Assembly (NCBI RefSeq): GCF_019968905.1
Contig: NZ_CP079946.1
Span: 5,084,001-5,148,000, forward strand
Source of the DNA: Corallococcus sp. EGB
GTDB lineage: Bacteria; Myxococcota; Myxococcia; Myxococcales; Myxococcaceae
Direction: 5' to 3'
Length of the DNA: 64,000 nucleotides
This document shows, piece by piece, positions 1-64,000 of this stretch. The translations under genes and the position numbers were made by a program. Under the pieces are notes generated by a model. The model was given only the letters and a program-made list of their open reading frames with translations, was not told the origin of the DNA and searched no databases. Numbering within the stretch: position 1 is the stretch's first letter; each line of letters begins with the position of its first letter.

Positions 1-210
1 CTGGAGCAGCGTGTCCTTCTCACCGGGGACGAAGCCGCCCGTGTCGATGAGGGTGAAGGCGCGGCCCTCCCACTCCGCGTCGGCGTAGTGGCGGTCGCGG
101 GTGACGCCGGGCTGGTCCTCGACGAGCGCGATGCGCCGGCCCACCAGGCGGTTGAACAGCGTGCTCTTGCCCACGTTGGGGCGACCGACGATGGCGACCA
201 GCGGCTTCAT
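1..210 (-). CDS. der: GTPase Der (EngA), N-terminal fragment
   Basis: This is the first 70 codons of ribosome-biogenesis GTPase Der; the rest lies beyond the left edge. Der has two tandem GTPase domains and a KH-like domain and acts in 50S subunit assembly. The fragment starts with ATG at 208-210 and shows the G1 motif GRPNVGKST at residues 9-17, the switch region with VTRDR, and the G3 motif DTGG near residue 61, the DTxG form typical of Der domain 1. It lies 70 nt downstream of era on the same strand, so the two GTPases are probably co-transcribed. The frame is open to position 1. Confidence 0.93.
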
Positions 211-280
211 GGCATCTCTTTCGACAGCGACGACGACTTCGACGACAACGACGTCAGCGGCACGGACCTCAGCGGCGACG

Positions 281-1234
281 TCACTCGTAACCCAGCTTCT
301 TCAGGCCCGCGGCGCGCTCGCTCCAGCGGGCCTCCACGCGCACGCGCAGGTCCAGGTAGACGTGCGCGCCCAACAGGCGCTGCACGGACTTGCGAGCGTC
401 CGTGCCAATGAGCTTCAGCATCTGCCCCTGCTTGCCAATCAGGATGGCCTTCTGGCTGTCGCGCTCGACGTAGATGGACGCCGCGATGCGGATGAGGCCG
501 CCCAGCTGGCCCGGGGGCGTGCCGGGGCGCGGCTCGCGCTCGGACTCGTCGAACACGTCCACCAGCACCGCGGTGGAGTACGGGATCTCCTGGCGGCAGT
601 GCCGCAGCACCTGCTCGCGGATGTACTCGGCCACCAGGACGCGCTCCTGCTGATCCGTGAGCATGTCCTCCGCGAAGAGGGGCTCGCCCTCCGGCAGGTG
701 GCCCAGCACGACCTGGAACAGGTGCTCCACGCCGTCCTTCTCCCGCGCGGAGATGGGCACCACCTCCGCGAAGGGGAACTCCTGGTTGTACAGGGCGATG
801 AGCGGCAGCAGCTTCGACTTGGGGATGGAGTCGATCTTGTTGATGACCAGGAAGGTGGGCTTGCCCACCTTCTGGAGCCGCTCGAGGATGGCGCGGTTGC
901 CCGGCGTCACGTCCAGCGTCTCGCCCTGGGGCGGCTCGATGAGGAAGAGGACCAGGTCCACCTCCTCGGCCGCGGAGAGGGCGGCCTCCACCATGTAGCG
1001 GTTGAGCTCTCCCTTGGCCTGGTGGATGCCCGGGGTGTCGAGGAACGCCACCTGCCCTTCCGGGCGCGTCACCACGCCCAGGATGCGGTTGCGGGTGGTC
1101 TGCGGCTTGGGCGAGACGATGGCGATCTTCTCGCCCGTGAGCGCGTTGAGCAGCGTGCTCTTGCCCACGTTGGGCCGGCCGATGAGCGCGGCGAAGCCAG
1201 CGCGAGGGGTCTTCTTCTGGGACTGGGAGGCCAT
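281..1234 (-). CDS. era: GTPase Era
   Basis: Era is a membrane-associated GTPase that binds the 3' end of 16S rRNA during 30S maturation. The 317-residue protein has the G1 motif GRPNVGKST at 19-27, DTPG at 66-69, NKID at 132-135, and a C-terminal KH domain with GKQG at 267-270. Length is close to the usual ~300; the excess is a short N-terminal tail rich in Lys and Gln and a Pro-Gly-rich insertion at about 231-246 before the KH domain, in a place where most Era proteins are shorter. It sits between a cyclophilin gene and der, all on the minus strand, and likely belongs to the rnc-era-der run. Confidence 0.96.
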
Positions 1235-1317
1235 ACTTCCGGAGATGATCAGTGGGCCTTCCGACTTCGTGCGACGGGAAGGCCCCGGGAGAACTGCCAG
1301 GGTACGGCGGACGGCCT

Positions 1318-1875
1318 TTACGACGGCCGCGCCGTGGAGATGGTCAACGTCTGGATGCGCACGTCCCGGCGGGGACGGTCGTTTGAATCCTTGGGAAGCT
1401 CATTGGCGATGCGGTCCACCACCTCCTGCCCCTCCACCACCTCGCCGAAGATGGTGTAGCGGTTGTCCAGGTGGGGCTGCGGCGCCGCGGTGATGAAGAA
1501 CTGGCTGCCATTCGTGTTGGGCCCCGTGTTGCCCATGGCCAGCACGCCCTTCTTGTCGAAACGCCGGCCACCCTGGAACTCATCCTCGAAACGGAAGCCC
1601 GGGCCGTTGTTGCCCCGGCTGGTCGGGTCCCCGCCCTGGATCATGAAGTCCTTGATGCAGCGGAAGAAGAGCGTCCCGTCGTAGAGCGGGCGGCCGTGCT
1701 GGGGCTGGAACGTGATGGGGTCCGTCCAGGTCTTCTCCCCGGTGGCCAGCCCCACGAAGTTCTCCACCGTCCGCGGCGACTCCTTGGAGAACAGGCGCAC
1801 GACGATGCGCCCCTCCGTGGTCTGGAAGGTGCCGAACAGCTCCGTGCCCTCGCGGGCCTTCGCCATGAAGCTCAT
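1318..1875 (-). CDS. cyclophilin-type peptidyl-prolyl isomerase, no signal peptide
   Basis: A 185-residue peptidyl-prolyl cis-trans isomerase of the cyclophilin family. It carries the family core: a [12 protein letters not shown] segment, the FMIQGGDPT motif and the GSQFFIT motif. There is no signal peptide, so it should be cytosolic, in contrast to the exported paralogue immediately upstream. The ATG at 1873-1875 overlaps the TGA of that paralogue by four bases (ATGA), which implies translational coupling. The pair looks like a gene duplication with different destinations. Folding of proline-containing proteins is the expected role; the clients are unknown. Confidence 0.93.
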
Positions 1876-2549
1876 TGCGGGGTGCTCTTGGAGGCGGGGG
1901 CCTTCTTGGCCGCCGGAGCGGGGGCACCCTTGGGCGCCTTGTCACTGAGCGTAATCGTTTCCAGGACCACGGGCGTCTGCGGGCGGTCCTGCGCGCTGCG
2001 CGGCACGTTGCCGATCTTCTCCACCACGTCGTAGCCGGTGACGACCTCGCCGAAGATGGTGTGGCGGCCGGTGAGGTGCGCGGGCGTGGAGGTGGTGATG
2101 AAGAACTGGCTGCCGTTGGTGTTGGGGCCCGCGTTCGCCATGGCCAGGAGGCCCGGCTTGTCGAAGCCGCGGCCGCTCTGGAACTCGTCCGCGAAGCGAT
2201 AGCCCGGGTCGCCCATGCCGGTGCCGGTGGGGTCGCCGCCCTGGATCATGAAGCCCGGGATGACGCGGTGGAAGACGGTGCCTTTGTAGAGGGGCTTGCC
2301 CTTCACCTGCTCGCCCGTCTTCGGGTCCGTCCAGGCCTTCTCGCCGGTGGCCAGGCCCACGAAGTTCGCCACCGTGTTGGGCGCGTCCTTGGAGAAGAGC
2401 TTCACGGTGATGACGCCCTGGCTCGTCTTCAGGGTCGCGTAGACGTCCTTGCCGGCCTGGACCTTCTTCGTCCAGGGGCCCGCGGCGGGCTCGGCGGCCA
2501 GGGCTACGACGGCGGCCAGCGCCACGGTGATTCCGAGAAGACGGTGCAT
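1872..2549 (-). CDS. exported cyclophilin-type peptidyl-prolyl isomerase
   Basis: A 225-residue cyclophilin with an N-terminal hydrophobic segment (residues 4-19) ending in an Ala-rich cleavage region, so probably periplasmic. The isomerase domain spans about residues 35-200 with [11 protein letters not shown] and GSQFFITTS. The C-terminal ~20 residues are a Lys/Ala/Pro tail. I chose the ATG at 2547-2549 because it gives a normal signal peptide; a longer reading from 2792 adds about 80 Arg/Gly-rich residues that overlap rnc and look like a shadow. It overlaps the cytosolic cyclophilin downstream by four bases and begins 68 nt after rnc. Confidence 0.92.
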
Positions 2550-2617
2550 GCGGGACAGACTCCAGAGGCTGGAAGGCGCGGACCCTACCCCCCACCCCCC
2601 TGCCCCTCCAAGGGCTT

Positions 2618-3409
2618 TCACGCCGGAGGGTCGTCCGGTGAAGGACCTCCCGCGACGGGGGCCGCGACAGCCAGGGATGCCGGGGATGCCGGCTCGGCCT
2701 TCAGGCGCTCCAGCGTGCTGCGGGCGGCCGCCTGCTCGGCCTCCTTCTTGTTCCGGCCGCTGGCGCGGGCGTACACGGCCTCCCCGATGCACACCTCCAC
2801 CTCGAACACCTTGGAGTGCTCCGGCCCCGTCTCCGACACCACGCGGTAGCGCGGCGACAGCTTGAGCTTCTCGTGGGAGAGCTCCTGGAGGAGCGTCTTG
2901 TAGTCCAGGCGGCCGGCACCGGAGGCCACCTCCTCCAAGAGCTCCGTGAAGCAGCGGTCCACCAGCGCCAGCGCCGGCTCCAGGCCACCGCTCAGGTACA
3001 CCGCGCCCAGCACCGCCTCCAGCGCGTCGGCGAGGATGGAGTTCTTGTCGCGGCCGCCGGACTGGGACTCACCCCGCCCCAGGAGGATCAGCTCGCCCAG
3101 GCGCAGGCCACGGGCCACGCGGGCCAGGCCCTCCTCGTGGACGATGCGGGCGCGCATCTTGGTGAGCTCGCCCTCGGGGACGCCGGGGCAGCGGTCCATC
3201 AGCCGGTGGCTCACGGCCAGGTCCACCACGGCGTCGCCCAGGAACTCCAGGCGCTGGTTGTCCTTGAGGTTCTGGTCGCGGTTCTCGTTGACGTACGTCT
3301 TGTGCGTCAGCGCTTCCAAGGCCAGGTCGCGCTTGGAGAACTGCACGCCCAGGCGTGTCTCCAGGGCCTGCACCCGCTCGACGAGGGTCATCTTCTCCAC
3401 GCGGCTCAC
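2618..3409 (-). CDS. rnc: ribonuclease III
   Basis: RNase III cleaves double-stranded RNA in rRNA precursors and mRNAs. The 263-residue protein has the catalytic RNase III domain with the signature [13 protein letters not shown] near residues 47-59, and a C-terminal double-stranded-RNA-binding domain (about 165-235) ending in the [10 protein letters not shown] motif. After that comes an extra Pro/Ala-rich tail of roughly 25 residues. The start ATG lies four bases inside the end of the preceding gene. Genes for era and der follow, the classic association of rnc with era, here with two cyclophilin genes inserted between them. Confidence 0.95.
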
Positions 3410-4269
3410 TCCTGGGGCGCGTCCGGGCCCACGAGCCGCACCGCCTCGGGAGCCACCTTCAACAGGTCCGCCACCAACCGCACCACGCCGGGGAACTCAT
3501 CCAGCTCGAAGCGGCCCGCCCACACCTTGCCCTGCGTGCCCGCCAGGAGGCCCCGGAAGGTGCGTCCGGCGATGCGCGCGGCGGCGAAGCGGTAGGCACG
3601 GCCCTCGACCTGGAGCTGCGCCAGGAGCTCCAGGCTGCTGCGCGGCGGCACCAGCGCCTCCTGGCCGAACTTCTCCACGATCTCCACGAAGCGCACCGGC
3701 TCCGCGCCCTGCGCCACCTGCGGCGCGCGCGACAGGGGCTCCCCGAGCAGCGCGGACAGGTAGCCGGTCAGCGCGGCCTTCTCGCGGAACTCGGACAGCT
3801 CGATGACGTGCCCCGCGGCGGTGGCCAGCTCCTCGCGGCCGCGGATGGCCTGCGCGATCCGGAAGTTGCCCTGCCGGTCCGCCACCAGCTTCACCGCGAG
3901 CTGGCCCTCCCGCACGTTCGTGGACAGCTCCAGCGACTGCGGATCCACGTCCGCGGGCAGGCCCAACAGCTGCAGCTCCTCCGAGCGGCGCTGCAGGTGG
4001 AAGACGTGGTCGCTGAAGGTGTCCAGCAGGAGCGCCTGCATCTCCTCGGCCGCGTCGATGGCGGACAGGAGGACGGGCGACATCCCCACTACCGCCGGCG
4101 GCGCGATGGGGATGAGCCGGTCCCCCATCACCTGGAAGGTGACCTCGGTGATGAAGTCCTTGGTGATGGGGTTCACCAGGGACGCGGCCTCCAGGTCCAG
4201 CACCACTTCGACGCCGGACGGCTCCTCACGGACCAGGAGCCCCAGCTCACGCAGCCGAGCGGTATCCAT
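3406..4269 (-). CDS. conserved protein of unknown function
   Basis: I do not recognise this 287-residue protein. It is soluble, with no signal peptide or membrane helix, rich in Leu, Glu and Val, and predicted to be mixed alpha/beta. The N-terminus begins with a short helix and then alternating hydrophobic strands; no catalytic motif or metal-binding cluster is visible. Its start codon overlaps the stop of the acyl-CoA dehydrogenase by one base and its end overlaps rnc by four bases, so the three are translated as a unit. That coupling is the only clue to its job; a housekeeping or regulatory partner is possible. Confidence 0.8.
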   Translation of the reverse strand: MDTARLRELGLLVREEPSGVEVVLDLEAASLVNPITKDFITEVTFQVMGDRLIPIAPPAVVGMSPVLLSAIDAAEEMQALLLDTFSDHVFHLQRRSEELQLLGLPADVDPQSLELSTNVREGQLAVKLVADRQGNFRIAQAIRGREELATAAGHVIELSEFREKAALTGYLSALLGEPLSRAPQVAQGAEPVRFVEIVEKFGQEALVPPRSSLELLAQLQVEGRAYRFAAARIAGRTFRGLLAGTQGKVWAGRFELDEFPGVVRLVADLLKVAPEAVRLVGPDAPQE

Positions 4270-5414
4270 CAGGCGCCTTTGAAGGTCTCGCGGGCGATGA
4301 TGGTCCGCTGGATCTCGCTCGTGCCCTCGCCAATCTCACAGAGCTTGGCGTCGCGCAGGTAGCGCTCCACGGGGAACTCGCGCGTGTAGCCGTAGCCGCC
4401 GTGGATCTGCACGGCCTTGCTGCACCCGCGCATGGCCGCCTCCGACGCGAAGAGCTTCGCCATGGACGCCGCCTGCGAGTACGGCTGCCCCGCGTCCGCG
4501 AGCCGCGCCGCGCGGTGCACCAGGAGCCGCGCCGCCTCCAGCTCCGTCTTCATGTCCGCCATCATCCAGCGCAGGCCCTGGAACTCACCAATGGGCTGGC
4601 CGAACGCGGTGCGGTCCTTGGAGTACGCCACGGACTCCTCCAGCGCCCCGCGCAGGAGGCCCACCGACAGGGCTCCGATGGTGATGCGGCCCTTGTCGAG
4701 GATCTTGAGCGTGTCGATGAAGCCGCGGTCGACCTCGCCCACGATGGCGTCGTCACCGACCTCCACGTTCTCCAGGATGAGCTCGGCCGTGTCCGACGAG
4801 CGCATCCCCAGCTTCCCGTGGATGGAGCGCTGGCTGAAGCCGGGGATGCCCTTCTCCAGCACGAAGGCGGTGATGCCCTTCTGGCGCTTCTCCGGCGAGG
4901 TGAGCGCCAGCACCACGAACACGTCCCCCACGGTGCCCTGGGTGATGAACATCTTCGCGCCGTTGAGCACCCACTTGTTGCCCTTCTTCACGGCGGTGGT
5001 GCGCATGCCGGACGCGTCCGAACCGGAGCCCGGCTCGGTGAGGCCCCACGCGCCCAGCCACTCACCGGAGGCGAGCTTGGGCAGGTAGCGCTGGTGCTGC
5101 GCCTTGTTGCCGAAGACGCGCACGTGGCTCGTCCCCAGGCCGTTGTGGCTGGCCACCGTGAGAGCGAGCGAGCCGTCGTAGCGGGCGATCTCCTCCACCG
5201 CCACCGCCACGGCGAGCGAGTCCATGGCCGCGCCGCCGTACTCCTCGGCGACGAGCATGCCCAGCACGCCCAGCTGCCCCAGCTCCTTCACCACCTCCAT
5301 GGGGAACTTCTCGTCCTTGTCCCACTCGCGCGCGTACGGCTTCACGCGGCGTTCGCAGAATTCACGGAGGGAGGCCTGGAGGGCGCGGTGGCTTTCAGGA
5401 AGTTCGAGGTCCAT
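4269..5414 (-). CDS. acyl-CoA dehydrogenase, short/medium-chain type
   Basis: A 381-residue flavoprotein that oxidises acyl-CoA to the trans-2-enoyl-CoA, passing electrons to ETF. Visible landmarks are the [12 protein letters not shown] substrate/FAD segment, the AKMFITQG motif, and the C-terminal [20 protein letters not shown] stretch followed by GEGTSEIQR. The Glu at about residue 363 in GEGT occupies the catalytic-base position used by short- and medium-chain enzymes. Isovaleryl-CoA dehydrogenases usually lack Glu there, so despite nearby leucine-pathway-like genes I do not call it isovaleryl-CoA dehydrogenase. The stop overlaps the next gene by one base. It is 43 nt downstream of the acyl-CoA carboxylase gene. 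Confidence 0.94.
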
Positions 5415-5457
5415 GGTCGGGTGCGGAATCTAGAGCGTGGATGGCGGGTGGGGAACT

Positions 5458-6987
5458 TCAGACGGGGTGGACGCCGTGCTTCTTCTCCGCACGGGGCTGG
5501 AACTGGCCCGCATAAAGCGAATAACGCTGCATCAATTCCCCGCGCAGGGAGTCGCCGGGGACCACCGCGTCGATGATGAGCTCGCTGGCCAGCTTGAAGA
5601 TGTCCACGTCCTGCTTGTACTCGTCGCGGAGCTTCTGGACGAAGGCCGGCCGCTCGGCCTCCGGCAGCTCCTGGATCTTGTTGAAGTAGACGGCGTTCAC
5701 CGCTGCCTCCGGGCCCATCACGGCGATCATCGCCTGGGGCAGCGCGAGCGTGGCCTCCGGCGCGAAGCCGGGGCCGCTCATGGCGTAGAGGCCTGCACCA
5801 TACGCCTTGCGGACCACCACGCAGATGCGCGGCACGCTCGCCTCCGACACCGCGGAGATCATCTTCGCGCCCGCGCGGATGATGCCCGCGCGCTCCACCT
5901 TGGTGCCGATCATGAAGCCCGGCACGTCCGCCAGGTAGAGCAGCGGGATGTTGAACGCGTCACACAGCCAGATGAACCGGGCCGCCTTGTCCGCGCTGTC
6001 CACGAAGAGCACCCCGCCCTTGTACTTGGGCTGGTTCGCGACGATGCCCACCGGACGGCCGCCAATGCGCGCCAGGCCCGTGATGAGCTCCTGCGCGAAG
6101 AGCTTCTTCACCTCGAACCAGCTGCCCTCGTCGATGAGCTCCGCGATGAGCGCGTGCATGTCGAAGGGCTTGTTCTGATCCGGCGGGACGATCTCGTCCA
6201 CGCGCTTGCCGCTGTGCCTGGGGGCCTTCAGCTCCACGGTGGGCGGGGCCTTGGAGAAGTTCTCCGGGAAGAAGGCCAGGTACTGCTTCGCGGCGGCGAT
6301 GGCCTCCTGCTCCGTCTTCACCAGCACGTCGCCCACGCCGGACACGGAGCAGTGCATCTTCGCGCCGCCCATCTCCTCCAGGGTGACCTTCTCTCCAATG
6401 ACCATCTCCGCCATGCGCGGGCTGCCCAGGTACATGGAGGCGTTGCCCTCCACCATGATGACCAGGTCGCAGAACGCGGGGATGTACGCGCCGCCCGCGG
6501 CGGACGGGCCGAAGAGCAGGCAGATTTGAGGGACGAAGCCCGACAGGTGGACCTCGTTGTAGAAGATGCGGCCCGCGCCCCGGCGGCCGGGGAACATCTC
6601 CACCTGGTCCGTGATGCGCGCACCCGCGCTGTCCACCAGATAGAGCAGCGGGCAGCGCAGCGCCTTCGCCGTCTCCTGGATGCGGAGGATCTTCTCCACC
6701 GTGCGCGCGCCCCAGCTGCCCGCCTTCACCGTGGAGTCGTTGGCCATGATGGCCACCGCTCTGCCGTCAATGCGCGCGACGCCGGTGACGACGCCGTCGG
6801 ACGGCAGCTCCGGGTCCAGGTTGTTGGCGAGCTTGCCGTCCTCCACGAAGGAGTCCGCGTCCACGAGCAGCCGGATGCGCTCGCGCGCGAAGAGCTTGCC
6901 CGTCTCCGCGTTCTTCGCGTGGTACTTGGGCGCGCCGCCCTTCTCCACCTGGGCGATCTTCTCGAGCAGTTTCTGGTCTGAGGACAT
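5458..6987 (-). CDS. acyl-CoA carboxylase beta subunit (carboxyltransferase)
   Basis: The 509-residue protein is the biotin-dependent carboxyltransferase subunit of an acyl-CoA carboxylase. It has the two crotonase-like halves of this family. Motifs include YLVDSAGARI and the oxyanion-hole Gly-rich run GPSAAGGAYIPA in the N-half, and LADVPGFMIGT and RKAYGAGLYAM in the C-half. Substrate could be 3-methylcrotonyl-CoA, propionyl-CoA or acetyl-CoA; gene context with a crotonase and HMG-CoA lyase favours 3-methylcrotonyl-CoA, but this is inference. No biotin carboxylase/biotin carrier subunit is present in the window, so the partner must be elsewhere. The ATG at 6985-6987 matches the usual N-terminus; an upstream GTG-type extension has no family support. 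Confidence 0.93.
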   Translation of the reverse strand: MSSDQKLLEKIAQVEKGGAPKYHAKNAETGKLFARERIRLLVDADSFVEDGKLANNLDPELPSDGVVTGVARIDGRAVAIMANDSTVKAGSWGARTVEKILRIQETAKALRCPLLYLVDSAGARITDQVEMFPGRRGAGRIFYNEVHLSGFVPQICLLFGPSAAGGAYIPAFCDLVIMVEGNASMYLGSPRMAEMVIGEKVTLEEMGGAKMHCSVSGVGDVLVKTEQEAIAAAKQYLAFFPENFSKAPPTVELKAPRHSGKRVDEIVPPDQNKPFDMHALIAELIDEGSWFEVKKLFAQELITGLARIGGRPVGIVANQPKYKGGVLFVDSADKAARFIWLCDAFNIPLLYLADVPGFMIGTKVERAGIIRAGAKMISAVSEASVPRICVVVRKAYGAGLYAMSGPGFAPEATLALPQAMIAVMGPEAAVNAVYFNKIQELPEAERPAFVQKLRDEYKQDVDIFKLASELIIDAVVPGDSLRGELMQRYSLYAGQFQPRAEKKHGVHPV

Positions 6988-7204
6988 GGCCGTCGTCCCA
7001 TACCAAAGAACCCCAGGCCTGGCTGCCTTCTTGCCAATCCAGCCGCCAGCCGTGCCGTCCAAAGGACGACGGATGGGGCCACGGAGGCGCGCGCCGGGGG
7101 ATGTCTCCGGGAGGCACCCTGCCTACCTTCATGTCGCACGGGGGGTGTGCACCCAGGCGGGCCACGCTCGCCCCGTTGAACCGCATCCGGCCCTGGAGGA
7201 ACCC

Positions 7205-7585
7205 ATGTTCAGAGCGAAGAAGGCGACGTGGCAGGCAAAGGCATTGGCCAAGAGCAAGCTGTACCGTCGGTTCCTGGCGCATCAGCTGCTCGACCAGCTC
7301 CCCGAGTACGCCGACAAGGCCGGCAAGGTGGCCCGGAAGTCCTGGGACAGGTTCGACCCGGACGACGCGCTGCGCTATGTGGGATTGACGACGTACAAGC
7401 CGGCGCGCACGGGTTTCGGAGGCCTGGGGGCGTTCCTGCTGGGCGCCGCGGCGGGCAGCGTGGTGGCCCTGCTCCTGGCCCCGAGCCGCGGCACGGAGCT
7501 GCGCTCCACCGTCAAGGACAAGGCGATGGGCTACATCAACAAGCAGGGCGTGAACGTCGGCGGTGAGAAGACCGCGAGCGCCTGA
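7205..7585 (+). CDS. YtxH-like small envelope/stress protein
   Basis: A 126-residue protein whose second half resembles the YtxH family: a Gly/Ala-rich hydrophobic helix (about 75-98) followed by the family signature LLLAPSRGTELRSTVKDK. The N-terminal ~70 residues are basic and helical. A good ribosome-binding site, GGAGG, sits five bases before the ATG. Family members are small membrane-anchored proteins often linked to general stress; a precise function is not known. It is divergent from the acyl-CoA carboxylase gene and convergent with the crotonase gene, so it appears monocistronic. Confidence 0.82.
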   Translation: MFRAKKATWQAKALAKSKLYRRFLAHQLLDQLPEYADKAGKVARKSWDRFDPDDALRYVGLTTYKPARTGFGGLGAFLLGAAAGSVVALLLAPSRGTELRSTVKDKAMGYINKQGVNVGGEKTASA

Positions 7586-7622
7586 CGTCCGAGCGGAGCG
7601 AAGCAGGCGGGGGCAGCACGGT

Positions 7623-7638
7623 CCGCGGGCAACCGCGG
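7623..7638. terminator. hairpin between convergent genes
   Basis: Perfect six-base arms CCGCGG with a GCAA loop lie in the 82 nt between the stop of the YtxH-like gene and the stop of the crotonase gene. No T-run follows on either strand, so it may be a weak or factor-assisted bidirectional terminator. Confidence 0.4.
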
Positions 7639-7667
7639 GCCTGCCGCCCCTGTCGCTTTCGAGCGCC

Positions 7668-8444
7668 CTAGCGGCCTTTATAGACAGGGGGACGCTTCTC
7701 CGCGAAGGCGCGGAGCCCTTCCAGCCGGTCCTCCGTCTTGAGCACCTCCTCGTACTTCTTGAGCTCCAGCGCCAGCGCGTCGTCCAGTTCCAGGCCGGTG
7801 CCCTCGTCGATGGCGTGCTTGGCGGTGGCCACGGCCACGGGGGCGTTCTCCACCACGGCCTCCGCGAGCTGGAAGGCGACCTCCAGCAGGTGCCCTTCCG
7901 GAGCCAGCCGGTTCACCAGGCCGATGGTGAAGGCCTCCGCCGCGTTGACGCGCCGGGCGGTGAGGATGAGGTCCTTGGCGCGCCCGGGGCCAATCAGCCG
8001 GGCCAGCCGCTGCGTGCCGCCACCGCCGGGGATGATGCCCAGCTTCACCTCCGTGAGGCCCATCTCCGTGGCGGGCGAGGCGACGCGCAGGTCGCACGCC
8101 AGGGCCAGCTCCGTGCCACCGCCGAAGGCCGCGCCGTTGATGGCGGCGATGAAGACGCAGTCGCTCCGCTCGATGGAGCGCAGGGTGACGCGCAGGCCGT
8201 TGAGGAAGGCGCGCACCTCGTCCTCCGACATGGTGGTGCGCTCCTTCAGGTCCGCGCCCGCGCAGAAGGCCTTGTCGCCCGCGCCGGTGATGATGACGGC
8301 GCGCACGGCGCGGCTGGAGGACACGCGGGAGACGAGCGCGTCCAGCTCCTGGTGCATCGCGCGGCTGATGGCGTTGCGGCGGCTCTCCCCGTCGATGGTC
8401 CAGATCTCGATGGCCCCTCGGGCCTCGACCTTGAACTCCGGCAT
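7668..8444 (-). CDS. enoyl-CoA hydratase/isomerase family protein (crotonase)
   Basis: A 258-residue crotonase. The oxyanion-hole region shows [11 protein letters not shown] and [17 protein letters not shown], and the second catalytic Glu falls in [16 protein letters not shown], so both hydratase glutamates are present. The sequence pattern is close to the AUH/3-methylglutaconyl-CoA hydratase branch, which would fit with the neighbouring acyl-CoA carboxylase and HMG-CoA lyase; assignment within the superfamily by eye is uncertain. The ATG at 8442-8444 is chosen; a 40-residue upstream extension is unlike the family. It converges on the YtxH-like gene and diverges from the Tim44-like gene. Confidence 0.92.
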
Positions 8445-8548
8445 CTTCGCTCCCCGTGACGGACCGCCGTGGGCGGCCCGCGTGAATGCCGCGCAGCCTG
8501 AAACCTGTTCCCCAGTCTGGCAAGCCGTAAACGGATAGGATTTCGCCC

Positions 8549-10531
8549 ATGCCTTCGTGCTCAACGACGAAACGCCCGTGGCGGTGGCTGCCGGGGCTGC
8601 TCACCGTCTCCGCCCTGCTCGTGGCCGCCCTGCCGCTCGTGGCCCTGGCGCGCGGCGGTGGCGGCGAGCACTACACGTCCGGCCGCGACCGCGGTGGCGG
8701 CGGAGGGAGCGGCGACGGCCTGCCCCTCTGGCTGATCTTCGACCTCATCCGCCTCATCTTCCTCTACCCGAAGGTGACCGTCCCGCTGCTCGTCATCGGC
8801 GGAGGCGCCTACTGGCTCTACAAGCGCAACCTGCACCCGGACGCGACCACCCGGCGCGCGTTGGATCAGCGCGAGGCGGAGGTGCGCACGGAGGTGTCCG
8901 GCCGCGACGTGCAGGGCTGGGTGAACGCGCTGAAGCTCAAGGACCCGTCCTTCGAATTGGAGCCCACGCTGCAGAAGGTGCGCTGGCTCTTCCTCGAGCT
9001 GCAGAAGGCGTGGTTCCGCCGGGACATGACGCCGGTGCGCCCCTTCCTGTCGGACGCGACGTGGCAGCGCTTCAACGTGCAGCTGGCGCTGATGCAGGCG
9101 CAGGGCGTGCGCGACGCGCTCGCGGACATGAAGGTGCTGGACGTGCAGCTCATCGGCCTGCACCAGACCGAGTGGTACGACAGCATCCACGTGCGGGTGC
9201 GCGCCAGCATCCGGGACACGGACGTGCCCGCGGACCAGACGGACGCGCAGGCCATGGCCGCCGCCAGCCGCGTGGCCCCGGAGACGTTCACGGAGGTGTG
9301 GACCTTCGTGCGCAAGCCCGGCGCGCAGACGCGCATCGGCGAGGATCTGTTCCAGGGCAAGTGCCCCAACTGCGGCGCGCCCTACAAGGGCGGCGCATCC
9401 AACACCTGCGAGTTCTGCAACGCGGTGGTGAACTCCGGCAACTACGACTGGACGCTCTCTGAAATCACGCAGGGCGTGGAGTACGTGCGCCACCACAAGC
9501 AGGTGGACGGCCTGATGCAGGCGCGCGAGGAGGACCCGGCGCTCAACCTCGAGATGCTGGAGGACCGCGCGTCACTGCTGTTCTGGAAGTGGATCGACGC
9601 GCAGAGCCGCAACGAGCCGCAGCGCCTGTCCAAGGTGGCCAACGCGGACGCCATCACGAAGCTGAGCGCGGAGCTGGGCCAGCTGGCGAAGCAGAACCGC
9701 CGTCGCGTCTTCCTGGAGTGCGCCGTGGGCGCGGTGGACGTGCGCGCGCTGGAGGTGCACCCGGAGTCCTTCGACGCGGCGCAGGTTGAAATCCGCTGGA
9801 GCGCCCGCATGGGCGTGGGCCCGGTGAACGAGAAGCCGCCGAGCCTGCCCACCGTGCCGCAGCGCTGGGTCTTCACGCTGCTGCGCCGCCACGGCGCCAG
9901 GACGAACACGGACACCGGTATGTCCACGGACCGCTGCCCGCAGTGCAACGCGCCCACCACCAACAGCGCGGCCAACACCTGCGAGTTCTGCGGCACGGTC
10001 CTGGGCAACGGCGAGCGCGACTGGGTGCTCGCGTCCGCCCTCCCCTTCGAGTCCTGGAACGTCCAGCACGCGCAGAGCTCGGCCCGGAACGCGGTCCGCT
10101 ACCAGGAGGTCCGCCGGGCCCAGCGTGGCACCGTCGCGCCCGCTCCCACGGGGGACGCCAGCGGCGGCCCGGGTGATGGCGACCGCGTGGTGATGGACGT
10201 GAAGGAGCGCGAGCGGCTGCTCTACATGATGGCGGCCATCGCCGCAGCGGACGGCGAGGTGTCCGCCGCCGAGCGCCGCCTGCTCAAGCTGTGCTCGGAG
10301 CGCTGGAGCGTGTCGTGGGCCAACGTGGAGATGGCCCTCAACGCCGGGCCCCAGCTCTTCGAGCGCCTGGTGCCGCGCGGCAGCCCGGAGGCGGAGGTGT
10401 TCCTGCGCCACATCGTGGAGATGGCCCTGGTGGACGGCCGCATCGACCGCAAGGAGCGCCGCATGCTGGAGATCGCCGCCCAGCACCTGGGCCTGGAGGA
10501 GCGGCTGGCCGTGCTGCTGGGGGACCACTGA
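8549..10531 (+). CDS. membrane protein with duplicated Tim44-like/zinc-ribbon units and TerB-like domain
   Basis: This 660-residue protein starts with a signal-like hydrophobic helix (15-35), a Gly-rich spacer, and a second membrane segment (about 62-88). Two Tim44-like (mt ribosomal L45-like) alpha/beta units follow, each with an embedded four-Cys zinc ribbon: C-P-N-C...C-E-F-C beginning near residue 272 and C-P-Q-C...C-E-F-C near 463. The two ribbons share spacing and sequence, so the unit was duplicated. The C-terminus (about 552-660) is TerB-like, with the acidic [11 protein letters not shown] motif repeated as [11 protein letters not shown]. Function is unknown; the domains suggest a membrane-tethered scaffold. 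It stands alone between oppositely oriented genes. Confidence 0.85.
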
Positions 10532-10539
10532 GTCACGGG

Positions 10540-10555
10540 GTCCCCCGGTGGGGAC
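10540..10555. terminator. hairpin between convergent genes
   Basis: GTCCCC/GGGGAC arms with a CGGT tetraloop fill the 27 nt between the Tim44-like gene and the HMG-CoA lyase stop. There is no T-run; a bidirectional terminator role is plausible. Confidence 0.5.
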
Positions 10556-10558
10556 GGC

Positions 10559-11533
10559 TCAGGTCTGCGCGCGGCGGGTGGCCTTCTTGTCCCGCTCGCC
10601 GAGCGCGGCCTGGAGGTACTTGCCCGCGAGCTTCCGGCCGATGAGCTCCTGGGCGATCTCCCCGGCCTCCACCAGCTTGTCCAGGTTGATGCCGGTGTCC
10701 ACGCCCATGCCGTGCAGCATGAACACCGCGTCCTCGGTGGCCAGGTTGCCCGCGGCGCCCGGCGCGTAGGGACAGCCGCCCAGCCCGCCGATGCTCGCGT
10801 CGAACGTGGTGACGCCCGCGGACAGGCCCACCAGCGCGTTGGCCAGCGCGGTGCCGCGCGTGTCGTGCAGGTGCAGCGCCAGCGTGTCCACCGGCATGTG
10901 CTGGAGCAGCGCGGCCAGGATCTCCTCCGTCTGCCGGGGCGTGCCCACGCCAATGGTGTCGCCCAGGCTCAGCTGGTAGATGCCCGCGTCCACCAGCTGA
11001 CGGCAGATGTCCACCACGCGCTCCACCGGGACGTGGCCTTCATAAGGGCAGCCCCACACGGTGGACAGGTAGCCGCGCACGCGCATGCCGGCCTTGCGGG
11101 CGGCGGAGGTGACCTCCTTCGCGCCGGCCAGCGCCTCCGCGATGGTCTTGTTGATGTTCTTCTTGGAGTGGGCCTCCGACGCGGAGATGAACACCGCGGC
11201 CTCCTCCAGGCCCGCCGCCTGCGCGCGCTCCAGCCCCTTGAGGTTGGGCACCAGCGCGGAGAAGACGACCCCGGGGCGGCGGCCCACCAGCTTGAGCACC
11301 TCCTCCGCGTCCGCCAGCTGGGGGATCCACTTGGGTGACACGAACGACGTCACCTCGATGCGCCTCTCCCCCGCGGCGACCAGGGCATTGATGAGGCGCG
11401 CCTTGTCGCGGGTGGGCAGCGTGCGGAGCTCGTTCTGCAGGCCGTCGCGGGGGCCGACCTCGTACACGTCGACCTTGCGGGGCAGTTGCCCCAGCAGGCC
11501 GACCCGCGTTCGCGTTGTCTCTTTCGGATCCAC
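10559..11533 (-). CDS. hydroxymethylglutaryl-CoA lyase
   Basis: The enzyme splits 3-hydroxy-3-methylglutaryl-CoA into acetyl-CoA and acetoacetate, the last step of leucine breakdown. About 324 residues. The DUF/HMGL-like TIM barrel shows VGPRDGLQNE at the start, LHLHDTRGTALAN in the middle, and the diagnostic C-terminal segment GGLGGCPYAPGAAGN with the catalytic Cys loop. The start is uncertain: a GTG at 11531-11533 is taken because longer reading from 11632 overlaps the upstream methyltransferase by 79 nt and is Arg/Pro-rich. A later in-frame start near 11503 is also possible. It is 20 nt downstream of the methyltransferase gene. Confidence 0.92.
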   Translation of the reverse strand: MDPKETTRTRVGLLGQLPRKVDVYEVGPRDGLQNELRTLPTRDKARLINALVAAGERRIEVTSFVSPKWIPQLADAEEVLKLVGRRPGVVFSALVPNLKGLERAQAAGLEEAAVFISASEAHSKKNINKTIAEALAGAKEVTSAARKAGMRVRGYLSTVWGCPYEGHVPVERVVDICRQLVDAGIYQLSLGDTIGVGTPRQTEEILAALLQHMPVDTLALHLHDTRGTALANALVGLSAGVTTFDASIGGLGGCPYAPGAAGNLATEDAVFMLHGMGVDTGINLDKLVEAGEIAQELIGRKLAGKYLQAALGERDKKATRRAQT

Positions 11534-11553
11534 TGGACGTGTCCCGGGCTCCG

Positions 11554-12273
11554 TCAACGGCGCCCGGCTCCCACGATGAGGTCGGTCGACTCGGGTGTCA
11601 TCGGCCCGGACTCCAGGCCGCCGTGCACCCACTCCACCGAAAAGCCCGTGCTTTCCAACAGCCCTTTCAGTTCCGCAAGAGGATAGTAACGAAGCGTGTA
11701 CGCCGCTCGCAGCACGCGACCGTCCGGCAAGGTGAGCTGACGCTGCCCGACATCCCGGCCACGCGTCGCGTCGAACTGGCTCTCCTCCTCCAGCAGGCTC
11801 CCATCCGGTAACCGCTCGCGGAACGACGCGCCCGGACTTCGCGCCAGGCGCTCGTAGGGAACCGTCTGGAACACCAGGCGTCCACCGGGCCGCAGCGCCC
11901 GCGCCACCTCGCGCAGCACGTGGACGTGCTCCGCGTCGCTGAAGGCGAAGAGTGTCGAGTACCAGGCATAGGCCCCGCCCAGGGACGCGTCCTGGAAGGG
12001 CAGCGCTCGCAGGTCGCCCCGCACCGCGGGGAAGCCGGGGCGGCGCAGGCGCAGGGAGAGCGGATCCAGTTCCAGGCCCACCACCCGCCCGGCGAGCGCT
12101 CCGCCGGTGTTGAGCCGCGCCGCGTGCCGGCCGTGGCCACAGCCCAGGTCCACCACCGGCCCCTCCACGTTCGCGAACGCCCGGGACAGGTACTCCGCTT
12201 CCCGGGCCGTCACCGCCTCGGAGAGGTACGGCAGCGTGCTGCGCAGGTACAGCTCTCCGAAGAAGTCCCCCAC
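11554..12273 (-). CDS. class I SAM-dependent methyltransferase
   Basis: A 239-residue methyltransferase. The SAM-binding motif I is VVDLGCGHGRHA at about residues 40-51, followed by an acidic residue in motif II (LELD) and a motif IV-type segment with AYAWYSTLFAF. The N-terminus resembles small-molecule methyltransferases of the UbiE/Methyltransf_11 type. The substrate is unknown. It lies between an aminotransferase (13 nt upstream) and HMG-CoA lyase (20 nt downstream), so all three may be in one transcript, but I see no pathway that would use all three. Confidence 0.88.
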   Translation of the reverse strand: MGDFFGELYLRSTLPYLSEAVTAREAEYLSRAFANVEGPVVDLGCGHGRHAARLNTGGALAGRVVGLELDPLSLRLRRPGFPAVRGDLRALPFQDASLGGAYAWYSTLFAFSDAEHVHVLREVARALRPGGRLVFQTVPYERLARSPGASFRERLPDGSLLEEESQFDATRGRDVGQRQLTLPDGRVLRAAYTLRYYPLAELKGLLESTGFSVEWVHGGLESGPMTPESTDLIVGAGRR

Positions 12274-12286
12274 GGCCAGGTGGGCT

Positions 12287-13486
12287 TCAGCGCTTGAGGG
12301 CGGGCAGCTTCTCGCGCAGGCGGCGCACGGCCTCGTCCAGCACGCCCTCCGTCTTGCAGAAGGCGAAGCGCGCGAAGCGCTGGCCCAGGCGCCGGTGCTC
12401 CGGGCCGTAGAAGACGCTGGGCGGGATGCCCGCGACGCCCACCTCCGTCACCAGGTGCCGGCAGAACGCGACGTCGTCCTCGAAGCCGTAGCCGCGGATG
12501 TCCGCGAGGATGAAGTAGCTGCCCTCCGGGGAGAACGCCTGGAGCCCCGCCTCGCGCAGGCCGGCGAGCAGCCGTTCCCGCTTGGAGGTGTAGAGCGCCG
12601 CGAGCCCCTGGAAGTAGCTGTCCGGCAGCCGCAGCGCCACGGCCATGGCGGCCTGGAACGGCGACGCGGTGGCGAAGGTGACGAACTGGTGCGCGCGCTG
12701 CACCGCGTCCCTGAGCGGCGGCGGCGCGATGATCCAGCCGATCTTCCACCCCGTCAGGCTGAAGGACTTGCCCGCGCTGCTCACCGTCACCGTGCGGTCC
12801 GCGAGCACCGGCACCGTGGCGGCGCGGATGTGCTTCGCGGGGGCGAAGACGATGTGCTCATACACTTCATCCGCCAGCACCTTCACGTCGTGCTCGGCGC
12901 AGAGGTTGCCCAGGAACTCCAGCTCCTCGCGCGTGAAGACCTTGCCCGTGGGGTTGTGCGGCGAATTGAGGATGAGCAGCCGCGTCTTCGGTCCGAAGGC
13001 GGCGCGCACCTCGTCCCGGTCGAACCACCAGGTGGCGTGCTCCGCGTCCGGCGGCCGCAGCGGCACGTAGCGCGGCGTGGCGCCCACGAAGGCGATGTTC
13101 GCGTCGTAGGAGTCGTAGAACGGCTCGAAGGCCACCACCTCGTCGCCCGGGTCCACCAGCCCCAGGATGACGTCGAGGATGGCCTCCGTCGCGCCGCTGG
13201 TCACCGTGACCATGGTGTCCGGATCCACGGCGTGGCCGTGGAAGCGCTGCGCGTGCTCCGCGATGGCGTTGCGCAGGTCCTTGGCGCCCACGCCGGGGGC
13301 GTACTGGTTGACGCCGCCCTGGATGGCCTTCCACGCGGCCTCCTTGACGGCGTCCGGGCCGTCGAAGTCCGGGAAGCCCTGCCCCAGGTTCACGGCCTGG
13401 TGCTTCAGCGCCAGCGCGCTGAACTCGGAGAAGACGGTGGTTCCGAAGCGGGAGACGCGCTGCGCGAGCACGGGCCGGGGGGACAT
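12287..13486 (-). CDS. class I/II PLP-dependent aminotransferase
   Basis: A 399-residue fold-type I aminotransferase. The N-terminus has the substrate-side NLGQGFPDFDGPD motif; LNSPHNPTGK contains the Asn that contacts PLP; the Schiff-base Lys is in SSAGKSFSLTGWKIG, and the distal Arg is in FARFAFCK. This pattern is typical of the methionine/kynurenine-aminotransferase-like group (YbdL/KAT family). The amino donor and acceptor cannot be fixed from sequence alone. It is followed 13 nt later by the methyltransferase gene. Confidence 0.93.
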   Translation of the reverse strand: MSPRPVLAQRVSRFGTTVFSEFSALALKHQAVNLGQGFPDFDGPDAVKEAAWKAIQGGVNQYAPGVGAKDLRNAIAEHAQRFHGHAVDPDTMVTVTSGATEAILDVILGLVDPGDEVVAFEPFYDSYDANIAFVGATPRYVPLRPPDAEHATWWFDRDEVRAAFGPKTRLLILNSPHNPTGKVFTREELEFLGNLCAEHDVKVLADEVYEHIVFAPAKHIRAATVPVLADRTVTVSSAGKSFSLTGWKIGWIIAPPPLRDAVQRAHQFVTFATASPFQAAMAVALRLPDSYFQGLAALYTSKRERLLAGLREAGLQAFSPEGSYFILADIRGYGFEDDVAFCRHLVTEVGVAGIPPSVFYGPEHRRLGQRFARFAFCKTEGVLDEAVRRLREKLPALKR

Positions 13487-13547
13487 GGGTCAGGCCTCTG
13501 GAGGCCAGCGCACGTCCACCCCGACACCCGGGGCGACCGGCTGGCGG

Positions 13548-14525
13548 TCAGGGCCGGACGATAGCGTCCACGGGCACGGAACGCGCGCCCTGTTCCACCG
13601 CCCGCTGCCGCGCGGCCCGGGACAGGCCGAGCGCCAACCCCGTCACCACCAGCACCAGGGGCACCGCGCACACCAGGTCGATGGCGTAATGGAACCGCCC
13701 CGCCAGCGTCGCGAAGATGAGCCCCATGCCCGGGAAGAGCATGACCCAGAAGAAGCGCCGGGCGAACCGGAACGCGTAGAAGAGCACCACCAGCGCCACC
13801 CCGGTGTGCCCGGACGGGAAGCAATCCCGGGTGTACACCGGCGTGCGCATCATGGACTCCAGCAGCGGCGTGAGGACCCACCCGTGGGTGGCCGGCCCGT
13901 CGAACGCGCCAATGAGGAAGTACCGGGGGCCCACCGCGGGCACCAGCGAGTACGCCGCGTAGTTGAAGCCCAGCAGCAGGCCCAACCCCAGCAGGTACTC
14001 ATCGAAGGCGGGCGTCGCCCCCCTGCCCCGGGCGTATAGGTAGACCCCCAGCAGCAGCGGCCAGATGAAGTGGCCGTAGTAGCAGAGCAACAGGACGTCG
14101 TTGGCCCAGGGCGGAATCGCGTGCGCCAGCACCACCGAGGTCTGGAAGCCAAAGAGCCGCTGATCCACCGCGACCAATTGGGCGTCCTTCACCAGCGGGT
14201 TCACCCAGTCCACGATGGGCCCCAGCCAACCGTGGGCCAGCGCGGACACCGGCAGCAGCCAGAAGTCCCCCGCGATGGTGAGCAGATGCTGGCGCGGAAA
14301 GCGCGCCTCCAGCATGCGCACCGCCGGCAGCCCCAGCGCGAAGAAGAGGAAGAACAGCGCGTTGCGCCCGGAGTGCGGCGCCCAGCGGGCCGGGCCCACG
14401 CACACCAGGGCGGCGACCGAGCAGCCCACCATCAGCACCAGGTCCACCTGCCGGAAGCGGACGAGCGCTTCCTCCGACGACGCCACCGGCCGCACACGGC
14501 CCTCGCTGAATGACCAGATGCTCAC
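13548..14525 (-). CDS. PAP2-superfamily membrane protein
   Basis: A 325-residue polytopic membrane protein of the PAP2 family (lipid phosphatases and phosphotransferases). The phosphatase motifs are CFPSGHTG around residue 235 and GRFHYAIDLVCA around residue 275, carrying the two catalytic His residues and the Asp that orients one. Five or six hydrophobic segments surround them. The pattern with Cys-Phe-Pro-Ser-Gly-His resembles the Aur1/PAP2_3 branch as much as plain phosphatases. The start is a GTG at 14523-14525 overlapping the TGA of the RND transporter by four bases (GTGA), so translation is coupled. With the ceramide-type genes nearby, a lipid head-group role is an attractive inference. 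Confidence 0.87.
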   Translation of the reverse strand: MSIWSFSEGRVRPVASSEEALVRFRQVDLVLMVGCSVAALVCVGPARWAPHSGRNALFFLFFALGLPAVRMLEARFPRQHLLTIAGDFWLLPVSALAHGWLGPIVDWVNPLVKDAQLVAVDQRLFGFQTSVVLAHAIPPWANDVLLLCYYGHFIWPLLLGVYLYARGRGATPAFDEYLLGLGLLLGFNYAAYSLVPAVGPRYFLIGAFDGPATHGWVLTPLLESMMRTPVYTRDCFPSGHTGVALVVLFYAFRFARRFFWVMLFPGMGLIFATLAGRFHYAIDLVCAVPLVLVVTGLALGLSRAARQRAVEQGARSVPVDAIVRP

Positions 14526-17044
14526 GCCGATTTGCGCTCCCCCGGCGATTCGGCCGGCTGCTCGCCGACCGCCCCGAGATTGAGGCTCCGCACCACCGCG
14601 CCCGACTCCGGCGCCACCTCCGCGGACCGCCGCCCCTTCCACCGCTCCAGCAGCGCCAGCATGGCCGGGAAGAAGACTGTCGTTCCCAGGAAGGTGCTCA
14701 CGACCCCCAGCAGCGCAATCTGTCCGATGCTGCGCAGACCCTGATGGTTCGCCACGAGGAGCGCTCCGTAGCCCGCCGCGTTGGACAGGGTCGCCACCAC
14801 CGCCGCGAAGCCGGTGCTGCGCACCACCCGGCCCAGCGACCCGGGGCCCTCCTCCTCGTACCGGTGGTACAGGTGGACGGAGTTGTCGACGGCGATGGCC
14901 AGCAGGTTGGGCAGCACCACCGCGTTGATGAAGTTGAGCTGGACGTCAAACAGGTACATCCCGCCCGCCAGGCACGTCATGCCCAGGAACAGCGGGCCCG
15001 CCACCAGCAGCGCGCGCTTCAGGCTGCGCAGGCTGGCCAGGATGACCAGGAACACCACCACCGCCGCGGACCAGAGGATGAACGGCCCATCCCCCCGGAC
15101 CAGGGAGAAGATGCGCGCCGCGATGCGGTTGCTGTCCAGGACCGCCAGGTCGATGCCCTTCGCCTTCGCCCCGGCGACCACCTCGTCCAGCTGCCCCGCC
15201 CAGCGGTGCAGGTCCTGGGTGTCGTAGTTGGACACGGACGGGAACAGCAGGAGGAACATCCCCTTGCCGTCCAGCGCCTCGAAGCGGCGGCGCGCCTCCA
15301 CCGGCAGCTGCTCCAGGCCGTAGGGCTGCGCGTCCACCATCTCCCGCAGGTCCTTCACCCGCGGATCCTCCTGGGCGGACCTGGGCAGCCCGTCCAGCAG
15401 CGTCCGGATGCCGGCCATCTCCGCCTGGTGGGCCGCCACGTCGGACGGCACCAGGTCGCTCAGCGACGCGGTGCGCAGGAACACGGAGTCGGCACCGTTC
15501 TTCGCCTTCACCTGGGCGATGACGGACTCCACCTCGCGGACCTGCTCCAGGCTGTCCACGGCGAGGATGGCCGGGTTGAGCGGCGAGCCGATCTGCTCGG
15601 TGATGTGGTCGTCCAGCCGCGACGCCGGCGAGTCACCCTTCAGGTTGCGCAGGTTGGTCTCGAACCCCAGCCGGGGCGCGATGGCCACCGAGTACGCCGC
15701 GAAGCCCACCACCGACAGCGCCACCGCGACGATGGCGCCCGTGGGCCAGCGCCGCCACTCCTTCTGCGGAGCCGGCTCCGCCTCCACGGCGGGCGCGGAG
15801 GCCTGGCCAGCGGGTGCGCCCTCCTTGCGGAACGGGCGGATGCGCTCCGCGATGGCGAGCAGCGACGGCCCCATCGCGTACGCGGCCAGCACCGCCATCA
15901 GCACGCCCACGCCCGCGAGCAGGCCGAACTGCTGGAAGGCGTGGAACTGCGCCAGCACCAGCACGAAGAACGCCGCCGCGTTGGTGAAGGCGGACGTGAC
16001 CGCCCCGAAGAAGGTGCCTCGCACCGCCGCCGTCAGCGACTCCTTCACGCCGTGGTGCTCGCGCTCCTCCCAGTAGCGCATGGACAGGTGGACGCCGTAC
16101 TCGATGCCCAGGCCGATGAGGATGGCGACGAGGAAGCCCGTCACGATGTTGAGGTGCCCGATGGCGCCCTGCGCGAACGCGAACGTCAGCACCATGCCCA
16201 CCATCACCGGCACGCCCACCACCGCCAGCGCGGAGATGCGCCGGGTGGCCAGGAGGATCAGCCCTACGGCAATGAGCGCGGACAACAGGCCCGCGTTGGA
16301 CAGGTCGGTGCGCATCACCGCGTCCTCTTCGATGCGGTTCTGGAAGTTGCCCGTCGCCTCCAGCGTCACGCCCGGGTACTGCTCCGCCGCGAGCTTGCGG
16401 CCGGTGTCGAACACCGTGTCCACGAAGCGGCGCGCGAACTCCAGGTCCCCCGCCGTCCCCGACGGCTTGATCATCAGGTAGACCTCCGTGCCCTCCTTGT
16501 TCGCCAGCGTCTCCGGCAGCGCCGTGTCCGGGGTGTGCTTCTTCGCGATCTCCTCGAAGGTGGGCGGCGCCACGTCCGCGCCCAGGTCCACGAAGAGGGG
16601 GCTCGCGCGCTCCTTCTCGTAGCGGACGCGGGCCTCCAGGTCCTGACGCAGCGAGGCGACCTCCGCCGTGGGCAGCAGGAGCAGGCCGTGGCGGCGGAAG
16701 AACGCCACGTCATAGTGGTGTTCGACGTAGCGGACCTCCGGCAGCGCCTCCAGGCGCTTCTGGAAGTCCCGGGCGTAGGCCTTGAGGGCCTCCGGCGCCG
16801 CTCCCCTGGCCATGATGACCAGGTAGCCGTCCCCGCCCGCCTTCTCTGACACGCGTGTCAGATCCCGGACCTCCGGGGCGCCCTCCGGGAGCAGCTCCAC
16901 GAACGAGCCGCGGAACTCCAGACGGGACGCGAACACACCCGCGACGGCCGTCAAAAGGGCGATGGCGAGCAACACCTGCCAGGGGCGCGACATTGCTGCC
17001 TGGATGAAGCCCTCGAACCACCGCTGCCGTCGTGTTTGGGACAC
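14522..17044 (-). CDS. RND/MMPL-superfamily transporter
   Basis: An 840-residue inner-membrane exporter of the RND superfamily, MMPL/HpnN-like type. It has the expected duplicated layout: one N-terminal helix (about 20-40), a large periplasmic loop, a block of five or six helices, then a second helix, loop and helix block. The GIEYGVHLSMRY segment in the first block and AVDNSVHLYHRYEEE in the second are the matched helix-4-like motifs. GTG at 17042-17044 is the start because GAGGAG lies eight bases before it. Family members move hydrophobic lipids such as hopanoids; the coupled PAP2 gene and the divergent ceramide-type genes suggest a lipid substrate. Confidence 0.9.
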   Translation of the reverse strand: MSQTRRQRWFEGFIQAAMSRPWQVLLAIALLTAVAGVFASRLEFRGSFVELLPEGAPEVRDLTRVSEKAGGDGYLVIMARGAAPEALKAYARDFQKRLEALPEVRYVEHHYDVAFFRRHGLLLLPTAEVASLRQDLEARVRYEKERASPLFVDLGADVAPPTFEEIAKKHTPDTALPETLANKEGTEVYLMIKPSGTAGDLEFARRFVDTVFDTGRKLAAEQYPGVTLEATGNFQNRIEEDAVMRTDLSNAGLLSALIAVGLILLATRRISALAVVGVPVMVGMVLTFAFAQGAIGHLNIVTGFLVAILIGLGIEYGVHLSMRYWEEREHHGVKESLTAAVRGTFFGAVTSAFTNAAAFFVLVLAQFHAFQQFGLLAGVGVLMAVLAAYAMGPSLLAIAERIRPFRKEGAPAGQASAPAVEAEPAPQKEWRRWPTGAIVAVALSVVGFAAYSVAIAPRLGFETNLRNLKGDSPASRLDDHITEQIGSPLNPAILAVDSLEQVREVESVIAQVKAKNGADSVFLRTASLSDLVPSDVAAHQAEMAGIRTLLDGLPRSAQEDPRVKDLREMVDAQPYGLEQLPVEARRRFEALDGKGMFLLLFPSVSNYDTQDLHRWAGQLDEVVAGAKAKGIDLAVLDSNRIAARIFSLVRGDGPFILWSAAVVVFLVILASLRSLKRALLVAGPLFLGMTCLAGGMYLFDVQLNFINAVVLPNLLAIAVDNSVHLYHRYEEEGPGSLGRVVRSTGFAAVVATLSNAAGYGALLVANHQGLRSIGQIALLGVVSTFLGTTVFFPAMLALLERWKGRRSAEVAPESGAVVRSLNLGAVGEQPAESPGERKSA

Positions 17045-17063
17045 CGTCTGCTCCTCTGATGCC

Positions 17064-17087
17064 GGCCGGCGAAGCAATAAGCCGGCC
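17064..17087. repeat. inverted repeat, 7-bp arms
   Basis: GGCCGGC and GCCGGCC flank a ten-base A-rich spacer just upstream of the RND transporter GTG. It could form a hairpin in the leader of that gene or be an operator half-site pair. Confidence 0.5.
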
Positions 17088-17154
17088 ATGATCCAGGCCC
17101 CCGAAACAGACGGCCCCTCGCGACCCATTCCCCATGTGAACCCATGTGTGCGCA

Positions 17155-17170
17155 GGATGCAGGAGCATCC
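17155..17170. repeat. perfect inverted repeat GGATGC-AGGA-GCATCC
   Basis: Six-base arms with a four-base loop, within the divergent control region. It may be incidental, but it sits among stronger dyads. Confidence 0.4.
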
Positions 17171-17186
17171 ACTGGCGAACGCAGGC

Positions 17187-17209
17187 TCGGTGGCGCGGCG
17201 TGCCACCGA
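17187..17209. promoter_or_regulatory. 23-bp near-perfect palindrome, candidate operator
   Basis: Arms TCGGTGGC and GCCACCGA are perfect over eight bases; of the seven central bases only the outermost pair fails to match. It lies six bases left of a second, larger palindrome. No regulator gene is adjacent. Confidence 0.6.
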
Positions 17210-17214
17210 TGCAC

Positions 17215-17246
17215 CATCCGTGTCAAGGCGCGCCATGACACGGATG
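17215..17246. promoter_or_regulatory. 32-bp near-perfect palindrome, candidate operator
   Basis: CATCCGTGTCA and TGACACGGATG form 11-bp perfect arms; the centre is the self-complementary GGCGCGCC flanked by one A/A mismatch. All 32 bases are symmetric except that single pair. The site is about 35 bases upstream of the -35 box of the PLP-enzyme promoter, a position that suits an activator or an upstream-binding repressor. Confidence 0.65.
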
Positions 17247-17279
17247 CCCCACACGGCCTGCGATGGAACCGTCCCCGCC

Positions 17280-17308
17280 TTGACAGTGTGGATTTCCCTC
17301 TTTATTGA
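17280..17308 (+). promoter_or_regulatory. candidate sigma-70 promoter for the ceramide-type genes
   Basis: A consensus -35 box TTGACA at 17280-17285 is followed after 17 bases by a weaker -10-like TATTGA at 17303-17308, in a stretch more AT-rich than its surroundings. A start site near 17315 would give a leader of about 110 nt before the ATG at 17425. Confidence 0.5.
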
Positions 17309-17424
17309 CCCCCACGCGTCGTCCCCCTGGGTGTTCACGCGGCCGGGCAATCCGAACCTGGAACGCGCCCTGCACATGGAATAGCGGCTCGGATCACACC
17401 CTCCGACGCGTAAGAAAGACCACC

Positions 17425-18984
17425 ATGAGCGACGTGTTCGACAAGTGCCGTACCTGGAAGGACTACCGCATCGCCAAGGCCACGGGCCTGTACCCGTACT
17501 TCCGGGCCATCGAGGCGTCGCACGGCGCCACCGAGGTGGAGATCGAGGGGCGGCGGGTCATCATGGTGGGCTCGAACAACTACCTGGGCCTGTCTGCGGA
17601 TCCGCGGGTGAAGGAAGCGGCCATCAAGGCCACCGAGCGCTTTGGCACCACGTGCTCCGGGTCGCGCCTGCTCAACGGCACGCTGGCGCTCCATGAAGAG
17701 CTGGAGGCGCGGCTGGCGAAGTTCCTCAACCGCGAGGCGGCCATCGTCATCTCCACCGGGTTCCAGACGAACCTGGCGCTGGCGTCCATCCTGGGCCGTC
17801 ACGACATCGTCTTCAGCGACCGCGCGAACCACGCCTCGCTGGTGGACGGCGTGCGCCTGTCCTTCGCGACGGAGCGCAAGTTCCGCCACAACGACATGGA
17901 GCACCTGGAGCAGCTGCTGGCCGCGGCGGAGCCGGGCGCCGGGAAGATCATCGTCACGGACGGCGTGTTCTCCATGGAGGGCGACATCTGCAACCTGCCC
18001 CGCATCGTGGAGCTGGCGAAGCAGTACAACGCCCGCGTGATGACGGATGACGCCCACGCCATGGGCGTCCTGGGCGAGCTGGGCCGGGGCACCTCCGAGT
18101 ACTTCGGCCTGGAGAAGGACGTGGACCTGGTGATGGGCACGTTCTCCAAGAGCTTCGCGTCGCTGGGCGGCGTGCTCGCGGGCCCCTTCGAGGTCATCAA
18201 CTACATCCGGCACAAGGCGCGCTCGGTCATCTTCTCCGCGTCCATGACGCCCGCGTCCATCGCGGCGGCGCTGAAGGCGACGGAGATCATCGAGGCGGAG
18301 CCGCAGCGCCGTGCGCGCCTGCTGGACATCGCGGAGAAGATGCACAACGGCTTCCGCGCCATGGGCTTCGACACGGGCGTGTCGGTGACGCCGGTGGTGC
18401 CGGTGCACATCGGCGACCAGGTGAAGTGCTTCCGCTTCTGGCGCGCGCTGCACGAGGCGGGCGTGTTCGCCAACCCCGTGATTCCGCCGGCGGTGGAGGC
18501 GGGCCACGCGCTGATCCGCACCAGCTACATGGCCACGCACACGGACGCGCAGCTGGACCAGGTGCTGGACACCTTCGAGAAGATCGGCCGCAAGCTCAAC
18601 GTCATCCCGGAGACGCGCCCCACGGTGTACGAGCCGGTGAAGATCGCCCGGCCGGGCAGCGCGGTGCGCAGCAACAGGGCGAGCGAGACGTGGGCGGCGG
18701 GCAGCGCCGGCCTGCTCGCGGACAAGGGCTTCTCCCTGGAGCAGCTGTCGCGGATGTCCTCGCGCGAGATGGCCGGGAAGTTCTTCGACGCGGTGGAGCA
18801 GCTCACCTGGCGCGCGGCGAACCTGCAGCCGGAGGACCTGCGGCGGCTGGGCGGAGCGCCCCGCAAGCTGTGGGAGAAGCGCAGCGAGCTGGGCGGCGTG
18901 CTCCTGGAGAAGGGCGCCCAGCTCTTCATGCGCAACGGCAGCGACGGTTCCGGTTCCGACGGCAACCAGGCCGAAAGGAACTGA
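17425..18984 (+). CDS. alpha-oxoamine synthase family PLP enzyme, probable serine palmitoyltransferase
   Basis: A 519-residue enzyme of the family that condenses an amino acid with an acyl-CoA or acyl-ACP (Spt, KBL, AONS, HemA). Residues 1-395 match the fold: GSNNYLGLS, GTTCSGSRLLNGT, the DDAHAMG Asp-His pair, and the Schiff-base Lys242 in TFSKSFASLGG. The adjoining acyltransferase gene points to serine palmitoyltransferase, the first step of sphingolipid synthesis, rather than biotin or threonine pathways. Residues about 400-519 are an extra C-terminal helical region not found in typical ~400-residue members. It starts 9 nt upstream of the partner gene and has its own promoter and upstream dyads. 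Confidence 0.85.
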   Translation: MSDVFDKCRTWKDYRIAKATGLYPYFRAIEASHGATEVEIEGRRVIMVGSNNYLGLSADPRVKEAAIKATERFGTTCSGSRLLNGTLALHEELEARLAKFLNREAAIVISTGFQTNLALASILGRHDIVFSDRANHASLVDGVRLSFATERKFRHNDMEHLEQLLAAAEPGAGKIIVTDGVFSMEGDICNLPRIVELAKQYNARVMTDDAHAMGVLGELGRGTSEYFGLEKDVDLVMGTFSKSFASLGGVLAGPFEVINYIRHKARSVIFSASMTPASIAAALKATEIIEAEPQRRARLLDIAEKMHNGFRAMGFDTGVSVTPVVPVHIGDQVKCFRFWRALHEAGVFANPVIPPAVEAGHALIRTSYMATHTDAQLDQVLDTFEKIGRKLNVIPETRPTVYEPVKIARPGSAVRSNRASETWAAGSAGLLADKGFSLEQLSRMSSREMAGKFFDAVEQLTWRAANLQPEDLRRLGGAPRKLWEKRSELGGVLLEKGAQLFMRNGSDGSGSDGNQAERN

Positions 18985-18993
18985 GCCCCACCC

Positions 18994-20172
18994 ATGGCCC
19001 ACCCCGCCCAGCACGAAGCATCCTCACCGACCTCCTCCATGCCCTCCGACGTGCAGGTGACCCCTGTGCGCGGCGCGGCGGACCGGACGGCGTTCATCCG
19101 GCTGCCGTACACGCTCTACCGTGACGACCCGAACTGGGTGCCGCCGCTGGAGATGGAGCGCCGCGACTTCCTGGACCCGAAGAAGAACCCCTTCTTCGAC
19201 TACGCGGAGGTGGAGCTGTTCCTCGCGCGCCGCGGGCAGGACGTGGTGGGCCGGGTGGCGGCCATCAAGAACCCGCGCCACATGGAGTTCCACGGCACCA
19301 AGGAGGGCTTCTTCGGCCTCTTCGAGTGCGTGAACGACGCGGGCGTGGCGCGGGGCCTGTTGGACGCGGCCAGCGCGTGGCTGAAGGCGCGCGGCATCGA
19401 CACCGTGCTGGGGCCGGCCAACTTCTCCTCCAACCAGGACTGGGGCCTGCTGGTGGAGGGCTACGACAGCCCGCCCGCGCTGATGATGCCGTACAACCCG
19501 GCGTACTACGCGGACCTGCTGCAGACCTGCGGGTTCACCAAGGCGAAGGACCTGTGGGCCTGGGAGCTGTCCTCGTCCGCGCCGCCGCCGGAGAAGGTGG
19601 CGCGCATCGCGGAGAAGATCCGGCACCGCGAGGGCATCACCGTGCGCGCGGTGAACCTGAAGGACTTCCCCGCCGAGGTCGCGCGCATCAAGGAGATCTA
19701 CAACGCGGCCTGGGAGAAGAACTGGGGCTTCATCCCCTTCACGGACCGCGAGTTCGACCACATGGCCAAGGAGATGAAGGCCATCGTGCGTCCGGAGCTG
19801 CTGCTCATCGCGGAGGTGAAGGGCGAGCCCGTGGCCTTCTCCATGACGCTGCCGGACGCCAACGAGGCCTTCAAGGCGGCCAACGGGCGGCTCACCACCT
19901 TCGGCCTGCCCATTGGCCTGGTGAAGCTGGTGCTGGCGTCGCGCAAGCTCAAGCGGCTGCGCCTGATCACCCTGGGCATCAAGGAGGGCTACCGGCGCCG
20001 CGGCCTGGACGCCGTCCTCTACCTGGACACCCTGCGCACCGCGAAGGAGCTGGGGTACTCGGGCGGGGAGATCTCCTGGACGCTGGAGGACAACCACCTG
20101 GTCAACCGCGCCATCGAGTCCATGGGCGGCCAGCGCTCCAAGACGTACCGCGTGTACCAGCGGCCCGTCTGA
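18994..20172 (+). CDS. GNAT-fold acyltransferase, candidate bacterial ceramide synthase
   Basis: A 392-residue protein with two GNAT-like halves. The N-half (about 20-190) has DDPNWVPPL and GPANFSSNQDWGLLVEGYD; the C-half (about 200-390) has EKNWGFIPFTDREF and the acyl-CoA-site-like GIKEGYRRRGLDAVLY. This layout matches the YghO-like family that includes the described bacterial ceramide synthase (bCerS), which N-acylates a sphingoid base. The family assignment is by memory and pattern, not search. Nine bases separate it from the Spt-type gene. The ATG at 18994 is used; an ATG at 19039 is an alternative because the first 15 residues are Ser/His-rich and poorly conserved-looking. Confidence 0.8.
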   Translation: MAHPAQHEASSPTSSMPSDVQVTPVRGAADRTAFIRLPYTLYRDDPNWVPPLEMERRDFLDPKKNPFFDYAEVELFLARRGQDVVGRVAAIKNPRHMEFHGTKEGFFGLFECVNDAGVARGLLDAASAWLKARGIDTVLGPANFSSNQDWGLLVEGYDSPPALMMPYNPAYYADLLQTCGFTKAKDLWAWELSSSAPPPEKVARIAEKIRHREGITVRAVNLKDFPAEVARIKEIYNAAWEKNWGFIPFTDREFDHMAKEMKAIVRPELLLIAEVKGEPVAFSMTLPDANEAFKAANGRLTTFGLPIGLVKLVLASRKLKRLRLITLGIKEGYRRRGLDAVLYLDTLRTAKELGYSGGEISWTLEDNHLVNRAIESMGGQRSKTYRVYQRPV

Positions 20173-20187
20173 GGTCCTGATACGCCT

Positions 20188-20216
20188 CCGCCCGGGCGCG
20201 TGCTGGCCCCGGGCGG
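20188..20216 (+). terminator. GC-rich hairpin terminator
   Basis: CCGCCCGGG and CCCGGGCGG pair perfectly over nine bases around an 11-base loop, 15 nt after the acyltransferase stop and before the convergent mlaC stop. A purine-rich AAAGAAG follows, so on the opposite strand it is preceded by CTTCTTT; no long T-run. Confidence 0.65.
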
Positions 20217-20266
20217 AAAGAAGCAACGGCGTGAAGCTGTCGGAGGGCGCCCTGCCCGGCGCTCCC

Positions 20267-20902
20267 CTACTTCGCCTGCGGCGCGGCGCCCGTGGAGCCG
20301 GCGGCGGACTCGTTCACGGAGGCCGCGCTGGTGTTGGCGTTCTCCTTCTCCAGCTGGGCGCGCTTGGCCTTGAGCGTGGACAGCAGGCCGTCAAAGCCCT
20401 TGGTGGAGAGGATCTTCTTGAACTGGCCGCTGTACGTGTCCACGAGCGAGACCTCGTCCGTGACGACGTCGTAGATGCGCCACTCGCCCTTGGCCGGCGA
20501 CTTGAAGAGCTTGTAGTCCACGGGGACCTGGTCCTTCTTCACGGTGAGCTTCGTGTCGACCGTGGCCTCGTTCCCCTGGATGCTCTCCTTGCCGTACTGC
20601 ACGTCCGCCTTCGCCTGGCCAATGGCCTTCTGGGCGTACGAGGCGCGCAAGAGGCCCGTCATGGTCTCGGTGAACTCCTTGCGCTGGGCCGCGGTGAGGC
20701 CCGCCCAGGCCTTCTCACCCAGGGCGCGCTTGGCGAGCTCCTCGAAGTCCACGAAGGACTCCACGACGGTGGCCAGGGACTGCACGGTGGCGCCGGGGGC
20801 ATTGGCCGCCTTCTGCACGGCGGCGTTGCCGTTCTTCACCACGTTGAGCGGACTCACGGGAGCGGCGGCGAGCAGCGTGGCGGCAAGCAGGGAAGCAATC
20901 AT
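20267..20902 (-). CDS. mlaC: MlaC-like periplasmic phospholipid-binding protein
   Basis: A 211-residue exported protein. A signal peptide (residues 1-15) is followed by the MlaC/Ttg2D fold: a helical N-half and the strand segment VDTKLTVKKDQVPVDYKLFK, WRIYDVVTDEVSLVDTY and a terminal helix with FDGLLSTLKAKR. The last ~25 residues are a Ser/Ala-rich tail. MlaC shuttles phospholipids between the MlaFEDB complex in the inner membrane and the outer membrane. The ATPase, permease and MCE genes are not next to it but lie about 27 kb away in this window (47639-50891). Downstream is a convergent ceramide-type gene; upstream is a TolC-like gene, 66 nt away. Confidence 0.85.
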   Translation of the reverse strand: MIASLLAATLLAAAPVSPLNVVKNGNAAVQKAANAPGATVQSLATVVESFVDFEELAKRALGEKAWAGLTAAQRKEFTETMTGLLRASYAQKAIGQAKADVQYGKESIQGNEATVDTKLTVKKDQVPVDYKLFKSPAKGEWRIYDVVTDEVSLVDTYSGQFKKILSTKGFDGLLSTLKAKRAQLEKENANTSAASVNESAAGSTGAAPQAK

Positions 20903-20968
20903 AGTGATGAAGCTCCGGGTTGAAGTTCAGGTGTGACGACACCTGTGAGGACTGGCAGCCTGGAAGGG

Positions 20969-22768
20969 TTATTCATCCGCCCCGGGGACGGCACCGGTGA
21001 CGCGGGCGAGTGACGCAAGTCCTACACGCACGTCGTGCCAGCTCCGGCTCCGCTCCGCGGAGGCCTGGGCCAGCGCGGTGAAGGCGTCCACCAGCTCACG
21101 CGTGTCGCCGGTGCCCAGGTCGAAGGCGGCGTAGGCCGCGGTGGCCCAGCGCTTCGCGTTCTTCTCCGCCTCCGTGAAGGACTGGGCGCGCGCGTAGGCC
21201 GCGGCGAGCTGGCCCTGCACCTGGGTGACCTCCAGCCGGATGCCGGCCTTGAGCGTCACCTCCTGCGCATGCAGCTTGTCCAGCTCCGCGCGGGCCTGCT
21301 CCAGCTGCGCGTCCTTGATGGGGATGTCGAAGGTGCCGCGCACCACCAGGCCCAGCCCCGCGGTGCGGTCATTGTAGGGATCGTAGGCGAACGGGCTGCG
21401 CTGGCGCGTGGCGCTGCTCGTCCAGCGGTAGTCGTAATAGCCCGCGAGCGCCAGGTCCGGGTAGTAGCTGCGCTCGCGGATGATGACCTCCTGCTCGCGC
21501 GCGATGATGCCCGCGGCGATGGCCTTCAGCTCCGGGCGGCGCTCGTTGGCCTGCCGCAGCGCGGTCTCCAGGTCGGGGACCTTCAGCTCGTCCTGGAGCG
21601 GCAGGTCCTCCTCCACCACCTCCACCGGCTCGTTCGGATCCGCGCCGGCGAGGAGCTGGATGGCGGTGAGCGCGAACTGCTCGCCCTGCAGGGCGGTGGC
21701 GCGCTGGGACTCCACCAGCTGGCGGAAGTAGGCCAGCTTGTACGTGTCCAGCTTGGAGACCTGATCCGAGTCCTGCTTGAGCAGCGCGTCGATCTTGTCG
21801 CCCGCGTCCTTGAGGCGCTTGGACACGTCCTCCATCTGCTTCAGGCCCGACCGGGCCAGCTGGTAGCCGTAGTACGCCTGGGCGGCCTGGAAGCCGACCT
21901 CCGCGCGCGCCCGCTCGCGCAGCGCCGCACCCACCTTGGGGCCCTGCTCGCCGGCCTTCTCCAACGCGGAGAGCTTGCCGAAGGTGTACAGCGGCAGCAC
22001 CGCGTTGCCCGTGGAGAACACCGTCACGCCCACGTGGCCGAAGTTCCAGTCGCCCTCCAGCGACGCCTTCGTGGTGGGCGGTCCGCCCAGGCCGTTGTTG
22101 CGCGCCTCGGGGACGGGGCCGCCGCCGCCCAGGGTGATCTCGAACTTGGGGAACCAGGCCCAGCGGGCCTGATCATAGAGGGCCTGGAACTTGCGCAGCT
22201 CCGCGGTGGCCTCCGCCACGCGCGCGTCCTGGGTGCGCGCCCGGGTCACCAGCTGGGCCAGGGTGATGGGCCCGCGCGGGGCCTTCGCGCCCTCGGCGAT
22301 GCCCGGGGCACGGGCCTCCTCCGGGGCGCCCCGGGGGATGCCGGGGGTGACGTCGCCCCGCGCGCCGTCGCCCGAGCCGGGGGAGATGGACGACGTGCCC
22401 AGCTCCTTCGCGCCCGGGGTGGCGGCCGGAGGCCTGGGCGCGCTGGTCGTGGCGCCCTGGGCGGCGTTGCCCGGCTCGGAGGCAGGCGCGGGGTTCACGG
22501 CGGCCGGATTGGGCAGGGGCGGCCGGGTCCCCGGGGTGGGATTGGCCGCGGACGACCCGGTGCCCGCGGGGCCCGGGGCGGGTGTGGTGCCCGGCGAGGG
22601 AGTGGGCACGGTGCCCGGGGATAGGTTCCCGGGCGAAGGAGCCGCGGTCCCCGGCGCCCCTGTTCCCGGAGCGTTCGAGGGAGCCGGCGTGGGCGCGATC
22701 TGCGCGCCTGACACGCCCGCGGTGAGCACCATTGCCACTGCGATGACCCTGCCGACTTCTCTGCCCAT
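20969..22768 (-). CDS. TolC-family outer-membrane protein with long Pro/Gly-rich N-terminal linker
   Basis: A 599-residue protein. After a signal peptide ending near residue 24 comes a linker (about 25-163) composed almost wholly of Pro, Gly, Ala, Thr and Ser, with PGT/PSPG-like units repeated many times. The TolC-type helical/barrel region fills residues 164-599, with paired motifs such as LRQANERRPELKAIAAG and ELDKLHAQEVTLKAG. Such proteins form export channels with RND or ABC pumps. Stock TolC proteins are ~430-480 residues and lack the linker. The start is the ATG at 22766-22768; an upstream reading to 23002 would overlap the divergent aldolase. The RND gene at 14522 is a possible partner. 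Confidence 0.87.
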   Translation of the reverse strand: MGREVGRVIAVAMVLTAGVSGAQIAPTPAPSNAPGTGAPGTAAPSPGNLSPGTVPTPSPGTTPAPGPAGTGSSAANPTPGTRPPLPNPAAVNPAPASEPGNAAQGATTSAPRPPAATPGAKELGTSSISPGSGDGARGDVTPGIPRGAPEEARAPGIAEGAKAPRGPITLAQLVTRARTQDARVAEATAELRKFQALYDQARWAWFPKFEITLGGGGPVPEARNNGLGGPPTTKASLEGDWNFGHVGVTVFSTGNAVLPLYTFGKLSALEKAGEQGPKVGAALRERARAEVGFQAAQAYYGYQLARSGLKQMEDVSKRLKDAGDKIDALLKQDSDQVSKLDTYKLAYFRQLVESQRATALQGEQFALTAIQLLAGADPNEPVEVVEEDLPLQDELKVPDLETALRQANERRPELKAIAAGIIAREQEVIIRERSYYPDLALAGYYDYRWTSSATRQRSPFAYDPYNDRTAGLGLVVRGTFDIPIKDAQLEQARAELDKLHAQEVTLKAGIRLEVTQVQGQLAAAYARAQSFTEAEKNAKRWATAAYAAFDLGTGDTRELVDAFTALAQASAERSRSWHDVRVGLASLARVTGAVPGADE

Positions 22769-23000
22769 GCTGTGGTCCGCCTCGTGTGCGGCCGGGCATA
22801 TCCGGAAGCCCGCGACGGTGCAGCATTTCTGTGCGGATTCCCGCCGTTCCAGGTGTCCGCTTCCGTCCAGTCGCCTTGCGCGGGAGGGCGCGTAGGGGGC
22901 GTGACAGTCGCCGACATTCCGTTCAGACAAAGCTTGGTAGGCGCGGGCAGGGACCGCAGAATCCCGCGCCGGTTTCGACGCCTTTCTCCAAGGAAAACCC

Positions 23001-23921
23001 ATGGCCTACACCGACCGCGTCAAGCAGATCCTCTCCTGGTACCCCTCCGACAACCCCGGCACGCTGACGAACCTGGCGCGCCTCTTGAACCACGGCACGC
23101 TCGCCGGCACGGGCAAGCTGGTCATCCTCCCGGTGGATCAGGGCTTCGAGCACGGCCCCGCGCGCTCCTTCGGTCCGAACCCCGCCGGGTATGATCCGGA
23201 CTACCACGCGCAGCTGGCCATCGAGTCCGGCTGCAACGCGTACGCGGCGCCGCTGGGCTTCCTGGAGGCCGTCGCGGGCAAGCTCGCGGGTGAGATTCCC
23301 CTCATCTTGAAGGTGAACAACTCCGACACGCTGGCGAAGACGGCCGCGCCCATGTCCGCGGTGACGTCGTCCGTGAAGGACGCGGTGCGCCTGGGCTGCG
23401 CGGCGGTGGGCTACACCATCTACCCGGGCTCCGCGGCGCGCAACGAGCAGTACGAGGACCTGCGCGACATCATCGCGGAGGCCAAGTCCTACGGCCTGCC
23501 CACGGTGCTGTGGGCCTACCCGCGCGGCGCGCTGTCCAAGGAAGGTGAGACGGCCATCGACGTGGTGGCGTACGCGGCGCAGATCAGCGCGCAGCTGGGC
23601 GCGCACATCATCAAGGTGAAGCCGCCCACGGACCACCTGGAGCAGGCGGAGGCGAAGAAGGCCTTCGAGAAGGCGAACATCCCCACCAAGACGCTCGCGG
23701 ACCGCGTGCGCGAGGTGGTGCGCTCCGCGTTCAACGGCAAGCGCATCGTCATCTTCTCCGGCGGCGAGGCGAAGGAGACGTCCGCCCTCCTCGAGGACAT
23801 CAAGCAGATCCACCAGGGTGGCGGCTTCGGCTCCATCATGGGCCGCAACGCGTTCCAGCGTCCGCACGGCGAGTCCCTCAAGCTGCTCAAGGACGTGATG
23901 AACATCTTCGCGGGCAAGTAG
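23001..23921 (+). CDS. class I fructose-bisphosphate aldolase, DhnA type
   Basis: A 306-residue TIM-barrel aldolase of the DhnA/FbaB type (Schiff-base class I), which splits fructose-1,6-bisphosphate in glycolysis or runs in reverse in gluconeogenesis. Landmarks are VILPVDQGFEHGP near residues 36-48, LILKVNNSD, and IIKVKPPTDH, the likely active-site Lys strand. The phosphate-binding end is IVIFSGGEAK and GFGSIMGRNAFQR. A ribosome-binding site AAGGAA is well placed before the ATG. It is divergent from the TolC-like gene (232 nt apart) and followed by a hairpin. Confidence 0.92.
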   Translation: MAYTDRVKQILSWYPSDNPGTLTNLARLLNHGTLAGTGKLVILPVDQGFEHGPARSFGPNPAGYDPDYHAQLAIESGCNAYAAPLGFLEAVAGKLAGEIPLILKVNNSDTLAKTAAPMSAVTSSVKDAVRLGCAAVGYTIYPGSAARNEQYEDLRDIIAEAKSYGLPTVLWAYPRGALSKEGETAIDVVAYAAQISAQLGAHIIKVKPPTDHLEQAEAKKAFEKANIPTKTLADRVREVVRSAFNGKRIVIFSGGEAKETSALLEDIKQIHQGGGFGSIMGRNAFQRPHGESLKLLKDVMNIFAGK

Positions 23922-23940
23922 CGTCCGCAGCGTCGTCACT

Positions 23941-23988
23941 CGCGGCGTGGCGCCCTGCCCGGCTTTTTCGGGAGCGCGTCACGCCGCG
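23941..23988 (+). terminator. long hairpin after aldolase gene
   Basis: CGCGGCGTG at 23941-23949 pairs with CACGCCGCG at 23980-23988, continuing inward by several more pairs; an inner hairpin CCCG/CGGG carries a TTTTT loop. It starts 20 nt after the aldolase stop. The T-run is in the loop rather than after the stem. Confidence 0.55.
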
Positions 23989-24090
23989 TCCGTTTCCGGC
24001 TGGACGCGGGCGGCCAGCCAGCCCCCGGACCGGCCGCCAGCCCCCTCCCCCTCGCTGGTCCGGGTGCCGTGCCTCGGTTACGCAACGGGG

Positions 24091-27000
24091 ATGATTGAAG
24101 GCTCCAGGACGCCCGGCGGAGGCGACGCGAACGCGGGGGATGACGCCGACCGCGTGGCCCGCGAGGTGCTCGCCGGGGGCGGCGAGATGGGCACGCGGAT
24201 GCGGGCCTTGGACTGGTCGAAGACGCCGCTCGGCCCGGTGTCCGCCTGGCCGCAGTCCCTGCGCACCATCGCCAGCGTGTGCCTCACGTCGGGCTTTCCC
24301 ATGATGGTGTTCTGGGGCCCGCAGGCGGTGAAGCTCTACAACGACGCCTATCGGAACATCCTGGGCGGCAAGCACCCCGCTGCCCTGGGGAGGCCCGGGC
24401 ACGTGGTCTGGGCGGAGGTCTGGGACGAGATCGGCCCGTGGGTGGAGCAGGTCCGCCGCGAGGGCCGCGCCATCATGGCGGAGAACCAGCGCCTCTTCGT
24501 CGAGCGCAACGGCTTCCTGGAGGAGACCTACTTCACCTTCTCCTACAGCCCCATCCGCGACGAGTCCGGGGCGGTCAACGGCGTGCTCGACACGGTGGTG
24601 GAGACCACCAGCCAGGTGCTGGACGCGCGCCGCCTCCGGACGCTGCACGAGGTGGCGTCCCTCGCGGGTGGGAGCCTCCGCGTCGACGACGCCTGCACCC
24701 GCGCCATGGAGGCGCTCGCCAGCAACCCCGCGGACATCCCGTTCGCGCTGCTCTACCGCCTCAATGCGGACGGCACGGAGGCCCGGTTGGAGGGGCGCAT
24801 GGGGCTGGAGGGGGACTGCGCCTTCTGCCCCGCGCGGGTGGACCTGGGCTCCGACGTGGCCTCGCCCTGGCCCCTGGCGCAGGTGGCCCGCTCCGGCCGC
24901 GCGGAGCTGCTCCATGGGCCCGGGGGCCGCTTCGGCCCGCTCCCCTTACGCGACGGCGTGCCGCAGCCTGCTTCCGCGCTCGTCCTGTCGATGACAGCCG
25001 CGGGCGGGGCGACGCCGCCGGGGATGCTGGTGCTGGGCATGTCGCCCCGGCTGCCAATCGACGCCTCGTACCGGTCGTTCCTGGAGCTGGTCGCGGGCGG
25101 GCTGGGGGCCGCCATCGCCGGGGCCCGCGCGTACGAGGAGGCCCAGCGGCGCGCGGACGCCCTGGCGGAGCTGGACCGGGCGAAGACGGCGTTCTTCTCC
25201 AACGTCAGCCACGAGTTCCGCACGCCGCTGACGCTGATGCTGGGGCCGCTGGGCGACGTGCTCGCGGATCCGCAGCACCCGCTGGATCCCGGGCACCGAG
25301 AGCGGCTGCTGCTCGTGCAGCGCAACAGCCAGCGGCTGCTCAAGCTGGTGAACAGCCTGCTCGACTTCAGCCGGCTGGAGGCGGGCCGCATGCGCGCCAT
25401 CTTCGAGCCCACCGACCTGGGGCCGCTCACCGCGGGGCTCGCGAGCGCGTTCGACTCGCTGGCGACGAAGGCGGGGCTGCGGCTCCACGTGGACTGCCCT
25501 CCCCTGCCCACCCCCGTGTGGGTGGACCGCGATCTCTGGGAGAAGATCGTCCTCAACCTCCTGTCCAACGCCTTCAAGTTCACCTTCCGCGGCACCCTCA
25601 CCGTCCGCCTGCGCGAGCGCACGGACCGGGCCGAGCTGTCCGTCAGCGACACGGGCACCGGCATCCCCGCCCACGAGCTGCCCCGCGTCTTCGATCGCTT
25701 CCACCGGGTGGAGGGCGCGCGCGGGCGCAGCCATGAGGGCAGCGGCGTGGGGCTGGCGCTCGTTCGGGAGCTGGTGGAGCTGCACGGGGGCCGCGTCTCC
25801 GTGGAGAGCGTCGTGGATCAGGGCAGCACCTTCACGGTCTCGCTGCCCACGGGAACGGCGCACCTGCCACCGGATCAGCTGAGGCCCCCCTCGCGCGACG
25901 CAGTCCATGCCCCGAACCCGGAGGTCTTCGTCCAGGAGGCGGCGCAGTGGCTGGGGGACGGGGTGTACGCCGCGCCCGCGCCGGTGCCCGTCCCGGAGGC
26001 GCCCCCGGGCATCGTGCGGGGGCACGTGCTGCTGGCGGACGACAACGCGGACATGCGCGACTACGTGCGGCGGTCGCTGGAGGGCCGCTTCGCGGTGACG
26101 GCGGTGGCGGACGGCCTCGCCGCGCTGGAGGCGGCACGGAACACTCCACCGGACGTGGTGCTGACGGACGTGATGATGCCGTGCCTGGACGGCTTTGGAC
26201 TCCTGCGCGAGCTGAAGGCGGATCCGCGCACGGCCCACGTCCCCGTCATCCTCCTGTCCGCGCGCGCCGGTGAGGAGGCGAAGGTGGAGGGGCTCGCCGC
26301 CGGCGCGGACGACTACCTGGTGAAGCCCTTCGGCGTGCGCGAGCTGGTGGCCCGCCTGGAGGGGACGGTGAACTCCGCGCGGGCCCGCGCCCAGCGCGAG
26401 GAGCTGCTCCAGGCCCTGAAGCTGTCGGAGACGCGCTACCGGCTGGCCACCCGCGCGACGAAGGACGCCGTCTGGGACCTGGACCTGCGCACCCAGCAAC
26501 TGACCTGGAGCGAGGGCATCCACACCCTCTTCGGCTACCCGGTCGGCACGGTGCCCCCCGGGCTGGAGTGGTGGACGGACGCCGTCCACCCGGAGGACCG
26601 CGCGCGGGCGGTGGACAGCCTCCACGCCATCGCCGAGACGCCCGGCGGCAGCGACTGGCGCGCCGAGTACCGCTTCCGCAGGCACGACGGCACCTACGCC
26701 CTGGTCGAGGATCGGGGCTGGGTGGTGCGTGATGCCTCCGGCACGGCGCTGCGCATGGTGGGCGCCATGCAGGACGTCACCCAGCGCAAGGAAGCAGAGG
26801 CCCTCCTGCGGCGCAGCGAGGAGGAGTTCCGAACGCTCGCGGAGGCGCTGCCGGAGGCCGTCTTCGTCACCGCACCGGACGGCGCGGTGACCTACGTGAA
26901 CGGCGTGCTGACGGAGCAGACCGGCGTGAGCGCGGAGGCCCTGCTGGGACGGGGCTACCGGCACGTCATCCACCCCGACGACCTGCCCGCCAGCGCCAAG

Positions 27001-27885
27001 GCATGGGCGGAGGCGCTGGCCGGCGGCGAGCGCCTCCAGGCCGAGCACCGGGTGCGCTACCGGGACGGCCTGTACCGCTGGCACCTGGTGCGCGCCCTGT
27101 CCGTCAAGGACGCGGAGGGCCGGGTGCTCAAGTGGGTGGGCACGTCCATGGACGTCCACGAGCTGCGTCAGGCCCAGGCCCAGCAGCAGCAGCGCGCGGA
27201 CTTCGAGCAGCAGCTCATCGGCATCGTGAGCCACGACCTGCGCAACCCCGTGAGCGCCATCCTCCTGGGCGCCGCCAGCCTGATGCGCCGCGAGGAGCTG
27301 GACGAGCGCAGCACCAAGGCCGTCAGCCGCATCCAGTCCGCCGCGGAGCGGGCCCACCGGATGATCCGCGACCTGCTGGACTTCACCCAGGCGCGCCTGG
27401 GCGGCGGGCTGCGCATCCAGCGCCGCGCGTCGGACGTGCACGAAGTCGTGGACGGCGTGCTGGAGGAGATTGAAGCCACGCACCCGGACCGGGAGATCCA
27501 CCGGCGCCGCAGTGGCAGCGGCCTGGGCGACTGGGATCCGGACCGGCTGGGGCAGCTGGCCCAGAACCTGGTGACCAACGCGCTGAGGTACAGCCCCCGG
27601 GAGACCGCCGTCCTCGTGGAGACCCACGGCGAGGACGACGCCGTGACGCTGTCCATCCACAACGCGGGCACCCCCATCCCCCCGGAGCGGATGGGCCGCC
27701 TCTTCCAGCCCCTGCAGCGCGCCAGCGGCGAGGTGGACACCAGCAGCCGGAGCATCGGCCTGGGGCTCTACATCGTGAAGCAGCTGGTGGCGGCCCACGG
27801 GGGCACCATCGCCGTGGAGTCCACCGAGGAGGCGGGGACCACCTTCACCGTGCGGCTGCCTCGCGGCGCCCCGGCGCTCCCGTAG
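24091..27885 (+). CDS. hybrid sensor histidine kinase/response regulator with two kinase cores
   Basis: A 1264-residue soluble signalling protein. Order: a PAS-like N-terminal region (about 30-180) with the TPLGPVSAWPQSLRT motif; a GAF-like region (185-350); HisKA with His374 in FSNVSHEFRTP and its HATPase (about 470-590); a receiver domain with phospho-acceptor Asp693 in LTDVMMPCLDG and the Lys in VKPFG; two PAS domains (about 780-1020); and a second HisKA with His1048 in IVSHDLRNP plus a second HATPase. Both cores look complete. No membrane helix. The ATG at 24091 is preferred to a start at 23947, whose residues are Pro-rich. No partner regulator is adjacent. Confidence 0.92.
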   Translation: MIEGSRTPGGGDANAGDDADRVAREVLAGGGEMGTRMRALDWSKTPLGPVSAWPQSLRTIASVCLTSGFPMMVFWGPQAVKLYNDAYRNILGGKHPAALGRPGHVVWAEVWDEIGPWVEQVRREGRAIMAENQRLFVERNGFLEETYFTFSYSPIRDESGAVNGVLDTVVETTSQVLDARRLRTLHEVASLAGGSLRVDDACTRAMEALASNPADIPFALLYRLNADGTEARLEGRMGLEGDCAFCPARVDLGSDVASPWPLAQVARSGRAELLHGPGGRFGPLPLRDGVPQPASALVLSMTAAGGATPPGMLVLGMSPRLPIDASYRSFLELVAGGLGAAIAGARAYEEAQRRADALAELDRAKTAFFSNVSHEFRTPLTLMLGPLGDVLADPQHPLDPGHRERLLLVQRNSQRLLKLVNSLLDFSRLEAGRMRAIFEPTDLGPLTAGLASAFDSLATKAGLRLHVDCPPLPTPVWVDRDLWEKIVLNLLSNAFKFTFRGTLTVRLRERTDRAELSVSDTGTGIPAHELPRVFDRFHRVEGARGRSHEGSGVGLALVRELVELHGGRVSVESVVDQGSTFTVSLPTGTAHLPPDQLRPPSRDAVHAPNPEVFVQEAAQWLGDGVYAAPAPVPVPEAPPGIVRGHVLLADDNADMRDYVRRSLEGRFAVTAVADGLAALEAARNTPPDVVLTDVMMPCLDGFGLLRELKADPRTAHVPVILLSARAGEEAKVEGLAAGADDYLVKPFGVRELVARLEGTVNSARARAQREELLQALKLSETRYRLATRATKDAVWDLDLRTQQLTWSEGIHTLFGYPVGTVPPGLEWWTDAVHPEDRARAVDSLHAIAETPGGSDWRAEYRFRRHDGTYALVEDRGWVVRDASGTALRMVGAMQDVTQRKEAEALLRRSEEEFRTLAEALPEAVFVTAPDGAVTYVNGVLTEQTGVSAEALLGRGYRHVIHPDDLPASAKAWAEALAGGERLQAEHRVRYRDGLYRWHLVRALSVKDAEGRVLKWVGTSMDVHELRQAQAQQQQRADFEQQLIGIVSHDLRNPVSAILLGAASLMRREELDERSTKAVSRIQSAAERAHRMIRDLLDFTQARLGGGLRIQRRASDVHEVVDGVLEEIEATHPDREIHRRRSGSGLGDWDPDRLGQLAQNLVTNALRYSPRETAVLVETHGEDDAVTLSIHNAGTPIPPERMGRLFQPLQRASGEVDTSSRSIGLGLYIVKQLVAAHGGTIAVESTEEAGTTFTVRLPRGAPALP

Positions 27886-27938
27886 CGGGTGGAGCACCGC
27901 GCCCGGAGGCGGCACCTGGCGGGGGCCGGAAAAGCGAA

Positions 27939-27966
27939 AGGCCCGCGGGATTTCTCCCGCGGGCCT
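27939..27966 (-). terminator. intrinsic terminator of tRNA-Ala
   Basis: AGGCCCGCGGG and CCCGCGGGCCT form a perfect 11-bp stem with a six-base loop. On the minus strand the stem is followed by TTCGCTTTTCC, a T-rich tail, 15 nt beyond the tRNA 3' end. It may also stop reading from the plus-strand kinase gene. Confidence 0.85.
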
Positions 27967-27980
27967 CTCTCAATTCAGTG

Positions 27981-28053
<73 letters not shown>

Positions 28054-28117
28054 TTCTCTGCTGCGTGCTGCCCGGCCCGCCGTGGGGAGCGGTCCGTGCC
28101 GTGAGGCGGCGCGACTT

Positions 28118-28525
28118 CTACGGCTTCTTCGTCCCGGACGCCACAACTTTTTGCGGCTTCGCGACGGTTTTTACCTTCAAACGGTCCGCCACCTCTTCTC
28201 CTTCCCGGAGCAGGTCGGTGAGGGACGCGGCATGGTCCGCCGCCGCCTTCTCCGCCGCCGCGATGTTCTGGAGCAACCGGCCGAAGTTGGGAGGCAGCTC
28301 CAGGCGGCCCGCCTGGACGGCCTGCCAGACGGCCTCGCCCAGCTCGCGGTGGGTCTGCTCCTTCTTGTCCTTGAGGAAGGCCGCCTTGCCGTTGGCCCGC
28401 GCCAGCTCCGTGTTGCGTTCGACGGCCTCGCGCAGCTTGGCCAGCTTGGCCTCGGCCGCCTGGAAGGCCTCGTTGATCTGCCGCATCACTTCGGTCTGCT
28501 TCGGATCTGCAGCCACGGCTGTCAC
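28118..28525 (-). CDS. small helical protein of unknown function
   Basis: I do not recognise this 135-residue protein. It is predicted almost entirely helical, rich in Ala, Lys, Glu, Arg and Leu, with heptad-like spacing over about residues 10-110 that suggests coiled coil, and a basic Lys/Val C-terminal tail. No signal peptide or membrane segment is visible. It lies between tRNA-Ala and the RNA methylase gene on the same strand, 51 nt downstream of the latter. It may be co-transcribed with it; the tail could bind nucleic acid, but this is speculation. Confidence 0.75.
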   Translation of the reverse strand: MTAVAADPKQTEVMRQINEAFQAAEAKLAKLREAVERNTELARANGKAAFLKDKKEQTHRELGEAVWQAVQAGRLELPPNFGRLLQNIAAAEKAAADHAASLTDLLREGEEVADRLKVKTVAKPQKVVASGTKKP

Positions 28526-28576
28526 CCTCGGGACGGGAGAAGGTCGTTCGTGCGTAACGTGGCGGCTCGGCGACTG

Positions 28577-29956
28577 TCAACCCGCCTTGCGGACCAGCCG
28601 GGCGGCGAAGAAGCCCCCGCCGGGGACCCGAGGCGGGAGGGCGCGCAGGTAGGGCCCCTCCACCGCCGCCTGGAGCTCCGCGGGCCACCCCTCCCCCACC
28701 GGCTCCAGCGCGAAGCCCGGGTGCTTCTTGAGGAAGCCCTCCACCACCGCGTCGTTCTCCTCCGGCAGCACGGAGCACGTGGCGTAGATGATGCGCGCCC
28801 CGGGCTTCACCTGCGCGGCCACCTCCGCGAGCAGCGCGGACTGCGTGGCCTGGAACTCGGAGATGGCCTTCGCGGAGAGCTTCCACTTCTGATCCGGCTC
28901 GCGCGCCAGGGAGCCCGTGCCGCTGCACGGCGCGTCCACCAGCACGACGTCCACCGCTCCCAGCGGCACCGGATGCGGGAACGCCACCTGCCTCAGGCCG
29001 AACTCGCGCACCCGGTCGCGCGCGTCCGCGAGCCGCCGCTTGGAGCGGTCCCCCGCGAGCACCTTCCCCTTCGCGCCCACCAGGTCCGCGAGCCCCAGCG
29101 TCTTGCCGCCAGCCCCCGCGCACACGTCCGCCACGGTGAGCCCGTCCAGGGTCGCCCCGGGCGGCAGGCACGCGAGGACGATGAGCTGGCTGCCCACGTC
29201 CTGCACCTGGAGCCGCCGGGCCTTCATCGTCCGCGACTCGAAGATGCGGTGGCTGGAGTCCGCGACGCGCAGCGCGTCCGGCGCGCACGCCACCGCCTCC
29301 GCCGCCACGCCCTCCTCCCCCAGCGCCGCGAGCACCGCGTCGCGCGTCCCCGGAGGCCGCGCGCGGAAGTGCAGCGCGGGCTCTTCATCCAAGGACGCCA
29401 TCAGCCCCGCGAGCGTTCCTTCCGGATACACCTGCGCCAGCCGCTGCGACAGCCAGCCCGGGAACGAGTACCGGGTGGCCAGCCGCTCGACGACGGCCTC
29501 CGCGCCCTCCACCGGAGCTCCTTCCGCGAGGGGCTTCGTCACCAGCCCCTCCAGCACCGCGTCATGCAGCGTGCGGGGCCGCACGGGGCCGGGCAGCTTC
29601 ACCTCCGGCCCGATGCGCCCCCAGCCCTCGCCGCAGAACAGGCGCCGCCAGAGCGTGTAGCGCACCAGCGCCTGGTCCTCGGAGAGCGTGTGCTTCCCGG
29701 GCGAGTGCCCCAGCTGCCGCGCCGCCAGGTCCAACAACCGCTGGTGCCGGGACAGCTCGCGCGCCGCCAGCGCCGCGAAGCGCCGCTCCTGTCCGCCCAG
29801 CCCTTCCGCCTCCCGCAGCGCGGTGGCGAGCGCGGCCTTCAGCGGCTCGCCCTTGAGGACGGCGACGTGCGTCTCCAGCGCCGCGGTGGCCGCGCGCCGG
29901 GACGGACGGCCCAGACGTGACGGCTCATGCGGCGTGGGCCAGAGGGGAATGTCCAC
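28577..29956 (-). CDS. RsmB-type rRNA (cytosine-5) methyltransferase
   Basis: A 459-residue protein with an N-terminal NusB-like helical domain (about 1-150) and a C-terminal NOL1/NOP2/Sun methylase. SAM-binding motif I is VADVCAGAGGKTLGLAD; the two catalytic cysteines are in DAPCSGTGSL and YATCSVLPEEN. The order and length match RsmB, which makes m5C967 in 16S rRNA, though related family members methylate other sites. The start ATG at 29954-29956 begins a Pro-rich leader. The receiver-cupin gene lies 15 nt upstream on the same strand. Confidence 0.9.
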   Translation of the reverse strand: MDIPLWPTPHEPSRLGRPSRRAATAALETHVAVLKGEPLKAALATALREAEGLGGQERRFAALAARELSRHQRLLDLAARQLGHSPGKHTLSEDQALVRYTLWRRLFCGEGWGRIGPEVKLPGPVRPRTLHDAVLEGLVTKPLAEGAPVEGAEAVVERLATRYSFPGWLSQRLAQVYPEGTLAGLMASLDEEPALHFRARPPGTRDAVLAALGEEGVAAEAVACAPDALRVADSSHRIFESRTMKARRLQVQDVGSQLIVLACLPPGATLDGLTVADVCAGAGGKTLGLADLVGAKGKVLAGDRSKRRLADARDRVREFGLRQVAFPHPVPLGAVDVVLVDAPCSGTGSLAREPDQKWKLSAKAISEFQATQSALLAEVAAQVKPGARIIYATCSVLPEENDAVVEGFLKKHPGFALEPVGEGWPAELQAAVEGPYLRALPPRVPGGGFFAARLVRKAG

Positions 29957-29971
29957 GGATGACCTCGTCGC

Positions 29972-30637
29972 CTAGCCGCGCAGCGGCACGCACACGGCCA
30001 GCGCGCCGGCCCGCGTCGTCACCTGGGGCGATGCCCCCTGGGACAAGAAGAGGTAGCACGGCGCGGCATAGCGCTCGCCGTCCAGTTCCAGGTCCCCCTC
30101 CATCAGGAGGACGCCATGGCCGCACTGGGAACGGTTCCAGGGGAAGACCGCGGCGGGCTCCAGGCGCACCCACGTCCGGGCGCTGTCCGGAGCCACACCC
30201 GCGCACCTCACGCCGGGTGATTGTTCAGTCCACTCCGGGGAATCCTCGGCCAGGGGCTCCCCGGCCGCGGCGACCCCCTGGCGCTTGAGGGCGAGGAAGC
30301 GCTCCGTCAGCTCCATGATGTCTTCGACCTGGAACGGCTTGATCAGCAGCGCGTCCGGCTCCGAGGGGTGCAGGACCTGGGCGACCTCGTCCGGACCGGA
30401 GGCGCTGACGATGGCCACCGGGAGCCGGCGACGGCGCGCGGCCTCCAGGACGCCCCGGCCGTCCGCGTGCCCTCCGGCGATGCGCATGTCGGTCATCACC
30501 AGCTCGAAGCGCTCCACCGCCAGGACGCGCAGCGCTTCGTCGAGGGTGCCCACCGCCTGCACATCCGCCAGCTCGGCGACCAGCTCGCTCATCCCCTCCC
30601 GGAGGCTTGGGTCATCCTCGACGAGCAGGACCTTCAT
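29972..30637 (-). CDS. response regulator with cupin-like C-terminal domain
   Basis: A 221-residue protein. Residues 1-118 are a receiver domain: acidic pair E7-D8-D9, phospho-acceptor Asp50 in VMTD, Ser78 in IVSAS and Lys100 in IKPF. After a 20-residue linker, residues about 140-221 form a short beta-rich domain (WVRLEPAAVFPWN, GHGVLLMEGDLELDG, CYLFLSQG) that reads like a cupin of the ChrR/anti-sigma-like kind. No HTH or enzymatic output is visible. It is flanked by tRNA-Leu upstream and the RsmB-like gene 15 nt downstream. Its kinase is unknown. Confidence 0.82.
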   Translation of the reverse strand: MKVLLVEDDPSLREGMSELVAELADVQAVGTLDEALRVLAVERFELVMTDMRIAGGHADGRGVLEAARRRRLPVAIVSASGPDEVAQVLHPSEPDALLIKPFQVEDIMELTERFLALKRQGVAAAGEPLAEDSPEWTEQSPGVRCAGVAPDSARTWVRLEPAAVFPWNRSQCGHGVLLMEGDLELDGERYAAPCYLFLSQGASPQVTTRAGALAVCVPLRG

Positions 30638-30729
30638 CGCGTCTTCCAGCGCGGGGGACAGGGGAGCGCTTTCACGTTCGGGCGGCCCGGACAGACGGCA
30701 TCGCGGGCACCGGGTCTGCGTTTCGAAGA

Positions 30730-30815
30730 TGGCCCTCCCCGGACTCGAACCGGGACGCGGGGTCAGCCGCAGCGGATTTTGAGTCCGCCTCGTCTACCAA
30801 TTTCGACAGAGGGCC
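30730..30815 (-). tRNA. tRNA-Leu (anticodon CAA)
   Basis: An 86-nt class II tRNA on the minus strand. Acceptor GGCCCTC/GAGGGCC is perfect; anticodon stem GCGGA/TCCGC encloses CTCAAAA with anticodon CAA; a long variable arm follows and the T-stem has TTCGAGT. The discriminator is A; CCA is not encoded. It reads the UUG codon, which is rare in such a high-GC genome. Confidence 0.96.
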
Positions 30816-30914
30816 CCTTGGGTGTGAACGAGGCGGCCGAACGTATATCGCGCCTTCGGTCCGTGTGCATCCGAAGATTGCGGTGGTCCACGCACACCGC
30901 TAAAGGGGCAGCCC

Positions 30915-31661
30915 ATGTACAACCTCCTCATCTCCCTGGCCGTCGGGCTGGCGGTCGGCGTGCTGGTGAAGCTCGCCGGCGGCTTCTCCTGGTGGGCCGG
31001 CATCGTCCCCGGCACCATCGTCTTCTTCGCTGCCTACATCCTGCTCGCCCGCCGGGTCTCCACCCGGGTCCAGGCGCTGATGACGACGGTGCAGAATGAT
31101 CTCCAGGGCCAGCCCGCCAACCAGAAGGAGGCCCAGGGGCGCGTGGACCGGGCGGTCAAGACGCTGGAGCAGGGGCTCGTCTGGGACAAGTGGCAGTTCC
31201 TCATCGGGCCGGAGATCCACGCGCAGATCGGGATGCTGAAGTACATGGTGAAGGACCTGGACGGCGCGAAGCCCCACCTGGAGAAGGCCAGCGGCCGCAA
31301 CTACATGGCCAAGGCCATGGAAGGCGCCCTGCACTTCCGCCGCAACGACGTGCCCGCCATGAAGGCCTCCTTCGAGGCCGCGGCGAAGAGCGGCAAGAAG
31401 GAATCCATCGTCTGGGCCGCGTACGCGTGGTGCCTCTTGCAGCTGAAGGACAAGGACGGGGCCCAGCGCGTGCTCGCGCGCGGCGTGGAGCAGAACCCCT
31501 CCGACGAGAAGCTCAAGGGCAGCCTCGCCCAGCTGCAGAACGACAAGCGCCTGAAGATGAAGCCCTACGAGCCGCTCTGGTGGCAGTTCGGTCTGGAGGC
31601 GCCGCCGGTGATGCCGCCCATGGGTGGCGGCCGTCGCGTGCAGTTCACCCACCGGCGCTGA
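30915..31661 (+). CDS. membrane protein with TPR-like region
   Basis: A 248-residue protein of unknown function. Two N-terminal membrane helices (about 3-21 and 25-45) are followed by a cytosolic or periplasmic helical region (55-225) with TPR-like pairs: AQIGMLKYMVKDLDGAKPHLEKA, AMEGALHFRRNDVPAMKASF and AYAWCLLQLKDKDGAQRVL each follow the small-large residue pattern. The C-terminus is Pro/Gly- and Arg-rich. It diverges from tRNA-Leu (100 nt apart). Likely a protein-interaction scaffold at the inner membrane. Confidence 0.85.
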   Translation: MYNLLISLAVGLAVGVLVKLAGGFSWWAGIVPGTIVFFAAYILLARRVSTRVQALMTTVQNDLQGQPANQKEAQGRVDRAVKTLEQGLVWDKWQFLIGPEIHAQIGMLKYMVKDLDGAKPHLEKASGRNYMAKAMEGALHFRRNDVPAMKASFEAAAKSGKKESIVWAAYAWCLLQLKDKDGAQRVLARGVEQNPSDEKLKGSLAQLQNDKRLKMKPYEPLWWQFGLEAPPVMPPMGGGRRVQFTHRR

Positions 31662-32224
31662 AGTCCCGGGGGACTGACGGCCTGGCGCCACCGCAACGGC
31701 GCCCGCGTCCCCCTTCCCCGCCCGCCGCGGACGCTTTCGCGGCGCTCCGAACCCCGTTGATGGCGCCGCCTCGAGCGCGCGCTTCCGGGGAGTTTCCAAC
31801 GGATCAGCGGCCCCCACCTGCTCCGGACGCAGGCTCCCGGAGCGGCGTGCGCCCGGCAATTCCTACCGTGCGTGCTGCGCCCACGCTGCAACGTCTTCCG
31901 GCCGCCTTGTTGGCTGTTTCGCCAGCCCCCATGCAACCCCCTGAAAAGAGGCCGTCTCGCGTGTGAAGCGCGGGGCACAGCGCTTGCTCCCGGGCAGGGA
32001 CACGCGGGCGACCGGGGCCGAAGACTCCCAAAGCCCCCGCGGAGGCGGACGGGCTTGGCAGCCGGAGGTCTCGGGTGAAGGTTGGATGGGTGGGTGGGTG
32101 CTTGCAGGACCGGGCGACGGCGGGTGCGCGTGGGGCGCAAGGGCGTGGAGAGCACCTCGAAGGGCGTGGCGCCCGAGACTTTCGGCCTGCCATTTCGAGA
32201 CAAGCGAGCGGAGCAAACCAGTTC
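31662..32224. other. 563-nt non-coding stretch
   Basis: No convincing gene is seen on either strand. Just after the TPR gene stop are two short hairpins (AGTCCC/GGGACT at 31662-31675 and GGCGCC arms at 31684-31703), possibly its terminator. Nearer the REC-GGDEF gene there is a run of G-triplets (32073-32098) that could form a quadruplex. The length suggests an extended promoter or leader for the signalling genes downstream. Confidence 0.6.
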
Positions 32225-33181
32225 ATGGAACGGCACGGCCGCAGCAGTGAGCGCGCGCTCCTGCTCATCATCGAGGACGACATCGGCGTGCGCGAAGGCC
32301 TGATGGACCTGCTCGCTCCGCGCTTCGACGTGCTCGCCGCTTCGGACGCGGACGCCGGCGTGGAGCTGGCGCGCGAGCACCGCCCGGACCTGGTGCTGCT
32401 GGATCGCTTCCTGCCCTCGGGGGATGGGCTGGCGGTCCTGGAGACGCTCCAGGGTGACGTGCGCACGGAGACGGTGCCGGTCATCTTCCTCACGGGGGAC
32501 GCGGACGAGGCGACCCTGGAGCGATGCCTGGAGATGGGCGCCGTGGACTTCATCCACAAGCCGGCGAGCTCGCGCGAGCTGCTCGCCCGCATCGACCGCG
32601 CGGTGCGCCAGAGCGAGCAGCAGCGCAAGCTCCAGGTGCTGGCGCAGACGGACGCGCTCACGGGGCTGGCGAACTTCCGGGCGCTGTCGGTGCGGCTGGA
32701 GGACGAGTTCAAGCGCGCCCAGCGCTACGGCTACGCGCTGAGCGTGGTGGTCATCGACCTGGACCACCTGAAGGCCATCAACGACGGCATGGGCCACGAC
32801 GTGGGCAACCGCGCCATCCTGGCCCTCGCCACGCTGATGCAGGGCAACCTGCGCGAGTCCGACTTCGCGGCGCGCTTCGGCGGCGACGAGTTCGTCGTGC
32901 TCCTGCCGCACCAGACGTCGATGGAGGCCGCGGTGTTCGCGGAGCGCCTGCGCTCGGAGCTGCGCGGCGTGAACGTGCAGCGCGATGACGGGCGCCCGGC
33001 GCCCTTCGGGTTGAGCATCAGCGTGGGCGTCGCGGACCACACGGCCGACGCCCCGCGCGAGAGCACGGAGGCCTTGCTGAAGGCGGCTGACGCCGCGCTC
33101 TACGAGGCCAAGCGGGAGGGGCGCGACCGGGTGGTGGTGTACGGCCGGTCGCTCCACGCCCCCGCGGCACAGCGGCACTGA
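32225..33181 (+). CDS. response regulator diguanylate cyclase (REC-GGDEF)
   Basis: A 318-residue c-di-GMP synthase. The receiver (about 10-128) has acidic E17-D18-D19, phospho-acceptor Asp60 in LLDRFLPSGDG, Thr90 and Lys112 in HKPAS. A short helix leads to the cyclase domain with GGDEF at 219-223. The inhibitory I-site Arg210-x-x-Asp213 is present five residues upstream, so product feedback is expected. The cyclase appears catalytically intact. The ATG at 32225 begins with a short charged tail; a longer reading from 32075 adds a Gly/Arg-rich segment without similarity. The flavoprotein-receiver gene follows after 26 nt and is probably in the same operon. Confidence 0.93.
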   Translation: MERHGRSSERALLLIIEDDIGVREGLMDLLAPRFDVLAASDADAGVELAREHRPDLVLLDRFLPSGDGLAVLETLQGDVRTETVPVIFLTGDADEATLERCLEMGAVDFIHKPASSRELLARIDRAVRQSEQQRKLQVLAQTDALTGLANFRALSVRLEDEFKRAQRYGYALSVVVIDLDHLKAINDGMGHDVGNRAILALATLMQGNLRESDFAARFGGDEFVVLLPHQTSMEAAVFAERLRSELRGVNVQRDDGRPAPFGLSISVGVADHTADAPRESTEALLKAADAALYEAKREGRDRVVVYGRSLHAPAAQRH

Positions 33182-33207
33182 CGGCGGGAAGGGAACGAGG
33201 GCGCGCG

Positions 33208-34932
33208 ATGAGCGGGATCAGCAAGCTGACGAGTGGTTCGAGGGTGGCGATCGTCGGCGGGGGCATCGCCGGGGCGGGGCTCGCGGCCTCCCTTCTCTTC
33301 AACGGCCGCGCGCGGGGCGTGGCCCTGGACGTGCGCGTCTACGCGGGCGGCACCGAGGAGCGCATCGTGCCCCCTGCCCTGCTCACCCCGGAGTGCCGTT
33401 CACGTCTGGCGGCGCTGGGCTGCCGCATTCCTCCGGAGTGGCGCGCGCATGAGCTGCGCGGCGTGGAGATCATCTCCCAGGGCGAGCGGGAGCTGCTGCC
33501 CTGCGCGGCGGGCGGCCTCTGGGTGGTGGACGGCTGGCCCAAGGGCGAAGGGGGCCTGGACCTGGTGCGCCACGTGCTGTCCACGGCGGCCAGCGCGCAG
33601 GGCGCCCGGTTCGTGAACCGCCACGTGGAGCGCGTGGAGCGGCAGGCGCCGGCTCCGGACGCCCCCGCGGCGGTGCGCAACCAGGGCCCCCTGGTCGTCC
33701 GCGCGCAGGGCAGCGGCGAGCGCTTCCACGCGGTGGCGCTGGCGTCCGGCGCGGGGCCGCTCCTGGGGGACGCGTTCTTCAAGGGCTGCAAGCCGGCGCC
33801 GTCCATGCCGGCGGTGCAGGCGCGGCTGCGGGGCGTGATGCCCGGCCGGGACCTGGCGCCGGTGGCGCGGCTGTGGGTGGCGCCGTTGCCTTCGGTGGAT
33901 GCGCTGTTCCTGATTCCGGGCGCGTCGTCCGTGTACGCGCTGGCTTTCGGCGCGGCGGTGACGCCCGCGGACCTGTGCCAGGTGCTGATGATGGCCGCGC
34001 GCGACGGCATGCTCGAGGAGGGCTTCGAGGTGACGGCGCTGGAGACGACGCGCCTGCCCTTCGGCCCCGGCCGCACGCTGGTGGCGCCCGGGCAGTTGGT
34101 GGTGGGGCCCGCGGCCTTCGGCCACCCGCTGCAGGTGGGCCTGTCGGAGACGCTGGCGTCGTGCAGCCGCGCCGCGGTCGCGCTGCTGGATGGCGGGCTG
34201 GACGCGGCCTCGCTGGAGCGGCGCTACGTGCGCGACGGGCTGGGCGAGCTGATGGAGGACGCGGCGGCGGGAGCGCGCTCCATCGCCTGGCTGCGCCGCG
34301 CGGGCAAGCGGGCCCCGGCGGCGTTCGTCGCGGCGCGGGCGAAGCACTCAGTGGGGGGGGTGTACGGCGGCGGCGTGCTGGGCCTGAGCGGTCCCACTCC
34401 GCTCGGCCTGCTGTCCGCGGCGCGCTGGTCCGGCGTGCGCGAGGTCGTGGGTTCATGGCTGCGCACGCCCATCGAGCCCGTGCCCACGCTGGTGCCGGAG
34501 GTGGAGCCGGATCTGTACTACGTGGTGGACGACGACGCGGACACGCGCGAGGCGCTCACGCTGCTCCTGGAGAGCACCGGCGCGCGCGTGGTGTCCTTCG
34601 CGGACGAGCTGGCGCTGTTCTGCGCGGTGGCGCGCCGTCCGCCCACCGCCATCCTCCTGGACGTCGTGCTGCACTGGGTGGACGGCCTGCGGCTGTGTGA
34701 AGGCCTCAAGCAGCACCCGCTCACCCGCGACACGCGCGTGCTGGTGATGAGCGGCCTCAACCGTCCACACGTGCGTCAGCGCGCGCTCGACGCGGGCGCG
34801 GAGGCCTTCCTGCCCAAGCCGGTGAACCCGGACCGCCTCCTCTGCCAGCTCACCGGCCGCGTGCCGGACCCGCTCGCCGTCATCCGGCCCGCGGTCGTCG
34901 AGACCTTTGGCGAAGACCGCTTTGCGTCCTGA
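33208..34932 (+). CDS. FAD-dependent oxidoreductase fused to a C-terminal receiver domain
   Basis: A 574-residue fusion. The N-terminal part begins with a dinucleotide-binding Rossmann motif, VGGGIAGAGLAAS (residues 16-28), and runs to about 425 with a layout like FAD monooxygenases/geranylgeranyl reductases; the usual C-terminal GD motif is degenerate, reading GPAAFGHPLQVGLSET. Residues about 437-555 are a complete receiver: VVDDDAD acidic pocket, phospho-acceptor Asp485 in ILLDVVLHWVDG, Ser in VMSGLN and Lys537 in LPKPVN. A phosphorylatable switch on a redox enzyme is unusual. It lies 26 nt after a REC-GGDEF gene, so both may answer one kinase. The substrate is unknown. Confidence 0.88.
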   Translation: MSGISKLTSGSRVAIVGGGIAGAGLAASLLFNGRARGVALDVRVYAGGTEERIVPPALLTPECRSRLAALGCRIPPEWRAHELRGVEIISQGERELLPCAAGGLWVVDGWPKGEGGLDLVRHVLSTAASAQGARFVNRHVERVERQAPAPDAPAAVRNQGPLVVRAQGSGERFHAVALASGAGPLLGDAFFKGCKPAPSMPAVQARLRGVMPGRDLAPVARLWVAPLPSVDALFLIPGASSVYALAFGAAVTPADLCQVLMMAARDGMLEEGFEVTALETTRLPFGPGRTLVAPGQLVVGPAAFGHPLQVGLSETLASCSRAAVALLDGGLDAASLERRYVRDGLGELMEDAAAGARSIAWLRRAGKRAPAAFVAARAKHSVGGVYGGGVLGLSGPTPLGLLSAARWSGVREVVGSWLRTPIEPVPTLVPEVEPDLYYVVDDDADTREALTLLLESTGARVVSFADELALFCAVARRPPTAILLDVVLHWVDGLRLCEGLKQHPLTRDTRVLVMSGLNRPHVRQRALDAGAEAFLPKPVNPDRLLCQLTGRVPDPLAVIRPAVVETFGEDRFAS

Positions 34933-35115
34933 CACCGTCGGCTGAAGCGCGTGTCGTGCGATCAGTTCGCCGACCTGTTCGACGACGCGCACACGCACGA
35001 GCAGGAGCCGCGTCCGTCATGGAGTCTCGCCGGGGGCGCGGGGTATCCACCCGATGCACAGGGTGGCCACCCACACTTCACCCGCCGATATCCCTTGTTC
35101 ACTCAGAGTGAGTGG

Positions 35116-35136
35116 GCGCCAGGATGCACCTGGCGC
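35116..35136. terminator. hairpin between convergent genes
   Basis: GCGCCAGG and CCTGGCGC form a perfect eight-base stem with a five-base loop, abutting the HdeD stop codon. The rest of the 204-nt gap to the flavoprotein gene holds no clear gene. No T-run. Confidence 0.55.
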
Positions 35137-35727
35137 TCAAGCCCGCACGTGCCGCAGGCCCCGCCGCAGGGAGAGCGAGCCCGACATCATCGAGATGCCT
35201 CGGAAGAAGACGGCGAGCCCCACCAGCGTGCCTACGAGCCACATGGAGGACCCGGGCCACCGGGACATCACACCGAGCCCCAGGACGATGGAGATGATGC
35301 CATAGGCCAGGTCCCATCCCCACTGGAAGTAGCGGTCCATGACGGAGGTGATGGCGTGGAACAGGCCGCTGGCGAAGAGGTAGCCAGCGATGAGCAGCGT
35401 GATGGAGGCGAGCCCCGCGGCAGGGAAGATGATGGCGAGGAGGCCGACCACGGAGGTGAGGACGCCGCCGAGCATGAGGGACCAGAAGACACCGCGTTCG
35501 CCGCGCGAGCGGACGGCCGCGACGAGCTCCAGGACACCGCCAATCAACAGCATGATGCCCACGAAGAAGATGGTGACCATGCCGGTGAAGAACGTGCCGC
35601 CCAGCAGCACGATGCCGGCGATCGCCGTCAGCAGGCCCAGGATGAAGGGGGCCCCCCACATGGCGGAGGCCTGTCGGGGGGGACGGTCCGGACGGGTCTC
35701 CGGCACGCGCTCAACGTTCGTATCCAT
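35137..35727 (-). CDS. HdeD-family membrane protein
   Basis: A 196-residue integral membrane protein with about six hydrophobic helices in three repeated pairs, the arrangement of the HdeD/DUF308 family. Family members are associated with acid resistance; the biochemical role is unclear. The N-terminal 25 residues are a charged Pro/Arg-rich cytosolic tail. ATG at 35725-35727 is chosen because GGAG lies six bases upstream; the GTG four codons earlier overlaps that site. It is 168 nt downstream of miaA on the same strand and convergent with the flavoprotein-receiver gene. Confidence 0.88.
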   Translation of the reverse strand: MDTNVERVPETRPDRPPRQASAMWGAPFILGLLTAIAGIVLLGGTFFTGMVTIFFVGIMLLIGGVLELVAAVRSRGERGVFWSLMLGGVLTSVVGLLAIIFPAAGLASITLLIAGYLFASGLFHAITSVMDRYFQWGWDLAYGIISIVLGLGVMSRWPGSSMWLVGTLVGLAVFFRGISMMSGSLSLRRGLRHVRA

Positions 35728-35895
35728 GGCGTTCTCCACGGTGATGGCTGCCCGCCTCGGGCCCTCGGCCGCCTGGTGGTCCGGGAGTGGACGTGGGGGT
35801 AGCGTTTCCCGTGGAAGATGGGAGCGCTGCCGGACGCGAACAATCTGCGCCGCGGGACGAATTGAGGCGGCACGGCGAGCAGGGGCCTGCGTGGC

Positions 35896-36807
35896 CTACG
35901 GCGCCAATGGGGCGGGGCGGTTGTAGGGCGGTGCCAGGAACACCGCGCCGGGCTCCTTGCGGAACCACGTGAGCTGCCGCTTGGCGTACCGCCGGGTCTC
36001 CTGCGCGGTGTCGGCGATGGCTTCGTCGCGAGTCATCCGCCCCTCCACCACCGCGCGAGCCTGCACGTACCCGACGCTGCGCATGGGGGCCGCGTCCGCG
36101 TAGCCCTGTTCCAGCAGGGCCCGCGTCTCTTCCACGATGCCCCGTGAGAAGAGCGTCTCCGTGCGCGCGTTGATGGCGGCGTAGAGAGCCTCGCGCGGCG
36201 GGTCGAGCACGTAGAGCTGGAAGGGATAGCGGTCCGGCGTGAAGGCATGGGCGCGGCGGAACTCGGACGCGGTCACGCCTGTCTGCGCGTGGATCTCCAG
36301 GGCGCGGACGACGCGCACCAGGTCCTGGGCGGGCAGCTTCGCCGCGGTCTCCGGATCCACCTCGGACAGACGGCGGTGCACGGCCTCCCTCCCCTGCTCC
36401 GCCGCGAGCGCTTCCAGCGCCGCACGCAGCGAAGGGAGGGCGCCGGGTGCGTCCACCACGCCGTGCAGCAGGACGCGCAGGTACAGGCCGGTGCCACCGA
36501 CGACGAACACCGGCCGGCCCCGGGACGCGATGTCCGCGATGGCGGCGTCCGCGCGGCGTTGGTACTCGGCGGCGGAGAAGGGCTCGAGCGGATCCACGCA
36601 GGAGACCAGGTGGTGCGGCACGGCCGCCAGCTCCTCGGCGGAGGGCTTCGCGGTGCCGATGTCGAAGCCGCGGTACACCTGCTGCGAGTCCGCGCTGACG
36701 ATCTCGCCGCCCGCGGCGCGAGCCCACCCAATGGCCAGCGCCGTCTTCCCGGACGCCGTGGGTCCAGCGATCACCGTCAACGGCACGCGCGTCTCAGCCA
36801 CCAGCAT
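35896..36807 (-). CDS. miaA: tRNA dimethylallyltransferase
   Basis: MiaA adds a dimethylallyl group to A37 of tRNAs that read codons starting with U. The 303-residue protein has the P-loop GPTASGKTALA at 14-24, the substrate loop SADSQQVYRGFDIGTAKP, and the catalytic-domain segment GGTGLYLRVLLHG. The C-terminus has RSVGYVQ (the usual IGY segment) and RYAKRQLTWFR. Length is normal. The ATG at 36805-36807 fits the family. The HPr-kinase-like gene ends 41 nt upstream, so miaA may be read through from that cassette. tRNA-Leu(CAA), which reads UUG, lies 5 kb away and is a predicted substrate. Confidence 0.95.
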   Translation of the reverse strand: MLVAETRVPLTVIAGPTASGKTALAIGWARAAGGEIVSADSQQVYRGFDIGTAKPSAEELAAVPHHLVSCVDPLEPFSAAEYQRRADAAIADIASRGRPVFVVGGTGLYLRVLLHGVVDAPGALPSLRAALEALAAEQGREAVHRRLSEVDPETAAKLPAQDLVRVVRALEIHAQTGVTASEFRRAHAFTPDRYPFQLYVLDPPREALYAAINARTETLFSRGIVEETRALLEQGYADAAPMRSVGYVQARAVVEGRMTRDEAIADTAQETRRYAKRQLTWFRKEPGAVFLAPPYNRPAPLAP

Positions 36808-36848
36808 CCGCCTCCCACGCCCGCTGTAACGCAGACGCGAGCCCCTCG

Positions 36849-37700
36849 CTAGAGCCGCGCCGCTTCGGACAGCCGCGCCCGCACCACGTCCGCGGCGCTG
36901 GCATCGCGCGCGAACACGAGCCGCGCGGTCTCCACGTGCGACAGCACGCGCCCGGCCGAGGCCACCAGCGTGCCCCGGCCCGCGGGCGTGGGCTCGGGCA
37001 GCAGGGCGTTCAACAAGAGCACCCGGGCCACCTCCCCCGCGCCCTGCGCCTCCCACCGCGAGGCCCCGGCCCAGCCCAGTGTCCCCACCGCGACGAGCGC
37101 CGCGTCGTCCGCCCGGGCCGGCACGTTCCAGGGCGTCCCCGCCGCCCGCCATCCGCCACCCTCCCCGGGCCACACCGCCACCAGCTCATCCGCGAGCACC
37201 GCCCCACCCGCCTCGCGCCACAGCCCGCCCAGGGTGCTCTTGCCCGCGCCGGAGTGCCCCACGAACAGCGCGGCCCGGCCCTCGTGCACCAGCCCCACCC
37301 CGTGGACGAGCAACCCACCGCGCTTCGCCAGCGCGGACGCGAGCATCACCTTGATCACGTTCTCCACCGGGTAGCGCCCGGACCCGATGACGTCCGCCCG
37401 GCTCCGGTCTGGCGAGAGCACCGCGGAGTACTCCGCGCCGCCGTCCACGCGCAGCGTCCCGGAGTCACCGGGTTCCAGCCGCGGCAGCTCCTGCAGGGTG
37501 GGCGGAGCGCGCGGGCCGGGAGGGCTGCGCATCACCAGCCGGGCATCGGGAGCCACGGCATCGGGCGCGAGGTACGCGCCGAACACGCGCTGGAGCGGAC
37601 CGGCGAGCGCCGCGTCCTCCACTTCGAGCGCCACGGTCCACCCGGCCAGGGTGATCCGGAGCGCACCGCCACGGGGACCCGGCGAGGGGTCCCCCTCCAT
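36849..37700 (-). CDS. HPr-kinase-like protein (HprK-related kinase)
   Basis: A 283-residue P-loop protein related to HPr kinase C-terminal domains. The Walker A is GHSGAGKST at residues 148-156, preceded by HGVGLVHEGRAALFV and followed by the acidic pair in LADELVAVWP, which stands in for the HprK Asp pair. The first ~120 residues are a family-specific beta-rich region. No HPr protein gene is present. Relatives of this kind phosphorylate ribosomally made peptides (lasso-peptide kinases) or belong to PqqD-linked systems of unknown function. The ATG overlaps the stop of the 51-residue peptide gene by one base (TGATG), so the two are coupled. PqqD and S26-peptidase genes lie in the same run. 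Confidence 0.8.
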   Translation of the reverse strand: MEGDPSPGPRGGALRITLAGWTVALEVEDAALAGPLQRVFGAYLAPDAVAPDARLVMRSPPGPRAPPTLQELPRLEPGDSGTLRVDGGAEYSAVLSPDRSRADVIGSGRYPVENVIKVMLASALAKRGGLLVHGVGLVHEGRAALFVGHSGAGKSTLGGLWREAGGAVLADELVAVWPGEGGGWRAAGTPWNVPARADDAALVAVGTLGWAGASRWEAQGAGEVARVLLLNALLPEPTPAGRGTLVASAGRVLSHVETARLVFARDASAADVVRARLSEAARL

Positions 37701-37855
37701 CACGGCACGCACTCCGATTCGCCGGGGATGTTGCAGATGGACAGCTGCGCCAGCGCGACGAACGGCTGCTCCCACAGGATGGCGGGAGGCACGTACACGG
37801 CAGGCGGCTTCGGCACGGTGGGACCCGCGGGAGGCTGTGAAGGTCGTTGGCTCAC
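37700..37855 (-). CDS. 51-residue peptide, candidate modified-peptide precursor
   Basis: A small gene starting with GTG at 37853-37855, with AGGTGG eight bases upstream, and ending TGA at 37700-37702, the last base of which is the first of the HPr-kinase-like ATG. The 51 residues are Pro-rich (10 Pro). A segment PPAVYVPPAILWEQPF at residues 17-32 has the Tyr-x-Pro-Pro-x-hydrophobic-Leu pattern seen in leaders bound by PqqD-type recognition domains. It ends in a short segment with two Cys (41 and 49), SICNIPGESECVP. No signal peptide. It has no homologue that I can name. Role as substrate of the neighbouring kinase and PqqD-like protein is inferred from position and shape. Confidence 0.65.
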   Translation of the reverse strand: MSQRPSQPPAGPTVPKPPAVYVPPAILWEQPFVALAQLSICNIPGESECVP

Positions 37856-37867
37856 GTGAAGGCCCAC

Positions 37868-40800
37868 CTAGAAGGGCACCGGGAAGGCACAGATTCGACC
37901 ATCCGCGGTACCAACATGCAACCGGCCAACGGTGTGATCGACGGTGGGCACGCCCATGATCTGCGCCGGTCCCACGGTCACCTGCCCGGTCTCCAGGCCG
38001 TTGTTCAGCAGCTCCAACTGGTGGATCTTCCCATCCGCGCTGCCGACATAGACGCGCGGCACACCGTTCACGTTGAGGGTGAAGGGGCCGGACGGCTTCA
38101 CGATGTTCGCCGTCCAGACGAGCTCCGGCCGGGTGCCCCCCTCCTTGAACTCATAGTGCTCCACGGTGTTGTTCGTACGGCTCACCACGAAGCCGCGCCC
38201 CTGGGGCCGCGCAAAGAAGGCGAAGGTCCGCTGCGAGGCGCCCGCCACCTGGACGGTCCACGCAATCGCGTAGGTGGACGGATTCAAGCCGTACACCTTG
38301 CCGTCGTTGGCGGTGACCAGGATCTGGTTGCTCGTGGCATTGCGGACCACGCCAAACTCCAGGTCGCCCAGCGACAGCCGCGCCACCTCCGCGCCCGTGA
38401 GGCTGTTGAGCACGCGCAGCGTGGCCGTGCTCGTCCCCGCCGTCGTCGGCACGTAGAGCCGGTTCGTCGTGTAGTCCACCAGCATGCCGCCGCTCACCAT
38501 GCCCAGGTCCCCGGGCCGGTAGCGCCAGATGAGCGCGCCCGTGGCCGCGTTCAGCGCGACCACCTGGTTCTGCGCGGACGCGTTGCGCGTGGCGAAGATG
38601 GCCAGGTCCACGTTGGAGTACTTCGTCCGGTACTCCGGGTTCGCGTAGTCGAGCAGCTGCGTCACGGGGAACGAGCTGATGTTCCCCAGCCCCAGCGTGG
38701 TGTTCTTCCACAGGAGGTCGCCCGTGGCCGCGTTGATCACCGCCGGCACGCCGGCCTGATCACCCACGACGATCCACTGCTGCCCGGGCCGGCCCAGCAG
38801 AGGCACCACCGGGAAGCGGGTGCCGATCTTCGCCGACAGCTTCACCGGCCGGAAGCGCTCGGCGCCGTCCGCGGAGGGGTTCACGCTGTTCGTGAGCACC
38901 CCCACCAACGAGTCGTTGAACGAGCCGAAGATGCCAACGCCCAGCTCGGTGACGGGCTGCTGCGCCGCCTCCAACCCCACCGAGTAGCACCACAGCGGGT
39001 TGCCCGCCACGCGCGCCCGGGGCGTGACCACCAGGCCCACCGACGTGGGCTGGTTGCCCGGCCCGTACCGCAGCTCGTCGTCCGCGTTGAACACGCGGTA
39101 GTAGTACGTCGTGCCGTTCGTCACCGCCGTGTCGGTCATGGACGACGCGGAGCTGAACTCGTCCACGGAGACCACCGTCGCGTTGCCCAGCACGTCTCCC
39201 ACCGCGTAGCGCATGCCGCTGGTGGGCGCGATGGTGGGCGTCGCCCCCACGGAGCGCAGCACCAGGGTGCCGCCGTGGTTGAAGGGGTTGTCCCACGTGA
39301 GCGTCACGCTGCCGTCGCGGGCCACGCCGGTGAGGCGCGCCACGTCCGGGGACGTGGTCACCGCGAGCAGCGTCATGGTCGCTTCCACGCGAATGCGCGG
39401 GTCGTTCCAGCCCTGGTTCAGCTCCAGCCGGTGACGGAACGGCGTGTCCGCGGTGACGGCGGAGAAGCCTGAATAGGTGATGCGGAAGGTGGCCTCGCCG
39501 CCCACCGGGATGCCGGAGTCCGACTCCCAGGTGTAGCCGGCCGCGTCCGTGGAGACGACCCAGTCCCCGAACGCCTGCGGCCCCGACGCCGCCACGGCGA
39601 AGTAGTTCACCGCGGGCTTGAACAGCGTCACCATGTAGATGGGCAGCGCGCCGCGGTTCTGCACCGTGTACGCCACCGTCACGCCCGTGGCCGCCGTGGA
39701 CACCGACTCCTGGCTCAGCCGCACACGGTGCTCCACGATGCGGCCCTTGCGCGCCGTGACGGCATCCCCCGCCACCGCCGAACCATTGAGCGTCCCATCC
39801 ACCTGCGCCTGGAACTGGTAGCTGGCGCCGGGCGTGCCCGACACCTGATAGCGCCAGGTGAACTGCGCGGAGGCCCCTGGCGCCAGCTGCGCCACGCTGT
39901 CCGGCGACGGCCCGGACACGAGCGTCGCCGTTGCCCGGCCCAGCAGCACCGGCGCGCGCGGACGCACCTGGGTGTACGTGTTCGTGCTGGAGGTGTTGAA
40001 CACGGTGAGGCGCAGCGTCACCTGATCGCCAGCGAACGCATCCACGATGTCCATGTCCGCCGCAGCCACCAGGGTGCCCACGTCCGCCATGGGCGAGTCC
40101 GCCAGCGGAGCGTTCGCGCTCGTCGCGCGCGCCCGGACGCGAGCGGCCCCGGCGCCGGCGGCGGTGGCCCGCAGATTGACCGCGACGACGCCCGCGGCCC
40201 GGGCCGCCACGGACACGTTGGTCGAGGGGACCTTGCTCACGGTGGTGAGCGGCGCACCGCTCGTCGAGGTGGGATTGTCCACGGTCACGGAGGCCGTGCC
40301 CGTGCCGCGGTTCTCCACCACCACGCGCACCGCGGTGGTGTCGTTGACCGCCAGCACGCGCGGCGCCAGCGTCACGTTCGTGGCCAGGATGGCCCGCGTC
40401 CACGCGGTCATGTTGTTGATGTTGTAGTTGTAGCTCGTGCCGTCACACTGGTCTCGGGCGTACGTGCCCGCCACGAGGCGCTCGGTGGTGTTGTCGGTGG
40501 AGCGGTTCGCCGGGGCCACCACGTTCAGCACGAAGCGCGCGGACTCATTGCGAGCCAGCCCGCGCCCGTTGTCCACGCAGCCTTTCGTGGACTGGAAGGT
40601 GATGCGCCGCTCGTTGGAGTCGATGTACTCGATCTTCCAGTTCGGGTTCTCGTCCGCCGGCAGGCCGCCCAGCAATTGGTAGCCCGTCGGCAGGACGAAG
40701 GACACCTCCGAGAGGCGGGCGTTGTTCGTGGCCGCGGTCGTGTTCGTCACCTCCACGACGAGCTCGGACGCGTCGTCCATCACCACGCGCGCGACGGTGT

Positions 40801-40894
40801 CTCCGGCGGCGGGGACGGGGCGCACGGTCCAGGTCTGGGAGAAGCCCACCGCGGGCAGCAGCGCCGCGAGGAGCGCGAGGATGCGGACGTTCAT
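37868..40894 (-). CDS. large secreted protein: beta-rich repeats, FnIII and PQQ-type propeller
   Basis: A 1008-residue exported protein. The signal peptide (1-19) ends at AVGFSQ. Residues about 25-500 are beta-rich with Asn/Thr/Ala-rich repeats resembling conserved-repeat (DUF11/CARDB-like) domains; several NTT/STSS runs are seen. An FnIII-like domain spans about 510-625 (VTLTWDNP ... TYYYRVFNADDE). The C-terminal third (about 640-1008) has recurring blade motifs ATGDLLWKN, ATGALIWRY, YAIAWTVQV, ELVWTANIV, typical of a PQQ-like beta-propeller, ending GRICAFPVPF. No membrane anchor. The ATG at 40892-40894 with GAGG six bases upstream is chosen over a GTG four codons earlier. It lies 13 nt after the Pro-Glu lipoprotein and 12 nt before the 51-residue peptide. 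Confidence 0.85.
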   Translation of the reverse strand: MNVRILALLAALLPAVGFSQTWTVRPVPAAGDTVARVVMDDASELVVEVTNTTAATNNARLSEVSFVLPTGYQLLGGLPADENPNWKIEYIDSNERRITFQSTKGCVDNGRGLARNESARFVLNVVAPANRSTDNTTERLVAGTYARDQCDGTSYNYNINNMTAWTRAILATNVTLAPRVLAVNDTTAVRVVVENRGTGTASVTVDNPTSTSGAPLTTVSKVPSTNVSVAARAAGVVAVNLRATAAGAGAARVRARATSANAPLADSPMADVGTLVAAADMDIVDAFAGDQVTLRLTVFNTSSTNTYTQVRPRAPVLLGRATATLVSGPSPDSVAQLAPGASAQFTWRYQVSGTPGASYQFQAQVDGTLNGSAVAGDAVTARKGRIVEHRVRLSQESVSTAATGVTVAYTVQNRGALPIYMVTLFKPAVNYFAVAASGPQAFGDWVVSTDAAGYTWESDSGIPVGGEATFRITYSGFSAVTADTPFRHRLELNQGWNDPRIRVEATMTLLAVTTSPDVARLTGVARDGSVTLTWDNPFNHGGTLVLRSVGATPTIAPTSGMRYAVGDVLGNATVVSVDEFSSASSMTDTAVTNGTTYYYRVFNADDELRYGPGNQPTSVGLVVTPRARVAGNPLWCYSVGLEAAQQPVTELGVGIFGSFNDSLVGVLTNSVNPSADGAERFRPVKLSAKIGTRFPVVPLLGRPGQQWIVVGDQAGVPAVINAATGDLLWKNTTLGLGNISSFPVTQLLDYANPEYRTKYSNVDLAIFATRNASAQNQVVALNAATGALIWRYRPGDLGMVSGGMLVDYTTNRLYVPTTAGTSTATLRVLNSLTGAEVARLSLGDLEFGVVRNATSNQILVTANDGKVYGLNPSTYAIAWTVQVAGASQRTFAFFARPQGRGFVVSRTNNTVEHYEFKEGGTRPELVWTANIVKPSGPFTLNVNGVPRVYVGSADGKIHQLELLNNGLETGQVTVGPAQIMGVPTVDHTVGRLHVGTADGRICAFPVPF

Positions 40895-40907
40895 GGCGGG
40901 CCTCACG

Positions 40908-41516
40908 TCACGGCTCCAGGGTGAAGGACGTGGTGGCCAGCTGGGCCCCGTCCAGGAAGAAGCGCACCTGCCAGGTGCCCGTCATGCGTGACATGGACAC
41001 GGACGTGCCCGCCACCGGCAGCGAATAGCGCAGCGTGCGCGTCTCCTCCGGCGGCGCCTCCACCGTCGCGCTCCGCTTCTCGTACGGGCTCCCGCCCGGC
41101 GCGATGAACTCCACGTCCACCAGGCCCTTGTTCCGCACGCCGCTCACCACGAAGTCCACGTCCACCTGCAGCACCTCGGACAGCGGCGCGGGCTCCGAAC
41201 CCGCGCCCACCACCGCCGCGCTCCCAGCAGGGGGCGGCAGCGCCACCGGTGGCGGCTCCTCCTCCGGCGGCGGCTCTTCGGGAGGCGGCTCTTCCGGCGG
41301 TGGCTCCTGCGGAGGCGGCTGCTCCACCACGGGCGCCGGGGGCGGCGGCCGGGCCACGCTCCCGCCGCCGGCCAGCACGTCCGTCGGCTCCACGGGGGGG
41401 ACGGAGCCCGTCCCCGGCCCTGGCTTCAGGGTCGGCGGCGGCAGGGGGGACACCCCTTCCGAGCACGCCGACAGCACCATCGCACCCGCCATCACGGCCA
41501 CGAGCGCCCGCATCAT
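40908..41516 (-). CDS. lipoprotein with Pro/Glu repeat stalk
   Basis: A 202-residue lipoprotein. The signal peptide ends in a lipobox with Cys18 (VLSAC). Residues about 55-92 consist of repeats of the type EEPPP and QEPPP, an extended polyproline-rich stalk. The C-terminal ~100 residues are a compact beta-rich domain (LQVDVDFVVSGVRNKG, TLRYSLPVAGTSVSMSRM, TWQVRFFLDGAQLATTSFTLEP), probably immunoglobulin-like. The ATG overlaps the PqqD stop by four bases, tying this envelope protein to the peptide-handling genes. It could present or anchor the large secreted protein encoded next. Confidence 0.85.
   Translation of the reverse strand: MMRALVAVMAGAMVLSACSEGVSPLPPPTLKPGPGTGSVPPVEPTDVLAGGGSVARPPPPAPVVEQPPPQEPPPEEPPPEEPPPEEEPPPVALPPPAGSAAVVGAGSEPAPLSEVLQVDVDFVVSGVRNKGLVDVEFIAPGGSPYEKRSATVEAPPEETRTLRYSLPVAGTSVSMSRMTGTWQVRFFLDGAQLATTSFTLEP
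41250..41326 (-). repeat. 15-nt tandem repeat encoding EEPPP units
   Basis: Imperfect repeats of about 15 nt within the lipoprotein gene encode alternating Pro triplets and Glu/Gln pairs. Such repeats can change number by slippage, which would alter stalk length. About five copies are visible. Confidence 0.7.
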
Positions 41517-41827
41517 GAGTCCTCCAGCGGCGCGGCACCGGCCGGCGCGCGCACTTCGTCCAACAGACCCTTCCGCTGAAGCTCCCCCAGGAAGCGCAGC
41601 GTGTCGGTCAGCACCGGACCGACGTCGGTCGAAAACTCGGAAGCCACCTGCTCCGCCACCGCCCGGGCCGAGCGCCGTCCGTCGCACAGCGCCCAGATGC
41701 GCGCCGCCGTCGGGTTGAGCCCGCGCAGCGTGCGCCCCTCCGCGTCCAGCACCAGGAAGTCCGCGCCGAAGCCCTCCCCCGAGGTCCCCACACGCCGCCT
41801 GGGCACGCTGTCCGCCGGAAAGCTCAT
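41513..41827 (-). CDS. PqqD-family peptide chaperone
   Basis: A 104-residue protein of the PqqD fold, the RiPP precursor recognition element that delivers peptides to modifying enzymes. The pattern is complete: LDAEGRTLRGLNPTAARIWALCDGRRS, AVAEQVASEF and DTLRFLGELQRKGLLD. The first ~20 residues are a charged tail and the last ~15 an Ala/Pro tail. ATG at 41825-41827 overlaps the TGA of the S26-type gene (ATGA), and its own stop overlaps the lipoprotein ATG (ATGA), so three proteins are translationally linked. No PQQ biosynthesis genes are near, so this is not PQQ synthesis. The 51-residue peptide is the best candidate client. Confidence 0.88.
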   Translation of the reverse strand: MSFPADSVPRRRVGTSGEGFGADFLVLDAEGRTLRGLNPTAARIWALCDGRRSARAVAEQVASEFSTDVGPVLTDTLRFLGELQRKGLLDEVRAPAGAAPLEDS

Positions 41828-42234
41828 GCGCGGCCCGCCCTCCCCAGCCACGCGGCCACCTGGCGCTTCAGCGTCGCGCGCCAGCGGCCCAGCCTCCGCG
41901 GCCCCACGTCCCAGCAGTCCATCTCCAGCAGCGCCCCGCCCCGGCGCACACGCCGCGCACGCCCCAGGATACGAACGAGCGGCAGCGGCGGATCTTCGGC
42001 GCCGCCGTTGTCCCCACGCAGCGCGCAGACCTGCCCGTCACACCAACGCACCCGGTGCAGCACCAGCGAGGAGTCGAAGCGCGCCAGCACCACCTCGCCC
42101 GGGCGCGGCGGCTCCATCAGCGGCTCCACCTCCGCCACGTCCCCCGCGCGCAACGACGGCCACATGCTGTCCCCGGCCACGGGGATCCAGCGGAGGCCTT
42201 CGATCACGGAGCCGGGTTGGGGAGCGCTCGCCAT
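41824..42234 (-). CDS. S26/S24-type serine peptidase without membrane anchor
   Basis: A 136-residue peptidase-like protein. The Ser23 active-site box is VAGDSMWPSLRAGD; the second box VLHRVRWCDG has His60 where bacterial leader peptidases use Lys, and LRGDNGG closes the fold. This is the Ser-His form of the S26B/SipW type. Unlike most signal peptidases there is no obvious membrane helix, so it may act in the cytoplasm or be an S24 relative. The ATG at 42232-42234 has no Shine-Dalgarno; a weak -10-like TACATT ends nine bases before it, so the mRNA may be leaderless. A TTG start at 42288 is possible but poorly spaced. It heads the peptide cassette. Confidence 0.78.
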   Translation of the reverse strand: MASAPQPGSVIEGLRWIPVAGDSMWPSLRAGDVAEVEPLMEPPRPGEVVLARFDSSLVLHRVRWCDGQVCALRGDNGGAEDPPLPLVRILGRARRVRRGGALLEMDCWDVGPRRLGRWRATLKRQVAAWLGRAGRA

Positions 42235-42365
42235 GGAGCATGCAATGTACCCTACACTCTCAGGCTCTGCGAATCCCTGAAGACTCAATCCCCCAGCAAT
42301 TGCCAGGACTTACGGCACTTAACACCTTTACTCCGGGATTTTCAGGGAAGACAGGCCGCCCCCCG

Positions 42366-42397
42366 CCCCTCCGGCCGGGCGCGTCATGCCGGAGGGG
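42366..42397 (-). terminator. hairpin after hisS
   Basis: CCCCTCCGGC and GCCGGAGGGG pair perfectly over ten bases with a 12-base loop, ten nt after the hisS stop. The tail is G-rich without a T-run. It separates hisS from the peptide cassette that follows on the same strand. Confidence 0.6.
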
Positions 42398-42406
42398 AGG
42401 ATGGGA

Positions 42407-43699
42407 TCAAGCCGTGGGCGCGGCGGCCGGAGCCTCCGGCTGGGCCCGCACGGTGGCGGTGACGCTGTCCAGGGCCACCGGGATGGGTTCGCCGCCGGCC
42501 ATGGGCTTGAGCTTCGCCTGGCCGGTGGTGCGCTCCTGTTCGCCCAGCACCAGCGTGAAGCGGGCGCCGGACTTGTCCGCGCGCTTCATCTGGCTCTTGA
42601 GGCTGCCGCCGCGCGTGTCGAAGTCCACCTTCAGGCCCTCGCGGCGCAGGCGGCTGGCCAGCTTGAGCCCCTCGTCCTGAGAGCCCTCGTCGGCCACGGC
42701 GATGAACAGGTCCGGCCGTTGGGTGAAGGACTTGCCGGCGGACTTGAGCAGCAGCACCAGCCGGTCCAGCCCCATGGCGAAGCCCACCGCGGGCACGTCC
42801 GGGCCGCCCAGGCCCTTCATCATCTTGTCGTAGCGCCCGCCGCCGCACACGGTGCTGGCGGTGCCCAGCGCGGGGTCCGCGGCGATGAACTCGAAGACGG
42901 TCCGCGTGTAGTAGTCCAGGCCGCGCACCAGCCGGTGGTTCACCGCGTAGCGGATGCCTAGCACGCCCAGCTTGCGCTGCAGGTCGCTGAAGTGCGCGCG
43001 GCACGGCTCGCACAGGAACTCCTGCACGTTGGGTCCCGCCGCGGCCACCGCCTGGCACTTCTCGTTCTTGCAGTCGAGCACGCGCAGCGGGTTGCGCTCC
43101 AGTCGCTGCTGACAGTCCGCGCACAGCTCGTCTCGGTGCGCCTTGAGGTACTCCACCAGCTTCGCGTGGTAGGCGGGCCGGCAGTTGTCGTCGCCCAGCG
43201 AGTTGATGTTCAGGGTGACGTCCTGGAGGCCCAGGGCTTCCAGGAACTGCACCACCATGTCCATCAGCTCCACATCCTGCGCGGCCTCCTTCGCGCCGTA
43301 GGCCTCCGCGCCAATCTGGTAGAACTGACGGTAGCGGCCCGTCTTCATCCGCTCGTAGCGGAACATGGGCCCCGTGTAGAACCAGCGCGTCACCGGCTCC
43401 TGGTTGTTCACCGAGTGCTCGATGTACGCGCGCGCCGCGGGCGCGGTGCCCTCCGGACGCAGGGACAGGCTGCGGCCGCCCTTGTCCTCGAAGGTGTACA
43501 TTTCCTTGCCGACGATGTCCGTCTCCTCGCCCACGCTGCGCACGAAGAGGGCGGTGTCCTCCACCATCGGCGTGCGCACCTCGCCGTAGCCGAAGCGGCC
43601 GAACAGCGTGCGCGCGGTCGACTCGACGAACTGCCAGACCTCGATGTCGCCCGGCAGAAGGTCGTTCATCCCCTTCACGCCGTTGATCTTCTGGCTCAC
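42407..43699 (-). CDS. hisS: histidyl-tRNA synthetase
   Basis: A 430-residue class II synthetase charging tRNA-His. Motif 2 region RPEGTAPAARAYIEHS and the HisA/HisB signature segments VRGLDYYTRTVFEF and GGGRYDKM are present. A Cys-rich insertion (C-x-x-C ... C) around residues 175-230 matches that in many bacterial enzymes of this type and probably binds zinc. The C-terminal anticodon-binding domain ends in a Pro/Ala tail. The ATG overlaps the stop of psd by four bases, so the two genes are coupled, although their functions are unrelated. Confidence 0.96.
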   Translation of the reverse strand: MSQKINGVKGMNDLLPGDIEVWQFVESTARTLFGRFGYGEVRTPMVEDTALFVRSVGEETDIVGKEMYTFEDKGGRSLSLRPEGTAPAARAYIEHSVNNQEPVTRWFYTGPMFRYERMKTGRYRQFYQIGAEAYGAKEAAQDVELMDMVVQFLEALGLQDVTLNINSLGDDNCRPAYHAKLVEYLKAHRDELCADCQQRLERNPLRVLDCKNEKCQAVAAAGPNVQEFLCEPCRAHFSDLQRKLGVLGIRYAVNHRLVRGLDYYTRTVFEFIAADPALGTASTVCGGGRYDKMMKGLGGPDVPAVGFAMGLDRLVLLLKSAGKSFTQRPDLFIAVADEGSQDEGLKLASRLRREGLKVDFDTRGGSLKSQMKRADKSGARFTLVLGEQERTTGQAKLKPMAGGEPIPVALDSVTATVRAQPEAPAAAPTA

Positions 43700-44538
43700 G
43701 TGATGACTCCGATACGCGTGCCCATGCGCACCACCGCTTCCGCCTGGAGGCTGTCGTCCCAGCGCACGCGGCCGGGCTCGAAGCAGAGGATGACCGTGGA
43801 GCCCATCTCGAAGCGGCCCAGCTCGCCGCCCTTCTCCACCGGGATGGCCGTGCCGTACTGGTGCACCTTGCCGGGCTGGCCGAGGTGCGTGGTGATGTCC
43901 TCGTACGACGCCTTGATGCGCGACACGCAGGTGGCGCCCACCTTCACCACCGCCACCTTGCCGGCCGCGGTGTCCAGGTACGTCACCAGCCGCTCGTTCA
44001 CGCAGAACAGCGACTGCTTGTTCTTCACCGACGCGGGGTTCACCGGCCAGAACTCACCCGGGATGTACGCGTACCCGGTGATGGTGCCGCCCAGCGGCGC
44101 GTGGATGCGGTGGTAGTCGCGCGGCGACAGGTACAGCGTCGTCCAGGCGCCGCCGTGGAAGGGCTTCGCCGCCTGGGAGTCCCCCAGCAGCTCGTCCACC
44201 GTGTACTCGATGCCCTTCGCCTGCAGGCAGCGCCCGTTGTCCGCGTAGCCCACCTGGGACACCCGGCCGTCCACCGGGGACACGACGACCTTCTCACCCG
44301 CGTCCACCGGGCGCAGGCCCGGCTTCAGGCCGCGGGTGAAGAACTGGGCGAAGGTCGGGTACTTCTCGAAGGAGTGCTCCGCCTCCTCCATGTCCACGTT
44401 GTACGCCTTGGCGAAGGCGCGCATGGCCCAGTGGTGCACCGGCGCGGGCGCGGGCAGGCGCGTGGCCAGGCCCACCGCGGAGGACACCGCCGACTTGGGC
44501 AGCACGCGCATCAACTTCATGAAGGTCTGTTCGTTCAT
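43696..44538 (-). CDS. psd: phosphatidylserine decarboxylase proenzyme
   Basis: A 280-residue membrane-associated enzyme making phosphatidylethanolamine, the main phospholipid. The active pyruvoyl group arises by self-cleavage at the Gly-Ser of MGSTV, with Ser247 becoming pyruvoyl. Other landmarks are FFTRGLKPGLRPV, VVSPVDGRV and DYHRIHAPL with the catalytic His. Length fits the short, PSD-I class. Its gene overlaps hisS by four bases. It adds to the envelope-lipid theme of the window. Confidence 0.94.
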   Translation of the reverse strand: MNEQTFMKLMRVLPKSAVSSAVGLATRLPAPAPVHHWAMRAFAKAYNVDMEEAEHSFEKYPTFAQFFTRGLKPGLRPVDAGEKVVVSPVDGRVSQVGYADNGRCLQAKGIEYTVDELLGDSQAAKPFHGGAWTTLYLSPRDYHRIHAPLGGTITGYAYIPGEFWPVNPASVKNKQSLFCVNERLVTYLDTAAGKVAVVKVGATCVSRIKASYEDITTHLGQPGKVHQYGTAIPVEKGGELGRFEMGSTVILCFEPGRVRWDDSLQAEAVVRMGTRIGVIT

Positions 44539-44568
44539 CGAAGGTCGTCAGCTCGTAAAGAGAGAGGT

Positions 44569-45279
44569 TCAACGCCCGCCATCGTCCGCGGGCACCGTGC
44601 CGCCGTCCTCATAACGGCGCACGGTCCGCATGGCGCTCTTGGGTAACAGCGCCAGCACACGGCCGTCTTCAATCACCAGGACGCTGTCCCGGTGGCTGGG
44701 ATATCCCAGCTGGCAGGACGCCCGGTCGCTCAGCTGCCAGGTGTCCCGCATCCCCCGCCCCTCCACCGTGACCGGCGTGGAGCGGGTGAAGCAACCCTCG
44801 AAGCCCGCCACCAGCTCGGAGGCCGGGGTGCCCATCTGGGGCCCGGCAACCACCCCGGCATCCCCCAGCCCGGCGTCCGCCGGCTCCGCCGCCTCGGGCT
44901 CCGGCGGGCGGGGAATGTTCGTCTGCGAGGGGTCCATGGTGGGCAGCGTGCGGGCGCTGGCCACCGCGCGGCGCTGCTCCTCCCGCGCCGCCTGCATGCG
45001 CGTGCGGCCCTCCTGGATGCGCTGGAGCAGCGACTGGGACGCGGCGGCGTCCACGCTGTCCGCGGGCACGCGCTGCAGCTGCGCTTCAATCTCCCCGATG
45101 GAGGGGTCCAGGTACGCCTCATCCAGCTTCTGGGCGTACAGCGCCGTCCACCGGCGGCTGGCCTGCTCGAACTCGGGCGAGGGCGGCGCGGGGGAGCGGC
45201 TGCACCCGGCGACGAAGAGCAGGGCTGCGAGACCAAGGCCCATGAAGGGCCGCTTCGGACGGAGGACCTGGGGGCGCAC
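44569..45279 (-). CDS. lipoprotein of unknown function
   Basis: A 236-residue lipoprotein. With GTG at 45277-45279 as start, the n-region carries three Arg and one Lys, followed by a hydrophobic helix and the lipobox VAGC (Cys26). The mature part begins Ser/Pro-rich, has a charged helical region (about 40-110), a Pro/Ala/Asp-rich linker, and a C-terminal beta domain with two cysteines (CFTRS and ASCQLGYP) that could form a disulphide. No known family is recognised. It is 30 nt upstream of psd and 65 nt downstream of the metallophosphoesterase. Confidence 0.78.
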   Translation of the reverse strand: MRPQVLRPKRPFMGLGLAALLFVAGCSRSPAPPSPEFEQASRRWTALYAQKLDEAYLDPSIGEIEAQLQRVPADSVDAAASQSLLQRIQEGRTRMQAAREEQRRAVASARTLPTMDPSQTNIPRPPEPEAAEPADAGLGDAGVVAGPQMGTPASELVAGFEGCFTRSTPVTVEGRGMRDTWQLSDRASCQLGYPSHRDSVLVIEDGRVLALLPKSAMRTVRRYEDGGTVPADDGGR

Positions 45280-45309
45280 GGCCCCGGTTTATGCCACCTT
45301 CCGTCCGGA

Positions 45310-45335
45310 CGCGCCCTTTTTCCGCACCGGGCGCG
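45310..45335 (-). terminator. hairpin downstream of the metallophosphoesterase gene
   Basis: CGCGCCC/GGGCGCG, seven bases, with a T-rich 12-base loop, in the 65-nt gap before the lipoprotein gene. The stem is G/C only and lacks a T tail. Confidence 0.4.
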
Positions 45336-45344
45336 CCCTTGCGA

Positions 45345-46076
45345 CTACACGCCCAGGAACAGCCGCTTGCCGAAGTTGAGCGCCAGGTCCGCGTCGAAGA
45401 TCTTCTGCGCGGAGGTCTCGATGTCGTACTCCACGCGCAGGTACTCCACCGTGCGCGCGTCCGTGTCGCAGATGACGAAGCAGGCCCGGTTGTCGTAGTC
45501 GCGCGGCTGCCCCACGCTCCCCACGGACACGATGTACTTGTAGCCCTTGCGCAGCACGAACTTCTGGGCCACCACGTCGTTCACCTCGCCGTTGCCAATG
45601 GCGAACGCGCGGCACAGGTGGCTGTGGCCAATGAACGTGACCTCCGGAAGCTCCGCCACGTAAGGCGTCAGCTCCCGCGCCTGCTCCAGCGCGAAGATGT
45701 ACTCGTACGCCTTCGGGTCGATGGGAGACCCGTGGCAGAAGCCCACCTCGCCGATGCGGTACGTGTACGGGAGGCTGCGCAGCCAGGCCAGGTTCTCATC
45801 GGAGATGACGTTGGCGCTCCAGTCGAGCGCGTGCCGGGCGGCGTCGTAGTAGTACGAGTAGTCCATCCGCCCCGCCACCGCGGCGTCGTGGTTGCCCAGC
45901 AGCGTGATCTCCGCCACCGAGCGCACCAGGTCGCAGCAAGGGTTGGGAGACGCCCCGTACCCGACGATGTCCCCCAGCGACACGAAGCGGTCCACCTTCT
46001 GGTGCTCCGCCACCCTCAGCACCTCCGTGAGGGCCTCGATGTTGGAGTGGATGTCGGAGATGACGGCGATGCGCAT
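45345..46076 (-). CDS. metallophosphoesterase (calcineurin-like)
   Basis: A 243-residue phosphoesterase of the YfcE/MJ0936-like group. All metal ligands are visible: Asp8 and His10 in SDIHSN, Asp36 in LGDIVGYG, Asn62 and His63 in GNHD, His114 in CHGSP and the GHSH pair near residue 150. The rest is a compact alpha/beta fold. Substrate is not defined; relatives hydrolyse cyclic or simple phosphodiesters. It is 7 nt downstream of the PilZ gene, which may link it to c-di-GMP signalling, but nothing in the sequence shows that. Confidence 0.9.
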   Translation of the reverse strand: MRIAVISDIHSNIEALTEVLRVAEHQKVDRFVSLGDIVGYGASPNPCCDLVRSVAEITLLGNHDAAVAGRMDYSYYYDAARHALDWSANVISDENLAWLRSLPYTYRIGEVGFCHGSPIDPKAYEYIFALEQARELTPYVAELPEVTFIGHSHLCRAFAIGNGEVNDVVAQKFVLRKGYKYIVSVGSVGQPRDYDNRACFVICDTDARTVEYLRVEYDIETSAQKIFDADLALNFGKRLFLGV

Positions 46077-46083
46077 GGGAGCC

Positions 46084-46488
46084 CTATAGGGGGAGCAGCT
46101 GCTGCTGGGAGATGATGCGCCGCAGACTCGTCAGTGCGTCCGCGTCCAACGCTTCGAATCTCAGGCCCATGCCCGGGGGGCGGCCCGCGGGCTGCTCATC
46201 CTGCCGCAACCAGACGACCGTGGCCTGTGCCTGCAACTGCGTGTCCGTCGCCTGCTGGGTGAGCCGCACCTGCGTCCGCGTCCCCGCCGCCAGCGGGGTG
46301 CTCGTCCTGACGAAGAGGCCCCCCTCGCTCAGGTTGGCGATGCGTGCATACAGGGTCACGTTCTCACCCTCGCACCAGCAGCGCAGGTGGGTGCCGACCC
46401 GCGCGTGCTTTCGATTTTCGCTCAACCCGGGGACCTCCCGACGTGGTCTCTGCTCATCCACGCCGGCGCTGAAAAAGGACGTCCGCAC
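46084..46488 (-). CDS. PilZ-domain protein
   Basis: A 134-residue protein made mainly of one PilZ domain (about 25-125), the c-di-GMP receptor fold. The first motif reads RKHARVG (R-x-x-x-R) and the second NLSEGGLFV (a D/N-x-S-x-x-G variant), so binding is plausible with Asn replacing Asp. This short form with a GMGLRFEAL ending is frequent in myxobacteria. It is 7 nt upstream of the metallophosphoesterase gene. Regulation of motility or surface properties is the likely role. Confidence 0.86.
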   Translation of the reverse strand: MRTSFFSAGVDEQRPRREVPGLSENRKHARVGTHLRCWCEGENVTLYARIANLSEGGLFVRTSTPLAAGTRTQVRLTQQATDTQLQAQATVVWLRQDEQPAGRPPGMGLRFEALDADALTSLRRIISQQQLLPL

Positions 46489-46584
46489 CGGATTTATTCA
46501 TCCACTGCGTCCGCGCGAGCCTAGGGAGGGTGGGCGAGGCCCGTCAAGTTCCACACCGGGCCTCCGTCCCCTGGCTACGCTCCC

Positions 46585-47514
46585 CTACCCGCCCAGCGGG
46601 CCCAGGTCGTCGAAGTGGGTGAGCTTCTTGAACTCGGCGAAGCGGGCGTGGATCTCCGGGCGCTGCACCTCGCGCAGGCGCTCCAGGCTGAACTTCTCCA
46701 CGGTGAAGGAGGCCATCACGCTGCCCATGACCATGGCCTTGCGCAGCACCTGCTGATCCACCTTGCCGCCGCCGGAGCTGGCCAGGGTGCCCATGAAGCC
46801 GCCGGCGAAGGTGTCACCCGCGCCGGTGGGATCGAACACCTCGGAGAGGGGGAAGGCCGGGCAGGCGAAGATGTGGTCCTGGTCGAAGAGGAGCGCGCCG
46901 TGCTCGCCGCGCTTGATGACCACGCGGGTGGGGCCCATGGCCAGGATGGCGCGGGCGGCCTTCACGACGTTGTGCTCGCCGGACAGCTGGCGCGCCTCCG
47001 CGTCGTTGATGAAGAGCAGGTTCACGCGCTGGAGCGTCTTGAGCAGCGCGGGGCGGCTGCCCTGGATCCAGAAGTTCATCGTGTCCGCGGCCACCAGCTT
47101 GGGCGCCTTCACCTGGTCCAGCACGCGCGACTGGAGTTCCGGGTGGATGTTGCCCAGGAAGACGTAGGGCGTCTCGCGGTAGGCGGCGGGCAGGTTGGGC
47201 GAAAAGGACTCGAAGACGTTGAGCTGGGTGTCCAGCGTCTGCGCCTCGTTGAGCTCCCAGCCGTACTTGCCCTTCCAGCGGAAGGTGCGGCCGGCCTCAC
47301 GAGTGAGCCCCTCCAGGTCGATGCCGCGCCCGCGCAGGAACTGCAGGTGCGCCTCCGGGAAATCCTCGCCAATCACCGCCACCAACTGCACGGGGCTGAA
47401 GAAGGACGCGGAGGTGGAGAAGTAGGTGGCCGAGCCACCCAGCACGTCCTCCTTCTTGCCGAAGGGCGTTTCCAGCGAGTCCAGCGCGATTGAACCGACG
47501 ACGAGAAGAGACAT
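46585..47514 (-). CDS. PfkB-family carbohydrate kinase
   Basis: A 309-residue sugar/nucleoside kinase. The N-terminal GSIALDSLETPFGKK and GGSATYFSTSASFF motifs bind the sugar; the catalytic base is in FDPTGAGDTFAGGFMG. A lid segment with EGLTREAGRTFRWKG is visible. Substrate is not determined; adenosine/ribokinase-like. The ATG at 47512-47514 has AGGAAG well spaced. It is a single gene, separated by ~95 nt from PilZ and by ~125 nt from mlaD. Confidence 0.92.
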   Translation of the reverse strand: MSLLVVGSIALDSLETPFGKKEDVLGGSATYFSTSASFFSPVQLVAVIGEDFPEAHLQFLRGRGIDLEGLTREAGRTFRWKGKYGWELNEAQTLDTQLNVFESFSPNLPAAYRETPYVFLGNIHPELQSRVLDQVKAPKLVAADTMNFWIQGSRPALLKTLQRVNLLFINDAEARQLSGEHNVVKAARAILAMGPTRVVIKRGEHGALLFDQDHIFACPAFPLSEVFDPTGAGDTFAGGFMGTLASSGGGKVDQQVLRKAMVMGSVMASFTVEKFSLERLREVQRPEIHARFAEFKKLTHFDDLGPLGG

Positions 47515-47638
47515 GGAGGCTTCTTCCTGGGGGTGACCCGGCGCCAACGGCAGGCGTCAGGGCACGGCGCATTCCAGGGGAAACCCCGTGCCCGTGCCGG
47601 GTACGACACCTTCCCGGCAACGTCAAGGGGACAACGGT

Positions 47639-49168
47639 CTAGAGGCTCGGGATGCCCGTGGTGGAGATGAGCGCCTTCAGGTCGTCGTCGGTGAAGAAGA
47701 AGCCCGCGCCGAAGAAGTAGTCGCGGCCGGCGAGGAGGCGCCGGGTGGTCGCGTCACGCTGCCGGGCGTTGAGGATGTCGTCCATGCCCGCCATGACGAA
47801 CAGGTGGTCGAACGCATTGGCCCGCAGGGTGGCGCGCAAGCGGGGGTAGCGCAGCTCGTCCGCGGTGAAGTTGAACGCGTCCAGCTTCAGCATGAGCGCG
47901 TCATTGAAGAAGTGCAGGTCCGCGCCCACGCCGCCCGTGGACTCGATGAGGCCCACGCGCAGGGTGGTGAAGTAGTAGCGCTTGGCGAACTGGAGGCTGA
48001 GCTTGAAGGAGTCCTTGGTCACCTTCTGCGTCTGGATGACCGGGTCCCCTTCGGACGGCGGGTTGGTCTGCACCACCTGCGTGCTGACGGAGCCGCGGGG
48101 GTCGTCGATGAGCTCCAGCAGGTAGTACTTGTCCGGCTTGGGGATGAGCTTCAGCGACAGGCCGTTCTTCGCCGCGCCCTGCGCCACCAGGTAGCTGCTG
48201 AACAGGGTCACCTCCGTCTGGAGGGTGCTCAGGCGGGTGGCGTACTCGCTCACGTCGGTGACGGCCTCGGTCAAGCGCTGGCCCAGCTGCTCGTCGGTGA
48301 GCAGCGCGCCCGCGGCGCCCTCGCCGTTCTTCACCTTGGTGGTGATCTCCTCCAGGTTGGCAAGCGTGCTGTCCAGCCGCCCCAACGTCTGCTTGAGGCT
48401 GGAGACGCTCTCCTTGAACTCCCCTTCCCCGCTGCCCACGATGTTCTTGACGGTGCCCAGCACCTCGCGGACGTCCTGGGTGATGCGCTCCACGTTGGTG
48501 ACGATGCGCGTCACCTCCGCGCCGTTGCCCTGGGTGATGGCGCGCACGTCGGAGGACACGCCCTCCACGTTCGCCATGATGGTGTCCAGGCGGTCCGTGT
48601 TGCGGCGCACCGTCGCGTCCACCGAGTCCGACAGCCGGACCAGGTTCTCCACGATGCGCTCCAGGCTGCCGGCGCCCTTCTCACCGCCCAGCACCTCGCG
48701 CAGCGCGCCCGTCACCTGCTGGATGTCGGAGGTGATCTGCGACAGGGACTCGAAGACGGCCTCCACGCCCTGCGTGTCGACGACGCGGCGGATCTGCCCG
48801 CCGTTCTCCAGCTCGGGCGCCTGCTCCGTGCCGGGGTTCAGGTCCAGCAGGTAGTCGCCCAGCAGCGACTCCGAGCGCTTGGTGACCGCGGCGTCCTGAC
48901 GCAGGTCCACGCCCTTGCGGATCTTCAGCCAGACCTTCGCGCGGGTGCCCTCCAGGCTGATGTCGCTGATCTCTCCGACGGGGATGCCGGCGATCTGCAC
49001 CCGGCCGCGCACCGCCAGGCCGGACGCATCCCGGAAGTAGGCCCACACCTGGGTGGAGTCACGGTCACTCAGCCCGCCCTTCTTGGCGAACAGGACGAAC
49101 GTGATGAGGAATGCTCCGGCGGCGAGGACCAGCAGGCCAACACGGAAAGGCGTGACGAGCTTCTTCAC
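47639..49168 (-). CDS. mlaD: MCE/MlaD-family lipid-transport protein with long C-terminal extension
   Basis: A 509-residue protein; standard MlaD is ~180. An N-terminal membrane helix (9-28) anchors it in the inner membrane. The single MCE domain is about 35-115 (DASGLAVRGRVQIAGIPVGEI). Then a long helical region (about 120-315) with heptad spacing and repeated VERITQDVREV-like turns, probably a coiled-coil stalk. Residues about 320-509 are strand-rich with alternating hydrophobics (KYYLLELIDD, FKLSLQFAKRYYFTTLRVGL, LRATLRANAFDHLFVM), resembling a barrel-like region. MlaD forms a hexameric ring that passes lipids. It ends the mlaE-mlaF-mlaD run, 119 nt after mlaF. Confidence 0.88.
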   Translation of the reverse strand: MKKLVTPFRVGLLVLAAGAFLITFVLFAKKGGLSDRDSTQVWAYFRDASGLAVRGRVQIAGIPVGEISDISLEGTRAKVWLKIRKGVDLRQDAAVTKRSESLLGDYLLDLNPGTEQAPELENGGQIRRVVDTQGVEAVFESLSQITSDIQQVTGALREVLGGEKGAGSLERIVENLVRLSDSVDATVRRNTDRLDTIMANVEGVSSDVRAITQGNGAEVTRIVTNVERITQDVREVLGTVKNIVGSGEGEFKESVSSLKQTLGRLDSTLANLEEITTKVKNGEGAAGALLTDEQLGQRLTEAVTDVSEYATRLSTLQTEVTLFSSYLVAQGAAKNGLSLKLIPKPDKYYLLELIDDPRGSVSTQVVQTNPPSEGDPVIQTQKVTKDSFKLSLQFAKRYYFTTLRVGLIESTGGVGADLHFFNDALMLKLDAFNFTADELRYPRLRATLRANAFDHLFVMAGMDDILNARQRDATTRRLLAGRDYFFGAGFFFTDDDLKALISTTGIPSL

Positions 49169-49287
49169 CTGATGTGACTCCGAGCGCTACCACCGGCCGC
49201 GCGCGACTCTAACGATTTGCATGCCGGGTGCCAGCTTTTCATGCACGGCTGGAATCCATACGGGGGCGGATTCCCTCCCCTCCGGTC

Positions 49288-50076
49288 CTAATTCTTGCCG
49301 AACCACGTCTGGAGGAAGACCTGGACGGCCGGATGCGTCGATGCGCGCAGCTGCTCCGGCGGGCCGTGCTCCACGATGACGCCCTTGGACAGGAAGGCGA
49401 TCTGGTTGGCCACGTTGAAGGCGGACGCGATGTCGTGGCTGATGACCACGCTGGTGACGCCCAGCTCCTTCTGCGCGGTGAGGATCATGTCATCCACGGA
49501 GTCCGTGGTGATGGGGTCCAGGCCGGTGGTGGGCTCGTCGTAGAGGACGACCTTGGGGTCGAGCACCACGGCGCGCGCCAGGCCCACGCGCTTCCTCATG
49601 CCGCCGGACAGGTCCGCGGGGAAGCGGTCCTCCACCGTGCGCTTGAGCCCCATGAGGTCCAGGCGCTTCCTCACCTGCTCCCGGATGGCGTCCTCGGACA
49701 GGTGGGTGTGCTGGCGCAGCGGGAAGGCGACGTTCTCGAACACCGTCATGGAGTCGAAGAGCGCGGCGGCCTGGAACACCATGCCGAAGCTGCGGCGCAC
49801 CTGCTGCAGCCCCTCCACGCTCATGGGGACGATGTCCTGCCCGTCGATGATGACCTGGCCGCTGTCCGGCTTGAGAAGGCCGATCATGTGCTTCATCAGC
49901 ACCGTCTTGCCGGAGCCGGAGCCGCCCAGGATGACGCAGGTGCTGCCCGCGGGCACGGTGAGGTTGATGCCGGTGAGGACCTTGTTCCCCGAGAACGTCT
50001 TGTGCAGGTCGACGATGTCGATCATGGCCCGCTGGGAGCCGGGGGCGTCGGGCGGTGTCGGAGTCGGCGGGGCCAT
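49288..50076 (-). CDS. mlaF: MlaF ABC-transporter ATPase
   Basis: A 262-residue ATPase powering retrograde phospholipid transport. Walker A is GGSGSGKT, the ABC signature LSGGMRKRVGLARA and Walker B VVLYDEPTTGLDP, with the switch His in VISHD. The MlaF-type C-terminal region ends in FLQTWFGKN. The ATG at 50074-50076 overlaps the mlaE stop by one base (TGATG); an alternative ATG at 50025 would drop a Pro-rich leader of 17 residues. It is the middle gene of mlaE-mlaF-mlaD. Confidence 0.93.
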   Translation of the reverse strand: MAPPTPTPPDAPGSQRAMIDIVDLHKTFSGNKVLTGINLTVPAGSTCVILGGSGSGKTVLMKHMIGLLKPDSGQVIIDGQDIVPMSVEGLQQVRRSFGMVFQAAALFDSMTVFENVAFPLRQHTHLSEDAIREQVRKRLDLMGLKRTVEDRFPADLSGGMRKRVGLARAVVLDPKVVLYDEPTTGLDPITTDSVDDMILTAQKELGVTSVVISHDIASAFNVANQIAFLSKGVIVEHGPPEQLRASTHPAVQVFLQTWFGKN

Positions 50077-50891
50077 CAGTGCATCAACATGCCGACGAGG
50101 AAGTCGAGGATGAAGATGGACAGCGCGCTGGAGACCATGGCCTCGGTCGTCGCCTGGCCCACGCCCTTGGCGCCGCCGGACGCGTTGTAGCCCTTGTAGC
50201 AGCAGATGAGGGCCACGGTGAGGCCGAAGATGGCGCCCTTGAGGAGTCCCTCGTAGACGTCGGAGGGGGCCATCCACTGCTGCGTGCGTGAGAGGAACGT
50301 TCCGGGGGAGATGCCCAGGCCGAAGACGGCGACCACGTAGGCGCCCGTCATGCCCGTGGTGTTGAAGAGCATGGTGAGCGCGGGGACCATGACCAGGCCC
50401 GCGAGCACCCGGGGGACCAGCAGGTACTGCACCGGGTTGACGGCCATGGTCTCCAGCGCGTCCACCTGCTCGGTGACGCGCATGGTGCCCAGCTCCGTGC
50501 ACATGGCGGAGCCGGCGCGCATGGTGACCATCAGCGCGGCGAACACGGAGGCCAGCTCGCGGGTGAGGGTCAGCGCGACGGTGGGGCCCACCAGGCTCTC
50601 CGCGTCGAACAGGGCGAACGCGGTGGACGTCTGGAGCGCGAACACCATGCCGGTGAAGGTGCCGGTGAGCCCCACGATGAAGATGGAGCCCACGCCCACG
50701 AAGTCGAGCTGGGTGAAGAGGTTCTGGAGCCGGAACGGGCGCCGCACGCTCCAGCGGAAGACGTCCAGCCCCAGGGCGACGACGCCGCCCAGGCTGCTGA
50801 CGATGTCGATGATGCCCTTGCCGAGGCCCTCCACCGACTGGACGAAGGCGGCGGTGAACCGGTTGGGTCTGCTGGGGGTCTCGGTGGTCAT
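50076..50891 (-). CDS. mlaE: MlaE permease
   Basis: A 271-residue inner-membrane permease of the MlaE family. About five or six hydrophobic segments are seen, with the conserved TMRAGSAMCTELGTMRVTEQVDAL stretch split across the second and third. The N-terminal helix precedes an amphipathic segment RWSVRRPFRLQNLFTQLDFVGV, typical of the family. It pairs with MlaF and MlaD. The start is ATG at 50889-50891. It diverges from the zinc-ribbon gene at 51127; no mlaB or mlaA is present in the window. Confidence 0.92.
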   Translation of the reverse strand: MTTETPSRPNRFTAAFVQSVEGLGKGIIDIVSSLGGVVALGLDVFRWSVRRPFRLQNLFTQLDFVGVGSIFIVGLTGTFTGMVFALQTSTAFALFDAESLVGPTVALTLTRELASVFAALMVTMRAGSAMCTELGTMRVTEQVDALETMAVNPVQYLLVPRVLAGLVMVPALTMLFNTTGMTGAYVVAVFGLGISPGTFLSRTQQWMAPSDVYEGLLKGAIFGLTVALICCYKGYNASGGAKGVGQATTEAMVSSALSIFILDFLVGMLMH

Positions 50892-51126
50892 GCGCTCAGG
50901 CGGGCGACTCTACGTGCTCCGGACGGCGGCACAAGGGAACAGAGCGCGGGCCCATCCCACCCCCACCTCCATCGGCTGGCTGGCCGGGGGGCTCCCACGC
51001 GGCGCGAGGGTGGGATGCGATGGGACTTCCTCCGCCTGGGGTCGGCCGTTATGTTCCGCGGCCCTCTTTACTTCCACGCCCGGCGCGCCCCTTCAGGGAG
51101 TTGCCGGGCCAGAGCGACACGACAGC

Positions 51127-51708
51127 ATGGCTACTCCGAAGGTCGGCGGCGAGGTGGATGCCCAGTGCACCCGCTGCAAGATGAATCTGGCGCACACCAT
51201 CCTCGCGATGGTCGGTCCCAAGATCGTGCGCGTCCGCTGCAACACCTGCGGCGGGGACCACGCGTTCCGAGGCGCGGCGGGCGTCACGGATCGCCCCACG
51301 AAGGCATCGACGACCCGCGCGCCCCGCGCGGCCACGTCCAGCAGCAGCACGCCTCGCGCGGAGAAGGTGATCATCTCCTTCGACGAGCAGCTCGCGGGCA
51401 AGGACATCGCGAGCGCGCCCAAGTACAGCCCGAAGGACACCTACAAGGTCGACCAGGTGATCCACCACCCGACGTTCGGTGTCGGCCTGGTGACGGCGGT
51501 GCGCGGTGACAAGGTGGACCTCACCTTCCGCTCGGACACCAAGACGCTGGTGCACGGCCGGGGAGGCCCTGCGGCGGAGAAGCCCGTCTTCAGCCCGCCC
51601 ACGAACAAGCACACCGGCCCCGCGGACAAGCCCATGGCCGACACGGCCCCCGAGGGGGATGTCGACGCGGACGCGGGCGCTGAGACTTCCCTGCCTTCCG
51701 GGGATTGA
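51127..51708 (+). CDS. zinc-ribbon protein with UvrD-like Tudor segment
   Basis: A 193-residue protein with an N-terminal zinc ribbon (C-T-R-C near residue 14 and C-N-T-C near 38) and a Ser/Thr/Arg/Ala-rich linker. Residues about 98-140 read YKVDQVIHHPTFGVGLVTAV and VDLTFRSDTKTLVHGR, the pattern of the small beta-barrel at the C-terminus of UvrD/PcrA helicases that contacts RNA polymerase. The tail is acidic and Pro-rich. This combination suggests a nucleic-acid- or RNA-polymerase-binding regulator. It is divergent from mlaE (235 nt apart) and 45 nt upstream of an exported-protein gene. Confidence 0.83.
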   Translation: MATPKVGGEVDAQCTRCKMNLAHTILAMVGPKIVRVRCNTCGGDHAFRGAAGVTDRPTKASTTRAPRAATSSSSTPRAEKVIISFDEQLAGKDIASAPKYSPKDTYKVDQVIHHPTFGVGLVTAVRGDKVDLTFRSDTKTLVHGRGGPAAEKPVFSPPTNKHTGPADKPMADTAPEGDVDADAGAETSLPSGD

Positions 51709-51753
51709 CCCGGAGGCTGGAGCGGCGGTCAACTGGGACGCCAGGTGTCCCGT

Positions 51754-53157
51754 ATGCGTCCGCCGCTCCGCCTCGCTCTCTGCCTGCTGCTGCTGGGTGC
51801 CGCCATGGCTCGGGCGGAGCCGCCAGAGGTGGAGGCGACGCCCGGGCGCGTGGTGCTCGGGCAGGACACGGCCGTGGAGGTGCGGGTGCGGGTGCCCAAG
51901 GGCGCCGGCCCCGTGCGCGCGGCGGCTTCTTCCGGCACCTGGGCTGAAGCGCGGATGGAGGGCGGCACCGAGCGCGTCTTCCATTGGAAGCCCCCGCCGG
52001 TGCGCCATCCGCTGTGGGCGGTGCTCGCGTTCTGGGTGGAGGACGGCCGCGCGCCAGAGGTCACCACCGTGCGGCTGGCGCTCCTCGGGCGCACCACGCT
52101 GGATGTGGCCACCGCGCCGGGCGCGGAGGTGGTGGTCGCGGTGGGCGACGCGCGCTTCGGTCCGGTGAAGGCGAACGGACGCGGCCGGGCACAGGTGCCC
52201 GTGGAGGTGCCTCCGGACGCGACGGAGGCGCGCGTGCTCGCGACCCGCGGGACGCTCACCACGGATCGCCGCGCGCCGCTGGAGGTGCCCGCCGCGCGCC
52301 CGCTCGTCGCCGCCCTCACGCCGGAGCCGCTGCCCGTGGAGGGCGGTGGCTGGTTGATCCTCGCGGGCGCCGGGGAGCGCGTCTCCGCCTCGGAGCTGTC
52401 CGTGGTCGCTGAGGGCGCCACCGTGCAGCCGCTGGCTTCGGAGTCCGCGCGCTACACGGTGCGGCCGCAGGCGGAAGCGACGACGGTGTCCGTCACCGCG
52501 CGGTGGAGTGACGCGCCCGTCGAGGACGCGGTGCGGATCCAGTCCTCGGTGAAGCCCGCCGCCGCACGGCCCACGGAGTCGGTGCTCATCGACACCGCCA
52601 ACCCCTTCCCGGCGCACGGGGTCCAGGCCCCGATATCGAGCTTCAAGTCGGTGTTCCTCCTGGGCGGCGCCGCGTTCGCGAGCGGCGCCAATGGGGGGCC
52701 GCTGCTGGGGTTGGGTGTCACCGTCCCGCTGCCGGTGTGGCACGACCGGGTTGCGGCGGAGGCGGAGGTGGGCCTTCGTCACGCGCGCCTGGATGGTCGG
52801 CAGGGTGGCACGAAGGTGCACTCGCGCGTGTGGGGGATGCCCCTGCTCCTGTCCGCGCGGGTCACACTTTTCCACCGGGGTTCCTTCCAGCTGGACGGCC
52901 GTGCAGGCGGCGGAGTGCTGGCATTGAACCATCAGCTGACGACAGAGGCGGCCGAGACGGGGGCCGTCTTTCCTGACGCCGTGGATGAGCGCAGAGTGCG
53001 CGGCATGGGATTCCTGGCCGCGCAGGGCGCCTATCAGCTGGGCCGTTGGAGCCTCCTCACGGAGGTGCGCGCGGCATTGGCACCCGTGGAGACCCCCGCG
53101 CTGCGGGCCCAGTTGGGTGGCGTGTCCGCGTCCGCGGGGCTGAGGTTCGTTCCATGA
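51754..53157 (+). CDS. exported protein with beta-rich domain and C-terminal barrel-like region
   Basis: A 467-residue protein of unknown function. A signal peptide (1-21) ends ARAEP. Residues about 25-280 contain repeated beta-strand patterns typical of immunoglobulin-like folds. Residues about 300-467 alternate hydrophobic and polar residues with Gly turns (SVFLLGGAAFASG, LLGLGVTVPLPVW, AEAEVGLRHARLDG, SASAGLRFVP), ending in a Phe-Val-Pro, like an outer-membrane barrel or a PEGA-related domain. ATG at 51754 or GTG three codons earlier both give a signal peptide. It overlaps the lipoprotein gene by four bases. Confidence 0.78.
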   Translation: MRPPLRLALCLLLLGAAMARAEPPEVEATPGRVVLGQDTAVEVRVRVPKGAGPVRAAASSGTWAEARMEGGTERVFHWKPPPVRHPLWAVLAFWVEDGRAPEVTTVRLALLGRTTLDVATAPGAEVVVAVGDARFGPVKANGRGRAQVPVEVPPDATEARVLATRGTLTTDRRAPLEVPAARPLVAALTPEPLPVEGGGWLILAGAGERVSASELSVVAEGATVQPLASESARYTVRPQAEATTVSVTARWSDAPVEDAVRIQSSVKPAAARPTESVLIDTANPFPAHGVQAPISSFKSVFLLGGAAFASGANGGPLLGLGVTVPLPVWHDRVAAEAEVGLRHARLDGRQGGTKVHSRVWGMPLLLSARVTLFHRGSFQLDGRAGGGVLALNHQLTTEAAETGAVFPDAVDERRVRGMGFLAAQGAYQLGRWSLLTEVRAALAPVETPALRAQLGGVSASAGLRFVP

Positions 53158-53993
53158 TGCGCGTGGGCCCGGGCGTCGTGGGGATGGCGGTGCTGGCGTG
53201 GGCCTGCACGGGCGACCCTGGGGCGCTGCCTCCGCCCAGCATTGTGGGAGTGGAGCCCTCGACGCTGCCGGTGAACGCGAAGGACGAGGACCTCACCGTG
53301 CGCTTCACCGCGCGCTACAGCGTGGCCGTGGACTACGGCGCGGAGACGGTGGATGTGCGCATGGGTTCAGGCCGCGTCTGGGTGGATGAGAAGGAAGCAA
53401 CGGTGACGCGCTTCGACCCGGCGGGCGTCGCCATCGCGACGGTGCCCCGGGGCCTGGGAGCGGGCGCGCACGCGGTGCGGCTGCGGCTGGACGACGGTCG
53501 CGAGGCCGTGGCCGAAGGGGCCCTCACCCTGCGTCCCCCAGGACAGGAGGTCACCGATCCCCCCATCCTCGAGGACGGAGGCGTGCTCATCCTGACCGAC
53601 GCGGGGCCGCTCGAGTCGGACTTCGACGGAGGGGTCGACACCTCGGATGGCGGCAGGGTCGTGGACGCAGGGCCTGGTCCGGATGCGCCCATGCGCGAGG
53701 GCGACATCACGGGATTCACCTTCGACACCATCGAAGGCACGCGCGTGAGCCGGACGGCCTTCGCCATCACGGTGCACGCGCAGGGCCCCCGGGCCGGTCA
53801 CTTCCGGGGCTCGGTGGAGCTGTATGCGTCGCGCGGCTCGGTGACCCCCAGCAAGATTGGCCCGTGCGACACCGGCGTGTGCACCGCGAACATCGTCATG
53901 GACGCGCCCGCGGGCAACGTGCGCCTGTCCGTCGTGGACAGCTTCGGCGTGATCGGCGAGTCCAACACGTTCCGCCTGGAGCCGTACAAGTAG
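53154..53993 (+). CDS. lipoprotein with IPT/TIG-like domain
   Basis: A 279-residue lipoprotein. The lipobox ends in AWAC (Cys18). Residues about 28-120 contain an IPT/TIG-like fold (SIVGVEPSTLPVNAKDEDL ... DYGAETVDVRMGSGRV), followed by an Asp/Gly/Pro-rich linker (about 135-185) and a C-terminal beta domain ending EPYK. Its ATG overlaps the TGA of the previous gene (ATGA), so the two are translated together. They may form an outer-membrane pair. No homologous system is recognised. Confidence 0.8.
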   Translation: MMRVGPGVVGMAVLAWACTGDPGALPPPSIVGVEPSTLPVNAKDEDLTVRFTARYSVAVDYGAETVDVRMGSGRVWVDEKEATVTRFDPAGVAIATVPRGLGAGAHAVRLRLDDGREAVAEGALTLRPPGQEVTDPPILEDGGVLILTDAGPLESDFDGGVDTSDGGRVVDAGPGPDAPMREGDITGFTFDTIEGTRVSRTAFAITVHAQGPRAGHFRGSVELYASRGSVTPSKIGPCDTGVCTANIVMDAPAGNVRLSVVDSFGVIGESNTFRLEPYK

Positions 53994-54000
53994 CGGGGCC

Positions 54001-54702
54001 TCACCCCGCCGCGCGCAGCAGCTCCAGCGTGCGCTGCATGTCCGCGGGCAGCGGCGCGTCCACCCCGCGCGCGGGCAGGCCGGGCAGCGCGGGCCACTCC
54101 ACGCGCGCCGCATGCAGCGGCGTCCGGCCAAGGACCTCCTGTGTCCCCTGCCCTCCCAGGTCACCTTCGGTGAGCGGGGCCTCGCGGCCGTACTGGTGAT
54201 CCACGAGCAGCGGATGTCCCAGCGACAGCAGGTGCACGCGGATCTGGTGCGTGCGGCCCGTGAGCGGCTCCGCCTCCACCAGCGACGCGCGGGAGAAGGT
54301 CTCCACCGGGCGCACCCGCGTGCGAGACGGCTTCGCGTCCGGCTCCCCGGGCTTCGCCACGCGCATGCGCCCCTTGCGAGCGGCCACCAGGGGCGCGTCC
54401 ACCATCTGGGGCGCCTCCAGCCGGCCCTCCACCAGGGCGCGGTAGCGCTTGCGCACCTTGCCGGTCTCGAAGGCCTGGGACAGCGCGCGGTGCACGGCCG
54501 CGTCCAGCGCGAACACCAGCGCGCCGGACGTGTCCCGGTCCAACCGGTGCACGACGTAGACCTTGCGCCCCAGCCGGGCCTCCAGCGTGTCGCGCAGGGA
54601 CGGGCCGCCCTCGCGGCCGGGGATGACGACCACCCCGGCCGGCTTGTCCACCACCATCAGGCCCGCGCCCTCGAAGAGGACGCGGGGAACGTCACCGCTC
54701 AT
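54001..54702 (-). CDS. RluA-family RNA pseudouridine synthase
   Basis: A 233-residue pseudouridine synthase. The catalytic motif is HRLDRDTSG, with Asp55. The following GRTHQIRVHLLSLGHPL motif is the RluA-type RNA-binding signature. It lacks an N-terminal S4 domain, so it resembles the short RluA/TruC-like forms acting on tRNA or 23S rRNA; the exact target is not set by sequence. Its ATG overlaps the stop of the M16 gene by four bases. It is the last gene of the minus-strand run that starts at 60810. Confidence 0.93.
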   Translation of the reverse strand: MSGDVPRVLFEGAGLMVVDKPAGVVVIPGREGGPSLRDTLEARLGRKVYVVHRLDRDTSGALVFALDAAVHRALSQAFETGKVRKRYRALVEGRLEAPQMVDAPLVAARKGRMRVAKPGEPDAKPSRTRVRPVETFSRASLVEAEPLTGRTHQIRVHLLSLGHPLLVDHQYGREAPLTEGDLGGQGTQEVLGRTPLHAARVEWPALPGLPARGVDAPLPADMQRTLELLRAAG

Positions 54703-56192
54703 TCGTAGTCCGACGCCGGCACGACGGTGATGGGGCCCAGCCCCGCCAGGAGCGGCTTCACCTCGGACGCCTTGCCCAGCACCACGATGACGGGCCGGTC
54801 CGCGAAAGCGTACTTCTTCGCCACGGCGGCCACGTCCTTGGGCGTCACCGCGCGCAGCCGGTCGCGGAACTTCTCCACCCAGTCATCCCCCAGGGCGTGC
54901 ATGCGCATGTCCGCGATGACGGAGGCCACGGACTCGTTGGTCTCCGTGCGCATCGGATACAGGCCGGCCAGGTAGCTCTGCGCGTCCTTCAGCTCGCGGG
55001 GCTTGAGGCCCGCGTCGCGCACGCCGTGGATCTCCTTCAGCGCCACGTCGATGATCTCCCGCGTGGACGCGGTCTTCGTGAACGTGGACAGCGCGAAGAT
55101 GCCGCCCGCGCTCATCGTGTCGAAGTAGGAGCTGACGCCGTAGGTGAGGCCGCGGTTGACGCGGATCTCGTTCATCAGGCGCGACGTGAAGCCGCCCCCC
55201 AGCGCGATGTTCATCGCCGTGGCCGGGAAGTAGTCCTCGTGGCCCAGCCAGAAGCCCGGGCCGCCCAGGCGCACCTGGGACTGCGTCTGGTCCGGCTTGT
55301 CCACCAGCAGCACCGTGCCGGCATTCGCCAGCGGCTCCTGCTTGCGCGGCAGCATCGGCTGGACGTCCGGTCCGCCCGTCCAGCCGGCGAAGGCGCGCTC
55401 GGCCTCCGCGGCCACGGTCTCCGGGGCGATGGCGCCCACCACCGTGAGCAGGGACACCCGGGGGCCCATGCACTCGGCGTGGAAGCGGACCACGTCGTCG
55501 CGGGTGAAGGTGGCCACCGTGCGCTTGTTGCCGCCCACGTCGCGTCCGTACGGATGGTCGCCCCACACGGCGCGCGTGAAGGCGCGGTCCGCGATGGCGG
55601 AGGGGTCATCCAGGTCGTTTGCGAACTGCGCCAGCGCGCGCTCGCGGGCGTCCACGACCTCCTGCTCCGGGAACGTGGGATCGCGCACCACCTGCCCCAG
55701 CACGTCGAGCATCTCGGAGAAGTGCTCCGCGGGCGTGGTGAGGTAGACGGACAGCACGTCCTCGTTGACGCCCGCGTAGAGGCTGGCGCCCACGAACTCG
55801 ATGGCTTCGCTGATGCCATCCGCGTTCATGCGCTTCGTGCCCCGGCGCAGCAGGCGCGCGGTGAAGTCCGCCAGGCCGTCCTTGCCCGCCGGGTCGAACA
55901 CGCCGCCCGCGCGCATCACCAGGCGCACGGACACGAGCGGCAGCGGCCCGCGCTCCGCGGCGATGACCTTCAGGCCCGTGGACGTGGTGCTCTCATGCAG
56001 CGGGGGCATCTTCAGTTCGCCGGTGGCGACGGACTTCGGCTCCACCACGGACGTCAGCTTCTTCACGCGGGCCGGCACGGCCTTCTTCGCCTGCGCGACC
56101 TTCTTGCGCGCGATGGTGGTGGCCTGCTTGCGCACGACCTTGGCGGCGTTGCGGACGGTGCTCTTCACGGAGGCGATCTTTCGGGAGGCCAT
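54699..56192 (-). CDS. M16-family peptidase subunit, inactive, with basic histone-H1-like tail
   Basis: A 497-residue M16-fold protein. The zinc site HxxEH is missing: at about 108-112 the segment reads LADFT. It therefore should be the non-catalytic beta-type partner of the neighbouring active subunit. The PF05193-type middle (about 230-410) contains the LPRKQEPLANAGTVLLVDKP and NRGLTYGVSSYF segments, the Arg-Tyr pair typical of inactive partners. Residues 1-50 are unusual: 10 Lys, 5 Arg and no acidic residue, Ala/Val-rich, like a histone H1-type tail. It overlaps the pseudouridine synthase by four bases and follows the active subunit after 3 nt. Confidence 0.9.
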   Translation of the reverse strand: MASRKIASVKSTVRNAAKVVRKQATTIARKKVAQAKKAVPARVKKLTSVVEPKSVATGELKMPPLHESTTSTGLKVIAAERGPLPLVSVRLVMRAGGVFDPAGKDGLADFTARLLRRGTKRMNADGISEAIEFVGASLYAGVNEDVLSVYLTTPAEHFSEMLDVLGQVVRDPTFPEQEVVDARERALAQFANDLDDPSAIADRAFTRAVWGDHPYGRDVGGNKRTVATFTRDDVVRFHAECMGPRVSLLTVVGAIAPETVAAEAERAFAGWTGGPDVQPMLPRKQEPLANAGTVLLVDKPDQTQSQVRLGGPGFWLGHEDYFPATAMNIALGGGFTSRLMNEIRVNRGLTYGVSSYFDTMSAGGIFALSTFTKTASTREIIDVALKEIHGVRDAGLKPRELKDAQSYLAGLYPMRTETNESVASVIADMRMHALGDDWVEKFRDRLRAVTPKDVAAVAKKYAFADRPVIVVLGKASEVKPLLAGLGPITVVPASDYE

Positions 56193-56195
56193 GGC

Positions 56196-57536
56196 TTACG
56201 CTTCCGCCGTTTCGTCACCGGTCTCGACGGCGCCGGCTTCGGGGTGGAGGGTGACCACCGAGCGGCGCTCGGGGGCGAAGTACTTCGCGGCCACGGCCTT
56301 CACCTGCTCCGCCGTGACGGAGGCGTAGAAGGTCGGCAGTGACAGGCCCTCGCGCCAGTCGCCCAGGAGCGCCTCGTAGTGGCCCAGGGCGTGGCCCCGG
56401 CCGCTGTTGGTGGACAGCTCTCGCAGGTGGTCCGCGCGCAGGTTGTTCTTCGCCTTCTGCAGCTCCTTGTCGGTGACGCCCTCGCGCGCCAGCTTCTCCA
56501 GCTCCGCGTACAGCAGGGCCTCCACCTTCGCGGGATCCGAGTCCGGCTTGAGCTCCAGGTAGAACAGGACGGTCCCCGGGTCGATGCGCCAGCTCCAGTC
56601 CAGCATCACGGACACGGCGGCCTTCTGGTCATACACGAGCGACTTCACCAGCCGGCTGCCCTCGCCCTTGGTGAGGATGTACTGGACCACGTCCAGCACC
56701 AGCGTGTCCTCGTTGCTGGCGGCCGGACCGCGGTAGCCGATCATCACCGACGGCGACTGCGCGGGGTGGCGCACCACGGCGCGGCGCTCGCCCTTCTGCT
56801 CCGGCTCCGCGTTGAGCACCGGCGCGGGCGCGGGGCCCCGCGGGATGTTCCCGTAGTACTTGCGCACCAGCGCGAGCGTCTTCTTCGGGTCGATGTCCCC
56901 GACGATGTAGAGCACCGCGTTGTTGGGCGCGTAGTAGGTGCGGAAGTACTGCTGGCAGTCCTCGCGGGTGATGTTCTCGATGTCCGCCATCCACCCGATG
57001 ACGGGCCAGCGGTACGGGTGCGCCTTGTAGACGAGCGTGCCCAGCTCCTCGTCCATCATCCCGGGGATCTCGTTGTCCACGCGGACGCGGCGCTCCTCCA
57101 TGACCACCTGGCGCTCGCTGGTCAGCGTCTCCTGGGAGATGCGCAGGGAGCGCATCCGGTCCGACTCCAGGTCCAGCACCGTCTCCAGCGCGTCCGCGCT
57201 GAAGTCGTCGTAGTACACGGTCATGTCATTGGACGTGTACGCGTTGGAGCGGCCGCCGTTGGACTCCAGCGTCTTGTCGAACATCTTGGGGCCGTACTTC
57301 TTGGCCCCGTTGAACATCATGTGTTCGAACAGGTGGCTGATGCCGGTGATGCCGGGCCGCTCGTTGCGGCTGCCCACCTGGAAGAAGGTGTAGAGGCTGA
57401 CCACCGGGGCCTGATGGTTCGCCAGCAGGCGGACCTTGAGGCCGTTGGGCAGGGTTGCCTCGTGAACGTCGAAGAGCGCTGCGAGCGTGGGGTCCACCGC
57501 GCGCACGGCGGTGGACCGCGGGGATGCCTTGGACAT
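56196..57536 (-). CDS. M16-family zinc metallopeptidase, catalytic subunit
   Basis: A 446-residue active M16 peptidase. The inverted zinc site is His68-x-x-Glu71-His72 in ISHLFEHMMF, with a downstream Glu (about 147) in RQVVMEERR. There is no signal peptide, so it may act in the cytoplasm. The ATG at 57534-57536 is chosen; a GTG three codons earlier is an alternative. With the inactive subunit encoded 3 nt later it likely makes an alpha-beta pair like mitochondrial processing-peptidase-type enzymes. It is the fourth gene of the run that includes a pseudokinase and NarL regulator. Confidence 0.93.
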   Translation of the reverse strand: MSKASPRSTAVRAVDPTLAALFDVHEATLPNGLKVRLLANHQAPVVSLYTFFQVGSRNERPGITGISHLFEHMMFNGAKKYGPKMFDKTLESNGGRSNAYTSNDMTVYYDDFSADALETVLDLESDRMRSLRISQETLTSERQVVMEERRVRVDNEIPGMMDEELGTLVYKAHPYRWPVIGWMADIENITREDCQQYFRTYYAPNNAVLYIVGDIDPKKTLALVRKYYGNIPRGPAPAPVLNAEPEQKGERRAVVRHPAQSPSVMIGYRGPAASNEDTLVLDVVQYILTKGEGSRLVKSLVYDQKAAVSVMLDWSWRIDPGTVLFYLELKPDSDPAKVEALLYAELEKLAREGVTDKELQKAKNNLRADHLRELSTNSGRGHALGHYEALLGDWREGLSLPTFYASVTAEQVKAVAAKYFAPERRSVVTLHPEAGAVETGDETAEA

Positions 57537-57563
57537 AGGTGCCACACCGTAACCACGGCGCGG

Positions 57564-58232
57564 CTAGAGATCCACGACACCTTGACGCAGGGCCATCACC
57601 ACCGCGTCCACATGAGAGTTGACGCCCATCTTCCGGTAGATATGCGACAGGTGCGTGCGCACCGTGCGCCGCTCCAGCGTCATCACCCGCCCCACCTCCG
57701 CGTTGGACAGGCCCTTGGCCACGTAACGGAGGACGTCCAGCTCCACGGCCGTCAGCCCCCAGGGCAGCTCGGCGGGCTTCTGCGCGGGCCTGGCCTGGAT
57801 GGATTGGAAGTAGTTCCAGAAGCGCCGGGCGATGATGGGCTCCAGCACGGTGCCCCCGTCCATGACCTCCTGGATGCCGGACCGGATCTTCTCCGGCCCC
57901 ACCCGCTTCACCAGGTAGCCGGACGCGCCGGCTTGGATCGCCTCGTAGACCTTCTGCTCGTCCTCGAAGGACGTGAGGATGAGGATCTCCACCTCGGGGG
58001 CGCGGCGCTTCACCTTCTGGGTCACCTGGATGCCATTGAGGCTGGGAAGCTCCAGGTCCAGGAGGACGAGCTGCGGGCGCTCGCGGACGATGGCGTCCAC
58101 GGCCTCTTCACCGTCCTGGGAGGTGCCCACCACCTCCAGCTCCGGGAAGGTGCCCAGCACCTTGACCAGGTTGCGCAGGAGCTGCGGCTGGTCCTCGACG
58201 ACGAAGATGCGCGTGCGCTCCACGGAACTCAC
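57564..58232 (-). CDS. NarL/FixJ-type response regulator
   Basis: A 222-residue regulator. The receiver (about 8-125) has Glu13-Asp14, phospho-acceptor Asp59 in LVLLDLELP, Thr87 in ILTS and Lys109 in LVKR. The C-terminal LuxR-type HTH (about 155-215) reads LTAVELDVLRYVAKGLSNAEV ... RTVRTHLSHIYRKMGV. It should bind DNA upon phosphorylation. The start overlaps the pseudokinase stop by four bases (ATGA). No canonical histidine kinase is adjacent, making the coupled pseudokinase gene an interesting candidate partner. Confidence 0.94.
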   Translation of the reverse strand: MSSVERTRIFVVEDQPQLLRNLVKVLGTFPELEVVGTSQDGEEAVDAIVRERPQLVLLDLELPSLNGIQVTQKVKRRAPEVEILILTSFEDEQKVYEAIQAGASGYLVKRVGPEKIRSGIQEVMDGGTVLEPIIARRFWNYFQSIQARPAQKPAELPWGLTAVELDVLRYVAKGLSNAEVGRVMTLERRTVRTHLSHIYRKMGVNSHVDAVVMALRQGVVDL

Positions 58233-60490
58233 CGCCTGGTGGGGGGAGGCTGGAACTGTTCGTCCAGCTTCTGGTGCTGGCCCCGCGAGAAGCGGAGCTG
58301 GAAGTCCTTCTGCTCGCCGGTGGAGATGGCCACCACGCGGATGTCACGCGTGCCCACGCGGACCGGGTAGTTCACCAGCGGCGTCACGCGGCGAAGCTTC
58401 GCCCCGTCGATGAAGACGTTCGCGGGGAGGTTGGTGCGCAGCGTGAGGAACGCGCGCTGGTTCCTCGGCGGCACGCCCGGCTCGGCGTCCTCGTCCTCGA
58501 TGTCCCGCGCGCTGGGGTCGGACGGAGGCGCGGCCGGAGGGGGCGCGATGGGCTTGAGCGCGGACGGGTTGGCGCGCGAGGAGGTGCTGTTCGCCGCGGG
58601 CGCGTCCGGATCGTAGCGGGGCAGCTCCGGCTCGTGCACGGGCTCAAGGCCCAGCCGCCACGCGGCGACCGCGAACATGAACACGCCCACCAGGGCGATG
58701 CCGCCCGCGATGAAGACCAGGCGCTTGCGGCGGAGCGCGCGGTCCACCGCGTCCATGCGTGGCGTCTCCACCGTGTCGAAGCGCTGGTTCACCGGCAGGT
58801 GGCGGTCCGAGGGCGCGGGGGTCGCCATGTCGTGGCGCACGCGGCCCTCCGCCTTCGGAGGGGACATGCGGCGCCCCGAGCCCGGCTCCGGGGGGAGGGC
58901 CTCGGTGGGCTCGGCGCGGCCCCGGCGCTCCTGGCCGGGCGCGCCCGCGTCGGCGGCCTCGGGGGCTCCCATGGAGGCAAGGACCGCCGTCTCCTGCCCC
59001 GGTCCCCTGCCGCCAGCCCCCCGAGCGGGGCGCAGGGCCGGGCGCTTCGCCGCGGACGGCGCTTCTTGCTCCAGCACCGCGGGCTGGCCGGGATGCAGGG
59101 CCGGGCGACGGCCGGAGGGCGGCACGGGCTCGTCTCCGCCCAGGGGCGGCGCGGGGCGCATGGCGGCGCGGCGACCGGTGGGCACGGGCGGTTCGTCGTC
59201 CCCGAGCGGCGGTCCGGTGAAGTCCTCGATGACCTTCACGCGGGGATTGCGCCCGGCGCGCGGTGCGGGGCCCTCCGGCTTCCGGGGCTTCTGCGCGAGC
59301 ACGCCGGGGGGCGCATCCCAGCCCTGCTCCAGGGGGCCCGCGGGCGACAGTTCCGTGCTCCGCACCTCGCCCTCGGGATCGAACTCCGACTCGGGTTCGT
59401 CGTCCGACGGCGCGTAGTCCTCGGGGCGGAACTCCTCGAACGCGGGGGCGGCGGCCTCCTGCGTCTCGGCGGATGCCTCCTGCTCCGTGGGCGCGCGGCT
59501 GTACGGCGCGCGCTGGACGATGGAGGCCTCGTGCTCCTCGGCGTGCAGGTCCTCCATCTCCGCGCCGGAGATGGGCTCCAGCACAAAAGGCTCCGCGAAC
59601 GGCACGGGCCCGGGGGCGGCGAGGCTGACCTCGTTGGGGAACAACTCCGCGACGAAGCGGGCCACCTCCTCCGCGCCGGGCAGGCCGCCGCTCGCGGAGA
59701 GGAAGTTGCGCAGGGCCTGGGCGAACTCGCCGCACGAGCGGAAGCGCCGCTGGGGCGCGGGATCCAGCGCGCGCATGATCGCCGGATCCAGGCGCGAGTT
59801 GATCCGCCGGTCCAACCGGCTGGGCGGGGGCAGCGCCTCGCGGCGGGTGCTCACGCCGCTGCCGGGCACCACGGCCTCGCGCAGCGTGAGCAGCTCGTAG
59901 GCGATGGCGCCCAGCGAGTACACGTCGGACGCCTCCGTGGGAGCCTCCCCCTTGGTGACCTCCGGCGCGCGGTATGCGCTGCGGCCCCGGTGCGCGAACG
60001 TGCGCTTGAGCTGGGGCACGGCCAACAGCGCCTGGAGCGCGCCGAAGTCGCAGATGGCCGGGAAGCCGTCGCGGGCCAGGAGCACGTTGCCGGGCGTGAT
60101 GGCTCCGTGGACGACGCCCGCGTCGTGCGCGAGCTGCACGGTCTCCAACAGTTGGATGACGATGGAGAGCGCCACCGCGGGCGGCAGGAGGACTTCCTTG
60201 GTGTTGAGGCGCTGGAGCGCGACGCCCAGCGTGAAGCCCTCCGCGTCCTCGCGCACCACGGCGAGCCGCTGGCGCACGAAGCCCACGTCCACCACGTGGA
60301 GGAGACCCGGGTGCCGCACGGGCTGGAGCATCCGCACCGTCTCCGCCAGCGCGCGGGCATAGGCTGGGTCGGAGGTGCGCGGCAGGAAGAGCTTCACCGC
60401 GACGGGGATGGTGGGCAGCAGCAGGGCTTCGTACAGCTCCGCCAGGTCCCCTGCCTCGGTGCGGCCTGTGAGCCGGTACGTCCCGCTCAT
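58229..60490 (-). CDS. Ser/Thr-kinase-like protein lacking the catalytic Asp (pseudokinase), membrane anchored
   Basis: A 753-residue protein. Residues 1-270 are a kinase-like domain: the ATP Lys33 is kept in VAVKLF and DFG (148-150) in CDFGALQ, but the HRD loop reads HGAITPGN, with Ala130 where the catalytic Asp should be. The Gly-rich loop is also eroded. Then a Pro/Glu/Arg-rich disordered stretch (about 290-585), a membrane helix (about 587-610), and a C-terminal PEGA-like beta domain with LTLRTNLPANVFIDG. It probably acts as a scaffold or sensor. Its ATG overlaps the stop of the zinc-ribbon gene and its stop overlaps the NarL regulator start, each by four bases. Confidence 0.88.
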   Translation of the reverse strand: MSGTYRLTGRTEAGDLAELYEALLLPTIPVAVKLFLPRTSDPAYARALAETVRMLQPVRHPGLLHVVDVGFVRQRLAVVREDAEGFTLGVALQRLNTKEVLLPPAVALSIVIQLLETVQLAHDAGVVHGAITPGNVLLARDGFPAICDFGALQALLAVPQLKRTFAHRGRSAYRAPEVTKGEAPTEASDVYSLGAIAYELLTLREAVVPGSGVSTRREALPPPSRLDRRINSRLDPAIMRALDPAPQRRFRSCGEFAQALRNFLSASGGLPGAEEVARFVAELFPNEVSLAAPGPVPFAEPFVLEPISGAEMEDLHAEEHEASIVQRAPYSRAPTEQEASAETQEAAAPAFEEFRPEDYAPSDDEPESEFDPEGEVRSTELSPAGPLEQGWDAPPGVLAQKPRKPEGPAPRAGRNPRVKVIEDFTGPPLGDDEPPVPTGRRAAMRPAPPLGGDEPVPPSGRRPALHPGQPAVLEQEAPSAAKRPALRPARGAGGRGPGQETAVLASMGAPEAADAGAPGQERRGRAEPTEALPPEPGSGRRMSPPKAEGRVRHDMATPAPSDRHLPVNQRFDTVETPRMDAVDRALRRKRLVFIAGGIALVGVFMFAVAAWRLGLEPVHEPELPRYDPDAPAANSTSSRANPSALKPIAPPPAAPPSDPSARDIEDEDAEPGVPPRNQRAFLTLRTNLPANVFIDGAKLRRVTPLVNYPVRVGTRDIRVVAISTGEQKDFQLRFSRGQHQKLDEQFQPPPTRR

Positions 60491-60810
60491 CGCGTCTTCC
60501 GAGGCGTCTTGGGGCCGCCCGCGCGGCGGCGGGACACGGCGGCGAACATGAAGCCGCACCACACGCACGACTCACCGCGCCGTCCGCGAGGCAACTCCAG
60601 GGTGCAGCCGGGGCAGCGCGGACGGGGACGGGCGGCGCGGACGGTGGCGGCGGAGACGGTGGCGCGGGTGCGGACAGGGGCAGGCTTGCGCGCCTCGAGG
60701 GCGAGCCGGGCCTCCAGACGGCGCACCCGGTCCTCCAGCGCGGTGATGCGAGCGGACAAGCGCGCGTGGAGGTCCTCGGCGGAGGCCGGGGATGGACGTG
60801 GGGTGCGCAT
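60487..60810 (-). CDS. small zinc-ribbon protein with N-terminal coiled coil
   Basis: A 107-residue protein. Residues about 14-45 form a short coiled coil (LHARLSARITALEDRVRR). A zinc ribbon C-P-G-C (about 70) and C-V-W-C (about 86) follows, with a basic C-terminal tail (RRRAGGPKTPRKTR). The stop overlaps the pseudokinase ATG by four bases. The first gene of the zinc-ribbon/pseudokinase/NarL operon. It may be an adaptor for the membrane pseudokinase. Confidence 0.8.
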   Translation of the reverse strand: MRTPRPSPASAEDLHARLSARITALEDRVRRLEARLALEARKPAPVRTRATVSAATVRAARPRPRCPGCTLELPRGRRGESCVWCGFMFAAVSRRRAGGPKTPRKTR

Positions 60811-60880
60811 CGTTGGACAGAGCGTGCCAGCCCCGTGCGAAGCCCGCAAGGACACGGGTGAAGGCCGAACAGCGCGTGTT

Positions 60881-62590
60881 ATGAGTTGGGGTCCCGTGGC
60901 GCCTCTACTCTCCCCTTCCCAGCCCATCCCGGGCGGACCCTCCGTGGATCCGCTGCACGGGAGCTTCCGTTCCTCCATCCGCCGCGAGCACGCCGAGGAC
61001 GCGGCCCGCCGGGCCCGGGACCTGCTCACCGACGACGTGCTCGGCCGGCTGCTCACCACCCCGCGTGAGCCCGCGGACCAGGTGCCGCATTCGCGGGAGG
61101 TGTTCGTCAACCGCAACCTGCGCATGGACCACGTCGAGCTCATCGGGTTCGACATGGACTACACGCTGGCCATCTACCACATGCGCCGGCTGGAGCAGCT
61201 GTCGTTCGACATGACGATCGCGAAGCTGATCAGCGAGTACGGCTACCCGCCGTTCATCGGGGGCCTGCTCTACGACCACCACTTCGTGATGCGCGGTCTG
61301 GCGGTGGACCGGGTGAACGGCAACGTCCTGAAGATGGACCGCTTCGGTCACGTGGGGCGCGCGTACCACGGCCTGCGGCCGCTGAAGCGCGACGCGTGGA
61401 AGGAGCTGTACCGCAACAAGCGGGTGCGGCTGCGCAACCCGCAGTTCGCGTGGAACGACACGCTCTTCGCGCTGCCGGAGACATGTCTGTATTCGGGCAT
61501 CATCGAGCTGATGGAGTCGCTGGGGCACACCGTGAACTACGGCAAGCTCTACGACGACATCCGGGAAGCCATCGACACGGTGCACCGGGACAACTCGCTC
61601 AAGCGCGAGGTGCGCAAGGACCTGGCGCGCTACGTCTTCCTGGATCCGGAGCTGGGGCCGGCGCTGCACAAGCTGCGCTCGGGCGGGAAGCGGCTGTTCC
61701 TGCTGACGAACTCCGCGTGGGACTACACGAACGCGGTGATGCGCTACCTGCTGGACGGGCAGCTGCCGGAGTACCCCAGTTGGAGGAACTACTTCGACTT
61801 CGTGGTGACGGCGGCGGGCAAGCCGGCGTTCTTCACGGAAGCGCGGCCGTTCCTGGAGCTGGATTCGTCCACGGAGGCGGGCAAGGTCGTGGGCGAAGCG
61901 AAGTCGCTGGAGCGCGGCACGGTGTACTCGGGCGGCAACCTGGCGCAGTTCGAGGAGTTCACCGGCTACCGGGGCGAGCACATCCTCTACGTGGGCGACC
62001 ACATCTACGGCGACATCCTGAAGTCGAAGAAGTCGTCGCTGTGGCGCACGTGCATGATCGTCCAGGAGATCGAAGACGAGATCACGTACACGGACGCGCG
62101 GCGCGAGGAGATCACCACGCTGTCCGAGGTGGAGCTGACGCGCGCGCGGCTGGACGACGAGGTGAACCACCGAAAGACGGTGTTGAACGCCCTGGAGCGC
62201 AGGCTGGAGCGTGAGCAACTGTCGGAGTCCGAGCGCCACGAGGTGGAGGAGCTGCGCAAGAAGACGAAGGCCGAGCTGGAGAAGCTGCGCCGCTCGTTGA
62301 AGGAGACCAACGGCATCGCGGACACGCTGGAGCGCGACGTCGAGGAGGGCTTCAACCCGTACTGGGGCCTGCTGTTCAAGGAGGGCAACGAGAACAGCCG
62401 CTTCGGCTACCAGGTGGAGCAGTACGCGTGTCTCTACACGAGCCGCGTGTCGAACTTCCTGCACCACTCGCCCATGCAGTACTACCGCTCGCCGCGCGAC
62501 CTGATGGCGCACGAACAGGCGGGCGCGCTGTCGAGCAAGCTGTCACCGATGGGCAGCGAAGGTCCGCCGCGAGGGTCGGAGAAGGAGTAG
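60881..62590 (+). CDS. HAD-IG family 5'-nucleotidase
   Basis: A 569-residue nucleotidase of the HAD-IG (cytosolic purine 5'-nucleotidase cN-II-like) family, which dephosphorylates IMP/GMP. The HAD nucleophile is Asp91 with Asp93 in FDMDYTLA; LFLLTNSAWDYTN is motif II, and YVGDHIYGDILKSKK is motif IV with the Mg-binding Asp. Between about 410 and 490 a charged coiled-coil segment rich in Glu, Arg and Leu is inserted before the conserved NPYWGLLFKEGNENSRFG stretch. ATG at 60881 or GTG at 60896 may be the start. It is divergent from the zinc-ribbon gene and convergent with the RsmJ-like gene, one base apart. Confidence 0.9.
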   Translation: MSWGPVAPLLSPSQPIPGGPSVDPLHGSFRSSIRREHAEDAARRARDLLTDDVLGRLLTTPREPADQVPHSREVFVNRNLRMDHVELIGFDMDYTLAIYHMRRLEQLSFDMTIAKLISEYGYPPFIGGLLYDHHFVMRGLAVDRVNGNVLKMDRFGHVGRAYHGLRPLKRDAWKELYRNKRVRLRNPQFAWNDTLFALPETCLYSGIIELMESLGHTVNYGKLYDDIREAIDTVHRDNSLKREVRKDLARYVFLDPELGPALHKLRSGGKRLFLLTNSAWDYTNAVMRYLLDGQLPEYPSWRNYFDFVVTAAGKPAFFTEARPFLELDSSTEAGKVVGEAKSLERGTVYSGGNLAQFEEFTGYRGEHILYVGDHIYGDILKSKKSSLWRTCMIVQEIEDEITYTDARREEITTLSEVELTRARLDDEVNHRKTVLNALERRLEREQLSESERHEVEELRKKTKAELEKLRRSLKETNGIADTLERDVEEGFNPYWGLLFKEGNENSRFGYQVEQYACLYTSRVSNFLHHSPMQYYRSPRDLMAHEQAGALSSKLSPMGSEGPPRGSEKE

Positions 62591-62591
62591 C

Positions 62592-63374
62592 TCAGGGCAG
62601 CGCGTGCAGCCGGCCCCAGATGACGTCGCTGAAGCGCGAGGTGGGCTCCGGCTGGATGCCCAGCTTCTTCAGGTCGTCGGTGTGGCGGGCGCCCTTCACG
62701 ACGACCCACCGGCGGGCGACGCGCCTCCCCTCCTCCACGGCTTCAGGAGTGAGGGGGGCGTGCTCCGCGAAGCGGCGCAGGACGTCGAAGGCGGGCTGGG
62801 CCTTCTTCGGCCGGGCGAACATCGGGTCGAAGAAGACGACGTCAAAGGACTTCGCGGGCAGCGTCTTCAGGTACGCATGCGCATCCGCGTGGAGCACTTC
62901 GATGGCGCACGAGTCCTCGCCCCTGTCGTAGCGCTGGAGCCCCTCTGCGGCGACGATGCACAGGGGCAGGCTCTTCTCCAGGCCGACGACCCGGCCCGTG
63001 GGGCCCACGGCGAGCGACGCGACCAGCGCGTCCTGGGCAAGCCCCAGGGTGCAGTCGAGCACGGCATCGCCCGGGACGATCTCCGCGACCTTGAGGAACG
63101 CGTCGTCGCGCTGTCCCTGGCGAAGGCGCATGCGGCGCAGGTGCGCCATGCCTGCGTGGAAGCCGAATGAACCCTGCGGCTCCCACAGCGTCACGCCATC
63201 GCCGCCCACGACCAGCAGCGCGTCGACCTTGGTGCCCAGCCAGGACGCGATGCCCTCACCGGAGCGGCGCGGAAGGAACGGCAGACTCCACCGCTGCGCC
63301 ACGGCCCGCGCCTCGCGCACCGTGGCCGCGTCCGTCTTCGTGCTGGTGGTGACGGCGAGGGGAACGGACGGCAT
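62592..63374 (-). CDS. RsmJ-like class I methyltransferase
   Basis: A 260-residue methyltransferase. Motif I region is AVLDCTLGLAQDALVAS; VVGLEKSLPLCIVAAEGL and VLHADAHAYLKTLP follow, and the catalytic segment is VVFFDPMF (D-P-M-F). This pattern matches RsmJ, which methylates G1516 in 16S rRNA, although the N-terminal ~90 residues are not of the usual type. The ATG at 63372-63374 is preferred. It converges on the nucleotidase gene (one-base gap) and is followed upstream by the GGDEF gene 13 nt away on the same strand. Confidence 0.82.
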   Translation of the reverse strand: MPSVPLAVTTSTKTDAATVREARAVAQRWSLPFLPRRSGEGIASWLGTKVDALLVVGGDGVTLWEPQGSFGFHAGMAHLRRMRLRQGQRDDAFLKVAEIVPGDAVLDCTLGLAQDALVASLAVGPTGRVVGLEKSLPLCIVAAEGLQRYDRGEDSCAIEVLHADAHAYLKTLPAKSFDVVFFDPMFARPKKAQPAFDVLRRFAEHAPLTPEAVEEGRRVARRWVVVKGARHTDDLKKLGIQPEPTSRFSDVIWGRLHALP

Positions 63375-63387
63375 CGATACCGCCGCC

Positions 63388-64000
63388 CTACTCCGCGACC
63401 GCCGCCAGCTTCCGGCCACCCTGCATCTGCGCCACCGTCACGGACTGGTTCCGGCCGTTGCGCTTCGAGTGGTAGAGGCACTGGTCCGCCAGGTCGATGA
63501 GCTGCTGCTTCTCCATCGCGTTGTCCGGGAACGTCGCGATGCCCAGCGACATCGTGATGCGCAGCGGGCCCATCTCCGTCTGGAACACCTCCGCCATCAC
63601 CGCCTCGCGGATGCGCTCCGCGATGATCTTCGCGCCCTGCGCGTCCGTCTCCGGCATCACCATCACGAACTCCTCGCCGCCGTAGCGGGCGACGACGTCC
63701 GTGTCCCGCGCCAGCGTCTTGATGATGCGCGCTACGCCCTTGAGCACCTGGTCGCCCGTCGGGTGACCGTAGGTGTCGTTGACGCTCTTGAAGTGGTCCA
63801 CGTCCGTCAACATGATGGAGCACTTGCGGTTGTACCGCCGCGCCTGCGCCAGGATGTCGTCCGCGCGCGACTGGAATGTGCGGTGGTTGAGCAGGCCCGT
63901 GAGGCCGTCCGTCGTCGCCATCCGCTCCATCTGCTCGTAGAGCTGCGCGCGCAACACCGCCTGCGCCGCCTGGATCGCGATGACCTCGATCATCCGCAGC
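63388..64000 (-). CDS. diguanylate cyclase (GGDEF), N-terminally truncated by the window edge
   Basis: The C-terminal ~204 residues of a c-di-GMP synthase; the 5' end runs beyond the right edge. The GGDEF domain has the GGEEF active-site motif in ARYGGEEFVMV and an intact I-site (R-D-T-D five residues upstream). The segment before it (IAIQAAQAVLRAQLYEQMERMATTD) is the helix that typically follows a GAF domain, so the missing part is probably GAF. It is 13 nt upstream of the RsmJ-like gene. Confidence 0.92.
   Translation of the reverse strand, partial: LRMIEVIAIQAAQAVLRAQLYEQMERMATTDGLTGLLNHRTFQSRADDILAQARRYNRKCSIMLTDVDHFKSVNDTYGHPTGDQVLKGVARIIKTLARDTDVVARYGGEEFVMVMPETDAQGAKIIAERIREAVMAEVFQTEMGPLRITMSLGIATFPDNAMEKQQLIDLADQCLYHSKRNGRNQSVTVAQMQGGRKLAAVAE

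Follow-up and report, generated by a model that had tools for sequence, protein, structure and literature searches.

We describe a six-gene cassette of Corallococcus (Myxococcota) that is likely to make a processed phosphopeptide, the core of which would act with an exported propeller protein and a lipoprotein in the cell envelope. The reading is favored by a four-part machinery and a residue register that are the same as those of "linear polyphosphorylated peptides" (LPP), which Popov et al. described from Bacillota in May 2026 (PMC13381572). The new part is the pairing of the peptide with the propeller. Beyond what an earlier note on this DNA had proposed, the analysis adds the register of the serine at core position 3, an AxA cleavage site, vertical inheritance, and the persistence of the propeller-peptide pair where the enzymes are encoded elsewhere.

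Organization and conservation of the cassette

Six minus-strand open reading frames (ORFs) were confirmed between positions 36849 and 42234 of the window, the 64,000-nucleotide stretch of DNA that was analyzed. The first encodes a 136-residue S26/S24-fold serine peptidase, a predicted leader peptidase (41824–42234; Peptidase_S24, E 4e-8). It is followed by a 104-residue PqqD-fold discrete RRE (41513–41827), a 202-residue Pro/Glu-rich lipoprotein (40908–41516), an exported 1008-residue Ig/BamB-like propeller protein (37868–40894), a putative precursor peptide of 51 residues with a GTG start (37700–37855), and a 283-residue HprK-like kinase (36849–37700). The junctions are overlaps of 4, 4 and 1 nt and gaps of 13 and 12 nt; re-reading the ORFs reproduced the gene number, strand and spacing of the earlier note in full. 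The cassette is flanked by hisS and miaA. A separate gene at 33208–34932 encodes a protein whose C-terminal domain is a response-regulator receiver and whose N-terminus, by eye, has a dinucleotide-binding GGGIAGAG motif; this protein is conserved and lies near miaA in relatives too.

All 16 genomes searched in the window's genus have a close relative of the kinase, as do several sister genera. The six-gene order, including the 51-residue ORF, recurs in genera g1, g3, g5, g19 and g20 (loci L033–L038, L042–L054 and L059–L061 were read), and in nearly every case hisS lies immediately upstream and miaA follows downstream; miaA is further off or beyond the stretch at three g3 loci and is the only one of the two visible at L051. 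The g9 locus L056 retains hisS, PqqD, lipoprotein, propeller, peptide, kinase and miaA, and no S26 match was found there. Distances among the kinase, propeller, PqqD and S26 proteins track those of hisS, with Mantel r of 0.83–0.89 and a p of 0.002 that is the smallest attainable with 500 permutations. This parallel divergence, together with the one fixed hisS-miaA locus, indicates that the cassette descended vertically in Myxococcota. A chance grouping is unlikely, given the same gene order in sister genera and the amino-acid constraint on the peptide (see below); relatives of the genes do co-occur in other genomes.

The precursor peptide

The peptide consists of a variable, often Pro-rich N-terminal part followed by the pattern YxxPAILWEQPFVALA/QxSxCxIPGESECxP, in which the slash marks the predicted cleavage site. 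The predicted RRE-binding leader end, YVPPAILWEQPFVALA (Tyr21–Ala36; 37748–37795, minus strand), carries a YxxPxI motif and an AxA end. The predicted core, QLSICNIPGESECVP (Gln37–Pro51; 37703–37747, minus strand), contains Cys41, Cys49 and a predicted phosphosite, Ser39, at core position 3. In an alignment of 25 peptides, the phylogenetic independence of which is limited, the Tyr, a Pro at +3 and a Trp at +7 are invariant. Position +13 is Ala, Pro or Gly and position +15 is Ala, Thr or Gly in all 25, and these small residues fit the -3/-1 rule of signal peptidases; ALA/Q constitutes an AxA site exactly where cleavage is predicted from the LPP register. Position +18 is Ser in 22 peptides, Thr in two (L058 and L075) and Val in one (L056), and Ser or Thr is retained in L058, L074 and L075 despite their otherwise divergent cores. 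Among the 16 sequences with equal core length, the mean frequency of the major residue is 0.41 for the 12 positions before the Tyr, 0.93 for the leader end and 0.83 for the core.

Codon analysis gave pN/pS values of 0.37–0.39 in frame, compared to 1.6 and 3.1 in the two other frames, and a strong match to the peptide profile was found in 56 of 195 Myxococcota genomes. This frame-specific constraint, the profile matches and the conservation across relatives rule out a chance short ORF, and we conclude that the ORF is a real, conserved gene, as the reading of the earlier note required. The peptide has no Pfam match, and neither it nor its 24 relatives match NCBIfam, which speaks against an already known peptide family.

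RRE, peptidase and kinase

The PqqD-fold protein (Pfam PqqD, E 2e-14) is the sole PF05402 protein detected in a search of the genome. It matches TbiB1 and 9x8z_B, and its profile scores the former above the latter. Asp75, invariant in 19 sequences, aligns with an Asp of 9x8z_B. We infer that 9x8z_B is LppB, since a single offset places E11, L22, L29, K31 and D70 each on the expected residue; Asp75 would then be the counterpart of LppB Asp70, the residue in contact with the Tyr of the leader (PMC13381572).

The nearest NCBIfam models of the peptidase are those of Ni-SOD protease and archaeal-type signal peptidase I, and its nearest solved relatives are SEC11A and LexA, with weak matches. Residues S23, H60, D75 and D81 are invariant in 17 sequences, and the predicted catalytic set is Ser23, His60 and Asp81 (or Asp75). 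By eye, no obvious membrane segment is present in the 136 residues, and the enzyme is apparently cytoplasmic.

The kinase matches the HprK-related kinase A and B models weakly (E 6e-4 and 2e-4). Its AlphaFold2 model (pLDDT 93) has PEPCK and HprK/P as best PDB matches, with a probability of 1.00, and the predicted structure confirms an HprK-like fold. The motifs comprise His133, a P-loop with Lys154/Ser155, Asp171-Glu172 and GTPW; H133, K154, S155 and D171 are invariant and align with the catalytic residues of HprK. It is the only close HprK-like match in the genome.

The propeller protein and its pairing with the peptide

The lipoprotein has a lipobox (LSAC, by eye) and a conserved C-terminal domain, and gave no family match. 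The 1008-residue protein consists of N-terminal β/Ig-like domains, an Fn3-like domain and a C-terminal BamB-like β-propeller (approximately residues 635–1008; PQQ_2/BamB, E 1e-6 to 2e-9). Its AlphaFold2 model has a pLDDT of 83, and Foldseek matched BamB (3q54) and others with a TM-score by target of about 0.7. The PQQ_2 match suggested a PQQ-type cofactor, which we rejected as the cassette has no radical SAM enzyme, its PqqD protein scores below the cut-off (see below) and the best structural match is BamB. At L061 (6800–9824; Corallococcus genome G087), the propeller gene is split into three frames by sequencing error or real frameshifts, with the remaining cassette intact.

The propeller profile is present in 62 of the 195 Myxococcota genomes. 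The type-1 peptide, detected at E <1e-10 in 55 of these, adjoins the propeller except in G108 and G109; in G109 the S26, PqqD and peptide genes lie together without the propeller (L090). The remaining seven genomes (G067, G070, G071, G154, G165, G166 and G167) have, next to the propeller, a gene for a [Y/W]xxPx[IV] peptide whose core contains Cys. Such a peptide is thus encoded in all 62 propeller genomes and is next to the propeller in 60. In G165–G167 (families f18/f19), the propeller, a small secreted protein and the peptide lie together while the kinase and S26 peptidase are encoded on contigs other than that of the trio. In the two genomes that were fully read, a radical SAM/SPASM gene separates these two enzymes; the peptide core of G166 and G167 retains [FW]GES..C. 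Of all the observations, this pairing, which persists when the enzymes are encoded at another place, points most strongly to peptide and propeller functioning together. Judged by gene adjacency, not binding, the propeller is probably the peptide's partner. The lipoprotein and propeller had both been put forward earlier as partners; the part borne out is the association of peptide and propeller.

At four loci (L082, 2478–2729; L083, 4751–4990; L084, 4896–5216; L095, 1483–1776), a Cys-rich peptide follows the propeller, with LLC[ST][ST]G..., a CC pair and, in the leader, a WxxPx[VI] motif.

Related cassettes

A second cassette type occurs in other genera (L062, 5028–13124; also L063–L066, L068–L071 and L079), and some genomes have both types. 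It encodes PqqD, a giant FG-GAP/Ig exported protein of about 1950 residues, a YxxPx[VIL] peptide with a mostly Cys-containing core, an HprK-like kinase, and a fusion of an S26-type peptidase with a GNAT acetyltransferase. In distant Myxococcota families (L102, 5779–8098; L104, 6715–9124; L103), the gene order is HprK-like kinase, radical SAM/SPASM enzyme, S26 peptidase; at L075 (9855–12158) PqqD takes the third place. Three further HprK-associated YxxP peptides (L067, 1691–1894; L072, 9441–9638; L076, 15–203) have a CK-type core, with Ser at Tyr+18 in one of the three.

Proposed mechanism

We propose that the PqqD-fold RRE would bind the YxxPAIL segment of the 51-residue precursor, that the HprK-like kinase would phosphorylate the Ser/Thr at Tyr+18 (Ser39, core position 3), and that the S26-type Ser-His-Asp peptidase would cut after Ala36 (VALA/QxS). 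Cleavage would release a 15-residue core, QxSxCxIPGESECxP, that may then act with the exported propeller and the lipoprotein in the cell envelope, a step to which the gene pairing alone points. We infer binding, phosphorylation and cleavage by homology: the chemistry that the earlier note had assigned to the three proteins is that demonstrated for LPP, and the leader motif, phosphosite register and catalytic residues match. The proposal is further favored by the Ser or Thr that all but one of the 25 peptides have at +18, the AxA site, the invariant RRE Asp75, the invariant peptidase and kinase residues, the lack of any other PqqD-family protein or close HprK-like match in the genome, and the 60 of 62 propeller genomes, f18/f19 included, in which the peptide adjoins the propeller. 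It is weakened by the Thr at +18 in L058 and L075, given that Thr was not phosphorylated in the single LPP that was tested (PMC13381572), by L056, which has neither Ser nor Thr there, and by the HprK-associated peptides of L072 and L076, which have Gly. Further points against it are that the peptide lacks a signal although its partners are exported, that the cassette has neither exporter nor nucleotidyltransferase, and that propeller and peptide are apart in G108 and G109. A bolder extension, which we advance tentatively, is that of a domesticated RiPP, whose phosphorylated, trimmed 15-residue core would serve the exported BamB-like propeller and the lipoprotein as a permanent ligand, tether or switch in the myxobacterial envelope, with a housekeeping role and not that of a secreted natural product.

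Four other explanations were weighed, all of them unlikely. The one that survives best is that the peptide is bound and cut, while the HprK-like protein either acts on a different molecule or sets up an additional modification carried out by an enzyme from another locus. Consistent with it are the distant relatives L075, L102 and L104, in which the kinase is paired with a radical SAM/SPASM enzyme, and the NTP_transf_5 proteins elsewhere in the genome, but the six-gene cassette has no radical SAM enzyme and its kinase residues are intact. Slightly less probable is that the peptide is not a RiPP product and is instead a small subunit or chaperone of an envelope propeller complex that retains the RRE-binding motif. 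Its core is conserved like a protein interface, and the f18/f19 trio of propeller, small secreted protein and peptide has no adjacent enzymes; yet those genomes still encode the kinase and peptidase elsewhere, and the AxA site and Ser register also argue against a subunit. We give little credence to the S26 protein being a dedicated signal peptidase for the lipoprotein or propeller, with peptide, kinase and PqqD acting separately. Although its gene heads an operon with two exported proteins, the apparent lack of a membrane segment speaks against such a role, and lipoproteins are processed by their own signal peptidase; moreover, the S26 gene stays near the kinase and away from the propeller in f18/f19, and with PqqD and peptide in the absence of the propeller in G109. 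An exported signalling or antagonistic peptide of the ordinary RiPP type, for which the RRE, peptidase and small Cys-containing core could speak, is equally improbable in view of the conserved core, the single fixed locus and vertical descent (compared to the patchy LPP clusters), and a cassette with neither exporter nor immunity gene.

Comparison with known systems

A search of one literature library found no prior description of the cassette in myxobacteria, which is weak evidence of absence. PQQ biosynthesis was rejected, as the PqqD protein scores 30.5 bits with TIGR03859 (cut-off 46). HPr-rel-A (TIGR04352/TIGR04353) and SynChlorMet (ScmC/ScmD) of NCBIfam also pair an HprK-related protein with a PqqD relative; however, the cassette scores far below their curated cut-offs, with 18.9 bits for TIGR04352 (cut-off 200), 17.5 bits for TIGR04353 (cut-off 35), and 13.4 and 19.4 bits for ScmC and ScmD (cut-offs 125 and 100), and no radical SAM ScmE/F is among the six genes. 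BamB/PQQ_2 propellers have the same fold as the C-terminal part of the large protein, which differs in being fused to Ig/Fn3-like domains, with other BAM genes not nearby and no evidence of PQQ binding.

Phosphorylated lasso peptides of the paeninodin type share with the cassette an HprK-like kinase and a discrete RRE, but have a WxxP leader instead of YxxP. Both the Asn-synthase-like macrolactam cyclase and the transglutaminase-like B2 protease are absent from the cassette and its near flanks, and the borderline PF13471 matches in the genome all lie elsewhere. A lasso cluster was therefore rejected, as the earlier note had also reasoned from the lack of a cyclase. A proteobacterial HprK-like locus (L041) with an asparagine-synthase-like gene beside it (by eye) looks lasso-type and was left out.

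LPP is the counterpart of the cassette in Bacillota. Its precursors have the pattern YxxPxVLxHQxIxFETxxS, and its parts are the RRE LppB, the kinase LppK, the peptidase LppS (S29, H68, D93), the exporter LppD, and LppN; LppK adds several phosphates to core Ser3, and LppS cleaves after T-1 only with LppB (PMC13381572). Its clusters are patchily distributed, and the system was reported as restricted to Bacillota, with its role unknown (PMC13381572). The cassette has the same kinds of components: a YxxPx[VI] leader with Ser (22) or Thr (2) at Tyr+18 in the 25 peptides, a discrete RRE with a putative leader-contacting Asp (D75, through 9x8z_B as LppB), an HprK-like kinase by predicted fold and residues, and an SpI-like peptidase with invariant Ser, His and Asp. 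The leaders share YxxPx[VI]L..Q.[IF], and both systems have the cut after Tyr+15 (+15/+16) and Ser at Tyr+18, a register match that, taken alone, is modest statistical evidence. LPP has FET before the cut where the cassette has ALA, although L058 and L074 have Thr at -1 like LPP. Furthermore, LPP has an MsbA-like exporter and an NTP transferase, neither of which lies between hisS and miaA; in their place the cassette carries the lipoprotein and the BamB-like propeller. At another locus the same genome encodes two adjacent NTP_transf_5 proteins (L106 and L107; G000:C1:1157918-1159765), possibly of the LPP-cluster nucleotidyltransferase kind. We regard the cassette as apparently LPP-like in mechanism and do not assign it as an LPP member. 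Machinery matching LPP is now found in Myxococcota, in culturable genera, where, in contrast to the patchy clusters of Bacillota, it is vertically inherited at a single locus, keeps its peptide core conserved and has a constant exported partner. The purpose of HprK/PqqD peptides becomes a direct question, namely whether a phosphopeptide acts on the propeller protein, and the findings suggest a conserved role in the envelope for which RiPP enzymes can be used.

Follow-up and report, generated by a model that had tools for sequence, protein, structure and literature searches.

In the window, that is, the whole 64,000-nucleotide stretch of Corallococcus sp. EGB DNA that was analyzed, a gene cluster on the minus strand encodes, in this order, an S24/S26-type peptidase, a PqqD-family protein (RRE), a lipoprotein, a secreted protein with Ig-like and β-propeller parts, a small peptide and an HPr-kinase-like protein. 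It is flanked by genes that we take, from sequence recognition, to be the housekeeping genes psd and hisS (before) and miaA (after). The peptidase gene (41824..42288, minus strand) encodes 136 residues from an ATG at 42234 or 154 residues from a TTG, and its product matched PF00717 above the cut-off (E 4.8e-8). The PqqD gene (41513..41851, minus strand; 112 residues, or 104 from an internal ATG) was the sole match to PF05402 in this genome (E 2.2e-14; 54 bits versus a cut-off of 23.4). The lipoprotein (40908..41516, minus strand; 202 residues) was recognized by eye from an LSAC lipobox and matched no family, and the secreted protein (37868..40894, minus strand; 1008 residues) has a signal-like N-terminus (by eye), an Ig-like N-terminal part and a BamB/PQQ_2-like β-propeller C-terminal part. 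The last gene (36849..37703, minus strand) encodes the HPr-kinase-like protein, of 283 residues from the ATG at 37700 or 284 from a GTG at 37703. No exporter was recognized in the cluster.

Between the secreted protein and the kinase, the first-pass annotation of this DNA had proposed an overlooked gene. The minus-strand open reading frame in question occupies 37700..37855 including its stop; the coding part, 37703-37855, starts with GTG at 37855, comprises 51 stop-free codons and translates as VSQRPSQPPAGPTVPKPPAVYVPPAILWEQPFVALAQLSICNIPGESECVP. The features claimed for it were all found in the sequence: AGGTGG, a candidate ribosome-binding site, stands on the same strand at 37864..37869, 8 bases ahead of the GTG; the A of the TGA (37702-37700) is also the first base of the kinase ATG at 37700; the frame fills the entire gap from the upstream gene (stop 37870-37868) to the kinase gene; the Tyr-x-Pro-Pro-x-Ile-Leu segment is YVPPAIL at residues 21-27; and the short end contains Cys41 and Cys49.

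We compared both ends of the frame among 16 loci of the genus. The start codon was at the same position in all of them, as GTG in nine and ATG in seven. Eight of the nine GTG-using loci, including that of the window, carried TAGGTGG upstream, and the remaining one carried TAGGGAGG; in the seven ATG-using loci, the ATG and the preceding gene's stop codon share bases in the sequence ATGA. A second in-frame GTG lies at 37867, a place at which the seven ATG-type loci had no start codon. At the 3' end, the sequence GTGA (37700..37703, minus strand), in which the stop of the peptide gene overlaps the GTG from which the kinase gene probably starts, was kept in 16/16 loci, whereas TGATG occurred in only two (L001 and L015). 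The kinase gene more likely starts at GTG 37703 than at ATG 37700, since it is the former overlap that is kept throughout.

Because the DNA is GC rich, the length of an open reading frame alone proves nothing, and indeed 97 frames of at least 80 residues were listed in a 20-kb part of the window, many of them spurious; the decision therefore rested on conservation and comparison. When 96 genomes of the family were searched throughout, the frame was intact and free of internal stops in 16/16 genomes of the genus, 27/27 of g19 and 2/2 of g5. All 16 matches in the own genus had E values of 2.3e-16 or better, and weaker matches were obtained in further family genomes. A 14-row profile (E ≤ 0.01) detected the peptide in 54 of 96 genomes of the family, 55 of 145 of the order and 56 of 195 of the phylum sample; the two matches outside the family were weak (E 0.002 and 0.006), with adjoining genes of the same kinds. 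Profile searches drew on Myxococcota genomes, and a pattern-limited scan of all phyla returned only Myxococcaceae records, from Corallococcus, Myxococcus, Pyxidicoccus, Citreicoccus and Archangium. One match, in contig 36 of G045 (L050), lay in a different frame; it was considered false and excluded from the locus counts.

We also computed pN/pS from 40 sequences for the 31 codons at the 3' end. It was 0.38 in the genus, 0.15 in g19 and 0.33 when the two groups were compared with each other. When the reading frame was shifted, the values between the genus and g19 were 1.5 and 2.5, and stops appeared in 4/40 and 16/40 sequences, respectively. These results indicate purifying selection on these 31 codons. 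An excess of synonymous change had been named beforehand as support for the gene, and loss of the frame or start in close relatives as grounds against it; the former was observed, and neither kind of loss occurred, the start being kept in all 16 genus loci. We give almost no credence to the explanation that the frame is there by chance, or that it serves only to couple translation and yields no functional protein. Frames of such length are common in GC-rich DNA, but the amino-acid conservation extends over 54 family genomes without internal stops, pN/pS is well below 1 in this frame only, the gene overlaps are kept at both ends, and Rfam gave no match in 36000-43800. An RNA element was likewise considered and dropped because the conservation is at the amino-acid level. 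On this comparative evidence, we conclude that the frame is a real gene, conserved in soil bacteria of Corallococcus, Myxococcus and related genera, that standard annotation would miss, as the first-pass annotation had suggested. The peptide matched no family in Pfam or NCBIfam (in NCBIfam, neither did four of its relatives) and nothing in the PDB, and no description of it was found in the literature searched.

The aligned peptides share a plan consisting of a variable N-terminus, a conserved YxxPx[IV]xW...LAQ block, a nearly fixed Ser/Thr 18 residues past the Tyr (Tyr+18) and a tail with two Cys residues. Among 14 diverse members, mean pairwise identity was 0.78 in the 17-residue Tyr-to-Gln block, 0.42 in the tail and 0.26 in the N-terminus; when three more distant members were added, the values were 0.67 for the block from Tyr, 0.38 for the tail and 0.27 for the N-terminus. 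In the peptide of the window, the YxxPxI motif (Y21-V-P-P24-A-I26; codons at 37778..37795, minus strand) is the predicted PqqD-binding part of the leader, by analogy with the motif function described in an extract of PMC10368454. The expected conserved YxPP and variable end were thus observed in part: the block is conserved, and the end varies only between genera, because the tail is nearly invariant (C.IPGESEC.P) inside Corallococcus and Myxococcus. Across genera, its length and sequence differ (CNIPGESECVP, CIPGQDPRCTP, CDIPGSCSDLP and others). The combination of a conserved leader and a variable core accordingly holds between genera and fails inside them.

With a one-residue insertion taken out of one row, the alignment of 17 class-1 peptides had Ser at position Tyr+18 in 15 rows and Thr in the other two, which are distant peptides; the entropy of this position was 0.52 bits compared with 1.85 and 3.01 bits at the adjacent positions. 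In the window, this residue is Ser39 (codon 37739..37741, minus strand), the predicted phospho-acceptor. Cys41 and Cys49 had earlier been proposed as core residues together with Ser/Thr-type acceptors; Ser39, which stands before the cysteines, and not Cys, is the best candidate acceptor. The two-Cys tail reads C-x-I-P-G-E-S-E-C (codons 37709..37735, minus strand). Of 36 distinct motif-bearing tails, 34 had two Cys and 33 had C..PG; L102 has a single Cys, and the last Cys is displaced in L069 and L067. Small residues occupied both positions of A-x-A in 33 of the 36 distinct tails, and A34-L35-A36 (codons 37748..37756, minus strand) could, speculatively, be where the S24/S26-type peptidase cuts. 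The earlier proposal of a precursor with a leader and a short Cys-containing core is retained as a prediction, with a YxxPxL/I-type leader and a two-Cys tail.

The model of the HPr-kinase-like protein (mean pLDDT 92.9) has the PEPCK/HprK fold. Foldseek matched it to PEPCK (E 7e-7) and HprK/P (E 2.6e-5), and superposition on PEPCK aligned 251 residues (Z ~15, rmsd 4.6). A profile search against the PDB returned HprK/P (E 6e-5), and phmmer with the single sequence gave no useful match there. Together with the P-loop GHSGAGKST, the fold places the protein in the HPr kinase/PEPCK superfamily. Its scores against TIGR04352 and TIGR04355 were at most 20.6 bits, far under the cut-off of 200; TIGR04352 was matched by 25 of 27 kinase homologs at E ≤ 0.001. 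Among these 27 homologs, H133, K154 and D171 were invariant, and G148, S155 and E172 were conserved in at least 90%. According to an extract of PMC10368454, the kinase BsfK depends on H148, G163, K169, S170, D186 and D187, to which H133, G148, K154, S155, D171 and E172 correspond by spacing. Five of the six residues named there are identical and the sixth is changed from Asp to Glu, and we regarded the catalytic residues as present on this basis.

As for the other proteins, the peptidase keeps GDSMWPS, LHRV and GDN, and motifs of this kind are expected in a Ser-His-Asp enzyme of the S24/S26 type. The C-terminal part of the 1008-residue protein gave Foldseek matches to BamB (TM-score by target up to 0.67); matches to Ig repeats and axoneme proteins, dominant though they were, had low TM-scores and were set aside.

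We then considered the linkage of these genes. The kinase gene was present in 46 of 49 peptide loci (L001-L049); none was found near the peptide in the L036 and L037 stretches, and the contig of L035 ends just past the peptide. In 18 longer loci (L031-L034 and L036-L049), tblastn detected PqqD in 18/18 and the peptidase in 15/18. A PqqD ortholog occurred in 56 of 96 family genomes, namely, all 54 that bear the peptide together with G045 and G051. In G045 (L112), PqqD was without a peptide match and no such cluster was seen on inspection; in G051 (L111), PqqD and HprK-like frames follow a different small peptide with S-F-C...C (by eye). The latter (contig 885, approximately 2000-3300) ends in RRKLLKSGFIAPAVLASFVLSRDALAKTSFCDKNPDHKKCQ, with S/T before two Cys, and possibly represents a third leader type. 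In G050 (L037 and L104), the peptide, PqqD and peptidase genes share one contig and the kinase homolog has different neighbors on a second; it may be possible to separate the kinase from the other members of the cluster. The claim that the peptide gene is coupled to the HPr-kinase-like gene needs widening: the kinase gene does adjoin it, but the peptide gene belongs to a larger cluster. Two distant loci contain the same kinds of genes. In G110 (L102), the peptidase, PqqD, peptide, propeller protein, lipoprotein (by eye) and kinase occur together in a different order, and G155 (L103) combines the genes for the peptide, the kinase and PqqD with those for a propeller-type protein, a lipoprotein (by eye) and a radical SAM/SPASM protein. 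The radical SAM/SPASM gene (L103 7890-8966, plus strand) lies between the HprK-like gene and PqqD, as in the SynChlorMet and GeoRSP cassettes.

HprK-like matches were present in 79 of 96 family genomes, a wider range than that of the peptide, partly because there is a second peptide family. At 12 loci (L091-L100, L105 and L109), a peptide of mostly the form Y.PP.VRSEKILV..LF, with at least two Cys and a plan like that of the peptide in the window, is encoded between the gene of a giant protein (1,939-2,022 residues) and an HprK-like gene. Its profile (E ≤ 0.01) matched 22 family genomes and 4 others, of 193. None of 11 tails in this family contained A-x-A; the one giant protein that was scanned has FG-GAP and Ig-like repeats, and one PqqD was confirmed by Pfam. 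In L091, a gene at 6218-7183 (minus strand), directly after the HprK-like gene, encodes a fusion protein in which Pfam identified a GNAT acetyltransferase domain and whose N-terminal part looks S24-like by eye. In L110 (1-1490, plus strand), HprK-like and S24-type genes follow a peptide containing RKPYTQPQLTRVELRPQEAVLGACK, another Y..P peptide type.

As in RRE-dependent RiPP systems, a short, conserved precursor-like gene thus lies beside putative maturation genes, and a PqqD/RRE protein is encoded in the cluster. We propose, with a probability of about 0.62, that the product of the frame is the substrate of a small maturation system of the RiPP type, in which the PqqD protein presents the peptide, the kinase phosphorylates Ser39 and the peptidase trims the leader. 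The peptide would be made in translational coupling with its neighbors, with which its gene overlaps. The PqqD protein would bind the YxxPxI leader, and the HPr-kinase-like protein, with the help of PqqD, would phosphorylate Ser39, the hydroxyl residue at Tyr+18. A cytoplasmic S24/S26-type peptidase might then cut off the leader, possibly after A34-L35-A36 (the weakest step), which would leave a tail of ~15 residues with two Cys. The mature phosphopeptide could, speculatively, have a constant, non-diversifying role linked with the β-propeller protein and lipoprotein encoded alongside it. The system would then work like that half of phosphorylated lasso-peptide clusters which comprises the kinase and the RRE, the enzymes that form the lasso being absent. 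Selection, the fixed cluster, the co-occurrence with PqqD, the stronger conservation of the leader than of the tail and the Ser/Thr at Tyr+18 are consistent with this proposal, and the match to BsfK residues, the confident kinase fold and the second peptide family of the same plan also point to it. However, several results speak against it: the last catalytic Asp of BsfK corresponds to Glu and the hydroxyl stands at Tyr+18 instead of +19; the TIGR04352/TIGR04355 scores are weak, an exporter was not recognized in the cluster and HprK-like proteins range more widely than the peptide; the tail hardly varies within a genus, in contrast to the majority of RiPP cores; and there are the loci without a nearby kinase (L036 and L037), the genomes with PqqD and no peptide (G045 and G051) and the lack of A-x-A in the second family.

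Some known cassettes are similar in part. The HPr-rel-A cassette (TIGR04352 kinase and TIGR04353 PqqD) likewise pairs an HprK-related kinase with a PqqD-family partner, but the proteins of the window scored 18.9 of 200 and 17.2 of 35 bits, respectively, under the cut-offs. The SynChlorMet cassette (ScmC, the PqqD-like ScmD and the radical SAM proteins ScmE/ScmF, by NCBIfam names) also combines HprK-like and PqqD-like proteins, and the distant locus L103 likewise has a radical SAM/SPASM protein; however, the cluster of the window has no radical SAM protein and all scores were under the cut-off. The name PadeK is used for the paeninodin-type lasso kinase. Kinases of this type are HPr-kinase homologs that phosphorylate a precursor peptide, as is predicted for that of the window, but extracts of PMC8498205 and PMC10368454 describe modification of a C-terminal Ser, whereas the peptide of the window ends in Cys-x-Pro. 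Also similar in outline is the phosphorylated lasso-peptide cluster bsf of Bradymonas sediminis (BsfA, BsfB1 and BsfK), as described in an extract of PMC10368454: it shares a YxxPxL-type leader, a PqqD-like RRE and an HPr-kinase homolog, with the hydroxyl acceptor 19 residues past Tyr in BsfA and 18 here. There, the residue that BsfK phosphorylates in BsfA is Ser3 (Tyr+19 in that paper's numbering), and Thr is also accepted; the PqqD-like BsfB1 accelerates the reaction; and a YxxPxL/I-type leader motif is used by lasso-type RRE (PqqD) proteins. Compared with bsf as given in that extract, the cluster of the window is without the transglutaminase-like B2 and the Asn-synthetase-like cyclase, has an S24/S26-type peptidase, and co-encodes a lipoprotein and a β-propeller protein.

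This difference bears on whether the peptide could belong to a degenerate or hidden lasso system, with a ring formed via, for example, Ser39 and Glu46 and with the cyclase and B2 acting from elsewhere in the genome. The YxxPxI leader, PqqD and an HPr-kinase homolog all occur in lasso clusters, according to extracts of PMC8498205 and PMC10368454. The PF05402 match supplies a PqqD-like B1, while the lasso PqqD models NF033530 and NF033536 stayed under the cut-off, and five Asn_synthase (PF00733) matches exist in the genome. However, the nearest of these is weak and ~0.3 Mb away, the sole PF13471 match is partial, weak (E 7e-5) and ~3.2 Mb away, an S24-type peptidase stands where B2 would be, and the tails of other genera have no consistent Asp/Glu position. 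Because neither a B2 nor a cyclase gene is near, a lasso product is improbable, and the assignment was dropped. Even less probable, in our estimation, is a disulfide-bonded or metal-binding mini-protein whose two Cys are functional, with the kinase and PqqD serving another substrate. The regularity of the two Cys and of C..PG among the distinct tails would be expected of such a protein, but the Tyr-to-Gln block and not the Cys tail is the most conserved part, the exceptions in L102, L069 and L067 lose or shift a Cys, and the genomic linkage to PqqD is complete.

The main rival, which we consider unlikely, is a phospho-switch, in which the peptide is an intracellular regulatory protein, phosphorylated by the kinase and bound by PqqD, that controls, for example, secretion or assembly of the β-propeller protein. 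The near-invariance of the tail inside genera, the failure to recognize an exporter in the cluster and the constant co-occurrence of a large secreted protein are in its favor. It does not, however, account readily for the S24/S26-type peptidase in the cluster, or for tails that differ in length and sequence across genera, like RiPP cores; the radical SAM/SPASM protein in the L103 cluster also fits chemical maturation.

If the peptide is matured as proposed, it would be a missing substrate for kinase/PqqD cassettes of Myxococcus and Corallococcus, social bacteria that have been studied extensively, and the prediction is specific, naming one residue, one kinase and one RRE protein. HPr-type peptide kinases would then work beyond lasso peptides, and through the tie to giant secreted propeller proteins the RiPP machinery would have gained a new use. 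A broader reading, which we offer as a doubtful extension, is that Myxococcota possess a non-lasso, kinase-dependent RiPP class in which a phosphorylated two-Cys peptide acts on or is joined to a giant secreted β-propeller protein encoded in the same cluster. As an equally doubtful part of this reading, the propeller protein would be BamB-like in one branch and of the FG-GAP type in the other, and the peptide would serve the cell surface and not be an antibiotic.

Elsewhere in the window, a plus-strand frame at 33208-34932 encodes 574 residues that by eye resemble a fusion of a flavin-dependent oxidoreductase with a receiver domain of the response-regulator type, and genes for tRNA-Ala (27980-28053) and tRNA-Leu (30730-30815) lie on the minus strand.
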